Source: Ureaplasma sp. ES3154-GEN (GTDB lineage: Bacteria > Bacillota_I > Bacilli_A > Mycoplasmatales > Mycoplasmoidaceae). Taken from it: DNA of 64,000 nucleotides. The stretch lies in NCBI RefSeq assembly GCF_025780075.1, contig NZ_JAOXHM010000002.1, positions 1-64,000 on the forward strand. The letters are read 5' to 3'. Shown one piece after another: positions 1 to 64,000 of the stretch. The notes below the pieces were generated by a model. The model was not told where the DNA came from, made no database searches, and saw only the letters and a program-made list of their open reading frames with translations. Made by a program: the position numbers and the translations under genes. Each line of letters starts with the position of its first letter. The first letter of the stretch is position 1.

Positions 1-90
1 AAAGTGGAAATACCTGTTCCCATCCCGAACACAGAAGTCAAGCACTTTCGAGCCGAAGATAGTTTAAAACAAAATAGGAAATCGCCACGC
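1..90 (+). rRNA. rrf: 5S ribosomal RNA, 3' part
   Basis: The first 90 bases match the 5S rRNA core: the conserved stretch 'cccatcccgaacacagaagt' followed by a run ending in 'gccacgc'. The 5' end lies outside the window, so the gene is partial. The 3' end is estimated from the drop into A+T-rich sequence before the terminator hairpin. Confidence 0.9.
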
Positions 91-102
91 AAATTAAATT
101 AA

Positions 103-129
103 AGAACTGAGTAATCAGTTCTTTTTTTT
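103..129 (+). terminator. Intrinsic terminator of the rRNA transcript
   Basis: An 8-bp perfect stem (agaactga / tcagttct) with a 4-base loop is followed by a run of eight T. It sits directly after the 5S gene. Confidence 0.9.
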
Positions 130-200
130 GTGTCTATGCCAAAACAAAATCGTAAATTATAGTAAAATTATGTATATTGGTAGATTCACAGGAGATTATT

Positions 201-671
201 ATGCTTAAATTTATTTGGTGTCAAACTGGAAATAAAGGTATTGCAAAAGACCAAAAAATTCCTTGGTATGTCAAAAAACAACATGACGCTTTTATTAATG
301 AAATTAAAGGTCATATTGTTGTTTATGGACAGTATCTATTTGCTAACTTTCTTGGAAGCAAAACAATCCCTGAAGCGGATAATATTATTTATTCATCAAC
401 TATTCAACCCTCTGCCGATGGCTCGTACAAAGTTATTAATGAACAAAAACCAATTTTAAAATGAGCAGAAAAACAGGATGTGTTTGTTATTGGGGGTACC
501 AAGATTTTTAACATCTTTGTTGATTATGTACAAGAGCTCATTGTTTATGAATTAAAAAATTATTATGATTGTAACCGATTTATGGATATTGATTTTGGAA
601 AATTTCATTTAACTAGTGAGGTTGATGAGGGTGAATATTATCTTAAAAAATACATTCGCATTAGTAAGTAA
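201..671 (+). CDS. folA: Dihydrofolate reductase
   Basis: 156 aa. Predicted to reduce dihydrofolate to tetrahydrofolate with NADPH in the cytoplasm. The N-terminal 'FIWCQTGNKGIAKDQKIPW' matches the DHFR substrate-binding start (usual form WAxxxNxxIGxxxxLPW). The C-terminal half carries 'FVIGGTKIF', the DHFR nucleotide-binding GG motif. Two reading segments join across a TGA at 462-464 read as Trp. The ATG at 201 is preferred over an upstream start because 'cagga' lies 7-12 bases before it. It stands alone after the rRNA terminator and converges on the next gene with an 11-base overlap. No thymidylate synthase is visible nearby. Confidence 0.88.
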
Positions 672-1017
672 TACGTTCTGCAACTTGGGGGCATAAATTC
701 ATTAAAGTAATAAACTCATTTACTGCTTTTTTATGTTTCAAATAAAAACTTGATTGAGAATAATTTAATTGTTTTGCTTCTAACTCGTTGATATAGAGAT
801 GAGTTATGATTTCGCAACTTTCACGTGACATATGCATAAGAATTGTTTGTGTGTATTTAACAATTGTTCTGCATCAGTTAATATTTTCACTGTTACGACT
901 AATTTTAGTTAGCGAACACTGATTAACAATATCGAGTGCCATTATTTGGTGTCGCGCTTTCTTATATTCTTGAAAAACAGCTCTAATTTGAGCAACTTTT
1001 GATGTAATTACTGGCAT
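661..1017 (-). CDS. Small HTH-like protein, uncharacterised
   Basis: 118 aa, read through one TGA (Trp). Not recognised with certainty. The C-terminal part ('HLYINELEAKQLNYSQSSFY' and the following KHKKAV) has the spacing of the sigma region 4 / ArpU-type helix-turn-helix found in small phage and mollicute regulators, possibly the MG284/MPN403 group. There is no membrane segment or signal peptide. A strong SD (GGAGGT, minus strand, complement of 1023-1029) fixes the start. The 3' end overlaps folA by 11 bases in convergent orientation, so the two genes share no spare terminator. A DNA- or RNA-polymerase-binding role is inference only. Confidence 0.7.
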
Positions 1018-1109
1018 ATATTAACCTCCATTTATATCTTATTTATACAAAGATTATCACAAGTAGAGAAGAAAAAAATAAAATTAGGACAAAAAACAAG
1101 CTATTGCTA

Positions 1110-1115
1110 TATAAT
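1110..1115 (+). promoter_or_regulatory. Putative -10 box of the pst operon
   Basis: A TATAAT lies 65 bases upstream of pstS in the divergent gap. No good -35 box is seen, as is common in mollicutes. Confidence 0.45.
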
Positions 1116-1180
1116 GATAAAATAGGAACAAAAAAATTATTAATAAATTAATAAACAACAATATAAAAAGTAGGAAAAAA

Positions 1181-2353
1181 GTGAAAAAAACAAACAAGTA
1201 CAAACTTCTTTCTTGACCATTAATTGGGGCTAGCGCAATAAGTTTAATCGCAACAACAGCCTGTACGGTTGGAGAAACAAAAACTATTAATGTTAGTGGT
1301 TCATCCACTGTTTACCCATTTATTTCTAATTTATCAGATGTTTATACAAAAATTAATAATGATGTTGATATTATTACGACTCCAAACGGATCAGGTAGCG
1401 GTATTAAAGAAGCTCGTGATCTAAAAAAAGATTTTGGGATTGCATCGCGTTTTGCAAATAACAAAGAGATTAATAGCGATTGAGTTAGTAATGAAATTAA
1501 AACATTTACATTTGCATGGGACGGAATTGCAATTGTTTATTATGCTCCTGGTCTTGAATCTTTAAATATTAATAAGCAAGGTTTAATAAAACTCTATGAA
1601 GGGTTTGCTGGTTATAAAAAAATAACATTTGCAGATTTAGATCCACATGTACCGGCTAATTTTGCAAAAATAACTGTTAAACCATATGCGCGTTCAGGAG
1701 GAGCTGCCGCAAGTGGAACCGCAGAAGCGTTTTTAAATAATTCACAATTAGTTAACCATACAGACCTAGTAGACGAAACGTTTAATAATTTAGAAACCGG
1801 TAACTACGGTAAAAACACCAAAGTTACAGCAGAAGCAAATTCGCAAGCATTTCAACGAATTGACAGCGATAGAGAACTAGGTTCAATCATTTACTTATCT
1901 GCTGGTTTTGTTGAAACTAATATGCAAATTCTATATGACAGAGGTTTTCGAGTAGCAAGTATTGGATATGATAATTACAATGTTAAGCCATTTGATTATG
2001 ATGTTGTAAATAAAGAATTGGTAGTTAAAGGTGGTAATGTCGCAAGAAGTTATCGTTGGTTTCGACCACTTAACATTATTTTTAGTGTAAACCATGTTGA
2101 TGAAAAAACCAAAGACTTTTTATGATGAGTTTTAACAAGTGATAAAGCCGAAAAAATCATCAAAAAAACAGGAGGAATTCCGTTAACTGATCACCAAAAA
2201 CTAATGATGTTTTTTGGTGATCAAAAAAATAAAGATTGACTAAAAGATGAAAAGAAAAATAAAAATTTCTTCTTTTCTGACTTAAAAGTATTTAAAATAA
2301 ACAATAGCGAACCTATTGATTTGATGGGTTTTTATCAATCGAGTAAGGATTAA
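1181..2353 (+). CDS. pstS: Phosphate ABC transporter substrate-binding lipoprotein
   Basis: 390 aa. Predicted to capture inorganic phosphate outside the membrane and hand it to the PstCA permease. It starts at GTG 1181, shown by 'taggaaaa' upstream and a typical lipoprotein signal: KK-rich start, hydrophobic 'GASAISLIATTAC', lipobox cysteine at about residue 28. The mature protein has the PstS phosphate-loop signatures 'SGSSTVYPF' (about residue 38) and 'PNGSGSGIKEA' (about 67). Several Trp codons are TGA. First gene of pstS-pstCA-pstB-phoU, with 9 bases to the permease. The substrate-binding motifs and the operon make phosphate specificity likely. Confidence 0.88.
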
Positions 2354-2362
2354 AAAACTGGT

Positions 2363-4534
2363 ATGAGTAGGTTAAAAAATAAACAATTGAGTAATAACAT
2401 TTTTAAAAACATTTCCCTTTTATTTGTTATTTTCTTTGTTTTTATTTTTATTGGTGTTTTCATTTTTATCATTGTAAAATCTATTCCGGGTTTTGAATAT
2501 TACGGAGTTAAAAAGATTTTATTTAGTAGTGATTTCAATTTGCACTCCTTGGATAAAGCTACAGGAGTTTCGGTTTGGCTACCTTTGGCCATTACATTAG
2601 TTGTTTCATTTGGTGCACTATTAATTGCTGCACCAGTGGGTATTAAAGCGGCTACATTAATTAAGTTTCGAATTAAATCTCAACGAATTCAAAAAGTTTT
2701 AAAAATCATTATTCTTTCATTAGCTGGTATTCCATCAGTGATTTTTGGCTTGTTTGCAATTAACAGTTTAGGGCCCGTATTGAAAGCAATTTTTCAAACT
2801 CAGAGTGTAATGAATGTTTTTACTGCATTCGTAATGTTGTCGTTCATAATTCTTCCAACGATTATTGCAACAACATTAAACGCATATGATGCAGTAGATT
2901 ACAAATTAATTGAAAACGGTATTGGTATGGGCTCTTCTTATACACGTTCGATTTACAAAATTTTCAAACTTGAGGCTAAAGGTAATATAGCAGTAGGCCT
3001 AGTACTTGGCTTAGGTCGTGCGATTGGTGAAACGATGGCTGTTAGTATGATCTTGAGTGACGAAGGTTATAATAACGTAATGAGCGATGGTTTGGTGAAG
3101 GTTTTAGGGTCGTCACTGCGTCCGTTAGGTGCATTGATTTCGATTAATATGTTCGGAGAAAATGTGGGTGAGCATTTAAAAGGGTTATTATATGTTTTTG
3201 GGATCATTTTGTTTATTGTGGTGATGATTCTGAATGGTTTTGTTTTATATTTGACTCGTAAAAGTAATAAAAATAAACACGCTTGATGAACAAAATTTAC
3301 TCAACAAATTGGCCGAGTAGTAAATATTATTCCGAACTATTGTAAATATATTTTCGAAAAAGTAAGTTATCAAAATAAATATAAAGTTAGTGTTGATAAT
3401 TTAAGCGAAGTTAATCAGTATATAACTTATCGAATTCAACATCATAAATTTATTAAGTTGTATGATGTTTATAAAATGTTTTGGGAAATAGTTGCTGGTT
3501 TAATTGCTTTTGGATTTCTGTTCTGAATTTCTTTTGATATTATTGTTAACGGTATTCTGACATTTATTAGTCCTAGTTTCGAATCAACAGTGTTTATGTA
3601 TTCGAAAAATACAACAGGTCAGGCATTAATTAATACTTTATTAATAATTTTTCTTGCACTATTAATTGGTTTTCCAATTGCATTATTTGTTGCTATTTAT
3701 TTAAATGAATATGCAAAAAACAAAACCCTTAAAAAAATTATTTATTTTTTTGTGGATAGTTTTGGATCTACACCATCAATTTTATTTGGAATGTTTGGTT
3801 TAGTGGTATTTATTGAAATTTTTGGGTGAACAGCATCAGGAAGCAAAGGGACATCACTATTAGTGGGTTCATTAACGATTATGTTAGTGATCCTGCCGGT
3901 ATTAATTCGCTCGATTCAACAAGCATTACAAAGTGTTCCTGATAGTATTCGGATGAATGCTTATGGTTTAGGTAGCTCGAAATGGCAAACAATTCGTAAG
4001 TTAATTTTACCCCAAGCAATGCAAGGAATTATTTCTGCGATTTTTTTGACGATTGGACGGATTATTGCAGAAACAGCGCCGCTGTATTTAACAGCAGGTT
4101 TAACATCAGCGAAGGGAATTGGATATTTACAATCAGGACAGACATTAACAACGCGAATTTATGCGAATGCAATTATGGCAACCGATTTGAATCAAGCGCG
4201 ATTCGTACAATATGAAACAGCTTTTATTACTTTATGAATTATGTTATTCCTAATTGTAGTTGGGTATGTGTTAGTTCCCTATATGTCAACTATTAAAATT
4301 AATTTAAAAAATTGAATTACTAAACGAAAAGCGTATTATAAAACGGCAATAGTTGATCACTTAGAAATTTTTAGTAGTCAAATTTACAAAAAAAATTTAT
4401 TAATTACTTTCGAGCAAGCAAAGATTATGAATTATAATCTTGAAACAGTTCAGTACGCAAAAATTAAACATAAAATATATAAAATTAAATATGTCGATGA
4501 AACATATATTAACCAAATAATTCAGGCCCAATAA
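2363..4534 (+). CDS. pstA: Fused PstC-PstA phosphate permease
   Basis: 723 aa, one uninterrupted frame once TGA is Trp. Two permease domains lie in tandem. Residues about 15-305 form a PstC-like unit with the EAA-type loop near 'IENGIGMGSSYTRSIYKIF' and 'LGRAIGETMAV'. Residues about 375-640 form a PstA-like unit with 'NAYGLGSSKWQTIRKLILPQ' and 'IGRIIAETAPLYL'. A charged linker (about 308-370) and a charged C-terminal tail of about 90 residues are extra. About twelve membrane segments are expected. It would form the phosphate channel and bind two copies of PstB. Fusion of PstC and PstA is typical of mollicutes. The stop TAA overlaps the pstB ATG (taATG). Confidence 0.87.
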
Positions 4535-5508
4535 TGACAAAAAAAGTAAAAATATATCACTTAAATCAGAAAAAGAACGAATGAAAAAACAAACCAATTG
4601 ACCAAATCGTCGATTATTTAAATAACAAATCAATTTATAAACGTTGATGATTATTAAAACAACTAAAACATGACGATCGGGTTTTAGTAAAAAAAATGTT
4701 AAAAGAAAAAAAGGAAGCATTAAATAAAATTAAAGAAGATTTTAACGAGGCAAATGTTTTTGAGGTTAAAAACTTCAATTTTTGGTACCAAAATGGAGCA
4801 AAACATGCATTAAAAGATATTAATGTAGAAATTAAACGATTTAAAGTAACCGCTTTGATTGGTCCATCGGGATGTGGGAAGTCAACTTTTTTACGAAATT
4901 TAAATCAACTAAATGATTTGATTGACGGAACAACTTATAGTGGCGAAATTTATTTTGATGGGGTGAATATTCGGTCAAAGAAAATTAGTCAATTAGAGTT
5001 AAGAACCCGTGTAGGAATGGTTTTTCAAAAACCAACACCATTTGAAAAAAGTATTTTTGAGAATGTTGCTTATGGGCCTCGTCAAAACGGGATTAATGAT
5101 TACAAAACCTTATCTGAAATTGTTAAGAACGCACTTATTAACGCTTCATTATGGGATGAGGTTAAGGATAATTTAGATAAACTAGGATCAGCTTTATCTG
5201 GTGGTCAGCAACAACGTTTATGTATTGCTCGGGCGATTGCCCAAGAACCTGAGGTTTTATTGATGGATGAACCGACATCCGCACTTGATCCGATTGCAAC
5301 CGCAAATATTGAAAAATTAATTTTAGAATTAAAACAGAAATATTCAATTGTCATCGTGACACATTCAATGGCGCAAGCACAACGGATTAGTGATGAAACA
5401 GTTTTCTTTTATGAAGGCAGTGTTATTGAACAAGACAAAACAAGAAATATTTTTACCCACCCCAAAGATAAGAAAACAAAGGATTATGTTTCTGGAAAGA
5501 TAGGCTAA
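4534..5508 (+). CDS. pstB: Phosphate ABC transporter ATP-binding protein
   Basis: 324 aa. ATPase that powers phosphate import. Walker A 'GPSGCGKS' at residues 110-117, Q-loop in '[10 protein letters not shown]', signature 'LSGGQQQR', Walker B 'VLLMDEP' and the switch 'VTHSM' are all intact. PstB-type proteins usually begin about 30 residues before Walker A. Here an extra N-terminal segment of about 75 residues, lysine-rich and containing TGA-Trp codons, is in frame from the ATG at 4534, which overlaps the pstCA stop. An internal start at 4696 would remove most of the extension, so start choice is the main uncertainty. phoU follows after 3 bases. Confidence 0.85.
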
Positions 5509-5511
5509 ATT

Positions 5512-6171
5512 ATGGCAACAAACTATTCAATGATGAAAGAATCACAAACCGAATTATTTGATACTTTTAAAAACTTTTATAAAAGAGTTTTAGACAACAC
5601 TCAAGATTTATGTGACAAATTAATGAATAAAGATTTAGGTTATAAAGAAATTTGTAATGATGCAGTATTCAAAGAAGAACAAGTTAATTTGATTTACTCA
5701 GATTTAATTGATGAGTGTGTATGAACAATTCAAAAAGATCAACCCCGTGCAGGGCATCTAAGGTTTTTTATTTCAGTGATTAACTCAGCAAAAGATTTGG
5801 AAAGAATTTCTGATCACAATGAAATTATTAGTGAATATTTTGAAGAATATGATTTCAGTGAACAAGAAAAAATACATTTTTTAAATGCGTTTCAAGCAAG
5901 CAATCAAATCCTTTACAAGTTTTTTGATTTGTTTACAATTAACAATTTTAATCCCGAAATGGTTGATGAAGTTAAAGCTATTCGTGATCAATACATGAAC
6001 GAAACAAACATGAAGCAAATGCGAACGGTTTATATTCATGATGAATTAACTGATGAGGAAATGAATAGTCGTGTCAAATTAATCTTGATGTATCGTCATA
6101 TCGAACGAAATATTGATCATGCGATTAATATTTTGCAAAACTTTGGGAATATTCATATTACGAGTAAATAA
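5512..6171 (+). CDS. phoU: Phosphate signalling protein PhoU
   Basis: 219 aa, all-helical, made of two repeats of the PhoU three-helix bundle. Features include 'AKDLERISDHNEIISEYFEE' in the first repeat and 'LILMYRHIERNIDHAINILQ' in the second, the latter matching the PhoU metal-binding E/R-x-x-D-H motif. One TGA is Trp. It is the last gene of the pst operon. PhoU proteins restrain PstSCAB when phosphate is plentiful. No PhoR/PhoB pair is present here, so a direct effect on the transporter is the likely role. Confidence 0.85.
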
Positions 6172-6368
6172 AAAACCAATGAATAAATTCTAGGCTAGAA
6201 ATTATTGAATGAAAAAATAAAAGATTGTAGACTTAGCAATTATTATTGGTAGGATAAACATAAACGACAAAGAAAATATATTTTTGAGAAAGTCCTAATT
6301 CACCTTCAATAACAACATAAGAATTTATCCATAAATAATGGTAGACGCATTAGAAGGGAAAAAGAGAC

Positions 6369-6429
6369 ATTATACAGAATTAGGCAAAATAAAAACTGCA
6401 CCTAACAACTTTATTTCCTTCTGTATAAT
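6369..6429. repeat. Nested inverted repeat
   Basis: An 11-bp perfect inverted repeat (attatacagaa at 6369-6379, ttctgtataat at 6419-6429) encloses a 5-bp one (ttagg 6380-6384, cctaa 6401-6405). It lies in the gene-free stretch downstream of phoU. It could be a hairpin, an operator, or an end of an old mobile element. Confidence 0.5.
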
Positions 6430-6589
6430 ATTTGCGAATTGGGTGTATTGCATTTACAAGCAATAGTGTTTTAATATCTCAAAATACAAAAAAGTATTAT
6501 TGCAAATAATTTTCTAGATTCTTTACTTTCATTTTATTCAACCAGAAGTTAAAACTGAAAAAACCAAAAAATTAACCTTAATAGAAAGA

Positions 6590-7355
6590 TAAAGGCTAAT
6601 TTATTTGTTATTTAATTTCCAGTTTTTTATTCACTAATAATTAAGGTAAAAAAATCTTGGAATTTTAACAATTCTTTTTTCTACATATTTTTGTTATTTA
6701 TTTTATGTAATTATTAATTTGCTAGAAAATAATTTTTTTCAATTCTTTATTGAAGGCAATTAAGAGATAATTAGCACTTATTGCGCTTAAAATTTTTTGA
6801 GATGATCCATTAGTATTATCATTCACTTTGCGATCTAATGACTAACATTTAAATGAGTTATAAATATAAGATTTTGAAATTAATTTTTTTAGTTTAATTA
6901 AGACTAAAAGTTAATTTAAAAAACAATTATTCTTTGAAATAATATTAACTCTTTCTATATAACCAGTTAATGTTGTAACATTATTTTCTTGTTTCAATAA
7001 ACAATACTTCTGCATATTTATTGGTAATTCCTTGATACAACTCTGGAACTATTTAAATTAATAACAACCATCCTGAACATTTTTTATTCTTATCAAAGTA
7101 TATTTACCTTCATTTTTATATGTTTGAGAAAAGAAATTATAATGAAATAAAAACTTACAAATTTCATTGATTCTTTTAATTTCTCATTTTCAGGCATATA
7201 TTGTCTTAAAATATTGTTTTAAATAATTCTTTCACCTGGGGATTTATAAGGTTTTCCAAATTTATCAGGAAAGTTATATAAATTGAACCATTGATGAAAA
7301 ACTGTCTTCATTTCTTCTTCTGAATTATCACTTATAATATTAAAAATACAATTCA
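6590..7355 (-). pseudogene. Decayed protein-coding gene, family unknown
   Basis: Reading the minus strand gives protein-like fragments in shifting frames, broken by TAA/TAG codons. From 5' to 3' these are 'SDNSEEEMKTVFHQWFNLYN' continuing through 'GKPYKSPGERII' to a TAA at 7219-7221, then 'QYMPENEKLKESMKF', then 'ELYQGITNKYAEVLFIETRK', then 'VTTLTGYIERVNIISKNNC', then 'ILSAISANYLLIAFNKELKK'. The charged, low-repeat composition differs from random A+T-rich translation and suggests one ancestral protein of about 250 residues with several frameshifts. The family was not identified; a restriction-modification-type enzyme is only one idea. Confidence 0.5.
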
Positions 7356-7398
7356 CAAACAACTATTATCAGGCAAGTTAATAGTTGTTTTTATTCCT

Positions 7399-7500
7399 AT
7401 GAAAATAAACTTAACAAATTATTTAGAAAATGCACTTAATAAACCTATAATTATTGACTTTTTGGATAAAGAATTTATATTTTTTGCAAATAAATCATAA
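7399..7500 (+). CDS. Doubtful 33-aa reading frame
   Basis: ATG to TAA, 33 residues, beginning MKINLTNYLENALNKPIII. No SD precedes it and no family is recognised. It is listed because the composition is balanced for this genome. It may be a fragment of a lost gene. Confidence 0.2.
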   Translation: MKINLTNYLENALNKPIIIDFLDKEFIFFANKS

Positions 7501-7605
7501 ATCATTATATTTTTGTATTATAAATAGTTTTTTTATCCTTGTTTATTTATAATATAAATAAGTCAAATTGATTTTGGCTGAAAATATATAAGAGATTGAT
7601 CAAAA

Positions 7606-8106
7606 GTGAAATTTAAACAAGCTTGACAAAATTACTTGACATCATTTTTAAGGGTTATAACAATTGGATTTTTAGTATGTCTAGTTGCTATAACCATTTC
7701 AAGTAATTTCGTCAACTTTTTTTATACATTTTTGATGTCAATCATATTGATGTTTGGACTGATGACTTTGCGATTGTATGCGATTGATCGTTTATGACAC
7801 AAAAAGTGCTTAAATGTAGTGTCGGCACAACAACCAATGAATAAAAAACAAAAACGGTTAACAACCGTAGAGTTCGGTTTTGTATTTGCTATTTTTCAAA
7901 TTCTGCAAACGTTACCGATTTTCATTGGGATTATCGTAAACACATTTGTCCAAACAAACCAGGGTGAGATTTTCAATACGCCTTTTTTGCTATCATTTAA
8001 TATTTTGATAATTATTGGAAATATGATTAGTCAAATTTACAAACAAAGGCCGAAAAAAATGTTATCCGAACAAAAAATTATGGAGGTGTCAAATGGAAAA
8101 TTATAA
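7606..8106 (+). CDS. atpI: AtpI-like membrane protein
   Basis: 166 aa from GTG 7606, read through two TGA codons. It has four hydrophobic segments (about residues 15-35, 38-58, 90-112 and 122-142), with basic loops. Position directly before atpB is the place of atpI, whose product helps assemble the c-ring or carries Mg2+ in other bacteria. Sequence similarity to AtpI is not clear by eye, so the name rests mostly on position and topology. A shorter frame from GTG 7819 would keep only the last two segments. The 3' end overlaps atpB by 14 bases and contains its SD (ggaggtg). Confidence 0.65.
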
Positions 8107-8923
8107 ACCACTTGATGTGTTGGTAGCAGTTCCGCATATTGGTGCTGTAATTATGGTAACTTTAATCATTCTAACCATTTCGTTAGTTTACTACTTTAAC
8201 ATTCGTAAACTTAAAGTTCACGATGTTCCCAATCGGTTTGTGTTAATTATTCAAGCAATTGTTAACTTTTTTCGTGGGATCGTTGTTGATACAATGGGAC
8301 CAAAATATGTCAAATTAGCACCGTGAATTTTATTTACTTTTGTATATATTTTCACAGCAAACATGGTTTCATTATTTGGTTTTAAAGAAGCGACAACTGC
8401 ACTATCTGTTCCATTAGGAATGGCAATTGCATCTGTCTTTGGTGGACAAATTGTTGCTTTACGTTACCAAAAAGCGTCTTACTTCTTGAAATTTGCTTTC
8501 AAAATAAAGGGAATCCCAATTATGATTAACCCTTTAGAAATCGTTTCAAAACTTTCACCAATTATCTCGTTAACTTTCCGTTTATGAGGTAACATTACTG
8601 CAGCTGCGATTTTATTAAACATTACTTTCTGAGCCTTCGCAGGTTTTACTGATATTGTGCCGTTTGTCGGATTATCAATTATTGGTGCAGTAACAATTCT
8701 CCCAATCTTAATTGGATACTTTACAATGTTTGCTGGAACAATTCAAGCGTTTGTATTCACATTGTTAACATCCGTTACATGAGGATTGGAAATTAAAGAA
8801 GGGGAAGAACATTTCGCTCATTTAGCACATAAAAAAGCAGAAAAAGAAGCTGCACAACGTGCTTTAGAAGCAAGTGCGAAACAACCCCAAGAACAAGTAG
8901 TTGCAACACAAGCTGCTGCTTAA
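8093..8923 (+). CDS. atpB: ATP synthase subunit a
   Basis: 276 aa. Membrane stator subunit forming the proton half-channels of Fo. The essential arginine is in 'ISLTFRLWGN' at about residue 163, where the Trp is TGA. 'INPLEIVSKLSPIISL' matches the conserved helix before it. Five or more membrane segments are expected. The C-terminal 35 residues, after 'LEIKEGEEHF', form an Ala/Lys/Glu/Gln-rich tail absent from most AtpB proteins. Start ATG 8093 is set by the SD ggaggtg at 8081-8087. Confidence 0.93.
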
Positions 8924-8965
8924 TAAAAAATAATATTCAAAAATTAACTAAGGAGTTAAATTATT

Positions 8966-9283
8966 ATGTCATTTATTGATTTATCAAATGTTATTTCTTC
9001 TCACCTAGATGCTTTACCAGAAGGAGCTGCTGCTGAAAAATTCAGTGATGGTGCTGGTCTTGCTTATTTAGGTAAATATATTGGTACTGGTATTACAATG
9101 TTAGCTGCAGGGATGGTTGGGTTAATGCAAGGTTTCTCAACTGCAAATGCTGTGCAAGCTGTTGCTCGTAATCCAGAAGCTCAACCAAAAATTCTATCAA
9201 CAATGATCGTAGGGTTAGCCTTGGCTGAAGCCGTTGCGATTTATGCATTGATCGTTTCTATCTTACTTATTTTCGTTGCTTAG
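8966..9283 (+). CDS. atpE: ATP synthase subunit c
   Basis: 105 aa proteolipid of the rotor ring. Two membrane helices (about residues 37-60 and 78-104) flank the polar loop 'ARNPEAQPK' (67-75). The proton-carrying carboxylate is Glu88 in 'LALAEAVAIYALIV'. An N-terminal extension of about 30 residues precedes helix 1, longer than in model bacteria. SD 'aaggag' lies 10-15 bases upstream of ATG 8966. Confidence 0.94.
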   Translation: MSFIDLSNVISSHLDALPEGAAAEKFSDGAGLAYLGKYIGTGITMLAAGMVGLMQGFSTANAVQAVARNPEAQPKILSTMIVGLALAEAVAIYALIVSILLIFVA

Positions 9284-9334
9284 TCTTTTTAAGAAAGCAA
9301 TATAAAAAATATATTTAAGAAAGGGAAACTATTA

Positions 9335-9958
9335 GTGAAAAGCAAATTTAATAAAAAACACTTAATAGCTAGTCTATCAGTTGTTGCACTTGCCGCCCTA
9401 TTTGCGCCTTTTCTAGCAAGTTGTGCAGGGGACATTCCTGAATTACAACCAACTGAAATTATTAATACACTATTCCCTAACTTGTGAGTATTTATTGCAC
9501 AAGTTGGAGCAATGTTAGTTGTATTTAGTATTATTTTATGATTAGTTTGAAAACCAACTAACAAAATGTTAGACAAACGACGAGCTTATATGGCAAATGA
9601 AATTGCTGAGGCTGAAAAAACACGCAAAGAAGCTTTAATCTATTTAGAAGAAGCAAAAAAAGACAAATTAAATGCTCAAGTCGAAGCAGTGCGTATTGTG
9701 GCTGATGCTAAATCAGAAACACAAGCATACCGTGAAAATCTAGAGCGTGAAGCACGAGATGTAGCTAATAAAATTATTGCTAATGCTCGTGAAAATGCTG
9801 AAGCTGAGCGTGTGAATATGATGAATGTTATGAAACAAGAAGCAAAAGAAGTGGCTTATATCGCTGCTGAAGCTTTGATGAAAAAAGAATTATCACGTGC
9901 TGATAATGATAAATTAGTTGATGAATTTATTAAAGAATTAGAAAATTCTAATAAATAA
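9335..9958 (+). CDS. atpF: ATP synthase subunit b, lipoprotein form
   Basis: 207 aa from GTG 9335, with SD 'aagaaaggg' upstream. An N-terminal signal with lipobox 'PFLASC' (Cys30) is followed by a second hydrophobic span (about residues 48-72, Trp codons TGA). Then comes a long charged coiled coil ('RRAYMANEIAEAEKTRKEAL' onward), which is the b-subunit stalk. The stalk holds the F1 head against rotation. A lipid-modified b subunit is known from other mollicutes. The Lgt enzyme that would acylate it is encoded at 21854. atpH follows after 5 bases. Confidence 0.92.
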
Positions 9959-9963
9959 TAAAT

Positions 9964-10500
9964 ATGAAATCAATTCGATCTGTACAAAAATACGCATATG
10001 CACTGTTCGAAATCGCAAGTGAAGAACAAAAGTTGCGAACATACAAGGAACAAACCGAAGTCTTATTAGAAATTAGTTATTTATACCCTGTTTTTTATAA
10101 CGATTTAATCAACAAAACGATTGATAAAGCTAAAAGAAAATCAATTTTGATGAGTATTTTAGGTGATAAATTTGACTATACTTTTTTAAATTTTATAAGC
10201 TTAATAATTGATCGAGATAAAGGCAATTATTTACGCTCAATTTTAAAAAAGGTTTTGAAATTAATTAACAACGGATTGCAAATTAGACGTGTTGTTATTC
10301 ATTCTGCATTGGAATTAACAGAGCAACAAGTGAATTCAATCAAAGAAGCTATGGGTAAGAAATATAACTGTGAAATAGAAGCAGAACTACGTGTTGATCC
10401 TAAAATGATAGGTGGAATTCGTGTTAACTTTGAGTCATTTGAAATAGATGGTTCTTTGCAAACACGCTTATCACAAATAATTTTTGAAAATCAAGCGTAG
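9964..10500 (+). CDS. atpH: ATP synthase subunit delta
   Basis: 178 aa, normal length. An N-terminal helical domain ('VQKYAYALFEIASEEQKL', usual form YAxALFExA) binds the top of F1. The C-terminal alpha/beta domain ends in 'VDPKMIGGIRVNFESFEIDG', the conserved 'DPxLIGGxxxxxxxxxxDxS' delta signature. It links F1 to the b stalk. The next frame (10519-10797) resembles this C-terminal domain. Confidence 0.92.
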   Translation: MKSIRSVQKYAYALFEIASEEQKLRTYKEQTEVLLEISYLYPVFYNDLINKTIDKAKRKSILMSILGDKFDYTFLNFISLIIDRDKGNYLRSILKKVLKLINNGLQIRRVVIHSALELTEQQVNSIKEAMGKKYNCEIEAELRVDPKMIGGIRVNFESFEIDGSLQTRLSQIIFENQA

Positions 10501-10518
10501 TCGGTAAATTTAAATAAT

Positions 10519-10797
10519 ATGAAAAATAAATTTGAAAGATTTTCGCGTTCTATTATTAACCGTTTAGAAAAATACGGTGATAATGCAATTAATGTTGACG
10601 TGCTAACGCGTTATGAATTAACGGATGAACAATTTCAACGATTAAGTGATGCGTTAACCAAAAAATACGGAGCTAAAATTCGTTTACGCGTTTTAATTGA
10701 CCCAACTATACTAGGTGGGATTGAACTGAAAGTCAGATCCGAAATTTTGGATTCATCACTAAAAACAAAACTAAATAAATTCATCAATATTAAATAA
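10519..10797 (+). CDS. Extra delta-like protein (C-terminal domain only)
   Basis: 92 aa. It resembles only the C-terminal half of AtpH: 'YELTDEQFQRLSDALTKKYG' aligns with 'LELTEQQVNSIKEAMGKKYN' of AtpH, and 'IDPTILGGIELKVRSEILDS' with 'VDPKMIGGIRVNFESFEIDG'. The N-terminal F1-binding helical bundle is absent. It lies 18 bases after atpH and 17 before atpA, in the same operon and orientation, so a partial duplication of atpH is the simplest origin. The frame is intact and its conserved GG and Asp/Ser positions are kept, which argues against decay. It may bind the b stalk; this is inference. Confidence 0.8.
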   Translation: MKNKFERFSRSIINRLEKYGDNAINVDVLTRYELTDEQFQRLSDALTKKYGAKIRLRVLIDPTILGGIELKVRSEILDSSLKTKLNKFINIK

Positions 10798-10814
10798 AAA
10801 AGAAGGTGCAATGA

Positions 10815-13007
10815 ATGAGTTTAAACAATAAAAATACAACTTCTTTAATAAATGAAATTAAAGAACACATAGAAAAATATTCATCATTAAACACCTCAGC
10901 ACTAGAAATCGGTAGCGTGATTTCATTAGGTGACGGGATCGCTTTGGTCGATGGCTTAGAAAATGTTATGCTAAACGAAATCGTTCGTTTTGAATCTGGG
11001 ATTCTTGGAATTGCTTTGAACCTAGAAGAAGATGCTGTTGGGGTCGTTTTAATGGGTGATTACAACAATATTCAAGAAAACGAACGTGTTTATCGAACGA
11101 ATAACATCGTACAAGTTCCTGTTGGTGATGTAATGTTGGGGCGTGTTGTTAATGCCCTAGGAAAAGCTGTTGATGGCAAAAAAGAAATTGTCGCAACAAA
11201 ATTTGGTGTAGTTGAAAAAATTGCACCAGGTGTAATGGATCGTAAATCTGTACACCAACCACTTGAAACAGGTATCTTATCAATTGATGCTATGTTTCCA
11301 ATCGGAAAAGGTCAACGTGAGTTAATCATTGGTGACCGTCAAACCGGAAAAACAACAATTGCAATTGATGCAATTATTAACCAAAAAGGTAAAAATGTAA
11401 ACTGTGTCTATGTTGCAATTGGCCAAAAAAATTCAACTGTAGCAAACATCGTGCGAACTTTGGAAGAAAATGGTGCAATGGAATATACAACAGTTGTAAC
11501 AGCTAACGCTAGTGAGTTACCTGCTTTGCAATACTTAGCACCATTCTCTGGAATGACAATTGCTGAAGAATGAATGCACAACGGTAAGGATGTTTTAATT
11601 GTATTTGATGATTTATCAAAACACGCGATCGCATACCGTACTCTATCATTATTACTTCGACGACCACCAGGTCGGGAAGCATACCCTGGGGATGTTTTCT
11701 ACTTACATTCTCGTTTATTGGAACGTGCATGTAAGTTATCAGATGCATTAGGAGCTGGATCAATTACAGCATTACCCATTATTGAAACGCAAGCAGGAGA
11801 TATTTCAGCATATATTCCAACAAACGTTATTTCTATTACTGATGGTCAAATTTTCATGCAAACAAACCTGTTTAATGCAGGTCAACGTCCAGCGATTGAT
11901 GCTGGTCAATCTGTGTCTCGGGTAGGTTCTGCTGCGCAAATTAAATCAGTTAAACAAACTGGTGCTGCATTGAAGTTAGAATTAGCTAACTACCGAGAAT
12001 TAGAAGCATTCTCACAATTTGGTTCTGATTTAGATGAAGAAACAAAAAACATTTTAAAACTAGGTAAGTCAGTAATGGCGGTTATTAAACAAGAACCAAA
12101 CAAGCCATATTCACAAACTGATGAAGCTCTAATTTTATTTACAGTAAAAGAAAAAATGATTCCAACAATTCCAGTTGAGAAAATTGGAGATTTTAAAGTT
12201 TATTTAATTAACTACTTTAAAAATTCACCGTTACGTCGTGATCTAGAACGTAACAAAGCGTTTACAAAAGAAAACACTCCTGCCTTCAAATATGAAATTT
12301 GAAAAGCGATGAGTTTATTCTTGAATAACGATGAATCATTAATTCCAAATGATAGTAAATTAAAAGAAGATCGTGATGCTTATTTTGCTAATATTGAGGC
12401 ATTAGTTGCCCAATGAGATGCTGCTGCACCAAGTGTATGTTTAAAAAAACAAGCTATGCAACAAAAAGATAATGAAGAAACATCTTCTTGTGAGCAAGGA
12501 TGTAAAGATAGTCAGGAATCAACCGAAGAACTTGAAGTTTTATCAGAAGTTAAGATTGCATCAGAAGATGAAATAAAAACACGTGAAGAACAAGTATTAG
12601 TGCGCTCTGATGATGTGGTTTTAGAAAAAGAAAAACAAACAATTATGGTTTCGGTAAGTCCTAATGAAGCAAATGCTTTATTTAACAACAATAAACAAGT
12701 GTTATTTTTCAAAGTTACACCTGTACAACCAGTAGATCGTGTTGTTGTTTATACAACAGCTCCTGTACAACAAGTTTTAGGTGAATTTGATTTAGCTGAA
12801 ATTAAAGTCCTTAATCCACGGACTGCATGACGTAAATACGGAGCAAACTCAGTATTTACTAGTTATAAAGAATTTAGTGAATACTTTGGAAGTAACACCG
12901 AAGCCCATGTAATGCTTGCAAGTGCTATTTATAAATACTCAAAACCAAAAGATTTAGCAAGTTATGATATTAAGAAAGGGCCAAGTGGATTCACTTATTT
13001 AAAGTAA
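10815..13007 (+). CDS. atpA: ATP synthase subunit alpha with ASCH-like C-terminal extension
   Basis: 730 aa, against about 505-520 usual for AtpA. Residues 1 to about 535 are normal alpha: P-loop 'GDRQTGKT' at 173-180, '[19 protein letters not shown]', '[14 protein letters not shown]'. After that comes an acidic, Glu/Ser-rich linker with cysteines (about 545-610). A domain of about 120 residues follows ('[20 protein letters not shown]', then '[19 protein letters not shown]', ending '[11 protein letters not shown]'). Its order of elements matches ASCH-domain proteins, although the usual G-x-K-x-x-E-x-R motif is degenerate. The frame is continuous through TGA codons at 11571 and 12300, with no stop. 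SD 'agaagg' precedes ATG 10815. Confidence 0.88.
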
Positions 13008-13008
13008 T

Positions 13009-13833
13009 ATGAAATACAATAAATTAAGTTATGCTGAATTCAGCAAATTACCGAAGGTAAAACAAATCTTCACGCCCTGATTTATTTCAGCACTAGTTTA
13101 TTCCATTGTTTCAATCATTATTGCAGGAACAATGATTGGTTTAGCAAACGAAGGTTTTGACAATGCACGTCGGCTTGTTGTATTAGAAAATGGTAAATAT
13201 GATTTGAAGCAAGTTCTTGATTTTTGAAATTTTGATACAAAGAACCAAGATACATTGATGTCATTTGTAAATTACGATCCGCATGCTGATTACCAAAGTT
13301 GATTGGGTGCTCTTAAAAAACTAAACAAGGGTGATTTACACAATTTAGTACATGCACTACACGATGGTTATTGAGATGAAGCGATTGAACGATTAAATGA
13401 ACAAGCACAAGCTAATAAAGATGTATTACACGAAATCGTGGAATACATTAGTCATGGAGCACACCATAAAATCGTGAACAACAACTCAACTTGAGGATTT
13501 GTTATTAAGGTGTTAGCTAATCCAACTGATTCTTGATTCTCACAAGTTTTAAAATACATTAGTGAAAACAACAGTCACGATTCAGCAATCTGAAAAACAC
13601 GTTTTGATTTAATTCAAGATAACGCAAATCCAGCATACCATGCATATTACTGAGTCTTTATTGTATTTATGATGCCAAATATGGTTTCATTAATTATTAT
13701 TGTTGTTAAATTAGCAACTGTTTTAAAACCAAAATTAAACGCAGAACAAAAAGCACAATACAAATTGGAAAAAGCACAAAAAAAATTAAAAACTAAAGAA
13801 GCGCCATCTTCATTAACTGCTGGAGCATTATAA
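13009..13833 (+). CDS. Uncharacterised membrane protein inside the atp operon
   Basis: 274 aa. No family recognised. The whole frame depends on TGA = Trp (eight TGA codons). It has one membrane segment near the N-terminus ('[20 protein letters not shown]', about residues 25-45) and one near the C-terminus (about 217-242, '[20 protein letters not shown]'). A polar helical domain of about 170 residues lies between them, probably outside the cell if both termini are cytoplasmic. A Lys/Ala-rich tail follows. Spacing is 1 base after atpA and 1 base before atpG, so it must be co-translated with F1. This position and topology suggest a peripheral stalk or assembly partner of the synthase; that is inference. 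Confidence 0.82.
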
Positions 13834-13834
13834 A

Positions 13835-14692
13835 ATGTCTTTAGATACCATTAAACGTAGAATAGGTTCAATCCAAACAACAGCTAAAATTACTAATGCA
13901 ATGAAGTTAGTTGCAACAGCAAAGTTAAAACGTCAACGAGATCGCTTGGCTGCAATTAAAGACTACGCATATGATTACTATGATGTAATGGGTTTATTAT
14001 TATCTGTTGTCGATGACGTGGACTTTTTAGTCAACGATGGTGCAAAAGATGTTGTGTTGTACATTAACATTAACTCAACAATGGGTCTTGCCGGTTCATT
14101 TAATTTTAATGTTAATAAAGTGGTAGATGAACATTTGCGTGATCAAGATATCACTTTTACAATTGGTAAAAAAGGAAAAGATCATTTGCGTGAAGTACGC
14201 AAAGAACATGTCATTAACAAATATTTAAATTTACATGATAGTGAATTAACGTTTGATACAGCGATGCAAATTGCCAATGAAGCTCTTGAATTATACGAAT
14301 CAAAAGCTATCAAACAGATTCGTATCATTTATACAAAGTTTATTAATGCCATTACTTTTGAAGTGAAAACAATTGATGTATTACCGTTTGATAAAAATAG
14401 TTTATCAAACAGCGTCAATGCGGGAGAACTTGAAAAGGACAACATCATTTTCCAACCAGATAAAATTTCGGTTATTAAGAAAATATTACCAAGTTATATT
14501 GCGACAATTTTATATGGTTGCTTATTAGAATCAAAAATTTCAGAAAACGCTTCACGTCGAAATGCGATGGAAGCATCAACGAAGAATGCGAAGCAACTCG
14601 CTGATCATTATAAACAAATTTATAATACACTTCGTCAAACAAAAATTACCAATGAAATTACTGAAATTGTTGCAGGTTCTGATGATGAATAA
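13835..14692 (+). CDS. atpG: ATP synthase subunit gamma
   Basis: 285 aa, normal length. Central rotor shaft. N-terminal 'IKRRIGSIQTTAKITNAMKL' and C-terminal 'ENASRRNAMEASTKNAKQLA' are the paired conserved helices of gamma. The usual 'SDRGLCG' is changed to 'NSTMGLAGSF'. Starts 1 base after the preceding membrane-protein stop. Confidence 0.93.
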   Translation: MSLDTIKRRIGSIQTTAKITNAMKLVATAKLKRQRDRLAAIKDYAYDYYDVMGLLLSVVDDVDFLVNDGAKDVVLYININSTMGLAGSFNFNVNKVVDEHLRDQDITFTIGKKGKDHLREVRKEHVINKYLNLHDSELTFDTAMQIANEALELYESKAIKQIRIIYTKFINAITFEVKTIDVLPFDKNSLSNSVNAGELEKDNIIFQPDKISVIKKILPSYIATILYGCLLESKISENASRRNAMEASTKNAKQLADHYKQIYNTLRQTKITNEITEIVAGSDDE

Positions 14693-14704
14693 AATATTTG
14701 ATAA

Positions 14705-16104
<1,400 letters not shown>

Positions 16105-16105
<1 letters not shown>

Positions 16106-16512
16106 TGGTTAGTACTCAATTAAAAATTGTTTCTCCATATGCACAATCGTTGACCCAAGAAGTTTATAGTGTTGAACTAAAAACAACAACAGGCCGAATT
16201 GCGGTGTTACCTAATCATAACCCTTTAATGGCACCAATCGAAAATCATATTGCTTATATTCGTAAAACAGCAAGTGGTGAACGAATTCCATATGTTATTC
16301 TAGAAGGTGTGGCTTATGTAGAAAAACACCAAATTCGTGTGTTTACGGATTTCTTTAAACCGTTAAGTGAAGTTAATGGTGAAGAAATCCAAAGTCAAAT
16401 TGCGAAGGAACAAAAAGTATTTGAATCATCAGAAGATGATAAAAAGAAAATGCAAATCAAAGCAAACATCAAACTTCACCAAGCAATTTTATTAGCATTA
16501 AAAGAAAAATAA
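16105..16512 (+). CDS. atpC: ATP synthase subunit epsilon
   Basis: 135 aa. N-terminal beta sandwich ('TTTGRIAVLPNHNPLMAPI' is the conserved GxxGxxxxxxxHxPxxxxL motif) and a C-terminal two-helix hairpin. Links gamma to the c-ring and can inhibit ATP hydrolysis. TAATG overlap with atpD. Last gene of the operon, followed directly by a terminator. Confidence 0.93.
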
Positions 16513-16546
16513 AATAAAATAGCCGTAAGGCCATTTTATTTTTTTT
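16513..16546 (+). terminator. Terminator of the ATP synthase operon
   Basis: A 12-bp stem with one mismatch (aataaaatagcc / ggccattttatt), loop gtaa, then T6. Confidence 0.9.
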
Positions 16547-16634
16547 ATCTATATATTTTGCAAATAATCCAAGCATTCAAAAGGTTTATCTTATAAAATA
16601 TAAACATATGTTCATCACAAAAGAAGAGGTAAAA

Positions 16635-19600
16635 ATGAAAAAAGCAATTAAGCAAAAATTAATGAATCTTGTAGGTTTATCGCCTAATGATTCTGTAATT
16701 TTTGCCAAGTTAAGTGCGAATAAAAATATCGATTTATTCAAATATGTAAACAAAGATGATTTATATGATTTTGTAAATAATAAAATTAGCATTTTAGAAT
16801 TAGATGCAAACAAGAATGTAGATTTATTTGAACACCAGTTAAAAAATAGTATCAGTTTCGAAGAATTTATGTTGGTATTAAACCAAAATAATGTATCTTT
16901 AAGCGATCATAAAACACACTTGTTACGCAAGGATTTTAGTAAAAACAAAGCAAAAATTACACAAATTGCAATTGAACAACTCTTACTTTTTAAAAAACGT
17001 TTTATTGCTATCAACCGATTAGCAAAAAACTATTTCGAAGATACAACAGTTTGACCATTGTATTTAGCGTTTAATTTTATTCGGGGGAAAGTTTTAAGTA
17101 CTTCTGCTTTTAAATCACCACTAACATTGTTCAAAGTTGAGATTCGTGAAGAGAAAAACAAAGTTTTTATTGCGAAGTTGCAAGATGAACCAGTAGTTAA
17201 TGAGAAATTGCAAATCTTCTTAAAGAATGCTTATAAAGACTATAAATTATCAACAAGTGAATTAGTTTCATCATATAACATTAACAAGATTGCTGAAAAT
17301 ATCAAAGACATATCGGGTTATGATGTTAATTTACCAGTCAATGAATTTGTTAGTTTTGAAAATGAAACAGAAGCAGATGTTATTGCTAGTTCGTCGGGTT
17401 TTAGTGTTATTCCTAGTGCCTTATTAGGTGTTTTTGAACCGGACGGTGGAGCCCTAAAAGAAGATTTACAGAAACTAATTGATCAGGAAATCGATCCATT
17501 TGAAAAAGATGATGATGCACGTAACAAGTCAACAGAATATTATGAATCAGAGGTAATCAAGAAAAATAATGTTTATGAGATTGATCATCCACTAAATATT
17601 TATCAAAAATATGCGGTAGCTTCTTCATTAGCTCAGAATACTTTAATTTATGGTCCACCAGGAACGGGGAAATCAGAAGTTATTGCAAATATTATTTTTA
17701 ATACATTATTAAAAGGTAAAACAAGTTTGTTGGTTTCAGAAAAAAGAGCAGCACTTGATGTTTTAACAGACCGGATTGGTCCTTTATCAGTGTTTGCGTT
17801 GTATATTTATGATTTAACAAACAAAGATGCGTTCTTCAACAAAATTGATAACTTAAATGATTTATTAGGTCCGCAGTGGTATCGTGAAGAATCCCGACGC
17901 GGAAAAGTTAAAGAATTACCACCTGTGACATTTACACAAGATGAATCAATGTTCTTTAAAAACTATCAAGACTATAATACTGAATTATTAGACCTAGTTA
18001 AGAAGCATTGAACAATTGAAGATTACAATGATGGAATCTATAATATTGATTATGCAGATTATGTTGCAATCAAAAACGAATTAGGTGAAGAAATTATCAA
18101 TGAATGATTAGGACCAAAAAACTTTGATGATCTAAATAATAAAAAACAAAACCTATTTGAAGCTATTACTGAAATCTTTAATGAATATACAATGTTAGAT
18201 ATTAACGATTTATTTAAAGCATATTTTGATTTTACGAAATTCATTAAAAAATATAAATTGCTAGATGTGTATTCCCAATCAGAAATTATTAAGCATTTAC
18301 AAACAATTACAAATAAAATCAAAAACAACCAAGAATTGGTTACAAAATTCTTAATGCATGCTAATGCAATTAGCAAAGAAGTTCAAGAATTTAAAGACTT
18401 TAGTACAAACCCAAATATTCTCGAAGATGCAAATCACAAAAATTTCTTAAATAAAACAACAAGAGAAAAGAAAATTTTTATTGATAAAATTTCTGATTAT
18501 TTAAGTTTCCGTCGTGATGTTATTACACGTGATTATGTTTTATCAAGTAAAACAAATCAAGAAATCAAAGTGCTGGTTGAAATTTGCAAAACTTTCTTTA
18601 CAAACCATAAGAAGATTTTAAGCACCCAAGCAGTTGATAATTGAACTTATCATGATTTCATTGTTAACAATAGTGAAAAAATTGATGATTTCATGAAAAC
18701 ATTTAAGAAACATACAAACGAGGAAGACCAAAAAATCTTATTTGCGGAATTCATTAACAACAGTAAGGTTTTATTAAATAATGACCCAGGTGAAGAATCT
18801 TCATTAACTTTACGGGAGGTTAAAGCTCGTGCTAAAGAAATAAGTCCAGTAATTGCCTTGTTTGACGATTTCCTAGTTCATAGCGAATTTTTATCAAAAC
18901 CACGAATTGCAGAAATTATTCAATACGAGGAATTTGTGGATTATGATTTGGATTACTTAGCGAAATTAAATTCACTTGGAAATATTTATACGCCTTTGAT
19001 GCAAGAAATCATCAAGGAATGATCTTGATTATCTTTACCTTATTTAAAGAAACTTTATTTGGATCCAATTGTTATTTTTGATTTGGAAAAAGTTAGTCCT
19101 GTTATGAGTCAAGTGACTACATTTATTAACCATAATCAATTTAAAAAATTAAAAACAATTGTTTTATGAGAAGGAATAAAAGAAACTATTGGTATTTTTA
19201 GTGAAACAAAGGGTTTATTATTACAAGATATTTTAACTCAGATTCGCAAGGAAGCATTGCGTAGTGCCTCATTCATTGGGGAGATTGTTTTTAAACGTTA
19301 TATTAATAATTTAAGAACATATTTAAGTAAATTGCCAAAAGAAACTAAACAACAAATCACAAACGCATTGCGAATTGCTTCAAGTCGTAGTTGACCTTCA
19401 ATTTCTCGTTATATTAAAGAATACTATGATGTTTTAAAAATATTATTTCCTATTTGAGTAGCACGACCTGATAATGTTGCAGCATTAATTCCTTTAAACG
19501 AAAATGAGTTTGATTATGGTATTTTTGACGAAGCCAGTCAAATGACAATTGAACGAAGTTATCCTATTGTTTATCGTTGTAATATCAAAGTTGTTTCGGG

Positions 19601-20777
19601 AGATGATAAACAATTAAAGCCAACATCATTTTTCTTAAATAAGCTAGCAAATAGTGATTTTGAATTAGATGATTTTGATCAAGCTGATTCATTATTAGAA
19701 CGGGCAAAAACATCGTGATGGAATGAATTTCACTTACGTAACCACTACCGTTCAGATTCAAAAGAACTAATTGAGTTCTCGAACAAATACATTTACAATA
19801 ACAAACTAGAAATCGCTACCAAACAAGGAGCATTTGAAAAAGGAATTGAAGTTGTTAATGTTAATGGAATTTGAGATAAAGGAAACCCAATTGAGGCACA
19901 CAAAGTTGTAGAAATTTTAGAAGAGAATTGAGATAAATACCAACGAATTTTAATTGTTACTTTTAATGCAGTCCAAGCATTAATGGTTGAAAATTTAATT
20001 CTTGACAAAACAAATAACTTTCCAGTTGGATTACAAGAAAAACTAGAAAATAACGAGGTTGTAATTAGTAATTTAGAAAATGTCCAAGGGAACGAGGGGG
20101 ATTTGGTGATCCTTTCGATTGCATATGGGCACAACAAGGAAGGTGTTTTGCGAAATAACTTCGGACCACTGAACGCTAAAGGCGGGGCAAACCGTTTGAA
20201 TGTTGCAATTACCCGTGCTCGTAAAAAAATGATTGTTGTTAAATCGCTTTTTGGTAGTGAAATTCAAGTATCAAATGTAAATAATGTTAATGCTTTAACG
20301 TTTAAACGTTTTATTGAGTTTATTGACAACATTTCTACAACTAAATCAATAAATGAATCACTCGAAGAAGTAAACAACCAATTATATTTTGAGTTTGAAA
20401 ACGATTTAGTTAAAGAAATTTATTCTGAACTAACGAAAAAATTATCTAATAAATACCTTGTTTTTCCAAATTGAAACATTGGTACAAAAAAAATTGACAT
20501 AGTCATTATTCACAAGGATAGCAAAGAAATTTTAAAAACAATTATTCTTGAAAATTGAAAAGATAACCGAAGTGTTCAAATTATGTTTGAAGATATTGAT
20601 CGTCAATTTTTCCTTGAAGATCGTGGGTATTCAACTTATCGCATTAAAGAATATGAATGATACATTGATAAACACAAAATTATCTCAAGAATTAAGGATT
20701 CATTATCTTCAACGAACAATGTTGATAAGATTGACTATGTCTTATGACAACGACAAAATGACAACGTTAATAAATAA
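16635..20777 (+). CDS. Large SF1 helicase with Vsr/DUF559-like C-terminal domain
   Basis: 1380 aa in one frame through many TGA-Trp codons. Walker A 'LIYGPPGTGKSEVIANIIFN' (G340-S347), Walker B with 'FDEASQ' near residue 965, motif III 'SGDDKQLKPTSFF', and motif VI 'NVAITRARKKM' near 1190 place it in the UPF1/Dna2-like SF1 helicases. Residues about 400-900 form a helical insertion between motifs I and II. The last 110 residues ('IGTKKIDIVIIHK', 'FEDIDRQFFLEDRGYSTYRI') follow the layout of the Vsr-like DUF559 nuclease fold, but the usual E-x-D centre reads 'LENWKDN'. Start ATG 16635 is chosen for the SD 'agaagagg'. It forms its own unit between two terminators; a DNA repair or defence role is inferred. 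Confidence 0.85.
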
Positions 20778-20793
20778 GATATTGCATAAAGTT

Positions 20794-20820
20794 AAAAGAT
20801 CTAGCCTAGCTAGATCTTTT
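20794..20820 (+). terminator. Terminator of the helicase gene
   Basis: A 12-bp perfect stem (aaaagatctagc / gctagatctttt) with a 3-base loop, 16 bases after the stop codon. Confidence 0.85.
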
Positions 20821-20873
20821 GTTTATAAGCAATAAAAAAGTTCTCATTTTTAAATATTAATTAAGTTATTTGA

Positions 20874-20903
20874 GTGTATTTTTAATAAAATTAAAGAATA
20901 CAC
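20874..20903. promoter_or_regulatory. Inverted repeat upstream of hprK
   Basis: Perfect 7-bp arms gtgtatt (20874-20880) and aatacac (20897-20903), spaced 16 bases. Placed 20 bases before the hprK start, where an operator or leader hairpin could act. Confidence 0.4.
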
Positions 20904-20906
20904 TAT

Positions 20907-20920
20907 AAAGGAGCACCTTT
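20907..20920 (+). promoter_or_regulatory. SD sequestered in a small hairpin
   Basis: aaagg-agca-ccttt: the hprK ribosome binding site 'aaaggag' forms the left arm and loop of a 5-bp hairpin ending 2 bases before the ATG. It could lower translation of hprK. Confidence 0.4.
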
Positions 20921-20922
20921 AT

Positions 20923-21852
20923 ATGGAATGCAAAAGTAAATTAGTTGTTTCCCAATTAGTTAAACGATTTGACTTAGACGTTGTGATGAATAAGGATTGT
21001 TTAGATAATCCAATTTCTACAACCGGTATAAGTCGGGTAGGAATTGAATTAACAGGTGAAATTTTATTTCATGAAATTTTATCTATTGTTTATTTTGGTT
21101 CAAAAGAATCACAATATTTATCAAAATTTTCAAATTCAATTGTTAGAAAAAAACTCCAATCTATTATCGATCTGAAACCGCCAATGATTTTGTTGGGAAA
21201 AAACTTTTTGTACTCTGATATTGTGTTAGCAATTGCAAAGAAATCCCAAGTACCGATTGTCAAAACAAAATATAGTTTTTATGAATTAAATTTTACAATC
21301 AATACTTATATTAGCCAAAAATTATCTCACCAGTCGTTAGTACACGGTACCCTCTTAAATATCTATGGAGTAGGTGTTGTTCTAAGTGGTGATTCAGGAA
21401 TTGGAAAGTCTGAAATTGCGATTGAGTTAATTAAAAAGGGACATATTTTTGTTGCTGATGATGCAATTATTGTCAATCGGATTGGTTATAATGTCTACGG
21501 ACGTGCGGATGAAAAAACCAAGGATTTTATTGAAATCCGAGGCCTAGGAATTATCAATTTTTCTCGTTCGTTTGGAATTGAAAGAATGATAGATTCCACT
21601 AAGATTGAAATTGTAATTCAATTAGTTCGTGTTAAACGGGAACAAAAATATGACTTTGAGCGTTTTGGAAAAGATTTACATTATAAAAATTTTGAAGGTG
21701 TAAGTGTTGTCCATTATATGATTCCAGTAATTGAAGGACGTTCAATTGCGGATATTATTGAAACAGCAGTAACAGATTACAAATTAAAGAAATCTGGATA
21801 TAATTCTGCTGATCAATTTATAAAACAACAAATAACAACAAAGGAGGAATAA
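20923..21852 (+). CDS. hprK: HPr kinase/phosphorylase
   Basis: 309 aa. Predicted to phosphorylate or dephosphorylate Ser46 of HPr. P-loop 'GDSGIGKS' at 156-163, preceded by the conserved '[13 protein letters not shown]', and the HprK signature region '[19 protein letters not shown]'. 'ADDAI' supplies the catalytic Asp pair. First gene of hprK-lgt-trxB-whiA, a gene order common in Firmicutes and mollicutes. Ureaplasmas do not live on sugars, and no PTS gene is in this window, so its target is an open question. The hprK 3' end contains the lgt SD (aaaggagga). Confidence 0.92.
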
Positions 21853-21853
21853 A

Positions 21854-22885
21854 ATGAATTATTCATTACAGTTTGCTATTCCGCACGGAAATCTAGCAAA
21901 CAGTATAGTTGGTGAAGGTCATAATGTTGCTTTTTCATTTGGAGAAAGCTTTCCGGTATATATTTACGGAATCACTTTTATGTCAGGTTTTGTCTTGGCT
22001 ATTTTAATTTATTCATTGAGATTAAAATTCCATTATAAAGTGCCATTTGACCCCGCTTTCTATTATATTTTTTTGGCTGTTCCAGCAATTTTATTAGGCG
22101 CTAGAATTTGGTCGTTTGCGATTGGTGATGCCCAAGTTGGAGAAACAGGTTTCTTTGATTTCAGATCTGGGGGTTTAGCAATTCAAGGTGGAGTTGTTGG
22201 TGGTGTTTTAGTGGCACTTATCTGGTTCCCCTTGATTTTGCGAAATCCAAAATATCATGTACGAGATGTAAATGCAGATGGTGAGGTTTATGTTAGACAA
22301 GTTAGTGTCTGAGTTTATGCAGATGCTATTATTCCAACTATTTTAGTGGGCCAAGCACTAGGCCGTTGGGGAAATTTTGTAAATGGAGAAATTTATGGAA
22401 CAGAAACAACACCAGAAGCATTGTCATGATTAAAAAATGCAATGCCAGCAGTATTTGAAGGAATGAAACAACCAATAGCAAATAACCCAAGTTTATTTAC
22501 TATTTATCAACCGCTTTTCTTATATGAATCGTTCTTTAATGTTGTTTTCTTTGCTATCATTTATTTTGGTTTATCTTATGTTCGCCAATTGCGTGTTGGG
22601 GTTGTTGCTTCATCATACTTTATTGTTTATGGTATTATTCGCTTCATTACCGAAACAGCACGTGCTCCACAATACCGATTTACCGGAACATATATTATTA
22701 ATAGTTTATTATTAATTGGTGGAATTCTTGGGGTAATTTATGTTCAATTTATTACTAGATGAACTCGTAAACGATTTGTTTTAGAGTCGCTTTTCTGATG
22801 AATGAACCCAAAGAAAAATCGTCGTATATACAAATTTAGTGAAATTCGTACAGAAAGTGAAAAGTTGTTTTATTGCAACAAATAG
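21854..22885 (+). CDS. lgt: Prolipoprotein diacylglyceryl transferase
   Basis: 343 aa membrane enzyme that adds diacylglyceryl to the lipobox cysteine. Seven or so membrane segments. The Lgt signature '[14 protein letters not shown]' holds the conserved R-x-G-N-x-x-N-x-E. '[12 protein letters not shown]' matches the conserved YHGG-type loop in modified form, and '[15 protein letters not shown]' the later R-F-x-x-E. TGA codons at 22310 and beyond are Trp. Basic C-terminal tail of about 40 residues. Substrates in this window include PstS and AtpF. The stop overlaps the SD of trxB. Confidence 0.93.
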
Positions 22886-22893
22886 GAGGACAA

Positions 22894-23823
22894 ATGTCAA
22901 AAATTTATGACACAATAATTATTGGTGCAGGTCCAGCGGGTCTTGCGGCAGCTGTTTATGGTAAACGTAGTGGATTAGATATTCTGGTAATTGAAAAAAA
23001 TGCTCCAGGAGGAAAAGTTGTTTTAACTTCTACAGTAGAAAATTATTTAGGTTTTGAGAAAATTGATGGTCCCGATTTAGCATATAAAATGTATGACCAT
23101 GCTGTTAGTTTAGATGTTGAGTTTGCATTTGAAGAAGCTTTAGGTATTGATAAAAAAGATAATTATATATTTGTTAGTACAACTGAAAAGACTTATCAAG
23201 CAAAAACTTGTTTAATCGCAACGGGAACTGTTAACCGTCAATTACAAGTTAAAAACGAAGAACGTTTTTTTAACAAAGGGATTTCATTTTGTGCAATTTG
23301 TGATGGCCCATTATACAAAAATAAAGATGTTGCAGTTATTGGTTCTGGACGTTCTGCAGTTGATGAAGCAGTTTACTTGGCGGGAATATGCAATAAAGTT
23401 TATGTTATTTCTAATAAACCTGCTTTCAAAGCTGATCAGCATACAGTTGATGTATTATTGAAACAAAAAAATGTGGAAATATTCTTTAACAAAGAAACGA
23501 TTGGTTTTGATGGCGATGATCATTTAAAACAAGTTCATATGATCGATATGATCGATCAAACACCAACAACTTTAAACGTTGCAGCAACCTTTATTTTTAT
23601 CGGTTTATTACCAACAAAAATAAAAAATAGTAGTGATGATTTATATGATCCTAAGACAAACTTTGTAAAAGTTAATGGACACTATCAAACAGATATTCCA
23701 GGAATTTTTGCTGCGGGTGATGTGATTGTTAAAAACATTCGTCAGATTTCTACAGCAACGAGCGATGGGACACAAGCGATCTTACTAATAAGTGAGTATA
23801 TAAATAAAAATGAGTGAAAGTAA
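22894..23823 (+). CDS. trxB: Thioredoxin reductase
   Basis: 309 aa. FAD/NADPH enzyme that reduces thioredoxin. FAD motif '[15 protein letters not shown]' at 9-23, redox pair C133-A-I-C136 in 'SFCAICDG', NADPH motif '[12 protein letters not shown]', C-terminal FAD motif 'GIFAAGDV'. Start ATG 22894 is fixed by SD 'aggagga'; the last codons before TAA include a TGA-Trp. Overlaps whiA by 14 bases. Thioredoxin is also a usual electron donor for ribonucleotide reductase, encoded at 27079-30741. Confidence 0.94.
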
Positions 23824-24784
23824 TTCGTCATTTAATTATATCGTCCGTGATGAAATTATCTCTTGTAAACACTCTTTAAAGGATTTACAAGAGATTTTTT
23901 ATCCTATTATTTTAAACCTGGTGCCCGCTGAAGAAGATACGTGAGTTTTTAATTTTCATAACCAATCAATATTAGACTTTGTAATTAACTCAATTGCGGA
24001 TATTAAGAACTCCTTTCACAAAGAGTTTAATGATATGCAGTACTCATTGGGTTATACAAAACAAAATGAAGTCCAGCAAGTTGTTATTTTTAATGGTGTT
24101 GACCGCCTTAAACAAAAACTAAAATGACATAAATACAAAGTGAAGGATTTTGTTTTTAACGATCGGGAAGATACAAAAAATAAAAATAGAAATCGCGCAC
24201 AAAATTTTATTATAGGAGCATTTCTTGCATATGGTTATTTAAACGATCCTAACAAAGCTTCTAATTTACAAATTAAGGTAAATAATGATTTATTTGCTGA
24301 AATTTTTACCAATGCAGCTAAATCTTTCGGGATTCAATTTAAGCGAACACAAAATAAAAGCAAACATATCTTATATTTAAAGAAGCGTGAGGCAATTAGT
24401 GATTTTTTAAAAGTTTTAAAAACTAATTTTAGTTATTTAAAATTTGAAGACATTAGAGTTGTTAAAGATTATACAAACAATATGACACGACTAGAAAATA
24501 TTTATCATTCCAATACTCAAAAGTTAGCAAAACTAGCGGGAGAATTAAAAGTTATGATTGATTATATTGGATTACATAGACCTATTAAACTAGCGAGTTG
24601 TTCTGAAGTTTTTCAAACCTACTGTCAATTACGACGCGATGAATTTGTGGGTTCGCTAAACGAAGTTGTCGCAAAACTGCAAGACGATTATGGATATAAA
24701 ATTACTAAATCAGGCTTGAATCACTTTAATCGCAAAATCAAACAAATGTTTGACGAGATTGTTAGTGAAGAAGAAAAAGAATAA
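23810..24784 (+). CDS. whiA: WhiA-family DNA-binding protein
   Basis: 324 aa. It has an N-terminal LAGLIDADG-like homing endonuclease fold without nuclease function: '[20 protein letters not shown]' matches the WhiA 'R.aFLrGaFLasGsv.dP' motif. A C-terminal helix-turn-helix ('[20 protein letters not shown]') follows. Members of the family bind DNA and, in mollicutes, control ribosomal protein genes. The ATG at 23810 lies inside the trxB 3' end; two TGA codons are Trp. Last gene of its operon. Confidence 0.85.
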
Positions 24785-24818
24785 AAAAACAAAGTATGAC
24801 GACCTACTTTGTTTTTTT
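24783..24818 (+). terminator. Terminator after whiA
   Basis: A 14-bp perfect stem (arms aaaaaaacaaagta and tactttgttttttt) around an 8-base loop. The right arm is the T-run. Confidence 0.88.
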
Positions 24819-24867
24819 ATTCTTATGAATGAAATTAAGTTTTAATATATGATTATGAAAGGAGAGT

Positions 24868-24912
24868 ATGAATTTTAATAAATACAGACTATATTGTTTA
24901 ATTAAAAAATAA
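24868..24912 (+). CDS. Possible 14-residue peptide with strong SD
   Basis: MNFNKYRLYCLIKK, preceded by 'aaaggagag' at optimal distance from ATG 24868 and followed at once by a 10-bp hairpin (aaaataaaca / tgtttatttt, 24904-24926). It could be a leader peptide, a small expressed peptide, or the 5' stub of a deleted gene. No homology is known. Confidence 0.3.
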   Translation: MNFNKYRLYCLIKK

Positions 24913-25013
24913 ACAAATTGTTTATTTTATTGTGAGATATTCAAAGGAATTTATAAATAAGAACTATTTAAAAGGAATTATAAAAAGAAAATATTAATTT
25001 CATATCATTCATT

Positions 25014-25047
25014 GCATTAGCAACTAATCGTTAGTAATTGCTGATGC
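25014..25047 (-). terminator. Hairpin downstream of psuG
   Basis: gcattagcaa ... ttgctgatgc with inner ctaa/ttag forms a near-perfect 13- to 14-bp hairpin. On the plus strand it is followed by tattttaatttt. It probably ends the minus-strand psuKG transcript or the short unit on the plus strand. Confidence 0.55.
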
Positions 25048-25101
25048 TATTTTAATTTTAATTGATATAAATATTTTTTGCTGGAGTTTAGCACAACAAT
25101 T

Positions 25102-26013
25102 TTATTTTTCTGATTTCTTTGTATAAGCAACAGCAACAAGAGCGGCGACTTTAGCATTATTATAAACTAATTGAATGTTTGCTTCTAAACTTTGACTATT
25201 AGTTTGTTCGGTGATTTCCTTTAATAGAAATGGCGTTGTGTCTTTGCCAGTAATTTTTAAATCAACTGCTTTTTGTAGAGCTCGGTTAATATATTGGTTA
25301 ATGACTTCGTTGGGGATACTATATGCTTTGGGTATTGGATTTGCAAGTATAATTCCAGATTGATCAAGATTTCATTTAGCATGCATTAAATCAGCGACCT
25401 CTGTTACAGAATTAATTCTATAAGTAACATCTAAGTCTGATGTAGCAGAATAGAAGGCAGGAAGTTTTGGTGTTTGATAACCCAAAACTTCGACCCCTTT
25501 GGTTTCTAAATATTCAAGCGTCAAAGGGAGATCAAGAATAGCCTTAGGACCAGCGCAAACAACAAGAATTGGGGTTTTGGCAATAACTTCTAGGTCATTG
25601 GATATATCGAATGTTTCTTGCGCGTTACGGTGTACTCCACCAATTCCACCGGTTGCAAAAACCTTGATTCCCACATGCTGACTAATTAAAGAAGTGGTTG
25701 CAACGGTTGTTGCACCAGTTAATTTGTTTGCAAGAACATAACCAAGATCACGAGTGCTAGTTTTATAAACATCTTTGGCAGTTGCGAGATATTCTAAATC
25801 TTCATTGCTTAACCCAACTTTAATAACACCTTTAATAATTGCTATTGTAGCAGGGATTGCATTTTGCTCTCGGATGATTCGTTCACATTCTTTAGCCATT
25901 GCGATGTTTTGAGGATAGGGCATTCCATGGGAAATAATAGTTGATTCTAAACTAACAACCGCTTGATTATTTGCTAAAGCGTTTTTAATTTCGTCTAAGA
26001 TTTGGATTTTCAT
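25102..26013 (-). CDS. psuG: Pseudouridine-5'-phosphate glycosidase
   Basis: 303 aa. Splits (or reversibly forms) pseudouridine 5'-phosphate into uracil and ribose 5-phosphate. Family hallmarks: 'VSLESTIISHGMPYPQN' near the start, 'TTVATTSLISQHVGIKVFAT', and 'GGIGGVHRNAQETFDIS' (the usual GGIGGVHRG/N segment). A TGA at 25369-25371 is Trp, and the C-terminal 90 residues continue beyond it ('TPFLLKEITEQTNSQSLEAN'), giving normal family length. Its ATG overlaps the psuK stop (ATGA-type), so the two are translationally coupled. Confidence 0.92.
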
Positions 26014-26900
26014 AATTTAATTTCCTTTTCTAAGTTAATGGGATTAAGTTCTAAACTGTTTGTTAAAGGAGAACGCAAAGTAATTAATGACGCACAACTA
26101 CCTCCGATTAAGAGTTCATAAGGATCACTTTTTTGCGCAAGATAATAAGTGTATAAAAAACCTGCAAGAAAAGCATCACCGGCGCCCGAAACATTAGTTA
26201 CAGTTGCTAATTGAGCAGGAATTTGGAAAACCTCCTGGTTTTTAAAAAGTAAAGATCCTTTTGACCCCATTGTTATTAAAACTTCAGGGATTTTTAAATC
26301 CTGCAATTTTTGAATTAGTTCGTCAAGATTATCAACTTCTAACAAAGTACAAATTTCTAAAAAATTTGCTTTCAAAGTCTGAATTTCGTTTAGAACAGAT
26401 CGTAAACGAACAATTTTTTTCGCTGATACACCTTCGATATAAACATTTTTAAATTGATTTAAAACATATTTAATAGTTGCTGTTTGCATATTTGCATCAC
26501 AAATTACAAATGCATAGTCATCAGGATTTAAACGTTTATTTACAAGGTAATTAATATCGATATGATTTACACATGGCATATCATTTATTGCTACCACAAG
26601 TTCGTTTTGGTCGTCAAAAACAGAAAGATAAACATCTGTACTATGGGGGTATATTGTTGCAAGTGTATTAATATTGATTGAGCGCAAATAATCAATTGCA
26701 TTTTCTCCGTATTTATCATTTCCAACATTAAAAACAAAGTCGACATCAAAACCTAAACGAACAAGGTTTTCAGCAATATTTTTTGCAACCCCTCCGTATG
26801 TTTGATAAATATTTCCAGGATTTGAATCGTTGTAAATTAACGGTTCTTGAACTGTTGCTAATAAATCAACAGTAACTGCTCCAATAACAAGAATTTTCAT
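26010..26900 (-). CDS. psuK: PfkB-family kinase, probable pseudouridine kinase
   Basis: 296 aa ribokinase-fold enzyme. N-terminal 'GGVAKNIAENLVRLG' is the sugar-binding GG motif in the form seen in PsuK (GGVARNIAENLARLG). The C-terminal 'NVSGAGDAFLAGFLY' is the PfkB signature with catalytic Asp. Position upstream of and overlapping psuG supports pseudouridine as substrate rather than ribose or fructose. No pseudouridine transporter is seen in the window. Confidence 0.88.
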   Translation of the reverse strand: MKILVIGAVTVDLLATVQEPLIYNDSNPGNIYQTYGGVAKNIAENLVRLGFDVDFVFNVGNDKYGENAIDYLRSININTLATIYPHSTDVYLSVFDDQNELVVAINDMPCVNHIDINYLVNKRLNPDDYAFVICDANMQTATIKYVLNQFKNVYIEGVSAKKIVRLRSVLNEIQTLKANFLEICTLLEVDNLDELIQKLQDLKIPEVLITMGSKGSLLFKNQEVFQIPAQLATVTNVSGAGDAFLAGFLYTYYLAQKSDPYELLIGGSCASLITLRSPLTNSLELNPINLEKEIKL

Positions 26901-27078
26901 TTTAACACCTTTTTAAATAAATTATAAGAGAAAAAATAACTTCTGTATATACAACAATTATTATTCCCTAAAATACTATAAAATATGTAAATTATTGCAG
27001 GAATAAGTATTTTATTTTTTCTGGATTTTTAAAAATTTTACCACTATAATTAATAAACACTAGGAGGAGGATTTTATC
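26901..27078. promoter_or_regulatory. Divergent promoter region of psuK and nrdF
   Basis: It contains a TATAAT at 27045-27050 for the nrd operon, giving a short leader, and two interleaved repeat pairs: ttattcc 26961-26967 with ggaataa 27000-27006, and aaaatac 26970-26976 with gtatttt 27007-27013. No NrdR-type box was recognised. Confidence 0.45.
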
Positions 27079-28113
27079 GTGAATTCCAAAAATATAAAAA
27101 GAAAAAACACATATTTTTACGAATCTGTTTCCCCCATTGAATATTATAAAAATGGGTTTAAAGGTCGTTTAAGATCAGTGAATTGAAACTGAATGAATGA
27201 TGAGAAAGATCTTGAGGTTTGAAACCGAATTACGCAAAATTTCTGGTTACCAGAAAAAATTCCATTAGCAAGTGATATTCCATCATGAAAAACATTAAAT
27301 GAGGATTGACAACAATTAATTACACGCACATTTACAGGTTTGACACTATTAGATACAATACAAGCAACAGTGTGTGATGTGGAGCAAATTAGAAATTCAT
27401 TAACTGATCATGAACAGGTTATTTATGCGAACTTTGCTTTTATGGTTGGGGTGCATGCACGATCATATGGTTCAATTTTTTCAACACTTTGTACAAGCGA
27501 ACAAATTGAAGAAGCCCACGAATGAGTTATTAGCAACGATAAATTACAAGCACGAGCTAAAGAACTAATTCCGTATTATATGAACGAAGATCCGTTAAAA
27601 TCGAAGGTTGCAGCCGCTCTAATGCCTGGATTTTTATTATATGGGGGTTTTTATTTACCGTTTTATTTGTCTGCACGCCAAAAATTGCCGAACACAAGCG
27701 ATATTATTCGTTTAATTTTGCGTGATAAAGTAATCCACAATTATTATTCTGGTTATAAATACCAACGCAAAATTGAAAAAATGAGTGCGGAAAAACAGGC
27801 TGAAATGAAAACTTTTGTTTTTGATTTAATGTACCGTTTAATTGATTTAGAAAAAGCTTATTTATATGAATTATATGAAGGATTTGATATTGCTGAAGAT
27901 GCAATTAAATTCTGCTTATATAACGCAGGAAAGTTTTTGCAAAATCTAGGGTATGATTCACCATTTACGGATGAAGAGACAGCAGTTGCGCCGGATGTCT
28001 TTGCACAATTGTCTGCGCGAGCAGATGAAAATCATGATTTCTTTTCAGGTAACGGTTCGAGTTATGTAATGGGTGTTTCTGAAGAAACTGAAGATGATGA
28101 TTGGGATTTCTAA
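27079..28113 (+). CDS. nrdF: Ribonucleotide reductase beta subunit, V/P/K (class Ie-like)
   Basis: 344 aa from GTG 27079 with SD 'aggaggagg'. It is clearly NrdF ('TFTGLTLLDTIQATV', 'GVHARSYGSIFSTL', 'IHNYYSGYKYQ'). Three of the metal-binding glutamates of class Ib are replaced: Val123 ('AFMVGVHARSY'), Pro183 ('LMPGFLLYGGF') and Lys217 ('LRDKVIHNYY'). Asp92, His126 and His220 remain, and the radical tyrosine is Tyr130. This V/P/K set defines the metal-free DOPA-radical group (class Ie) described in Mesoplasma and mycoplasmas. Several Trp codons are TGA. nrdI follows after 2 bases. Confidence 0.95.
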
Positions 28114-28115
28114 TT

Positions 28116-28580
28116 ATGTGTAATGATGTTTATAAATTAATTGAAGAAACACAAGTTAAAAAACCATCAGGTGATGTACTTGTGGTTTATTTTTCGTCTT
28201 TTTCGAATAACACACATCGATTTGTGTTAAAAACAGGCTTACGTGCTTTGCGCATTCCAATTGATTTAGATGAAGAATTGAATGTGAATGAAGATTATGT
28301 TTTATTTTGTCCAACTTATTCGGGCGGCGGAAATGAAACAAAGGGTGCTGTTCCAAAGCAAGTGATTCAGTTCTTAAATAATAAAAATAACCGTGATCAC
28401 TGTTTTGGTGTTATTCCTAGTGGAAATACCAACTTTAATGATACTTATTGTCTAGCTGGTCCAGTGATTTCACAAAAACTAAATGTCCCTATTTTATACC
28501 AATATGAACTATTAGGTACCAAATACGATGTGGACAATGTTAAAAATATTTTAAATAAATTCTGGGGGAAAAATGAATAA
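28116..28580 (+). CDS. nrdI: Flavodoxin-like NrdI
   Basis: 154 aa. Small FMN protein that supplies the oxidant used to activate NrdF. 'LVVYFSSFSNNTHRFVLKTG' is the FMN phosphate-binding loop of NrdI, 'FCPTYSGGG' and 'VIPSGNTNFNDTYCLAGPVI' are family motifs. Start ATG 28116 follows the nrdF stop; the 3' end overlaps nrdE by 8 bases. Class Ie NrdF proteins need NrdI to form DOPA from the tyrosine, so its presence fits. Confidence 0.93.
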   Translation: MCNDVYKLIEETQVKKPSGDVLVVYFSSFSNNTHRFVLKTGLRALRIPIDLDEELNVNEDYVLFCPTYSGGGNETKGAVPKQVIQFLNNKNNRDHCFGVIPSGNTNFNDTYCLAGPVISQKLNVPILYQYELLGTKYDVDNVKNILNKFWGKNE

Positions 28581-30741
28581 AGAAAATAAAACCAATCGCT
28601 TAATAGATAATGATGAATATATTGCTCACAATGCGTTAATTGGGATCCGATCAAATCAGTTTAGTGTGGATTACGAACAAGATAAAATTGCAGTTAAAAA
28701 ATATATTGCTAGCCAAATTATTCCCAACACTAAGGTGTTTAGCAGCAAAGAAGAAAGAATTCATTGATTAATAAAAAACAATTACTATGACGAAAATGTA
28801 GTTAATAAATATAGTATTAAAGATGTTATCGCTCTTGAAGAATATGCAGATAGTTTTAATCATAATTTTTTAAATTTTATGGGTGCTTTAAAGTTTTATA
28901 GTACATATTGTTTAAAAACTTTTGATAATAAAGAATATTTAGAAAACTTTGCTCAACGGGTAGTGATGAACGCATTGACATTAGCAGTTGGCAATGTACA
29001 ATTAGCTAAAGCATTGGTTCAAGATATTATTACTTATAAATTTCAACCTGCAACACCAACGTTTTTGAATGCAGGTAAAAAACAACGTGGTGAGTATGTA
29101 TCATGTTATTTGTTGCGTGTAGAAGATAATATGGAATCAATTTCTCGAACTATTGCAACAAGTTTACAATTATCAAAGCGAGCAGGTGGGGTTGCGCTAT
29201 GTTTAACAAATCTGCGAGAGGCAGGAGCGCCAATTAAAAAACTTGCTAATAAATCATCAGGTGTTGTTCCGGTAATGAAAATTTTAGAAGATAGTTTTTC
29301 ATATGCGAATCAATTAGGTCAACGACCGGGTGCGGGTGTGGTTTATTTAAATGTTCATCACCCTGATGTACTAGCATTTTTAGATACAAAACGGGAAAAT
29401 GCAGATGAAAAAGTACGAATTAAATCATTATCACTAGGTTTGATTATTCCGGATATTACATTTGAATTAGCAAAAGCTAATCAAAAAATGGCATTATTTT
29501 CTCCTTATGATGTTGAACGTGTTTATGGCAAACCGTTAAGCGATATTTCAATTACAAAAGAATACGATAACTTAGTTAATAATCCTGAAATTAAAAAATA
29601 CTTTATTGATGCGCGAAAATTATTCCAAACGATTTCAGAGTTACATTTCGAAAGTGGTTACCCTTACATTTTATTTGATGATACAGTAAATAATAACTCA
29701 GCATTCCCTAACGAACGAATTGTAATGAGTAATTTATGTTCTGAAATCGCTCAACCATCAACAATGACAACATACAACGAGGATTTAAGTATTAAAAACC
29801 TTGGAAAAGATATTTCCTGTAATTTAGGATCATTAAATATTGCTAAAATAATGTTTGCTGCAAACGATTTTGGAAATGTGGTTAAACGTGCAATTTATGC
29901 TTTAAATACAGTTTCACGAGTAGCTAATCTTGAATGTGCACCAACGGTACAAAACGGAAATAATCAAAATCATGCATTAGGCTTAGGCGCAATGAATATG
30001 CACGGGTTTTTGGCAACAAACAAAATTTATTATGATTCTGCAGAAGCATTAGATTTCACCAACATTTTCTTTTACACAGTTGCGTACTATGCATATCAGG
30101 CATCAAACGAATTGGTGAAAGATTTTGGTGTCTTTGCAAATTTTAAAGGTTCAAAATATGAAGATGGCACACAGTTTGCTAAATATACAGATGTTCCAGC
30201 AGACACTTTTGTTCCTAAGACACAAAAAGTTGCCGATATTTTTAAACAATATAATATTCATATTCCAACCCAAGAGGAATGAAAAGTACTTTCATTAAAA
30301 ATTCAACAAGAAGGAATTGCCAATTCACATTTATTAGCGATTGCTCCTACTGGCTCGATTTCTTACCTTTCATCTTGTACGCCGAGTTTGCAACCAGTAG
30401 TTGCACCAGTAGAAGTGCGTAAGGAAGGTAAAATCGGACGGGTGTACGTGCCTGCTTATGAAATTAATAATGATAATTATAAATATTATCAACAGGGCGC
30501 TTATGAACTTGGACCTAATCCGATCATCGATATGGCTGCAGTTGCTCAACAACATATTGATCAAGCAATTAGCCTAACATTATTTATGACTGATAAAGCA
30601 ACAACACGAGATTTAAATAAAGCATATATTCGTGCTTTTAGCAAAAAATGCGCTTCAATTTATTATGTGCGTATTCGTCAGGATGTGCTTGAAGGATCAG
30701 AAAATTACGATGATTACCAATGCGAGTCATGCAAGATTTAA
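28573..30741 (+). CDS. nrdE: Ribonucleotide reductase alpha subunit
   Basis: 722 aa catalytic subunit. Active-site elements: 'YVSCYLLRVEDNMESI' (redox Cys), 'MSNLCSEIAQPS' (thiyl radical Cys and Glu), 'GAMNMHGFLA', 'APTGSIS', and the C-terminal electron-shuttle pair in 'CESCKI'. It lacks a long N-terminal ATP cone, as is normal for NrdE. SD 'ggggga' before ATG 28573. Order nrdF-nrdI-nrdE is the mollicute order. No nrdH is present here; TrxB/thioredoxin may serve. Confidence 0.96.
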
Positions 30742-30751
30742 TTAATTTACA

Positions 30752-30788
30752 AATTATGGTTTTAGCAGTTTGCTAACCATAATTTTTT
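30752..30788 (+). terminator. Terminator of the nrd operon
   Basis: Arms aattatgg..agca and tgct..ccataatt (bulge of two T) with T6 after it. Confidence 0.88.
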
Positions 30789-30841
30789 CTTATTAATGTT
30801 TTTACTTATAATATATAGAGATATAAGGAAGCGAACAAAAT

Positions 30842-32593
30842 ATGTATACCACAAGAAATTCTATTGAATTGGAAATTGAAAAGCTATATAAAGTAATCCA
30901 TAGTAAAGACAAAAAAGTGGTGGCTTTATATGGCGAGGGAGATGAAAAGGTCTATCAGATATTAAATGATATGATTGTACTGTCTGAACCCAATCTTCCT
31001 GAATGATCATCCATTTCAACTGCGCATGAAGAACGTTTAATTGAAGATATTAAAGGTTTTTTATTAGCAAACACTACCCTTGGAAATTTTAAATATTGGG
31101 AAAAGGAAACAAAATTAGCATTATGATGAAAAAAACGACGAATTGCCAAAGTCGTTCGTCAAATTGATGAAATTGATAATGCGGTTAATAAAAAGGAAAT
31201 TCAATCCCGATCGCGAGTTTATTTAATTCCTATTATTACAACCTTTAGTACAATTGGAGCAACAATTGCTGTTCCTCTAATTTCAATTGTTTTTTTACGT
31301 ACGAAAGAAATTATTGAAGTTTGATCTCGACAAGGATTCATCGGAATTGTTGCCGCATTATTTACTTTAATTGGAGCAATTATCTTATCAAACTTAATTT
31401 CTTTATTTAATAACCTGCGTGCCAACCGACGTGATTTACTGGTTTATAACATTGATAAAACATTAAATAATATTTACAAAAAATATTATTTTGAGGAACG
31501 TCATACTACCAGTGAGTACGACCCAAATAGCATATATGATAGATTTATGCATTCATCAAAAATGGTTATAAATAAGCATTATACGTTTTTTTATGACACT
31601 GTGGACACAAGCAATATTACATATAGTAAATTATTGAAATATATTAAAACCTTGAATTCCTTTAACAATACAGTAATTTTTAATGTTTCGTTTTTTAAAT
31701 ATCTTGATGAACGAAAAGTTTTTCGTAATTTAATTGAGGAAGATAAACGTCTAATTATTCGGTTAGATAAATATAAAACTAAGACAAGTTCGCGACGAAT
31801 TATGAATTTTTTATCTTACCAATTATCAACAATTTCTAATATTAATTTACGAAAAATGATTAATACATTTCCATACTTTGTGAATAGTATTTATCGGTTT
31901 ATTGACTACTCTTCAAGTAATAATCAAATCTTATCATTATTACTGGATGTTAAAAAGTTTGCAAGTAGAAATGAAGAGTTTATTCTAAGTAAATTAGCAC
32001 AATATTATTTTGTTGATTTCTTTCACTTATTAGTTTTTAAAGCACTTGAACCAACAGATTTTGAAACAATGCTATCTGATATTTTAATTTATGGGCGTCC
32101 CCGAGAAGCCATTCGTTCTTCAAAATATTATGTACAATTAAAATTAAATGACATTTTGAACCGGAATGTTTCATTATATAAAAACATTGGTTTTATTCTT
32201 AATATGAACGACTATTTTGTTGAAGATATTGATAAAAATATTTTTGCTGATTTTGAAAAATTTGGGGAAAAAGCAATTAGTCAAACATATAATAAGCATG
32301 ATCAAATCAAAGCTCTTAATAATGCTTTAGTGCTTAAAAACTACACTCTTCAAGAGATTGCTGACGATTTAGCTGAGCGTTATGATGCATTATATAAAAA
32401 CAACCAAGATGAAGATATTTTCATCAAGGTTATCTCTCATAGCAAAGAAGTTTCATTTATTAGCGAATTAGAAGATACCCTAAAACAAGCATCAAACGAT
32501 GATATTGCAAATTTAATTATTGTTTGCTATAACAAACATCTATACTACCGTTTAATTGACGGCGAGTACGAAATTGTAAACGAAACAATTTAA
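30842..32593 (+). CDS. Uncharacterised two-span membrane protein
   Basis: 583 aa, read through TGA-Trp codons at several places. No family recognised. An N-terminal charged domain (1 to about 123) is followed by two membrane segments (about 125-150 'IPIITTFSTIGATIAVPLIS', and about 165-190 'FIGIVAAFTLIGAIILSNLI'). A long charged helical C-terminal domain of about 390 residues, presumably cytoplasmic, follows. SD 'aagga' lies upstream of ATG 30842. It precedes the K+ channel gene by 11 bases, so the pair is probably co-transcribed and may act together at the membrane. Confidence 0.8.
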
Positions 32594-32604
32594 AAGGAAT
32601 ATTT

Positions 32605-33849
32605 ATGACTAATCTCGAAATTAGAAATTTCAAAAATCAGAACAAATTATTGTATTTCAATAGATTTCGGTTTGCTTTATTCGAGTTTACAGATATGCAA
32701 GCTTATGCTAAAATTATGAACCTTCGTTCGGCCATAGCTTTTATTTACCAATTATGTTTAATGATTATGGTTGTTTGTTCTGCTACCATAATCATTTATA
32801 ATCAAGCAGAGTTGAACAAAAATGCAGCTGAAACTTTAAATTTAGTACACCATCGTTTTATTAAAAACTATTTTTTAGCTTTCTATATTATTAACTATAT
32901 TTTTTTATTTGATTACTTTTTACGTTGGATATATGCGGATTATTCACAGTATAAATGAAGCCGTCTAAAAGCTTTTTTATTATTTCCGTTTAGATTCACA
33001 AGTTTTCTTGATTTTGGATCATTTTTAATTGTGATTATTATTTATCATACAGGCTTAGAGCAAATGATAATGCATCCACAATTTAATACAGATCCTAGTT
33101 TATTTAAGGATTTTGTAAATAATGTTGTGTTTATGGATCTTTTTCCCGCAGCCATTTTGTTTAAAATTTTAGGCTTGCATAAAAAAATTATTAATAACAC
33201 AGTACTAGCTTCTGAAATAAATGTTTTTGGAGAGGTAATTAAACGTCGTTGACGAATTTTGCTATCTTCAATTATTGTAATCTTGGTATTTGCTTTTGTT
33301 TTAAGTTTTATTATTTTACGAGTTGAACAAGATTATTATCAACAACATAATATTAATCTTGATAGTGATAAATATAAATTCAAAACGCTAGGCGATTCGC
33401 TATGATTTGCTGTGGGTACAATTACCACAATTGCTTATGGTGACTTGGCGCCTGTGAGTGAACAAGGTCGTTTTTTCGCATCATTGATGGGAATTATTGG
33501 GGTAACATATTACGGGTTTTTAACGTCTTTATTTGCATCAGGAATTATTTCGGTTTTGAATGAATCTGCGCGTGCAAGAACCAACACAAAACTTTTACAA
33601 TTTCAATCAGAAAATGAACGCTTACTAAATGATTTTTCTGAAAAAATTATTGATGAATTTAAAAAATATAAAAATCAAGATAAAGATGATGAAGAAAGCG
33701 TTAAACAAGATATTCAGAAAGAGCGAATGATTATGTTTAACCAACGAACAGCTCGGAAGAATCCTAAATTGTTAAAGGGATTAGTTGATGACTTTGCTAA
33801 GAAAAAAAGTCAAATTAATTGAATTTTAAGAAAACCAAGTAAACGATAA
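32605..33849 (+). CDS. Voltage-gated-type potassium channel
   Basis: 414 aa. The pore has the selectivity filter 'TTIAYGDL' (usual TTVGYGDx; Val-Gly is Ile-Ala here) with the pore helix 'LGDSLWFAVGTI'. About six membrane spans: TM1 and TM2 in the first 115 residues, TM3/TM4 at about 130-195, TM5 at about 215-240, then pore and TM6 ('FASLMGIIGVTYYGFLTSLF'). The TM4 region lacks the regular arginines of voltage sensors. A charged coiled-coil tail (about 325-400) is cytoplasmic. K+ selectivity is expected, though the Gly-to-Ala filter change is unusual. Confidence 0.85.
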
Positions 33850-33863
33850 TCAATAGGTGTGTT

Positions 33864-35873
33864 ATGAAGGAAGACATTAGACAACGAATCAATGATTTAC
33901 GTCAATCTTTAAATCAATGAAACTACGAATATTATGCTTTAAGCAACCCCAGTGTACCTGACCATGTGTATGATCAAGCTATGCAGGAATTAATTGCACT
34001 TGAGACAAGCAATCCTGAGTTTAAAACTGCTGATTCGCCTAGTATTCGGGTTGGTGGGTTTGTTTTAGATAAATTTAACAAAGTTAAACATCAAACCCCA
34101 ATGTTATCACTTGCAAACGCTTTTAATGAGAACGATTTAAATAAATTTGTTTCAGATTTGGGTGAATATAAAAACCAAATTAATGGTTTAGTTGTCGAAC
34201 CAAAAATTGATGGTCTATCAATTAGCGTAATTTATGAAAATTCAACACTTGTCCAAGCGTTAACGCGGGGTGATGGGCAAGTGGGAGAAGATGTAACTCA
34301 TAACGTCAAAATGATCAAGGATATTCCTTGGTACATTGGTGATGAGTACAAAAATACGCGAATTGAAGTACGCGGAGAAGTTTTTATGAGTAATGAGGAT
34401 TTTACGCGTTTAAATGATGGTTTGGATGAACAAAACAAGCGATTTGCAAACCCTAGAAATGCAGCTAGCGGAACTCTGCGAAGCTTAGATAATAAAGTTG
34501 TTGCAGAACGAAATTTGCAATCATATATGTATTACGTAGTTAACGCCAACGCTATTGGTTTGTTCAGCCAGGAAGATACACTTGCATGGCTGAAGCAACA
34601 AAATTTTCATACCAACGAATTGATTAAAACCGTTAAGAATATTAACCAGGTAATGAGTGTTATTGAAAACGTGGGTGATATTCGGTATGATTTACCTTAT
34701 CAGATTGATGGTATTGTTATTAAAGTTAACAACTATAATCTTTACAATGATATTGGATATACATCAAAATTTCCGAAATGAGCAATTGCTTACAAATTTC
34801 CTGCAATAATTAAATCAACCAAACTAAAAGATATTATTATAGATGTGGGACGAACTGGAAAAATTACTTATACAGGATTGCTTGAACCCATTGAGCTTCA
34901 AGGCTCTATCATTGAGTATGTTGCTTTGCATAATTATGATTTTATTAAAGATAAAGATATTCGCATTAATGACGTAATTACATTATATAAAGCAGGCGAT
35001 GTAATTCCGTATGTTGACGAAGTAATTCTTAAAGAACGGAAGGAAGATGCTTGTATTTTTGCACAACCAACAAATTGTCCATCATGTAATTCTATACTAG
35101 TTAGAAATGATGAAGAAGTTGATTGGTATTGTTCACAACCTAATAGTTGTATTCAAGTCCAGATTGCAAAAATTATCTATTTTGTTTCTCGTAATGCAAT
35201 GAATATAGATGGCTTACGGGATAAAATTATTAAGAAATTTTACGAACATAAATTAATTAATGATGTAAGTGATTTGTATCGTTTGAAGGATTATGAGCAA
35301 ATAATTTATGGTTTAGACCTAAAAATTAAGGAAAAAAGTTTTAATAACATAATTACAAATATTGAGAAATCGAAAAAAAATTCATTTGAACGTTTGATTA
35401 CTGGTTTAGGAATTCGGTTTGTAGGTCATACTTTAGCTAAAAAACTTGCTCAAAATTTTGGTAATTTAGATTTATTAATGTCCGCAGATTTTGAACATTT
35501 AACGCAAGTTGATTTGTGCGGGGAAAAAGCGGCAAATTCATTATTAGATTTTTTTGCTAATCATGATAATAAAATCTTGATTAATAAATTAATTAGTTAT
35601 GGAATCAATGTTACATATATTTCTGATATTGATTTAAATGCTTATGCAAAAAAGGATGAATATAAAAATAAAACTTTTGTTATTACAGGAACATTTGATC
35701 AGCCGCGTAATGAGATTAAAAATATTTTAGAAAACGTTTATCAAATTAAAGTCGCGGGGAATATAAGCGCGAAAACAGATTATCTTTTATGTGGCCAAAA
35801 CGCAGGCAGTAAAAAAACAAAAGCAGAAAGTTTAGGAGTCAAAATAATTAGTAATGAGTTTTGAAAAAAATAA
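33864..35873 (+). CDS. ligA: NAD-dependent DNA ligase
   Basis: 669 aa, full family length. Seals nicks in DNA. Adenylation motif 'EPKIDGLSISV' with the active Lys at 114, then the OB fold ('VGRTGKITYTGLLEPIELQG'), four-Cys zinc finger ('CPSC...CSQPNSC'), HhH repeats ('LGIRFVGHTLAKKLAQNFG') and C-terminal BRCT ('NKTFVITGTF'). The final Trp-Lys-Lys before TAA uses TGA. The ATG at 33864 has 'ataggtg' upstream. Its 3' end overlaps the next gene by 20 bases. Confidence 0.95.
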
Positions 35874-36552
35874 GTCATATACAAGCGTAAATAAAATTAT
35901 TTATGACTTTGCTTTAAGTGCAGTGATGTTAGCAATGTTTTTGTTAATTAACTTCTTATCTTCATTTTTAAAATTTAATTTTCTAGTTTTTGATTTTGCG
36001 ATGGTTAGTGTATTAGTTCTTGCGTATCGTGTACGAATCCGATATGTTTATTTAGTTACAGTTTTGGGAAGTTTATTTAACTTTTTTTACTCATCAGCAA
36101 GTTGAATTGGTGTTATGATTGTAAGTGTTAATAATTTAATCTTTATCAGTTGATGTTTATTGTTTATTAGAGTTATTTTTAAAAAATTCTTTCATTTGAA
36201 ACGTTTTTTATTAATTAATGTTTTGCTAAGTGCCCTAATTACTTCTTTAATTAGTGTTTTATTAAATATAACATTATTTACACCACTATATTGATACACA
36301 TATCAATTAGTGCGCACGATGAATTTTGTGCAAATTGCTAATAATTATCAACCTAACCCTTATTTATTGAATGCGCCAAATTATTACGCTGGAAACTTTG
36401 CATTATATTTGCCTTTTAACTTATTAAAATATTTAGGAGTTATCATATTAGCAATGTTGTTCGTCCGTTTAATCGTTTACAAACCGCGAGTTATGAAGCA
36501 GACACAAAAACAAGATAAGCGTTTCAGTTTTAACTACTATCATAAACCTTAA
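35854..36552 (+). CDS. Multispan membrane protein, possible ECF S-component type
   Basis: 232 aa with about five or six hydrophobic segments and a basic C-terminal tail ('KPRVMKQTQKQDKRF'). Helical layout and length are like the substrate-binding S components of ECF vitamin transporters and the MPN527-type proteins of mollicutes, but no diagnostic motif was found. Overlaps ligA by 20 bases and reads through three TGA-Trp codons. Confidence 0.7.
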
Positions 36553-36584
36553 AAAGCCTTTGGATAATATCCTATGGTTTTTTA
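36549..36584 (+). terminator. Weak terminator-like hairpin
   Basis: Interrupted arms (aaaaagcc, ggata / tatcc, ggttttt) ending in T6, just after the stop of the membrane protein. Confidence 0.5.
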
Positions 36585-36627
36585 AATATGTCAAATATAT
36601 TACAATTAAATAAGACGGTGATAAAAA

Positions 36628-37296
36628 ATGAATAATTATAATAAGTATATCGACCATACATTGCTAGTCAATACAGCTAGTTTTGATGATATTAATAATT
36701 TGGTAAATGAGGCTATTGAATACGGTTTTTTTAGCGTTTGTATTCAACCATTTTTTGTAAAATATGCAAAACACCTTTTGCTAGATGAAGATGTAAAAAT
36801 TACAACAGTTGTTGGGTTCCCCCTAGGAATGAATACGATTGGAGCCAAGATTTTTGAAGCCCAAAAAGCGATTGCAGATGGTGCTGATGAAATCGATATG
36901 GTAATTAATATTAATGAGTTACGAAACAAGAATTTTGAGTACTGTTTATGAGAAATTAATGAAGTTAAAAAAGCGATTGGAAACCATATTTTAAAGGTAA
37001 TTGTTGAAACAGCTGTTTTAGATGAAGAGACAAAAATCTTTGCGGCTAATTTAATTTTAGCTTCTGATGCTGATTTTATTAAAACTTCTACAGGGTTTGC
37101 AAGCCAAGGCGCTGTATTAGAAGATATTGTATTATGAAAAGATATCTTAAAGGACAATAAACAAATCAAAGCAGCTGGTGGTGTGAAAAATTTTGATGAT
37201 TTAATTCGCTTTATCGAGGCAGGCGCAAGTAGAATTGGAACTTCATCAGCTATTAAGATCTTTAAAAACGCAAAGATAGGCGAAAGTGATTATTAA
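36628..37296 (+). CDS. deoC: Deoxyribose-phosphate aldolase
   Basis: 222 aa. Cleaves 2-deoxyribose 5-phosphate into glyceraldehyde 3-phosphate and acetaldehyde. 'YIDHTLL' start motif, 'VGFPLGMNT', 'GADEIDMVININELRNKNF', 'KVIVETAVLDEE', Schiff-base Lys in 'DADFIKTSTGFASQGA', 'IKAAGGVKNFDD' phosphate site. Normal length, two TGA-Trp. SD 'gacggtg' upstream is weak. The stop overlaps the MATE ATG (TAATG), so both are co-translated. Confidence 0.95.
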
Positions 37297-38828
37297 TGTT
37301 TAACTATTCGCTTAATGATCAAAAAAATAATAATTTTTGACAAAAACATTTTGGAAATAAGGAATTTATAAAAATCGTTTCCAAATTGTTTTTTCCTGCT
37401 GTTTTAAATTTTGTTGTTTTAACGATTGTTCCTGTTATTGACTCATTTTTATTAGCTAGTTTTAATGTTGGAGGACACGGAATAGAAGCAAAAACAGCTG
37501 CAATTTTGGCTGTGGAAGTTATGTTTTTACCAATTATTCTAATGACCGCAATTACATCAATGGGAGCTACACTAGGGGCTCAGTATTATGGTCGCAAGGA
37601 CTATATGCGTTTTAAGGAAACAATGAATTTTTCATTGTTTATTGGTTTAATTACAGCGACTTTAATTGCAATTATTGCGGTTATTATTCCTGAACATTTA
37701 ATTGGTATTTTTAGTGGTTCTGAATTAAAAGAAAACGGGAATCAAAATGATATTGAATCGTTTGCTTTAACCAATAAATTGGCTGCAGATTATTTACGAA
37801 TCAGTGCTTTTACACTCTTACCATTTATCATTAGTTTTACATATGCAACCGGGATTCGACAAGATAAATCAACAATATGACCGTTAATTTCTGCAATTGT
37901 TGCACTAGGTACAAATATTGTTTTGGATCTTGTTTTGGTTAAGGTTTTTCAAAACAATCTATATAGTGCAACTATTTCGGTTGCTGCTGCAACTTTGTTT
38001 GCTCGATGGGTAAACGCTATCTTTTTGGTGATATTAAGTCTTTTTAAAAAGGATCGGCCATATTATATTTTCAATCACATGTTTATTAGCCGTTTGATTT
38101 TTAGACAAGCAATTAAAGTAGGATGACAAATTGTTATCAACGAGTTTTTATTTGCACTAGGTACAACTATTATTATTGGTTTTATGTTGAATTATTACAG
38201 TGACCAAAGGCATGCAATTGCAACAGTTTCATTGCTGATACAATTTGTTGCATTAATGTGGCCTGGTTCAGCAGCAGTAACATCTGTAGTTGTGACTGCG
38301 GAACTCGGTGCTCAACGGAACGAATTAGCAAAGCAAAATGCAAAACGTTTAATCAATTGAAGTTATATTATTGCAGCAATTTTAAGTATTATTATTTTGA
38401 TTTTATCAACATTTATAAACCAATGATTGAACCCACCAGCAAATGACAGTTTAGAAGAACAATTAAAATCACAGGCAATTGTGCAAACTGCAACTTATTT
38501 GGAATACACACTGCTGATTAAGGTGATGTTTGAATTTCCGTTTGCCTTTATGTATTCAGCAATTCGTGGTGGGGGAAGCAAATTCCTATTGATTATGGAT
38601 ATTCTTTCAGTTACGATTTGGATGATAATTATTGGTTTAATGACAACAGTTAATGTTGATCCGAATAACAAATACAATATTTATGGAATGTTTGTGATTA
38701 TGTATTGTGAAAACATTTTTAAATATCTTCTGGGTTGGATCATATTCTTAAAAACAAAATGAAATAAAACAGTTATTTTAGAAGACAAAGAAAGGGGTGT
38801 TATTAATGGGAATCAAAACAAAATTTAG
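37296..38828 (+). CDS. MATE-family efflux transporter
   Basis: 510 aa with about twelve membrane segments in two repeats. 'FFPAVLNFVVLTIVPVIDSF' and 'TSMGATLGAQYYGRKDYMRF' match the MATE/DinF repeat start and the 'GQ/AxYGxxxxxxa' loop; the second repeat has 'AELGAQRNELAKQNAKRLIN'. Likely a Na+ or H+ antiporter for cationic compounds. Starts on the TAATG overlap with deoC; the last 23 bases overlap the DEAD-box gene. Many TGA-Trp. Confidence 0.85.
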
Positions 38829-40161
38829 AAATTTACAACCATGAATCGATGATGTTTTAGAACAAATAAAAATTAAGACACCAACGCAAATTCAAAAAGA
38901 TACTTTTGGATACTTGAACAAGGGAAAAAATTTAGTTGGAATTGCAGAAACAGGAACTGGAAAAACATTAGCTTTTAGTTTACCTATTTTAAACAATTTA
39001 GATTTTAGTATTGGCTTACAAGCGTTAATTATTGTGCCAACCAAAGAGTTAGCAATGCAAATTAATCATGCTTTGTCACCCTTTAGTGACTATAACAAAC
39101 ACTTGTTTATTAAAGCATTAATTGGTGGTGTTGATCTTGATAAACAAATCAATAAAGATTGAAATAAAAACCAAATTATTATTGCAACACCAAATCGATT
39201 AAAATACTTTTTAGAAAATAATTATTTGGATTTACGTAATCTAAAGACATTAGTTTTTGATGAAGCAGATATGTTGATGGAACACGGATTTGTCAACGAT
39301 CTTGGTTACGTGATGGAACGTGTGAACAAGTTTGATGTCCAAAAAATTAGTTTTTCAGCAACAATTAATGAGATGTTATCAATTCAAATTAAAAAGTATT
39401 TTGGAGATACAAAGATTGTTAATAGCGCAACAAATATCTACACGAACAAAAATATTAAACACATCATTGTGCACAACCATGATAAAGATCACTCATTAGC
39501 AACAATTATGCGCACAATTGATCCGTATTTATGTTTGATTTTTTGCAACACCAAGAAACAAGTAGAACAATTATACAAAAAACTTTTACAACAAGGCTAT
39601 AACGTTGGTATGTTCCATGGGGATTTGCAAAAGCGTGATCGAAACAGCGCTTACAAAAAAATGAAAGATCTGCAATTTCAATACGTGGTGGCATCCGATT
39701 TAGCAAGTCGGGGACTTGACATTGATGGAGCCAGTCATGTTATTAGTTACGATTTACCAACTGAGAGTGAGTTTTATGTTCACCGTGCCGGTCGTGCCGG
39801 TCGAGGAAAATATACAGGGGAGTCATATGTTTTGTATGACAACCGGCAAACATCGAGCGAACTTTTAAAACTTGTGAAAAAAGGAATCGACTTTGCACAT
39901 AAACGGATTCGTAACAATGAATTAGTGAATTTTAAATACACATGAAAGAAAAATAAACCACCAGTTGATTTTAAAACAAATATCGAAATCAAACAAGCAA
40001 TTTTACAGGCGGATAAAAAAGTTAAACCTGGTTACAAAAAGAAATTAAAGACTGTAATTGCAAAAATTCAACAAAAAAATAAACGTGCTCATATTGAGAA
40101 AAAAATGAATGCCCACCGAATTCGAGGCTATAAAATGAAAAATTCACAACAAGAAAAATAA
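38806..40161 (+). CDS. DEAD-box RNA helicase
   Basis: 451 aa. Q motif region 'KIKTPTQIQKDTF', motif I 'AETGTGKT', motif Ia 'VPTKELAMQ', Ib 'ATPNRL', II 'DEAD', III 'SAT', IV-V 'YVVASDLASRGLDID', VI 'HRAGRAGRGK'. The C-terminal 100 residues are basic (RNA-binding tail). Probable role in mRNA turnover or ribosome assembly. SD 'aaagggg' before ATG 38806, inside the MATE gene end. Confidence 0.94.
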
Positions 40162-40167
40162 TTTATT

Positions 40168-40211
40168 AAAAAATATCTATTAACATTATAACACGCTAAT
40201 AGATATTTTTT
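40168..40211 (+). terminator. Terminator after the DEAD-box gene
   Basis: 15-bp perfect stem (arms aaaaaatatctatta and taatagatatttttt) with a 14-base loop; the right arm is the U-run. Confidence 0.88.
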
Positions 40212-40292
40212 AATACTAGTGACCACCAAGAAAATAAAAAAATTATGTAGTAAAATTTACGTTGATAGGATTTAACAAGTTAGGAAAAATAT

Positions 40293-40985
40293 ATGGAAAT
40301 TAGAATTGATTTACACACACATACTACTGATTCAAACCCGTTTGGTTCAAAGGTTACTAATACTGATGATAATGAAATAATGAATGTTTTAAAATACCAT
40401 AAAATCGACATTGTGTGTTTTTCAGATCATTATGATCTAAATATTAAAAAATATGAGCAGCGGGTGTTGTTAGGAAAACAATACAAACCAGAAATTATTG
40501 TGTGACCTGGAATTGAAGTGGATATTACTTCGTTAAATAAAAACAAAAAAGCACAAGTTGTGATTGTATTTGATCCTCATCAGGACATCCAGGAGATTAG
40601 GAAATTTTGTCGTAATAATTTTAAACCATGAAAGAATCAATATTTTAAAAGTATTACATACAAACAATTGGTTGAGAAACTAGCAGATTTTAATTGCTTA
40701 ATTATTCCTCATGTAGGAAAAGCGCGAGATGAGGTTAGTGTGGAGGATTTAATAGGGGTCAGGGTAGATGCATTAGACACCATTGATTTAGACCATAAAA
40801 ATGTTTTAAAAATGCGTAAAAAAGGGATTTTAGCACCAGAAGTTTATTTTAGCGACACTCACGACTGAAATAATTATCCTCAACATAGTTATTACTACAC
40901 GAAATTAGAAGTTGAAGATTGTAGCTTTAATAGTGTAAAAAAAGCCATTACTGCTAATAAAATTAACCCTATCAATAAGATATAG
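40293..40985 (+). CDS. PHP-domain phosphoesterase, TrlF-like N-terminal half
   Basis: 230 aa. Metal-binding PHP motifs: 'DLHTHTT' (motif I H-x-H), 'CFSDHYDL' (motif II D-H), 'IIPHVGKARDE' (motif III H), 'YFSDTHDW' (motif IV D-x-H). The 'H-T-T-D-S-N-P-F-G-S-K' continuation and the order of motifs resemble the PHP half of TrlF-type PHP-ATPase proteins. It is followed after 15 bases by the ATPase and then by a small protein. Probable nuclease or phosphoesterase acting with them. Two TGA-Trp codons. Confidence 0.82.
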
Positions 40986-41000
40986 GAGATGAAAAAATAA

Positions 41001-42686
41001 ATGATTAATAATATTGTTTTTATTAATAAAAAAACAAGTGAAACATACCAACTTGATTTTTCCCCAAATCTAAATATTATTTTAGGAAAAAAAGGTTCAG
41101 GAAAAAGCTCCTTGTTATTAATAATTGCGTTAGCGATTGCTCGCCAAAATGTTAAGAGCCCTGATTTAACATCTTTTTATAATTATTTAGGTTGGGAAGT
41201 TAAGAGTATTAGTTATGATGGACAGGTATTTGATAATTCAAGTCATAGAGAAATTAATTATAAATCAAATGAAAAAGAACTCATTTATAACGATTTGCAA
41301 AAAGTAATTCCAGGTTATATAACCCAGGATGATAAACGAAAAATATCATTAGATAGCACAGATCTTGTTCAAAAAGAGAAGAAAAATGTTATTAAGAAAC
41401 TAGTTGATAAAATTAACAGAAACAATCCGTTAGATAATGTTTTTAAAGTTTTTAAAGAACTACAAGATGCAATTAGCGAATATCAAAGTTTAGAAAACGA
41501 AAGTGTGAATTTTACATCCTTTTTTCAAACTAAGAAAAGTTTAAAAGATTTACAAAGTAATACAACTAATTTTTACGACGAAATTAAATATGATAGTCGT
41601 GATATTGTAAAAAAAATAGATAATGATATAAAAATGCTTGAAGATAAATACACAAATGCTCTAAAAAATTTTCAAAATGATTTTGATAGTTTTCAAACTT
41701 TTGTGGACAAATTAAATACTTTGGAAAATCAAACATATAAACTAGTTGATGAATCAACGATTATTAGCTTAAAAGAAAATCAACATGCCATTGATGAATT
41801 GTTAAGAAACCAATGTTCTTTATTAGAAAAAACAACAGAGAGATTAACAAAACATAAAAAAATATATCGTATTTTCGAAAACACCTTAAAAGAAAAAAAA
41901 GGAGAAATTAATCAACAACGTTCTTTAGAACGCCAAATTTTTGATGACTTCAAAGATGTTAAAAATTATTTTACAAAAACGATTAGTATTTTAAATAATA
42001 TTCGTGCTAAATATAAAGAAATTATTGATAAACCAATTAATATTGATTGAGATTTTAGTGAATATTACAAAACGAACCATAACTTAACATTTCGGTTGAA
42101 ACCTTTTGTTATTGATACAGATTCCGAAGGTGATATTTTAAAAAATAACATTATTAAAAAATGTATTTGTGATACAAAACATAATTATCTAGACTTAAAT
42201 AAAATTAAAATAGATGAATCAAAATGAAAAGGTGTAATTAAAGAACTGATTGAAGACAAAGTTGAATTATACGCTGGTGATAAACGATACAAAGATATGT
42301 CTAATGGAGAAAAAACGCTTTTCGGAGTTTTATATGCGATTAAAAGTGTTACTTATGATGTTCAAAACCACAACTATTTATTATTAGATCAAATTGAAGA
42401 TAACTTAGATTCCCAAACTGTATTAAATGATCTATTGCCTGAAATTAAAAAACAAAGCGAAAATAATAAACAAATTTTTTTAATTACCCACAACGCGAAT
42501 TTGGGAATTTTATTAGAGGGAAAAGTTATCTCAACAGATATCCACGCAGAAAATATTAGTGACAAATTCAAAAACAACGATGAGGTTATAAACGGGGAAA
42601 ATGCCCAGTCTACTTATCTAGAGGGTTCATATGAAACTCTAAAAAAACGAAATATGATTTTATCTCAAAAAACAAAACGGAACTAG
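41001..42686 (+). CDS. ABC/SMC-like ATPase, TrlF-like C-terminal half
   Basis: 561 aa. P-loop 'NLNIILGKKGSGKSSLLLII' near residues 27-46, a long coiled-coil middle (about 140-340), signature 'YKDMSNGEKTLFGVLYAI', Walker B 'YLLLDQIEDNLDSQ' and His switch 'IFLITHNANLGILL'. The Walker B form D-Q-x-E-D-N-L-D and T-H-N-A-N are typical of RecF-like ATPases in TrlF and related defence proteins. SD 'aggag' precedes ATG 41001. Two TGA-Trp. Action with the upstream PHP protein is inferred from fused homologues. Confidence 0.82.
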
Positions 42687-42697
42687 GAGTATAAAAT

Positions 42698-43012
42698 ATG
42701 ATAACAATTGACTTCAATAAAGAAAATAACAGTATTACTATTAGTTATGACAAATTACGTAAAAATAACAAAGGAAAACATATAGCTGTTAGGATCGACA
42801 ATCCTAGTGAGCAATGAAACCCAACAAATATCAGCAATTTTTTATCTTTAATTGTAGATACAGAAGAAGCAAGTGTTCCTGATGAAGAAAATAAATTGGA
42901 TGTAAGGTTGACAGACGTTGCGAAATCAGCAATTGAAAACGAAAAAATTTATCCAATTGAATTTATTTTTGATTTATTCAAAACATTTGCAGATAAATAC
43001 AACAACAAATAA
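42698..43012 (+). CDS. Small protein of the PHP-ATPase cassette
   Basis: 104 aa, one TGA-Trp. No family recognised. Acidic, with a beta-rich start ('MITIDFNKENNSITISYDKL') and helical end ('IYPIEFIFDLFKTFADKYNN'). SD 'aggag' precedes ATG 42698, 11 bases after the ATPase stop, and a terminator follows at once, so it is the last gene of the cassette. Regulator, adaptor or antitoxin-like roles are all possible. Confidence 0.75.
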
Positions 43013-43015
43013 TGT

Positions 43016-43055
43016 AAAAAAACGAAGTGTTATACTAAAAAACACTTCGTTTTTT
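43016..43055 (+). terminator. Terminator of the PHP-ATPase cassette
   Basis: 15-bp stem (aaaaaacgaagtgtt / aacacttcgtttttt) with a 9-base loop. Confidence 0.88.
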
Positions 43056-43895
43056 GCGCAATAAAGCGCAATATAATAACACCTTTAGTAGATTGTTTAA
43101 AAAGTTTTTTAAGTACTAAAAATGTAAACAACAAAAGTTTAGTTACAAAATATAACTTTATTGATTAAAAACAAAAGCAATGCCTAAGTATCCCATAAAA
43201 ATAATTATTCGATTTTATTCTAGTAGTAAAGTTTCGTGTTAGAACATTCTATTTTAGTTTTAAAGACAAACCAGAAGGCAATATAACACAAAATCAATAA
43301 TAACAATGTTCTTGACTACAATACTATTAGTTCTAAAACACTTTTATACCTGTATGATTTTCTTGTATTATGCTACAACTTTTCATTGTTTAATGTTTAT
43401 TTTTCACCTTTGATATATTTTTAAATAAAGCAATATTTTTGTTTATTTATTTTGCAAATTGTTATAAAAAGACAAATAATTTTATTTTGATAGTATAGTT
43501 AAGAAAAGGTAAAAAAATTGTAAATTTACACAAAATAAATGCTAATAATTTCATTTTCTGTGTAAATTAATGAACGGTGTGCTATCATTAATTTTGTTTC
43601 AAATCATTTTTAAATACAAAACTTAAGTATTTAAAAATAAAAAATCAAATTAATATTGGCAGTAATATTAAAATTAGAAACCGCAATTTTCTAAATTGCT
43701 TTGTGGGTATTTTTGTTTGAATTTGAAATAGTATAATTGCCATTTTTTTAAAAAAACAAATATTCCAAACATTTTAATAAGTTATAAGCAAAAAGAAAAT
43801 ATTAAATCAAATTCTTTTTAGCAATACTTTATTGTTTGAAATACATTTTTTATATTAAAATTTTTAGATATTATAAAGGGAATAAATCAATATTT
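43056..43895. other. Gene-free, hairpin-rich region
   Basis: About 840 bases without a supported gene on either strand. It holds gcgc-aataaa-gcgc at about 43056-43069 and a run of inverted repeats at 43523-43694. Probable upstream flank of the transposase relic. Confidence 0.7.
43523..43694. repeat. Cluster of four inverted repeats
   Basis: aatttacaca 43523-43532 / tgtgtaaatt 43559-43568 (10 bp); aattaatga 43565-43573 / tcattaatt 43585-43593 (9 bp); tttttaaatac 43607-43617 / gtatttaaaaa 43627-43637 (11 bp); ttagaaa 43674-43680 / tttctaa 43688-43694 (7 bp). All arms are perfect. Confidence 0.6.
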
Positions 43896-44792
43896 ATGCA
43901 AAGAAAGCAACAACAATATACCTTATTAGGCGATTTATATAAATATGTAAACCCTACACTGTTACAAGACATCCATATGTCATTTAGATTGATATTAAAA
44001 CAAATTGTGGAATTAATGCTAGCAGTTGAATTCGAACACTTTATGGGGTATCGCAAATATCATATGTTTGAAGGTAAAAAAAACTACCGAAACGGTTCTT
44101 TTAAGAAAACTATCTTTACGCAATTTGGCGATCTTTTAGTCAGTGTTCCACGAGATCGAAATTGTGAATTCCAAACAAGCATTATTAATAGATATTGCAA
44201 ACATTTGGGAGATGTACAAGCTTTAATTCTTGATCTTTTTGTTTTAGGTTGTCTTAAGAAACCAAAAACATTAATGATTAAGCATATGTATGGAATCAGT
44301 CCAGGAACTAAACTTATGAATCTAATGCACCAAAGAATCGATGAGTTTGTGGCTCGTTGATGATTGAAGCCAGTGGAAGCGGTTTATTCTATTGTTTTTG
44401 TTAGCAAAATTGATTTAAGTTTCTATCGGAAAAGTAAGCAAAACCACCGGTTTGCTTTAGTTGGATGAGGTATTAATTCGCGCAACGAATTAGAAATCAT
44501 TGGTTTGTATAAGTGTGATGAAGTTGATGAAAATCCTTACAGCGAAATGGTTGCAAATTGACAAAGTCGTGGAATTAAGGAGATTCATATATTAATGACT
44601 GCTTATGAATTAGATAACATTGCAGAACATATAAATGCGGTGTACCCGAAAACGCAGCTTATGGACAATAGTAGTAAAATTCTAAAAAATGATTTGAATG
44701 AACATGGTAAGGAAATTATCGATGATTTGAATAAAGTTTACAATGATGGTAATTTAGAAAATTGAAAACTATTTGTTAAAAAATGATGTTAA
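43896..44792 (+). CDS. IS256-family transposase relic lacking DDE residues
   Basis: 298 aa, TGA read as Trp. The N-terminal half is plainly IS256/Mutator type: 'LMLAVEFEHFMGYRKYHMFE', 'NYRNGSFKKTIFTQFGDLLV', 'SVPRDRNCEF'. Full transposases have about 390-400 residues. Here the first catalytic Asp site reads 'VYSIVFVSKIDL' (usual 'yPivflDaih'), the second reads 'IKEIHILMTAYELDNI' (usual vsDGlkG), and the Glu-bearing part is absent. Yet the frame has no stop. It may be a recently degenerating fossil or a protein kept for DNA binding. An upstream in-frame ATG at 43836 also exists. Terminal repeats of an element were not identified. Confidence 0.75.
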
Positions 44793-44833
44793 AAAATACG
44801 AATCCTACTTACAAAAAGTGTGATTCGTATTTT
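44793..44833. terminator. Bidirectional terminator between the transposase relic and metG
   Basis: 12-bp perfect stem (aaaatacgaatc / gattcgtatttt) lying between two converging genes, with A-run and T-run on its sides. Confidence 0.85.
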
Positions 44834-44852
44834 AATTGTTATTTATGTTTTT

Positions 44853-46415
<1,563 letters not shown>

Positions 46416-46423
46416 TTAATGAA

Positions 46424-47656
46424 TTAATATTTTTTGTTAATAAAATGCTGATGCAGCAAATTAATTTTGGTTTCAAGATCGTTATTTTGAGCAATATAAT
46501 ATTTTTTATTCGCCAACTCTTTGGGCAAATAATCTTGCTTAACATAATGATTAGGATAATCATGAGGGTATTTATAACCACTTACTCCTAACCTACTTGC
46601 ACTTTTATAATGTGCATCACGAATATGGTTAGGAATTAAATATTGCTTGCCATTTTCTATATCATCAAATGCAGTGTTATATGCAAGATAAGATGAGTTT
46701 GATTTAGGAGATAAACAAATTTGAATAACAATATTTGACAAAATTTTTGTGTTCTCAGGATAACCTAAATAACGACAAGAATTTATTGCTTGATCAACGC
46801 GTGCGCACAAACCAACATTCGCAAGACCAATATCCTCGTAAACACATACTAACAAACGTCGATAAATTGCATCAAAATCACCAATTTTAACTAAACGTGC
46901 CAAATAATAAAGACCCGCATCAACATCTGAACCGCGCAAAGATTTGTGAAAAGCAGATTTTAAATCATGAATTTCATTGCCATCTTTATGTCCCAAACTA
47001 TAAGATCCGCCCATAATCTGACTAAGAAGTTTTTCATCAATAATTTGGTGATCAGGATATAAAAAATTTATTATTTCCAATAAATTTATAATTGCTCGTA
47101 AATCTCCGTTTGTGTTGGAAATTAGTTGATTGAATGATTCTTCATTAAAGTATATTTGATAATTAAAAAGATTTTCTAAATGTTGTTTAATTTCATCAGG
47201 TTTAATAGGTTGAAATGCGAGCAATTGGCAACGAGATCTTAAAGCAGGGTTAATTGCAAAAAACGGATTTTCGGTTGTTGTTGCAAACAAAATGATTTGG
47301 TTTGTTTCAATTAAAGGCAAGAGAATATCTTGTTTATCTTTATTTAAGCGATGGATCTCGTCTATGATAATAATATATTGCTTAGACAACTTAGCGGTTT
47401 CAACAATATTTGTTAATTCTTTTTTAGAGTCTAAAACGGGATTAAAAAAATGAAAAGGAATACGTAAGCTTTTTGCTAATACTCGTGCAAAACTTGATTT
47501 ACCTACCCCAGGAGGACCATGCATAATCAAATTAGTTGCATATTGTTTTTCGATAATTTTAAACAATAAACCATTTGGACCTAATAAATGCTTTTGACCT
47601 ATTAAATCATTAATGGTTTGGGGATTTTTTAGTTTATGAATTAAATCTTTAAGCAT
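46424..47656 (-). CDS. rarA: Replication-associated recombination protein A
   Basis: 410 aa AAA+ ATPase of the RarA/MgsA/WRNIP1 family. Walker A 'HGPPGVGKSSFARVL', Walker B 'IIIDEIHRLNKDKQDILLP', sensor 1 'FATTTENPFFAINPALRSRC', and C-terminal 'SLRGSDVDAGLYYLARLVKI' plus 'YPHDYPNHYVKQDYLP', both family-specific. Acts at stalled replication forks. Overlaps rsmI by 8 bases. Confidence 0.94.
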   Translation of the reverse strand: MLKDLIHKLKNPQTINDLIGQKHLLGPNGLLFKIIEKQYATNLIMHGPPGVGKSSFARVLAKSLRIPFHFFNPVLDSKKELTNIVETAKLSKQYIIIIDEIHRLNKDKQDILLPLIETNQIILFATTTENPFFAINPALRSRCQLLAFQPIKPDEIKQHLENLFNYQIYFNEESFNQLISNTNGDLRAIINLLEIINFLYPDHQIIDEKLLSQIMGGSYSLGHKDGNEIHDLKSAFHKSLRGSDVDAGLYYLARLVKIGDFDAIYRRLLVCVYEDIGLANVGLCARVDQAINSCRYLGYPENTKILSNIVIQICLSPKSNSSYLAYNTAFDDIENGKQYLIPNHIRDAHYKSASRLGVSGYKYPHDYPNHYVKQDYLPKELANKKYYIAQNNDLETKINLLHQHFINKKY

Positions 47657-48497
47657 AATTTAACATGATTTTATAAAGTTCACTTGCATTAAGATTATAT
47701 TGTTGACCGACTTGTTTACAAGCATCTTTTAGACGCATACCATTGTTTACAAGATTTTGAATTTGATTAATAATATTTTCAATGCTTTGATCAACTTCTT
47801 CATTTTTAACAACCAGTTGATTGTGATCGATAACGATGACAAATTCACCAAGTTCAGTGATATGCTCGTGCATTTGGGAAATTTTACCAAAGTAAAATGA
47901 TTCGTTTAATTTAGTTAATTCCCGGCCAATAAAAACATGAACATCGCCTAACACACTTTGGATATCATCCAATGTTTTTTTAATGCGGTGAACCGCTTCA
48001 TAAACAACAAAGGTAGTTTGGACATTTTTATATTTTTCTAAGACTTCAAGACGTTGTTTTTGGGTTTTGCCTAAAAACCCTAAAAACATAAATGTTGAGG
48101 ACAACAAACCACTTGCGACTAGTGCGTGCATACAAGCTGATGGCCCGTTAATCACTTCTACTCCGACGTTTTGTTCGTGACATGCGCGAATTAAATTAAA
48201 TCCAGGATCAGACACAGTCGGATAACCTGCGTCAGAAACAAGCACAGTGGGATAGGATTTGATATAATCTAATGCTTCATTGATTTTTGCTTGCTCTTTA
48301 AAATTATCAAAACGAATTAATTTTTTGTAGTCTATCAAGTTAAAAGCATGCAACAATTTTTTGGTTATTCGGGTGTCTTCACATAAAATAACATATGCTT
48401 TGTCTAGTGCGTCGATTGCACGTTGATTGAACTCTTGCAAATTACCAATAGGAGTGGCAATCACAGTTAATTTATGAACTGAATCTTTGAGTTTCAT
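47649..48497 (-). CDS. rsmI: 16S rRNA (cytidine-2'-O)-methyltransferase
   Basis: 282 aa SAM-dependent tetrapyrrole-methylase-fold enzyme that modifies C1402 of 16S rRNA. 'VIATPIGNLQEFNQRAIDAL', 'CEDTRITKKLLHAF', 'LVSDAGYPTVSDPGFNLIRA', 'VINGPSACMHALVASGL' and 'VVYEAVHRIKKTL' are all RsmI motifs. Starts on the stop of rnmV (3-base overlap). Confidence 0.95.
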   Translation of the reverse strand: MKLKDSVHKLTVIATPIGNLQEFNQRAIDALDKAYVILCEDTRITKKLLHAFNLIDYKKLIRFDNFKEQAKINEALDYIKSYPTVLVSDAGYPTVSDPGFNLIRACHEQNVGVEVINGPSACMHALVASGLLSSTFMFLGFLGKTQKQRLEVLEKYKNVQTTFVVYEAVHRIKKTLDDIQSVLGDVHVFIGRELTKLNESFYFGKISQMHEHITELGEFVIVIDHNQLVVKNEEVDQSIENIINQIQNLVNNGMRLKDACKQVGQQYNLNASELYKIMLNYA

Positions 48498-49048
48498 TAA
48501 TAAATTCCTTTCGCAATTAATAGTTCTTGAATTTGTTCAAAACTGAATCGCATCATCACTAAACGTTTATATAATTGCTTGTGGTTTGCGTAACTAATGT
48601 GTAATGCTTCACATAGAAGTATACGTTTTTGTTTATTGTCAAGTTTCAAATTTAGATAATCAGACCAAGATAAACTAATATCTAGATTTTGGTTAAAAAT
48701 AACACTGTGTTTTAATAAAGTTTCGTAAAGGACCTGTGAATTCGCTTCCGCAATGCCAATTTTTTTAGGAACTTTATTTTTCATGTCAGTTTTTTTAATA
48801 AAGCATTGTTTGAGCGGGGTTTTGATATACTGGGTAATAATCTTGCGAATTCTTTCTCCTTGGTAATCAGGATCTAAAAATAAAATAACCCCTCGCGTTT
48901 TATTAACTTGATCAATCAAAGCTAGGGTTTCTTTATTTATTTCTGAGCCGTTAGTAATAATAAAATCAGCATCAAATAGCGATGCTAATTTTTGTTGATC
49001 TGTTTTTCCTTCAACAACAATTACTTCTTTAATTTGTCGTTTGAACAT
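48497..49048 (-). CDS. rnmV: Ribonuclease M5
   Basis: 183 aa. Matures 5S rRNA. TOPRIM motifs 'VIVVEGKTDQQKLASLF' (catalytic Glu) and 'ILFLDPDYQGERIRKII' (D-x-D region). The family 'KKIGIAEANSQVLYETL' follows. Its gene begins inside the 3' end of prs (28-base overlap). Confidence 0.92.
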   Translation of the reverse strand: MFKRQIKEVIVVEGKTDQQKLASLFDADFIITNGSEINKETLALIDQVNKTRGVILFLDPDYQGERIRKIITQYIKTPLKQCFIKKTDMKNKVPKKIGIAEANSQVLYETLLKHSVIFNQNLDISLSWSDYLNLKLDNKQKRILLCEALHISYANHKQLYKRLVMMRFSFEQIQELLIAKGIY

Positions 49049-50082
49049 ACTGAGGAAAATTGATCACTGAAAAGTTGTTTGGAGTTAAGATCGTGAATTA
49101 AGGACATTGATCCATCATTTTGTGAATAAATCTTAATGCATTCACTTAAAGATGGAGCTACACTAACAATATTTAATCAATCGTAGTGGGGGTTTTTAAT
49201 GGTGTCAGTTATATAAACTTTATCAACAATTCCTGCCTGAATCGCTTGATCAATACGTTCAAGCGCGTTGTTATTAAATAATCCATGTGTTGCCATAATG
49301 GTAACAGATGAAGCACCTTGTTGCTTAACAAGTTTTGCAGCACCTAAGATGGTTCCACCTGTGTCAATCATATCATCGATTAAAACGCAGTCCTTATCTT
49401 GAACATCCCCGAGAATGTTATTAATTTCTACTTCATTTTTACCACAACGACGTTTATCAACAATCGCCAAACCAGTATTAGTAGCCATTGAGATTTCACG
49501 ACTTCGTTTCACAGAACCATAATCAGGGGAAACAACAACAACATTGCTTAAATCGTTTTTATGATCGACTGCGTATTTTTTAAATAACATTCATGCACCC
49601 TGTAAAGTATCAAAGGGGATGTCAAAAAAACCTTGTTCTTGAGCGGAATGGATATCGTATGTTAAAACATTATTTGCACCAGCTGTTTCGATTAATTTAG
49701 CAACTAAACGGGCAGTAATTGGTTCACGAGGATTTGCTTTACGATCTTGTCGTGCGTAACCGAAATAAGGGATAATAACATTAATACTTTTTGCAGACGC
49801 ACGCCGCATAGCATCGATTGCGATTAAAAGTTCCATTAGTGCATCATTAACTGGTTTAGCAGTTGACTGGATTAATACAATTCGACGATGTCGGACAGAT
49901 AATAAAGGTTTTACTAAAATCTCCCCATCGGCAAAATGTTCAATTTTGATTGGTGATAATTCAATATTTAATTGACGAGCAATTTCTGTTCCTAAATCTT
50001 GAGAATTAGACAACGCAAAGACTAAAACATCTTCACGAATAGCAGATTTTCTTTGGCATTCATTATTGTGAATTTCGGACAT
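49021..50082 (-). CDS. prs: Ribose-phosphate pyrophosphokinase
   Basis: 353 aa. Makes PRPP from ribose 5-phosphate and ATP. 'IEHFADGEILVKPLLSVRHR', 'IPYFGYARQDRKANPREPIT', 'TYDIHSAQEQGFFDIPFDTL', and the PRPP loop 'VLIDDMIDTGGTI' are present. Start ATG at 50082 is chosen over an upstream in-frame start because of SD 'AAAGGAG'. Two TGA-Trp codons. About 30 residues longer than typical enzymes, mainly a C-terminal tail after 'PHYDWLNIVSVAPSLSECI'. Links to psuG, whose product ribose 5-phosphate is its substrate. Confidence 0.94.
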
Positions 50083-50686
50083 TTTTTGACTCCTTTGTGT
50101 TTGCATAAACAAATAAACATACGTCATTAACGTGATAAAGGTTTGGATCTAGATCAATGATTCCTTCATCGTTAAACCCACTAACTTGTAATTCTTTTTG
50201 TGAACATAACATTCCGAATGAATTCACACCCATTAGTTTTCCTGGAGTGATGAATTGACCGTTGGGCATCATTTGGTTGATACTAGCAACTACAACTAAC
50301 ATATCTTCGCGGACATTGCTTGCCCCACAAACAATTTGAACCATTTGGTTTTCAAGACTAACTTGGCAAACATTTAAATGCGTATTAGGAATTGGTTCAA
50401 ATGATTTTATTTGACCAACTTTAAAAAATTTAATTTGGTGAATATCAAAAACTAAGTTAGTTATTTTTTGTAATTCTTCAATAAACGTTGTATCAGGTTT
50501 TAAAAACCCTACCGCTAAATTGCTAAAATATTGTGATGCATGTAAAACATTAATTCCTACAACAGTTTCATTTGCATATAAAATCACAATATCATCTTTT
50601 ATTTGGTGTTGATGAGTTAATGGTTGGTCATTAAAACTAACAATTAAACTATCATCAAGTGTGTTCTGATTATAAATAATATACAT
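50063..50686 (-). CDS. ytpR: YtpR-type tRNA-binding (EMAP/OB-fold) protein
   Basis: 207 aa. The C-terminal half is the OB-fold tRNA-binding domain: 'HLNVCQVSLENQMVQIVCGA', then 'VREDMLVVVASINQMMPNG' and 'GVNSFGMLCSQKEL', as in PheT N-terminal domains and YtpR. The first 90 residues are the usual YtpR lead. A free protein that may deliver tRNA to synthetases such as MetG in the same operon. Overlaps prs by 20 bases. Confidence 0.88.
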   Translation of the reverse strand: MYIIYNQNTLDDSLIVSFNDQPLTHQHQIKDDIVILYANETVVGINVLHASQYFSNLAVGFLKPDTTFIEELQKITNLVFDIHQIKFFKVGQIKSFEPIPNTHLNVCQVSLENQMVQIVCGASNVREDMLVVVASINQMMPNGQFITPGKLMGVNSFGMLCSQKELQVSGFNDEGIIDLDPNLYHVNDVCLFVYANTKESKNVRNSQ

Positions 50687-50714
50687 TGAATCAACTTACT
50701 TCCTTCTAGTATAT

Positions 50715-50720
50715 ATTATA
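50715..50720 (-). promoter_or_regulatory. Putative -10 box of the ytpR-prs-rnmV-rsmI-rarA-metG operon
   Basis: TATAAT on the minus strand, 29 bases before the ytpR start, with SD 'AGAAGGAAG' between. Confidence 0.5.
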
Positions 50721-51287
50721 AGTAAGAGCAGGATAAACAGAAACCCTAAATAGTAAATAAGGAAGGAATTTCTTTATTTATTTATAAAAATAAGTTAGAA
50801 ATAAATTAATACACCAGTTTTTTATCTTTTATATAAACTAGGGAATGTGCTGAGAAATTACTTTAGTTGGCGTCTAAATCTAGTCCTAATGAATATACCA
50901 TTAAGCTAATTTCAAAAAGCTTTTTGTCTTAATTGCTTATATTATTTAATATAATACTTTTTTAGTTTTCGTAAATTACAAATAGTATAAAAACAAAAAT
51001 AAATTAAATATTTTTTCCACTGGTATCTATTGTGTTTGTGTATAAAAATTGTTAGTGATGTCAAAATTTTTATAAAAATAAATTTCTTCTGATGGTTTGG
51101 TTATTATGGAATAAAAATTTTATTTTTCGTTATTCAAAATAGGGTAAGTTTTCTTTTTCTGTAAAAAACGATTTATATAAAAAAAGAAAATTTAACAATT
51201 AGTTCTGATAATAAATTAATGACTGTAAAAATAAATTAGAAAATAAGAAAAAATAATTTATAGGTTGAAAAAATTAATATTGATTTT

Positions 51288-51305
51288 TGTCTAACTAATT
51301 AGACA
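51288..51305. promoter_or_regulatory. Palindrome next to the degV promoter, operator candidate
   Basis: tgtctaa-ctaa-ttagaca: perfect 7-bp arms ending one base before the -35 box. Confidence 0.5.
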
Positions 51306-51306
51306 T

Positions 51307-51335
51307 TTGAAAGATGTTTTAAAATAAAATATAAT
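51307..51335 (+). promoter_or_regulatory. Promoter of degV and the reductase gene
   Basis: TTGAAA (51307-51312), 17-base spacer, TATAAT (51330-51335). This is the best sigma-A-type promoter seen in the window. Confidence 0.75.
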
Positions 51336-51365
51336 TAAACATTATGTAATAAAAGGATGAAGTTT

Positions 51366-52229
51366 ATGAAAACCGCTATTTTAATTGATACAGGAGCAAA
51401 TGTTGTTGATTTCAACCTGCCGGATGTTTATTTTATTCCTATTGGCTTAACTATTAAAAACCGTTATAATGGGGAAGAAAATGTTTATGATGACGTATTG
51501 GATGTTAGTCAGGAACAAATGAAAAATGCACTAGTTGCAAAACATGATATTAAGACAAATTACCCATCAACCGGAAAAGTGATTAATAAACTAGAAACTT
51601 TATTTAATAATTATGACCGTGTAATTGTTTTAACTTTATCTTCTGGACTGTCAGGTTATTATTCATCTTTTCAAGTTATTAAAAAAAGTTTTGTACACAA
51701 AAACCTATTAGTTATTGACTCAAAAGCAGTTAGTTTAGGTATTAACTGGTTGGTTACTGATTTGCTTGATTATTTAAAGAATAATCCAGATAATGAGATG
51801 ATTTCTAATTTTGTGGAAAACCAAACACGTAGAATTGTGGGCGGAGTTATTGTATCTGATCTATCACAATTAATTGCTGGAGGTCGGATTTCAAAAATTA
51901 AAGGAATGATTGCATCAACATTTAAACTTAAATTAATTATTAAATGAAATTACAAACTAGATTTTGTAGATAAAACATTATCGTTTAGTAGTGCAATTGA
52001 CAAAACGTTACAAACTATTAATGAAATTAACCAATGAGCCACAAAAGGAATTAAGCGAATTGCGATCCTAACAGATCTGGAAAATAGTGAACAATTAGCA
52101 ACATTACAAAATTTAGTTGTTGAGCGTTTAAGACAACCTGTAGAAATCATTCACTCATATCTTCCAGGATGTATTTATGCGCATGTAGGAATTAACAACT
52201 TTGCGATTATGATTGAGGCGAATGAATAA
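51366..52229 (+). CDS. DegV-family fatty-acid-binding protein
   Basis: 287 aa. 'AILIDTGANVVDF' start, 'YFIPIGLTIKNRYNGEENVY', 'TNYPSTGKVINKLE' and 'VIVLTLSSGLSGYYSSFQVI' match DegV (usual 'PLxVxxxxxxYxD', 'TSQPSxG', 'xSSxLSGTYxS'). The family binds fatty acids and serves FakA-type kinases. ATG 51366 gives better spacing from 'aaaagg' than ATG 51357. The stop overlaps the next ATG (TAATG). Confidence 0.88.
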
Positions 52230-53218
52230 TGATTTATGATGTAGTAATTATTGGAGCAGGACCAGTTGGATTATTTGCTGGTTCAATGGGTGGTTATTTT
52301 GGTTTAAAAACCCTTGTTATTGAAACAAGTGATAAGTTAGGCGGTCAAGTAACATATCTATATTTAAATAAAGAAATCAGAGATGTTCCGGGATATACAA
52401 GTATTAAAGCAAAAACATATATTCAAAATTTAATCAACCAAGCTCAATCATATGAAAATGTAAATATTAAACAAGATGTTAGCATTGCGTCTTACTCGAG
52501 AAACGAATTTAATCATTTTGTATTATATGATCAAAATAGTGAAGTAATTGCGGAAACAAAATACATTATTTTTGCTTATGGTAAAGGCGGGTATACACCA
52601 ATTCGTTTAGATCAATTAGTTGCACCAGATGCAATTAATTGTCAAAACATTTTATATTCTGTACACAATGACAACATTGATTTTAATAACAAAAAGATTG
52701 TTGTTTTAGGTGGGGGAGATAGTGCGCTGGATAATAGTGTGTATTTAACAGACAAGTTTGAAAATGTCGATGTCTCTTTAATTGTAAGAAACGAGATTAA
52801 AGGCCACTCATGAAGCGTAAATGATTTAGCAGTGCGCAATATTAAAGTTTTTAAACAGACAAAAATTAAAGCAGTTAGTCCTAATGAGTTATCTTTAGTT
52901 CAAAAAAGTGATGAAAATACCACAAAGGAATTTACTTTAGATTTTGATTATATTTTAGTTCAATATGGGGCAACAATGAATGCGGATATTGTCTTTAAGG
53001 ATTGAAAATCTCTAAGTTTTGATGAAAAAGACCGTATTTTAGTGAACAGTTTGAATGAAACATCACTTGCAAACACATATGCAATCGGAGATTGTTGTTC
53101 ATTTAATTCTGGTTTAATGGCACAAGATGTTTATTCAATTATTACAGGTCAAGCAGATGCTTTTAAAGTTTTAAAACGAATTGTATTAGCTATGAAAAAC
53201 AGCGAAAAAAATAGCTAA
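52229..53218 (+). CDS. Ferredoxin/flavodoxin-NADP+ reductase-like flavoprotein
   Basis: 329 aa. Thioredoxin-reductase fold: FAD motif 'VVIIGAGPVGLFAGSMGGYF', 'GGQVTYLYLNKEIRDVPGY', NAD(P) motif 'VVLGGGDSALDNSVYL', C-terminal 'YAIGDCC'. The redox CxxC of TrxB is absent and the usual TrxB position is replaced, which marks the YumC/TrxB2-type ferredoxin-NADP reductases. Two TGA-Trp. Distinct from the true TrxB at 22894. Confidence 0.88.
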
Positions 53219-53226
53219 ATTTTTGG

Positions 53227-53232
53227 TATAAT
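53227..53232 (+). promoter_or_regulatory. -10 box of the rplM-rpsI operon
   Basis: TATAAT 67 bases before the rplM start, leaving a leader of about 60 bases with a possible regulatory role. Confidence 0.5.
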
Positions 53233-53298
53233 TATTGAAGTTACATCCAACCCGCAATTTTATATTGTATTTTTTATTATGTTATAAAGGAGATTTTG

Positions 53299-53754
53299 AT
53301 GCAAAAATCAACAATGCTTAAAAAAGCAGCAGCTGATGCTCGTCGTAATTGATATGTAATTGATGCGACAGATCTTGTTTTAGGTCGTTTATCAGTTGTT
53401 ATTGCTGATACTTTAAGAGGAAAAAACAAACCAGACTTTACACCTAATGTGGATGGTGGAGATCATGTTATTGTAGTTAATGTTAACAAAATGATATTAA
53501 CTGGAAATAAGGCGCAAAATGAAAACTGATACAACCACTCACACTATATTGGGGGTTTAAGAACTCGTTCAGGAAAAGAAATGTTAAGCAAATATGCTGA
53601 CGAATTATTACGTCGTAGTGTTAAGGGTATGTTGCCTAAAAACCGTTTATCTCGTCAAATTATCAACAAACTACACATTTACAAAACTGCTACTCACCCA
53701 CATGAAGCACAAACACCAGTGGTTTTAGATTTAAAGAAGGGGAATGGTAAATAA
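53299..53754 (+). CDS. rplM: 50S ribosomal protein L13
   Basis: 151 aa. '[20 protein letters not shown]' with TGA-Trp, '[19 protein letters not shown]', 'HSHYIGGLR', '[15 protein letters not shown]', '[16 protein letters not shown]' are L13 signatures. SD 'aaaggag' before ATG 53299. Two bases before rpsI, the universal pair. Confidence 0.97.
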
Positions 53755-53756
53755 TT

Positions 53757-54149
53757 ATGGCTAATACGCAATACAAAGGACTTGGAAGACGTAAGTCATC
53801 AGTTGCTCGTGTTCTTTTAACACCAGGAACTGGAAAATTTTTAGTTAATAAAGTTGATCCTAATACATTCTTTCCAAATAAATTAGTAATCCAAGATATG
53901 ATGCAACCTTTAACTCTACTAAAAGTTGCTGACAAATTCGATGTTGAAGTTAGTGTTTTTGGTGGTGGTTTTAACGGGCAAGCAGGAGCAATTCGTTTAG
54001 GTTTAGCTCGTGCTCTAATCGAAGTTAAAGCAGACTACAAATCAGATTTACGTCAAGCTGGATTGGTAACTCGTGATGCACGTGTTAAAGAACGTAAAAA
54101 ATTCGGTCTTTATGGTGCACGTCGAGCTCCACAATTTACAAAACGTTAA
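53757..54149 (+). CDS. rpsI: 30S ribosomal protein S9
   Basis: 130 aa. '[20 protein letters not shown]', '[20 protein letters not shown]', and the C-terminal '[17 protein letters not shown]' ending in K-R, which reaches the P-site tRNA. SD 'aagaagggg' lies inside the end of rplM. Confidence 0.97.
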
Positions 54150-54180
54150 AAATTTATTTTCAAAAATGATTTATATATCA

Positions 54181-54212
54181 AAACAACCTGAATTATTTTG
54201 GGTTGTTTTTTG
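54181..54212 (+). terminator. Terminator of rplM-rpsI
   Basis: 9-bp perfect stem aaaacaacc / ggttgtttt, 12-base loop, T-run. Confidence 0.85.
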
Positions 54213-54374
54213 TTTTCGTTAATCTTAAAGAAGTTAAAAAGAACACTTATTTTAAACTATCAATTTATCTATTTTTTTGTTTTTCAAATTACACAAAATA
54301 ATATTAACGAACACTTAAATTTTTAGCAAATCTGTGTTATCATAAATAGTATATAAAAATATCTAGAGGTTTTA

Positions 54375-54959
54375 ATGAAAAAAGTTTTATTTCTTGATGG
54401 CTCATTTATTACAAATGAAGCATCTTATACAACAAATTTAATGGATTTATATGCAAAAGAATTTGTAAATGTGGAACGAATTAATTTAAATAATTCAGTT
54501 TTTAATAAGCAACACTTATCGCAAGATAATTTTCCTCAATATTGAATGGATATTGATGCTGATGCTTGGATTAATAAACTAAAAGAAACTGATTTACTAG
54601 TTTTATCAGCAACGTTAGTAAATTTTAATGTTCCTACAGTTGTTAAGAATTTTATTGATGGAATTGCGATCGCAGAAAAAACATTCTCATATACTCGTTC
54701 TACCAATGGACAACCAGTTGGTTTATTAGATAATTTAAATGTTGTACTTGTAATTTCTCAAGGTGGACCAGAAGAAGAACTTCCATCTTACCAAAAAGTT
54801 TGATTAGAAAAAGTATTTAACTTTGTTGGAGCAAAAACGATTAATTTTATTGAAGTTAACGGAACAAAAATTGCACCTCTTGACAGCGCAAACCCACAAG
54901 AGTATGCACAAACACGATTAGCTGAATTCCAAGAAATTGTAAAAAAAATTGGTTTGTAA
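54375..54959 (+). CDS. azoR: FMN-dependent NADH azoreductase-like protein
   Basis: 194 aa flavodoxin-fold reductase. 'LFLDGSFITNEASYTTNLMD' (FMN loop), 'SATLVNFNVPTVVKNFIDGI' (usual PMYNFxxPxxLKxxID), 'EKTFSYT', and 'VVLVISQGG' (usual RGG/SRGG) match AzoR/AcpD. Predicted to reduce quinones or nitro/azo compounds with NADH. SD 'tagaggt' before ATG 54375. Two TGA-Trp. Confidence 0.88.
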
Positions 54960-54967
54960 GATAAATA

Positions 54968-55010
54968 ATATAAAAAGAAGAGGGCATGAAAGCGCCTCTT
55001 CTTTTTATAT
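54968..55010. terminator. Bidirectional terminator between azoR and dinB
   Basis: 17-bp stem with one bulged G (atataaaaagaagagg.. / ..cctcttctttttatat). It serves both converging genes; the dinB stop is 6 bases away. Confidence 0.88.
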
Positions 55011-55015
55011 ATTTT

Positions 55016-56086
55016 TTAAAATAAATGAGTTTGTTGCGCTTCTTCATCTGCATACAAAACATCAGCAAATGCAACACCAACAAGTGTTAAAATTTGTTCA
55101 TTATATAATTTGGAAAATAACTTTAATAAATAATGTAACAAAACAGTCCTATCATTTGTATAATATGGCATTTTCGCTTGCTGACTGTGTTGTTCATAAT
55201 TTTTATTTTTAATGTAAAAACTCACAACACGAACAACATAGTTATGCGAAATTAATTGTTGGTATAAATCATTAAATAAATTTAACATTATTTGTTTAAT
55301 GTGTTTTTCGTCATCTGTTGGATTAACACTAATACTGCGACTAATTGTGTGTTCTCGGGTTGTAAAGTTAATTAAATCCACATCATAACTACCTGTTAAA
55401 TTGCTTATTAAATTATAATAATTACTTCCTAAAATTGCATATACCTTTTGCTGGTTATTTTGGTCTAATAAATCTTTAACTGTAAAAATTTTCTCTTTAT
55501 TTAGTAAAATGCTGCTTTTATTTCCAATATAAGGGACATCACTAACCAATAAAGGTTCAATTTGCTTACGGATAGAATTTTTATCCAATAAAACGGTATG
55601 CCCATTTGGTTTATTTAAATCAGTGGCAATTTTTGCTAATAAAAAATTAACTGAAACACCAATGGAAACCTCAAGATTGATTGATTGCTTAATGCGTTTT
55701 TTGATATCTAGTATTAAAAAATTAATGTTGTTATGATATCTAGGAATTAAATTAGTTACATCAATAAAAAGTTCATCTACCGAGTAAATGTAAACTTTAG
55801 AACTATATTGATATGCAATTTGTTGAAAATGTTTGGACAAGCGATCATAAAGATCATAATCTGGTTTTAGAACTAAAAGATCTGGAAATAATTTGCGTGC
55901 TGTTCCTAAATGCATTGCTGAGTGAATTTTATATTTTCTTGCTGCATAATTTGATGTTGCAATAATTTGGTGGCGTGAACGCATATTACTAACAACGGTT
56001 GGAAAATTTCGATCTTTATGTTGATTAATAATAGATGCTTGTGCAAAAAAAGCATCAATATCAATATGCATAATGATTTTAGACAT
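55016..56086 (-). CDS. dinB: Y-family DNA polymerase IV
   Basis: 356 aa. Translesion polymerase. Catalytic acid motifs 'MHIDIDAFFAQASI' and 'VYIYSVDELFIDVT' (usual S-x-D-E). 'ATSNYAARKYKIHSAMHLGT' is the finger region, and 'ISIGVS-N-x-L-L-A-K-I-A' type motif appears as 'GVSVNFLLAKIATDLNKPNG'. 'EHTISRSISV' is the little-finger start. No clamp-binding motif was clearly seen at the C-terminus. Overlaps tlyA by 8 bases. Confidence 0.92.
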   Translation of the reverse strand: MSKIIMHIDIDAFFAQASIINQHKDRNFPTVVSNMRSRHQIIATSNYAARKYKIHSAMHLGTARKLFPDLLVLKPDYDLYDRLSKHFQQIAYQYSSKVYIYSVDELFIDVTNLIPRYHNNINFLILDIKKRIKQSINLEVSIGVSVNFLLAKIATDLNKPNGHTVLLDKNSIRKQIEPLLVSDVPYIGNKSSILLNKEKIFTVKDLLDQNNQQKVYAILGSNYYNLISNLTGSYDVDLINFTTREHTISRSISVNPTDDEKHIKQIMLNLFNDLYQQLISHNYVVRVVSFYIKNKNYEQHSQQAKMPYYTNDRTVLLHYLLKLFSKLYNEQILTLVGVAFADVLYADEEAQQTHLF

Positions 56087-56807
56087 ATTTGAAATAGATC
56101 ATATATTCTTGGTTTTGTTTTTTTGGATCGAAAATATCTACAGCAATGTGAGTTTGATAAACAAAACCATATGATTCTGCGAGCGTTTTAATTTTTTCGA
56201 TTGCTTGATTTTGAAGTTTAATATTTTTTAAAACTCCCTTGCAAGCGCGCATTGTTTGTTGATTGGTTTCAAATTGAGGTTTAACTAATCATAAAAGATC
56301 TAAACCAGTATGTCGTAGGTGTTTAATCGCTTCAAAAGCAAAAGATAAAGAAATAAAAGATAAATCAGCAACAATTGTTGTTACTTCATGACCGATTGGT
56401 TTAGTATGCAAATCTTTGATATTAGTTTCATCGAAAACAACTACTCGCGGATCGTTTTTAATTTTGGGATCTAACAGATTAACGCCAACATCCACACAAT
56501 AAATTTTCTGAGCATTTTGTTGCAAACAAACATCTGAAAACCCACCAGTTGATGCCCCCAGATCTAAAACAATTTTATTACTAAAATTGTAGTGGACAGC
56601 TTGTTGAAGTTTTAAAAGTTTATATGCTCCTTTAGAAACATATAGCTGATTAGCGTGACAAATAACTTTGTCATTATCAGAAACTTCAAAAGATGGTTTA
56701 TTAATGACTTTATTGTTAACGGTGATAAAACCTCGTTTAATAACATCAACGGCCTGAGAACGAGTTTTGATAATTTGTGATGAAACAAGATATAAATCTA
56801 AACGCAT
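56079..56807 (-). CDS. tlyA: TlyA-family rRNA 2'-O-methyltransferase
   Basis: 242 aa. N-terminal S4 RNA-binding domain ('MRLDLYLVSSQIIKTRSQAV', 'GFITVNNKVINKPSFEVSDN') and a FtsJ-like SAM domain ('KIVLDLGASTGGFSDVCLQQ', with motif I). Formerly called hemolysin A. It continues past a TGA-Trp at 56286-56288. Position between an ABC-linked membrane protein and dinB; no functional tie is visible. Confidence 0.9.
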
Positions 56808-56808
56808 A

Positions 56809-57360
56809 TTAATTTTTAATATTCTTTTCTAATTGTGTAGCAAATTTTACTAATTCATTATAACTGTTTTTATAAGTTTGGTACGATGGTTTGTTTTCTG
56901 TGCTTGACACAATATTATCAACTTGATTTTGTCAGTTTAGTTTTTCTTTATCTGGTAGTTGTTTAATTAAATTATTAACTTTTTGTTTTTGATCTAAATA
57001 TTCATTGCGGGCTTGTTGTGTATTAAGCTTTTGCATCATTGGCACGCCAATACCTACACAAACTGTAATCCCTAAAAGAAATGAAAAACCATAGAGTAAC
57101 CATTTATGGGGTTTATAAGTGAAATATTTTTTTAATAAAATATCAAAATGAAACTGATCAAAAAAATCAGTTCCACTTTTAGATAATAAGTAGGGCTTTA
57201 AATGATTTATGATTTCTTTTTCAATTTTTTGTTTACGCTCAAAAAAGCGAATAGGAAATAAACAAATACCAAGATATTTGCGTTGCAGTTTTTTGAACCA
57301 GTTAGCTTTGTAATTTTCCTTAAAAAAGGATGAAATATATTGAGAATTATTGGTCATCAT
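56809..57360 (-). CDS. Single-span membrane protein, uncharacterised
   Basis: 183 aa. Basic N-terminal domain of about 90 residues, one membrane segment ('WLLYGFSFLLGITVCVGIGV'), and a coiled-coil outer part ('QQARNEYLDQKQKVNNLIKQ'). One TGA-Trp. It overlaps the ABC ATPase gene by 14 bases and ends one base before tlyA starts. Role unknown; it may work with the ABC ATPase. Confidence 0.72.
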
Positions 57361-58438
57361 GAGCAGTTTTTAAATGGTGGTCTTTATCATAATCAGATGG
57401 TAGTGCAAAATTTGTAACCTGAACTTTTTGGTAATCTTGGTTTTTGTTTTGGACAATAATTGTGTCCACACCAAAAACATCATGTAGCATTTTTTTATCA
57501 ATATTTTCAATAATTGAACCATAACGTACAAGTTCTCCGTTTTGAATGACCATAACATTGTTGGCGTATTTAATTCCGGTGTTGATATCATGAATTACTA
57601 AAATTATTGTTTTATTAAATTTGGTATGTAGTTTATGTAGTAATTCGATAATTTCTAATTGGCTACGAATATCTAAATGGTTTGTTGGTTCATCCAAAAC
57701 AATTGTGTTAGTGTCTTGAGCAAGTGATAAAGCAATTAGGGCTTTTTGTCGTTGTCCCCCGGATAAATCCTCAAGTTCTTTATGTTGAAACTCATATATT
57801 CCAACATTTTTTAAAGCTGATTCAATAATTTGCTTTTCTAATTTCGGATTAGCATTCACTCCAATTGCATTTGACCAAGGATAACGACCCATTTTAACAA
57901 AATCATAAACAGTTGTGTTTTCCGGAAAAACGCTTAATTGGGGAACATATGCCAATTCTAAAGCTAATTTCTTTGAATTGTATGCAGCATGAGCGTGATT
58001 TTTAATCGATCAGATTAAGGATTCAATAACTTCTTTTCGATCTTTTTTAAATGCATGAATCATTCGCTCGTATTGCAATTTAAACCACTGAAAGACAACA
58101 AATTCTTTACGGATTAATTTATTGTTAAAAAAGATTTGACCTGTACGTGGTTCAATAATTCGACACAACCCTTTAATTAGAGTGGATTTACCAGAACCAT
58201 TAGGACCAATAATAACCAAAAAATCATTCTTTTTAATTTGAGCATTTAGATTTTTAATGATCATTTTAGAACCATAACCTAAGGAAACATTTTTTAAATC
58301 AAACAAAATTTCTTTGTTTGTTTCATATTTTTTAGACTTTACTGACTGAAACAGTTTTACTTCATTTAGATCAATAGTATTAGTTTCAGGATTATATGTT
58401 CTTTTATCTTCGGTATTTTGTTGTTTTTTGCGATGCAT
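57347..58438 (-). CDS. FecE/FhuC-like ABC transporter ATP-binding protein
   Basis: 363 aa. Walker A 'IIGPNGSGKSTLIKGLCRII', signature 'LEDLSGGQRQKALIALSLAQ', Walker B 'TIVLDEPTNHLDI', switch 'VIHDINT'. The form 'YVPQLSVFPENTTVYDFVKM' and 'GRYPW' are those of iron-siderophore/B12 importers. Unlike these (about 260 residues) it has an N-terminal lead of 45 and an insertion of about 45 residues between Walker A and the Q-loop. No permease or binding protein is adjacent. TGA-Trp inside the insertion. Confidence 0.85.
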
Positions 58439-58686
58439 AACAAACCTTTCATGGAAAATGTATAATTTTACATTCTATTATTTTAAAGGATACAATTTGG
58501 TTTTTCTTTAATATAGCACTATTTTAGAAAAAAAATCATTTTTTATTGTATATAGCACAAAATAAATATTTTTGCACATGGTTAGCAATATTTTTTTAAA
58601 AAAACGGTCAAAAAAAGATTTAAAACCCCTTTAAAGGTGTAAAATAAAATTGCAAATTATTTTGTCTATTCAAAATGAGGTAAAAA

Positions 58687-58992
58687 ATGAACTTATCACT
58701 AAGAGAAGTCCAAAAGTTAATGATTACGGTTGCAGCTGATGTTGCTCGTCGTCGTCTAGCTCGTGGCGTTAAATTAAATTATTCTGAAGCTGTTGCTTTA
58801 ATTACTGACCATGTTATGGAAGGTGCACGTGACGGAGCTTTAGTATCTGATTTAATGCAATCTGCTCGTGAAGTATTACGTATCGATCAAGTTATGGAAG
58901 GTGTAGACGCAATGGTATCAATTATCCAAGTCGAAGTCACTTTCCCAGATGGAACAAAATTAGTATCTGTACACGACCCAATCTACAGATAA
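58687..58992 (+). CDS. ureA: Urease subunit gamma
   Basis: 101 aa. Smallest structural subunit. '[20 protein letters not shown]', '[20 protein letters not shown]', '[16 protein letters not shown]' and '[18 protein letters not shown]' are standard. SD 'gagg' before ATG 58687. First gene of the urease operon; the upstream gap has a palindrome (cctttaaagg) near 58630. Confidence 0.97.
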
Positions 58993-59028
58993 TTACATGA
59001 ATATATTAACTAAAGGAGAAAACAATAT

Positions 59029-59403
59029 ATGTCTGGTGGATCAAACCAATATACACCTGGGAAATTAGTACCTGGTGCTGTTAAATTTGCTGAAGGTGAC
59101 ATCGAAGTAAACAAAGATCGTCCTTCTTACAAAATTACTATTAAAAATACGGGAGACCGTCCAATTCAAGTTGGATCACACTTCCATTTATATGAATCTA
59201 ACACTGCGTTAGTATTCTATGATGAACAAGGAAACGAGGATAAAGAACGTAAAATGGCTTGAGGGCGTCGTTTCGATATTTCTTCTGGAACTGCGATTCG
59301 TTTTGAACCAGGGGATAAAAAAGAAGTTACAATCATTGACTTCCAAGGAACACGTGAAGTGTTTGGGGTTAACGGTTTAGTTAACGGAAAATTAGATAAA
59401 TAA
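59029..59403 (+). CDS. ureB: Urease subunit beta
   Basis: 124 aa. '[19 protein letters not shown]', '[19 protein letters not shown]', '[20 protein letters not shown]', '[10 protein letters not shown]' define UreB. Read through TGA-Trp in 'KMAWGRRFD'. SD 'aaaggag' upstream. Confidence 0.97.
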
Positions 59404-59423
59404 AAGATTAGGAGAGTCTATTT

Positions 59424-61244
59424 ATGTTTAAAATTTCAAGAAAAAACTATTCTGATCTATTCGGAATTACAACAGGGGATAGCGTACGTTTAGGTGATAC
59501 TAACTTATTCATCCGTGTTGAAAAAGACTACACTACATACGGAGAAGAGTCTGTATTTGGTGGTGGTAAAACATTACGTGAAGGTATGGGGATGAATGCT
59601 TCATTCACTCGTGACCATTCATATGTAAACGAAAAAACTGGTAAAAAAGTTGAAGTTATGGACTTAGTTATTACTAATGCTTTAATTCTTGACTATACTG
59701 GTATTTACAAAGCTGATATTGGTATTCGTGATGGTTTAATCGCTGCTATTGGTAAATCTGGTAACCCACACTTAACTTCAGATGTTGATATGGTTGTAGG
59801 GATTGCTACTGAAGCTTGTTCAGGAGAAGGTAAAATCTTTACTGCTGGGGGATTAGATACTCACGTTCACTTCTTAGAACCTGAAATTGCCGAAGTTGCA
59901 TTAGATGGTGGTATCACGACTTTAATCGCTGGTGGTACTGGTATGAACGATGGTTCAAAAGCAACAACTGTGACACCTGGTAAATGATGAATTAAAACTC
60001 AATTACAAGGTGCTGATGGAATGCCTGTAAATATTGGTTTCCTAGGTAAAGGACAAGGTTTAAATGAACCTATTTTAGAACAAATCGCAGCTGGTGCTTG
60101 TGGTCTTAAAATTCACGAGGACTGAGGTGCAACTGGACATGCAATTGACTCTTCATTAACAGTTGCTGACAAAACTGACGTTGCTGTATCAATCCATACA
60201 GATACATTGAACGAAGCAGGATTTGTAGAACATACAATTGCTGCAATGAAGGGACGTGTAATCCACGCGTACCATACTGAAGGTGCTGGTGGGGGACATG
60301 CTCCAGATATTTTAGAAACTGTTAAATACTCATTCTGTTTACCAGCTTCAACTAACCCAACTCTTCCATATACAGTAAATACAATTGCTGAACACTTAGA
60401 TATGTTAATGGTATGTCACCACTTAAATCCTAAAGTTCCAGAAGACGTTGCGTTTGCTGATTCACGTATTCGTGCACAAACTATTGCTGCAGAAGACTTA
60501 CTGCATGATATGGGTGCAATTTCAATTACTTCATCAGATACATTAGCAATGGGACGTATTGGAGAAGTTGTAACTCGTACTTTCCAAATTGCTGATAAAA
60601 TGAAAATGCAATTTGGTTCATTAAAAGGAGATAGTGAATTCTCTGATAATAACCGTGTTAAACGTTATGTGTCTAAATTTACAATTAACCCTGCAATTGC
60701 TCATGGTATTTCTGACTATGTTGGTTCAATTGAAGTTGGTAAATTAGCTGATTTAGTTGCATGAGAACCTAAATTCTTTGGTGCGAAACCATTCTTTGTA
60801 ACTAAGATGGGTAACATTGTGCGTTGTGTTGTTGGGGATCCAAATGCTTCAATTCCAACATGTGAACCAGTTATTATGCGTAACCAATTCGCTGCAATTG
60901 GCACTGCACTAAACAGATGTTCAGTTTCATTCGTTTCTCAATTATCATTGGATAAAAAACCATCTGTAAAAGAAGAATATGGATTAACTAAAGATTGTTT
61001 ACCAGTTCGTAATTGTCGTAATATTTCAAAAGCTTCAATGAAATGAAATGACACAACTCCTAACCTAGAAGTAGATGCTCAAACTTTCGAAGCTACTGTT
61101 GATTTAGCTGACCTTGAAGGATGATTAGAAACTCCAGCTGCTGAATTAGCAAAAACTCTAAGACAAACAGCTGATGGTAAATACGTATTGGATGCTGAAC
61201 CATTATCTACAGTTTCACTTGCTCAACGTTACTTCTTATACTAA
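59424..61244 (+). CDS. ureC: Urease subunit alpha
   Basis: 606 aa, slightly longer than the common 565-600. Catalytic subunit with the bi-nickel site: His147 and His149 in '[13 protein letters not shown]', the carbamylated Lys229 in 'GLKIHEDWG', His near 257 in 'SIHTDTLNE', His284 in '[11 protein letters not shown]', flap Cys331-His332 in 'MVCHHLNPK', Asp372 in '[11 protein letters not shown]'. Hydrolyses urea to ammonia and carbamate, whose ammonia gradient drives ATP synthesis in Ureaplasma. TGA-Trp at several places. Confidence 0.98.
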
Positions 61245-61278
61245 TATTAAAAATTCATTCAATATACATGCATAATTT

Positions 61279-61317
61279 AAAAATAGTTATATAATAAAGT
61301 TATGTAACTATTTTTTT
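61279..61317 (+). terminator. Hairpin between ureC and ureE
   Basis: Perfect 11-bp arms aaaaatagtta / taactattttt with a 15-base loop, then TT. The loop contains TATAAT (61290-61295). It may attenuate transcription into the accessory genes. Confidence 0.8.
61290..61295 (+). promoter_or_regulatory. Possible -10 box for ureEFGD
   Basis: TATAAT 41 bases before the ureE start, inside the terminator loop. No clear -35 box. Confidence 0.4.
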
Positions 61318-61335
61318 AAAAAGCGAGGTATTTCA

Positions 61336-61791
61336 ATGACAACTTTTAAGAAAGTCATTAACAATGTGCATACATTAATTAACACAATCGGATATACAAT
61401 TGAAAATATCCATCTTACAAATGATGATGCACTGAAACGTGTCATTATTGTCAAATCAGATTTGAATAATGAATACGGTATTAAATTAGAAGAAGGTAAA
61501 AAACTAGTTGATGGAGATATTTTATTCCTAGACGAAGAAAATAAAAAAATGGTGGTTGTTCGTTTAGAATTAGCCGATGTTTTAGAAATCTCTCCTGCAA
61601 CAGTTGGACAGATGGCTTATTTAGCTCATAACATTGGTAACCGTCATACTCCAGCTCAATTTACAGAAACTTCAATGATTATTCCATACGATTACTTAAT
61701 TGAAGAATTCTTGCAAACTAGTGAAGCAAAATATGAACGAAAAAAAATTAAACTCAAAGAAGCGTTCCGACACTCAGACGCTGCACGTTAA
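61336..61791 (+). CDS. ureE: Urease accessory protein UreE
   Basis: 151 aa nickel metallochaperone. '[20 protein letters not shown]', '[20 protein letters not shown]', '[10 protein letters not shown]' (the usual GNRHxP with the dimer-interface His). No His-rich nickel-storing tail: the C-terminus is '[13 protein letters not shown]'. SD 'gcgagg' before ATG 61336. Overlaps the probable ureF start. Confidence 0.95.
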
Positions 61792-62485
61792 TGAACCTTT
61801 ATTGCTTTTAGATTTAATGCAAATTACAAATGCGAACTTTCCGATTGGAACTTTTTCTCACTCTTTTGGAATTGAAACTTATATACGGAAAGAAATCGTA
61901 GACAATTCAGAAACATTAGAAAAAGCATTACTATTGTACATGAATGAACAATTATTATATGGTGATTTATTAGCAATTCGTCGAGTATATGAATTACTTG
62001 AATCAGACGAAATTAATGAAATTTGAGAAGTTGATAATATGATCAGCTTTCAAGGTTTAGCTCGCGAAACTCGTGATGGACAACGTCGGATTGGTGTTCA
62101 AATGATTAAGATTTATAACGAATTATACAAAGGTCCGTTATTAATTGAATATTACAGAAAAATTAAAGCAAAAGAATGCTATGGAAATCCAGCAATTTCC
62201 TTTGCTTTGCTTGCTAATTATTTAAATATTGACTTACACACAGCTCTTTATACACATCTGTATTCTACAACTGCAGCATTAACGCAAAACTGCGTGCGTG
62301 CAATTCCGTTAGGACAAGTACCAGGACAAATTTTGGTTAATAAACTAAAACACACTTACTTTGATGATATTATCACCAAAGCATTGAATTTAGATTTTGA
62401 GTCAGATTTTTGCAAAAACATACCTGGTTTAGAAATTGCTCAAATGGAGCACGAGGATGTTCCGGTTCGTTTATTCATGTCATAA
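61733..62485 (+). CDS. ureF: Urease accessory protein UreF
   Basis: 250 aa. Scaffold in the UreDFG complex. '[20 protein letters not shown]' with 'SFGIETYI' is the conserved UreF start (usual FPxGxFxxSxGLE). '[20 protein letters not shown]' and C-terminal '[17 protein letters not shown]' follow. Start ATG 61733 lies 59 bases inside ureE; an ATG just after the ureE stop is out of frame. One TGA-Trp. Confidence 0.93.
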
Positions 62486-62523
62486 TGCTACATACTACAA
62501 ATAAAAGGAAGTAAAAAAAACTT

Positions 62524-63150
62524 ATGAAAAAACCATTAGTTATTGGTGTAGGTGGTCCAGTTGGTGCTGGAAAAACTATGCTTATCGAAAGATTAACACG
62601 TAAATTAACAGATAATGGATATTCAATGGCTGCCATTACCAATGATATCTATACAAAGGAAGATGCACGAATTTTATTGAATACTTCAGTCTTAGATGCT
62701 GATCGTATTATGGGTGTGGAAACCGGTGGTTGCCCACATACAGCAATTCGAGAAGATGCTTCAATGAATTTTGCTGCTATTGAAGAAATGATGGAACGTC
62801 ACCCTGATTTACAATTGATTTTTCTTGAATCTGGGGGAGATAATTTATCTGCAACATTTTCACCGGATTTAGTGGATTTCTCAATCTACATTATCGATGT
62901 GGCTCAAGGAGAAAAAATTCCACGAAAAGGTGGACAAGGGATGATAAAATCAGATTTATTCATTATTAACAAAGTCGATTTAGCACCATATGTTGGAGCT
63001 AACTTGGATGTAATGCGTTCTGATACATTAAAATCTCGTGGTCAAAAAGACTTCTTTATGACAAATTTAAAAACTGATGAAGGTTTAAACGAAGTAGCAA
63101 AATGAATCGAAAACCGTTTACAACTATTTTTAGAAGAACAAGCTGACTAA
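62524..63150 (+). CDS. ureG: Urease accessory GTPase UreG
   Basis: 208 aa. GTPase that powers nickel insertion. P-loop '[17 protein letters not shown]', '[11 protein letters not shown]', '[19 protein letters not shown]' (nickel-binding CPH), '[19 protein letters not shown]', '[11 protein letters not shown]'. SD 'aaaaggaa' before ATG 62524. TGA-Trp in 'AKWIENRL'. Three bases before ureD. Confidence 0.97.
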
Positions 63151-63153
63151 TAA

Positions 63154-64000
63154 ATGATTCTTACTAAGGATAAAATCAAGGAATACGCTGCGTATATGTA
63201 CATCAAAATTAGTACAGATGAACGGAGACCAGATAACTATGCACACACCGTTTATTTTACTAATTTCTTCCGAACTTCTAAACCACTATATGTAGATCTT
63301 GATGATCCTACTAACCCATGTTTTCAATTAATTGCTATGGGTGGTGGTTATATTGCTGGTGAAGTTTATCGAAGTGATTTTGAGGTTGAAAAAAATGCAA
63401 AATGTATTATTACAACCCAATCATCAACTAAAGCTTATAAAACTGTTAATGGTAAATCATCTAAACAACATACTAATATTACATTATCTGAAAATGCCAT
63501 TCTTGAATATCTTTCAGACAACGTAATTGTTTATGAGGATGGAATGTTTGAACAGTACAATGTTTTTCGTATGCACAGTAGTGCAACACTAATTTATACT
63601 GAATGTTTTGGTCCAGGATGATCTCGGTATGATATCCCTTACCAATACGAAAAAATGTATTTAAATTCTAAAATTTATTATGACGACAAGTTAATTTTGT
63701 ATGATAATTTAAAGTTTCAACCACGTAAGAATGACGAATCATCATTTGGGATTATGAGTGGTTATTCGTATTGTGGAACAATGATTGTCATTGACCAAAA
63801 AGTTACAGAAGATGATGTGATTCATGTTCGTCATTTGATTAAAGAAGCATATCCTGATTTAGATTTCGAATATGGTGTTTCAGGGTTTGATGTTCCAGGA
63901 CTAGGAATCAGAACCCTTGCACATACTTATTTTGATGTTGAAAAAATCAACGCTGTGGCTCATACATATTTCAGAAAAAAACTATGAAATAAACGTGAAC
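63154..64000 (+). CDS. ureD: Urease accessory protein UreD, 3' end outside window
   Basis: At least 282 residues, cut by the window end. 'YVDLDDPTNPCFQLIAMGGG' with 'YIAGEVYRSDFEVEKNAKCI', 'TQSSTKAYKTVNG', and 'LSENAILEYLSDNVIVYEDG' match UreD/UreH (usual GGGxxxGDxxxxxxxxxxxxxxTTQxxTKVY). 'ECFGPGWSRYD' has a TGA-Trp. It completes the UreDFG activation set. Confidence 0.94.

Follow-up and report, generated by a model that had tools for sequence, protein, structure and literature searches.

The question raised by the nrdF gene of Ureaplasma sp. ES3154-GEN is to which type of ribonucleotide reductase (RNR) its product belongs, given that residues of other kinds stand where three glutamates of a di-metal site would be expected. 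The gene lies in the window analysed here, a stretch of 64,000 nucleotides (contig NZ_JAOXHM010000002.1 of assembly GCF_025780075.1, positions 1 to 64,000). Based on sequence comparison, nrdF, nrdI and nrdE are predicted, with a probability of roughly 95%, to form a complete operon that encodes a metal-free RNR of class Ie, VPK type (Table 1). The hallmarks of class Ie VPK enzymes are an NrdI-dependent conversion of Tyr to DOPA, a radical absorbing near 383 nm and the absence of metal from the active protein.

Table 1. Features of the nrdFIE operon and its surroundings in the window
Feature	Position	Strand	Evidence
Thioredoxin-reductase-like flavoprotein	22891..23823	+	Pyr_redox_2, 143.7 bits
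Divergent pair: PfkB-family kinase and Indigoidine_A-family protein (pseudouridine-5'-phosphate glycosidase type)	25102-26900	-	
AGGAGGAGG, Shine-Dalgarno-like, ahead of nrdF GTG start	27062..27070	+	read directly in sequence
nrdF, class Ie (VPK) R2 subunit, 344 aa	27079..28113	+	NCBIfam PRK13965.1, 603.6 bits (cut-off 486)
nrdI, flavodoxin-like assembly protein	28116..28580	+	TIGR00333, 177.7 bits (cut-off 74.65); PF07972
nrdE, R1 catalytic subunit, 722 aa	28573..30741	+	TIGR04170, 946.4 bits (cut-off 750)
583-aa protein, directly 3' of nrdE, then 414-aa voltage-gated-like ion channel	30842-33849	+	Ion_trans_2 (ion channel)

The nrdF reading frame starts with GTG and contains six in-frame TGA codons, which are read as Trp; under translation table 11 it is broken at these six TGA only, up to the terminal TAA. 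A pseudogene with in-frame stops was therefore rejected, since all six are TGA and code for Trp here. NrdF, NrdI and NrdE all score above the curated NCBIfam cut-offs, the start of nrdE overlaps the end of nrdI, and the operon (27079-30741) has the gene order found in all VPK loci examined and, according to PMC11846895, in nearly every VPK genome. Beside it, the PfkB-family kinase and Indigoidine_A-family protein likely form a pseudouridine breakdown pair, and on the other side no Pfam match was obtained for the 583-aa protein downstream of nrdE.

A preliminary description of this DNA had proposed that Val123, Pro183 and Lys217 replace three glutamates of the di-metal site while Tyr130 is kept, and that nrdI adjoins nrdF. 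Alignment to class Ib and class Ie NrdF proteins confirmed the V/P/K residues, disclosed no shifted glutamates and showed Tyr130 to be conserved together with the other metal ligands Asp92, His126 and His220; the adjacency of nrdI holds as well. The set comprised 62 VPK, 3 QSK and 26 metal-ligand-intact class Ib proteins, taken from named genomes and related mollicute genomes with some species included twice. The three columns read E/E/E in class Ib and Q/S/K in QSK proteins, and V/P/K is identical in 62/62 VPK-type relatives, which share 72-83% identity with the window NrdF, so that the substitution is not due to chance. Each of the three residues lies within a gap-free conserved block (NFAFMVGVHARSYG, AALMPGFLL and ILRDKVIHNYY, respectively), and the metal-ligand glutamates have therefore not been displaced elsewhere in the protein; an alternative placement was ruled out on these grounds. 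Instead of the class Ib ligand set of four carboxylates and two histidines, D92 is the only carboxylate left. In the NrdF tree, the window protein falls inside the VPK clade, which is separated from QSK and class Ib proteins by a branch with 100/100 support.

The same description had likened this pattern to the metal-free, DOPA-radical RNRs of Mesoplasma and mycoplasmas, a view which homology supports. The closest solved structures are those of class Ie R2 proteins (6gp2, 6gp3, 8bt3 and 8bt4), and the best match (E 9e-193) is 6gp2, the active MfR2 of Mesoplasma florum (PMC8902622), for which a DOPA126 radical has been documented (PMC7615503, PMC8902622). Briefly, Y126 of the M. florum protein is present as DOPA and forms a short hydrogen bond to D88, while K213 donates a proton via water (PMC7615503, PMC8902622). 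Using the residue roles assigned to the DOPA site and radical path in these two studies, MfR2 residues W52, L84, D88, Q91, V119, H122, Y126, Y163, L183, F187, I209, R211, D212, K213, H216 and Y325 were found to be identical in the window NrdF with an offset of four residues. Y126, D88, Q91, K213, W52 and Y325 thus equal Y130, D92, Q95, K217, W56 and Y329, and H126, Y167, L187, F191, R215, D216 and H220 of the window protein likewise match the M. florum DOPA site or radical path. Given the M. florum chemistry and these identical residues, the same chemistry is the best inference for the window NrdF, whose DOPA, lack of metal, radical and activity we infer from the characterised homologues.

Comparison with other R2 proteins places the enzyme further. 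It shares with MfR2 the V/P/K residues, the DOPA tyrosine, the Asp, Lys and Gln of the site, the radical path and about 80% identity, but the host belongs to another mollicute family and the window protein has A64-S65 and C279 in place of Ser-Asn and Ser. The QSK R2 proteins of Gardnerella/Bifidobacterium vaginale and Corynebacterium also have all three glutamates replaced, with a Lys at the third site and a DOPA tyrosine (PMC11846895), whereas they carry Q/S where the window protein has V/P and differ in operon order; identity to the Corynebacterium QSK proteins is about 53%. The Mn2 class Ib NrdF proteins represent the ancestral family and share the NrdI partner, but their E/E/E site is intact and identity is 31-56% among those examined. 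Outside Mollicutes and Lactobacillales, VPK-type nrdFIE loci were observed in Oceanivirga (Fusobacteriota, L046), Dialister (L044) and Coriobacteriales (L064).

The partner proteins point in the same direction. NrdE carries the cysteines and tyrosines of a working R1, with the C178/C416 pair, N387/C389/E391, Y697-Y698 and a C-terminal CESC motif (C717, C720). These key residues are invariant in 48 relatives, except for a few C-termini beyond the reach of the alignment, and the window NrdE does not deviate at any position that is at least 98% invariant among them. NrdI is the predicted supplier of the oxidant, superoxide. The genome search returned one NrdI and one thioredoxin, and the thioredoxin-reductase-like flavoprotein, encoded outside the operon 3 kb upstream in the window, may be part of the electron supply to NrdE. 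In the proposed mechanism, NrdI would be reduced and then reoxidised by O2, yielding superoxide or HO2 that would pass through the R2-NrdI channel, hydroxylate Tyr130 to DOPA and then oxidise it to the stable radical. Asp92 and Lys217 would hold this DOPA radical in place of a metal site, and upon NrdE binding the radical would travel via Trp56 and Tyr329 to Cys389 of R1, where NDP reduction would follow.

The RNR complement of the genome and its genus was surveyed with the models PF00268, PF02867 and PF13597, of which the large-subunit Pfam model also matches class II enzymes in controls. The genome of the window organism (822,731 bases, 95.4% complete, 11 contigs) contains one R2 and one large subunit, and NRDD was not found in it; class Ie thus appears to be its only RNR at this level of completeness, as has been reported for 65 species with VPK that rely on class Ie alone (PMC11846895). 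Among the genomes of the genus examined, only this one has class Ie. Five of the nine congeners carry an R2 with intact E/E/E that is most like class Ia NrdB, although scoring below the curated cut-off; nrdA/nrdB-like pairs that retain the metal site and resemble class Ia most closely were located at L125 (5420-8954, G002) and L099-L103. In the other four, neither R2 nor R1 was found, three of these genomes being at least 96% complete and one 64% complete. The three near-complete ones (G001, G003 and G009) gave no RNR with any of the three models, which implies dependence on deoxynucleoside salvage.

These congeners bear on the better of two rival explanations, namely that NrdF is a degenerate, inactive protein whose metal site has been lost, the dNTPs being obtained by salvage. 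Three genomes that are 96-99% complete and have no detectable RNR indicate that RNR-free life seems possible in the genus, and S64A and N65S depart from all other VPK proteins. At position 64-65, all other VPK proteins and the QSK proteins have Ser-Asn, and all 62 other VPK proteins have Ser at 279, where Cys stands here (S279C); none of positions 64, 65 and 279 is among the DOPA-site residues named in PMC7615503 and PMC8902622. However, the frames of nrdF, nrdI and nrdE are intact, every catalytic and radical-path residue is kept in both subunits, all 62 relatives share the fixed V/P/K and the M. florum representative of this type is active (PMC11846895), which makes loss of function highly improbable. 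Still less credence is due to the idea of a conventional class Ib Mn2/Fe2 R2 whose ligands are shifted or replaced by others, for although NCBIfam places the protein under class 1b models, none of them labelled Ie, the glutamate columns hold V/P/K free of gaps, no Glu was found within four residues of them in the NrdF alignment, and the solved structures closest to the protein belong to class Ie.

With the class Ie, VPK-type operon as the preferred reading, its origin may be considered. The closest proteins are those of Mycoplasma sp. CSL7503-lung and M. simbae (L032, L043) and of their kin, which likewise have a class Ie (VPK) R2 and share 81-83% identity with the window in NrdF and about 70% in NrdE. 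Their LigA proteins, on the other hand, are only 38-40% identical to that of the window, and CSL7503-lung and M. simbae are therefore distant species from the window organism; the nearest LigA sequences are those of congeners (50-57%), with M. testudinis at 48% and Malacoplasma and uncultured Mycoplasma MAGs at 48-49%. With NrdF alone, no firm position for the window protein within the VPK clade emerged from the tree. In the NrdE tree, the window groups with M. simbae, CSL7503-lung and kin with 100/99 support, a grouping discordant with LigA, which suggests that the nrdFIE genes have been transferred horizontally. An empty-site comparison in congeners found the ligA surroundings to be non-syntenic with the window. 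A more specific proposal is given about an even chance: the class Ie operon would have passed horizontally between the M. simbae lineage and this pneumoniae-group genus, whose other members have class Ia-like enzymes or none, and would now be the sole source of newly made deoxyribonucleotides there.

Class Ie VPK enzymes are established in mollicutes, and the window enzyme adds a member to them while leaving knowledge of the mechanism unchanged; what is mildly new is class Ie as the only RNR detected, in a genus otherwise class Ia-like or RNR-free. A class Ie enzyme allows DNA precursors to be made without Mn or Fe, metals which are withheld by hosts. Should the proposed transfer be true, a metal-free RNR would, inside one genus, either have taken over from a metal-dependent enzyme or have made good the earlier loss of an RNR. 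Taken together, a mixed genus with class Ie, class Ia-like or no RNR provides a natural comparison for when a metal-free RNR is adopted.
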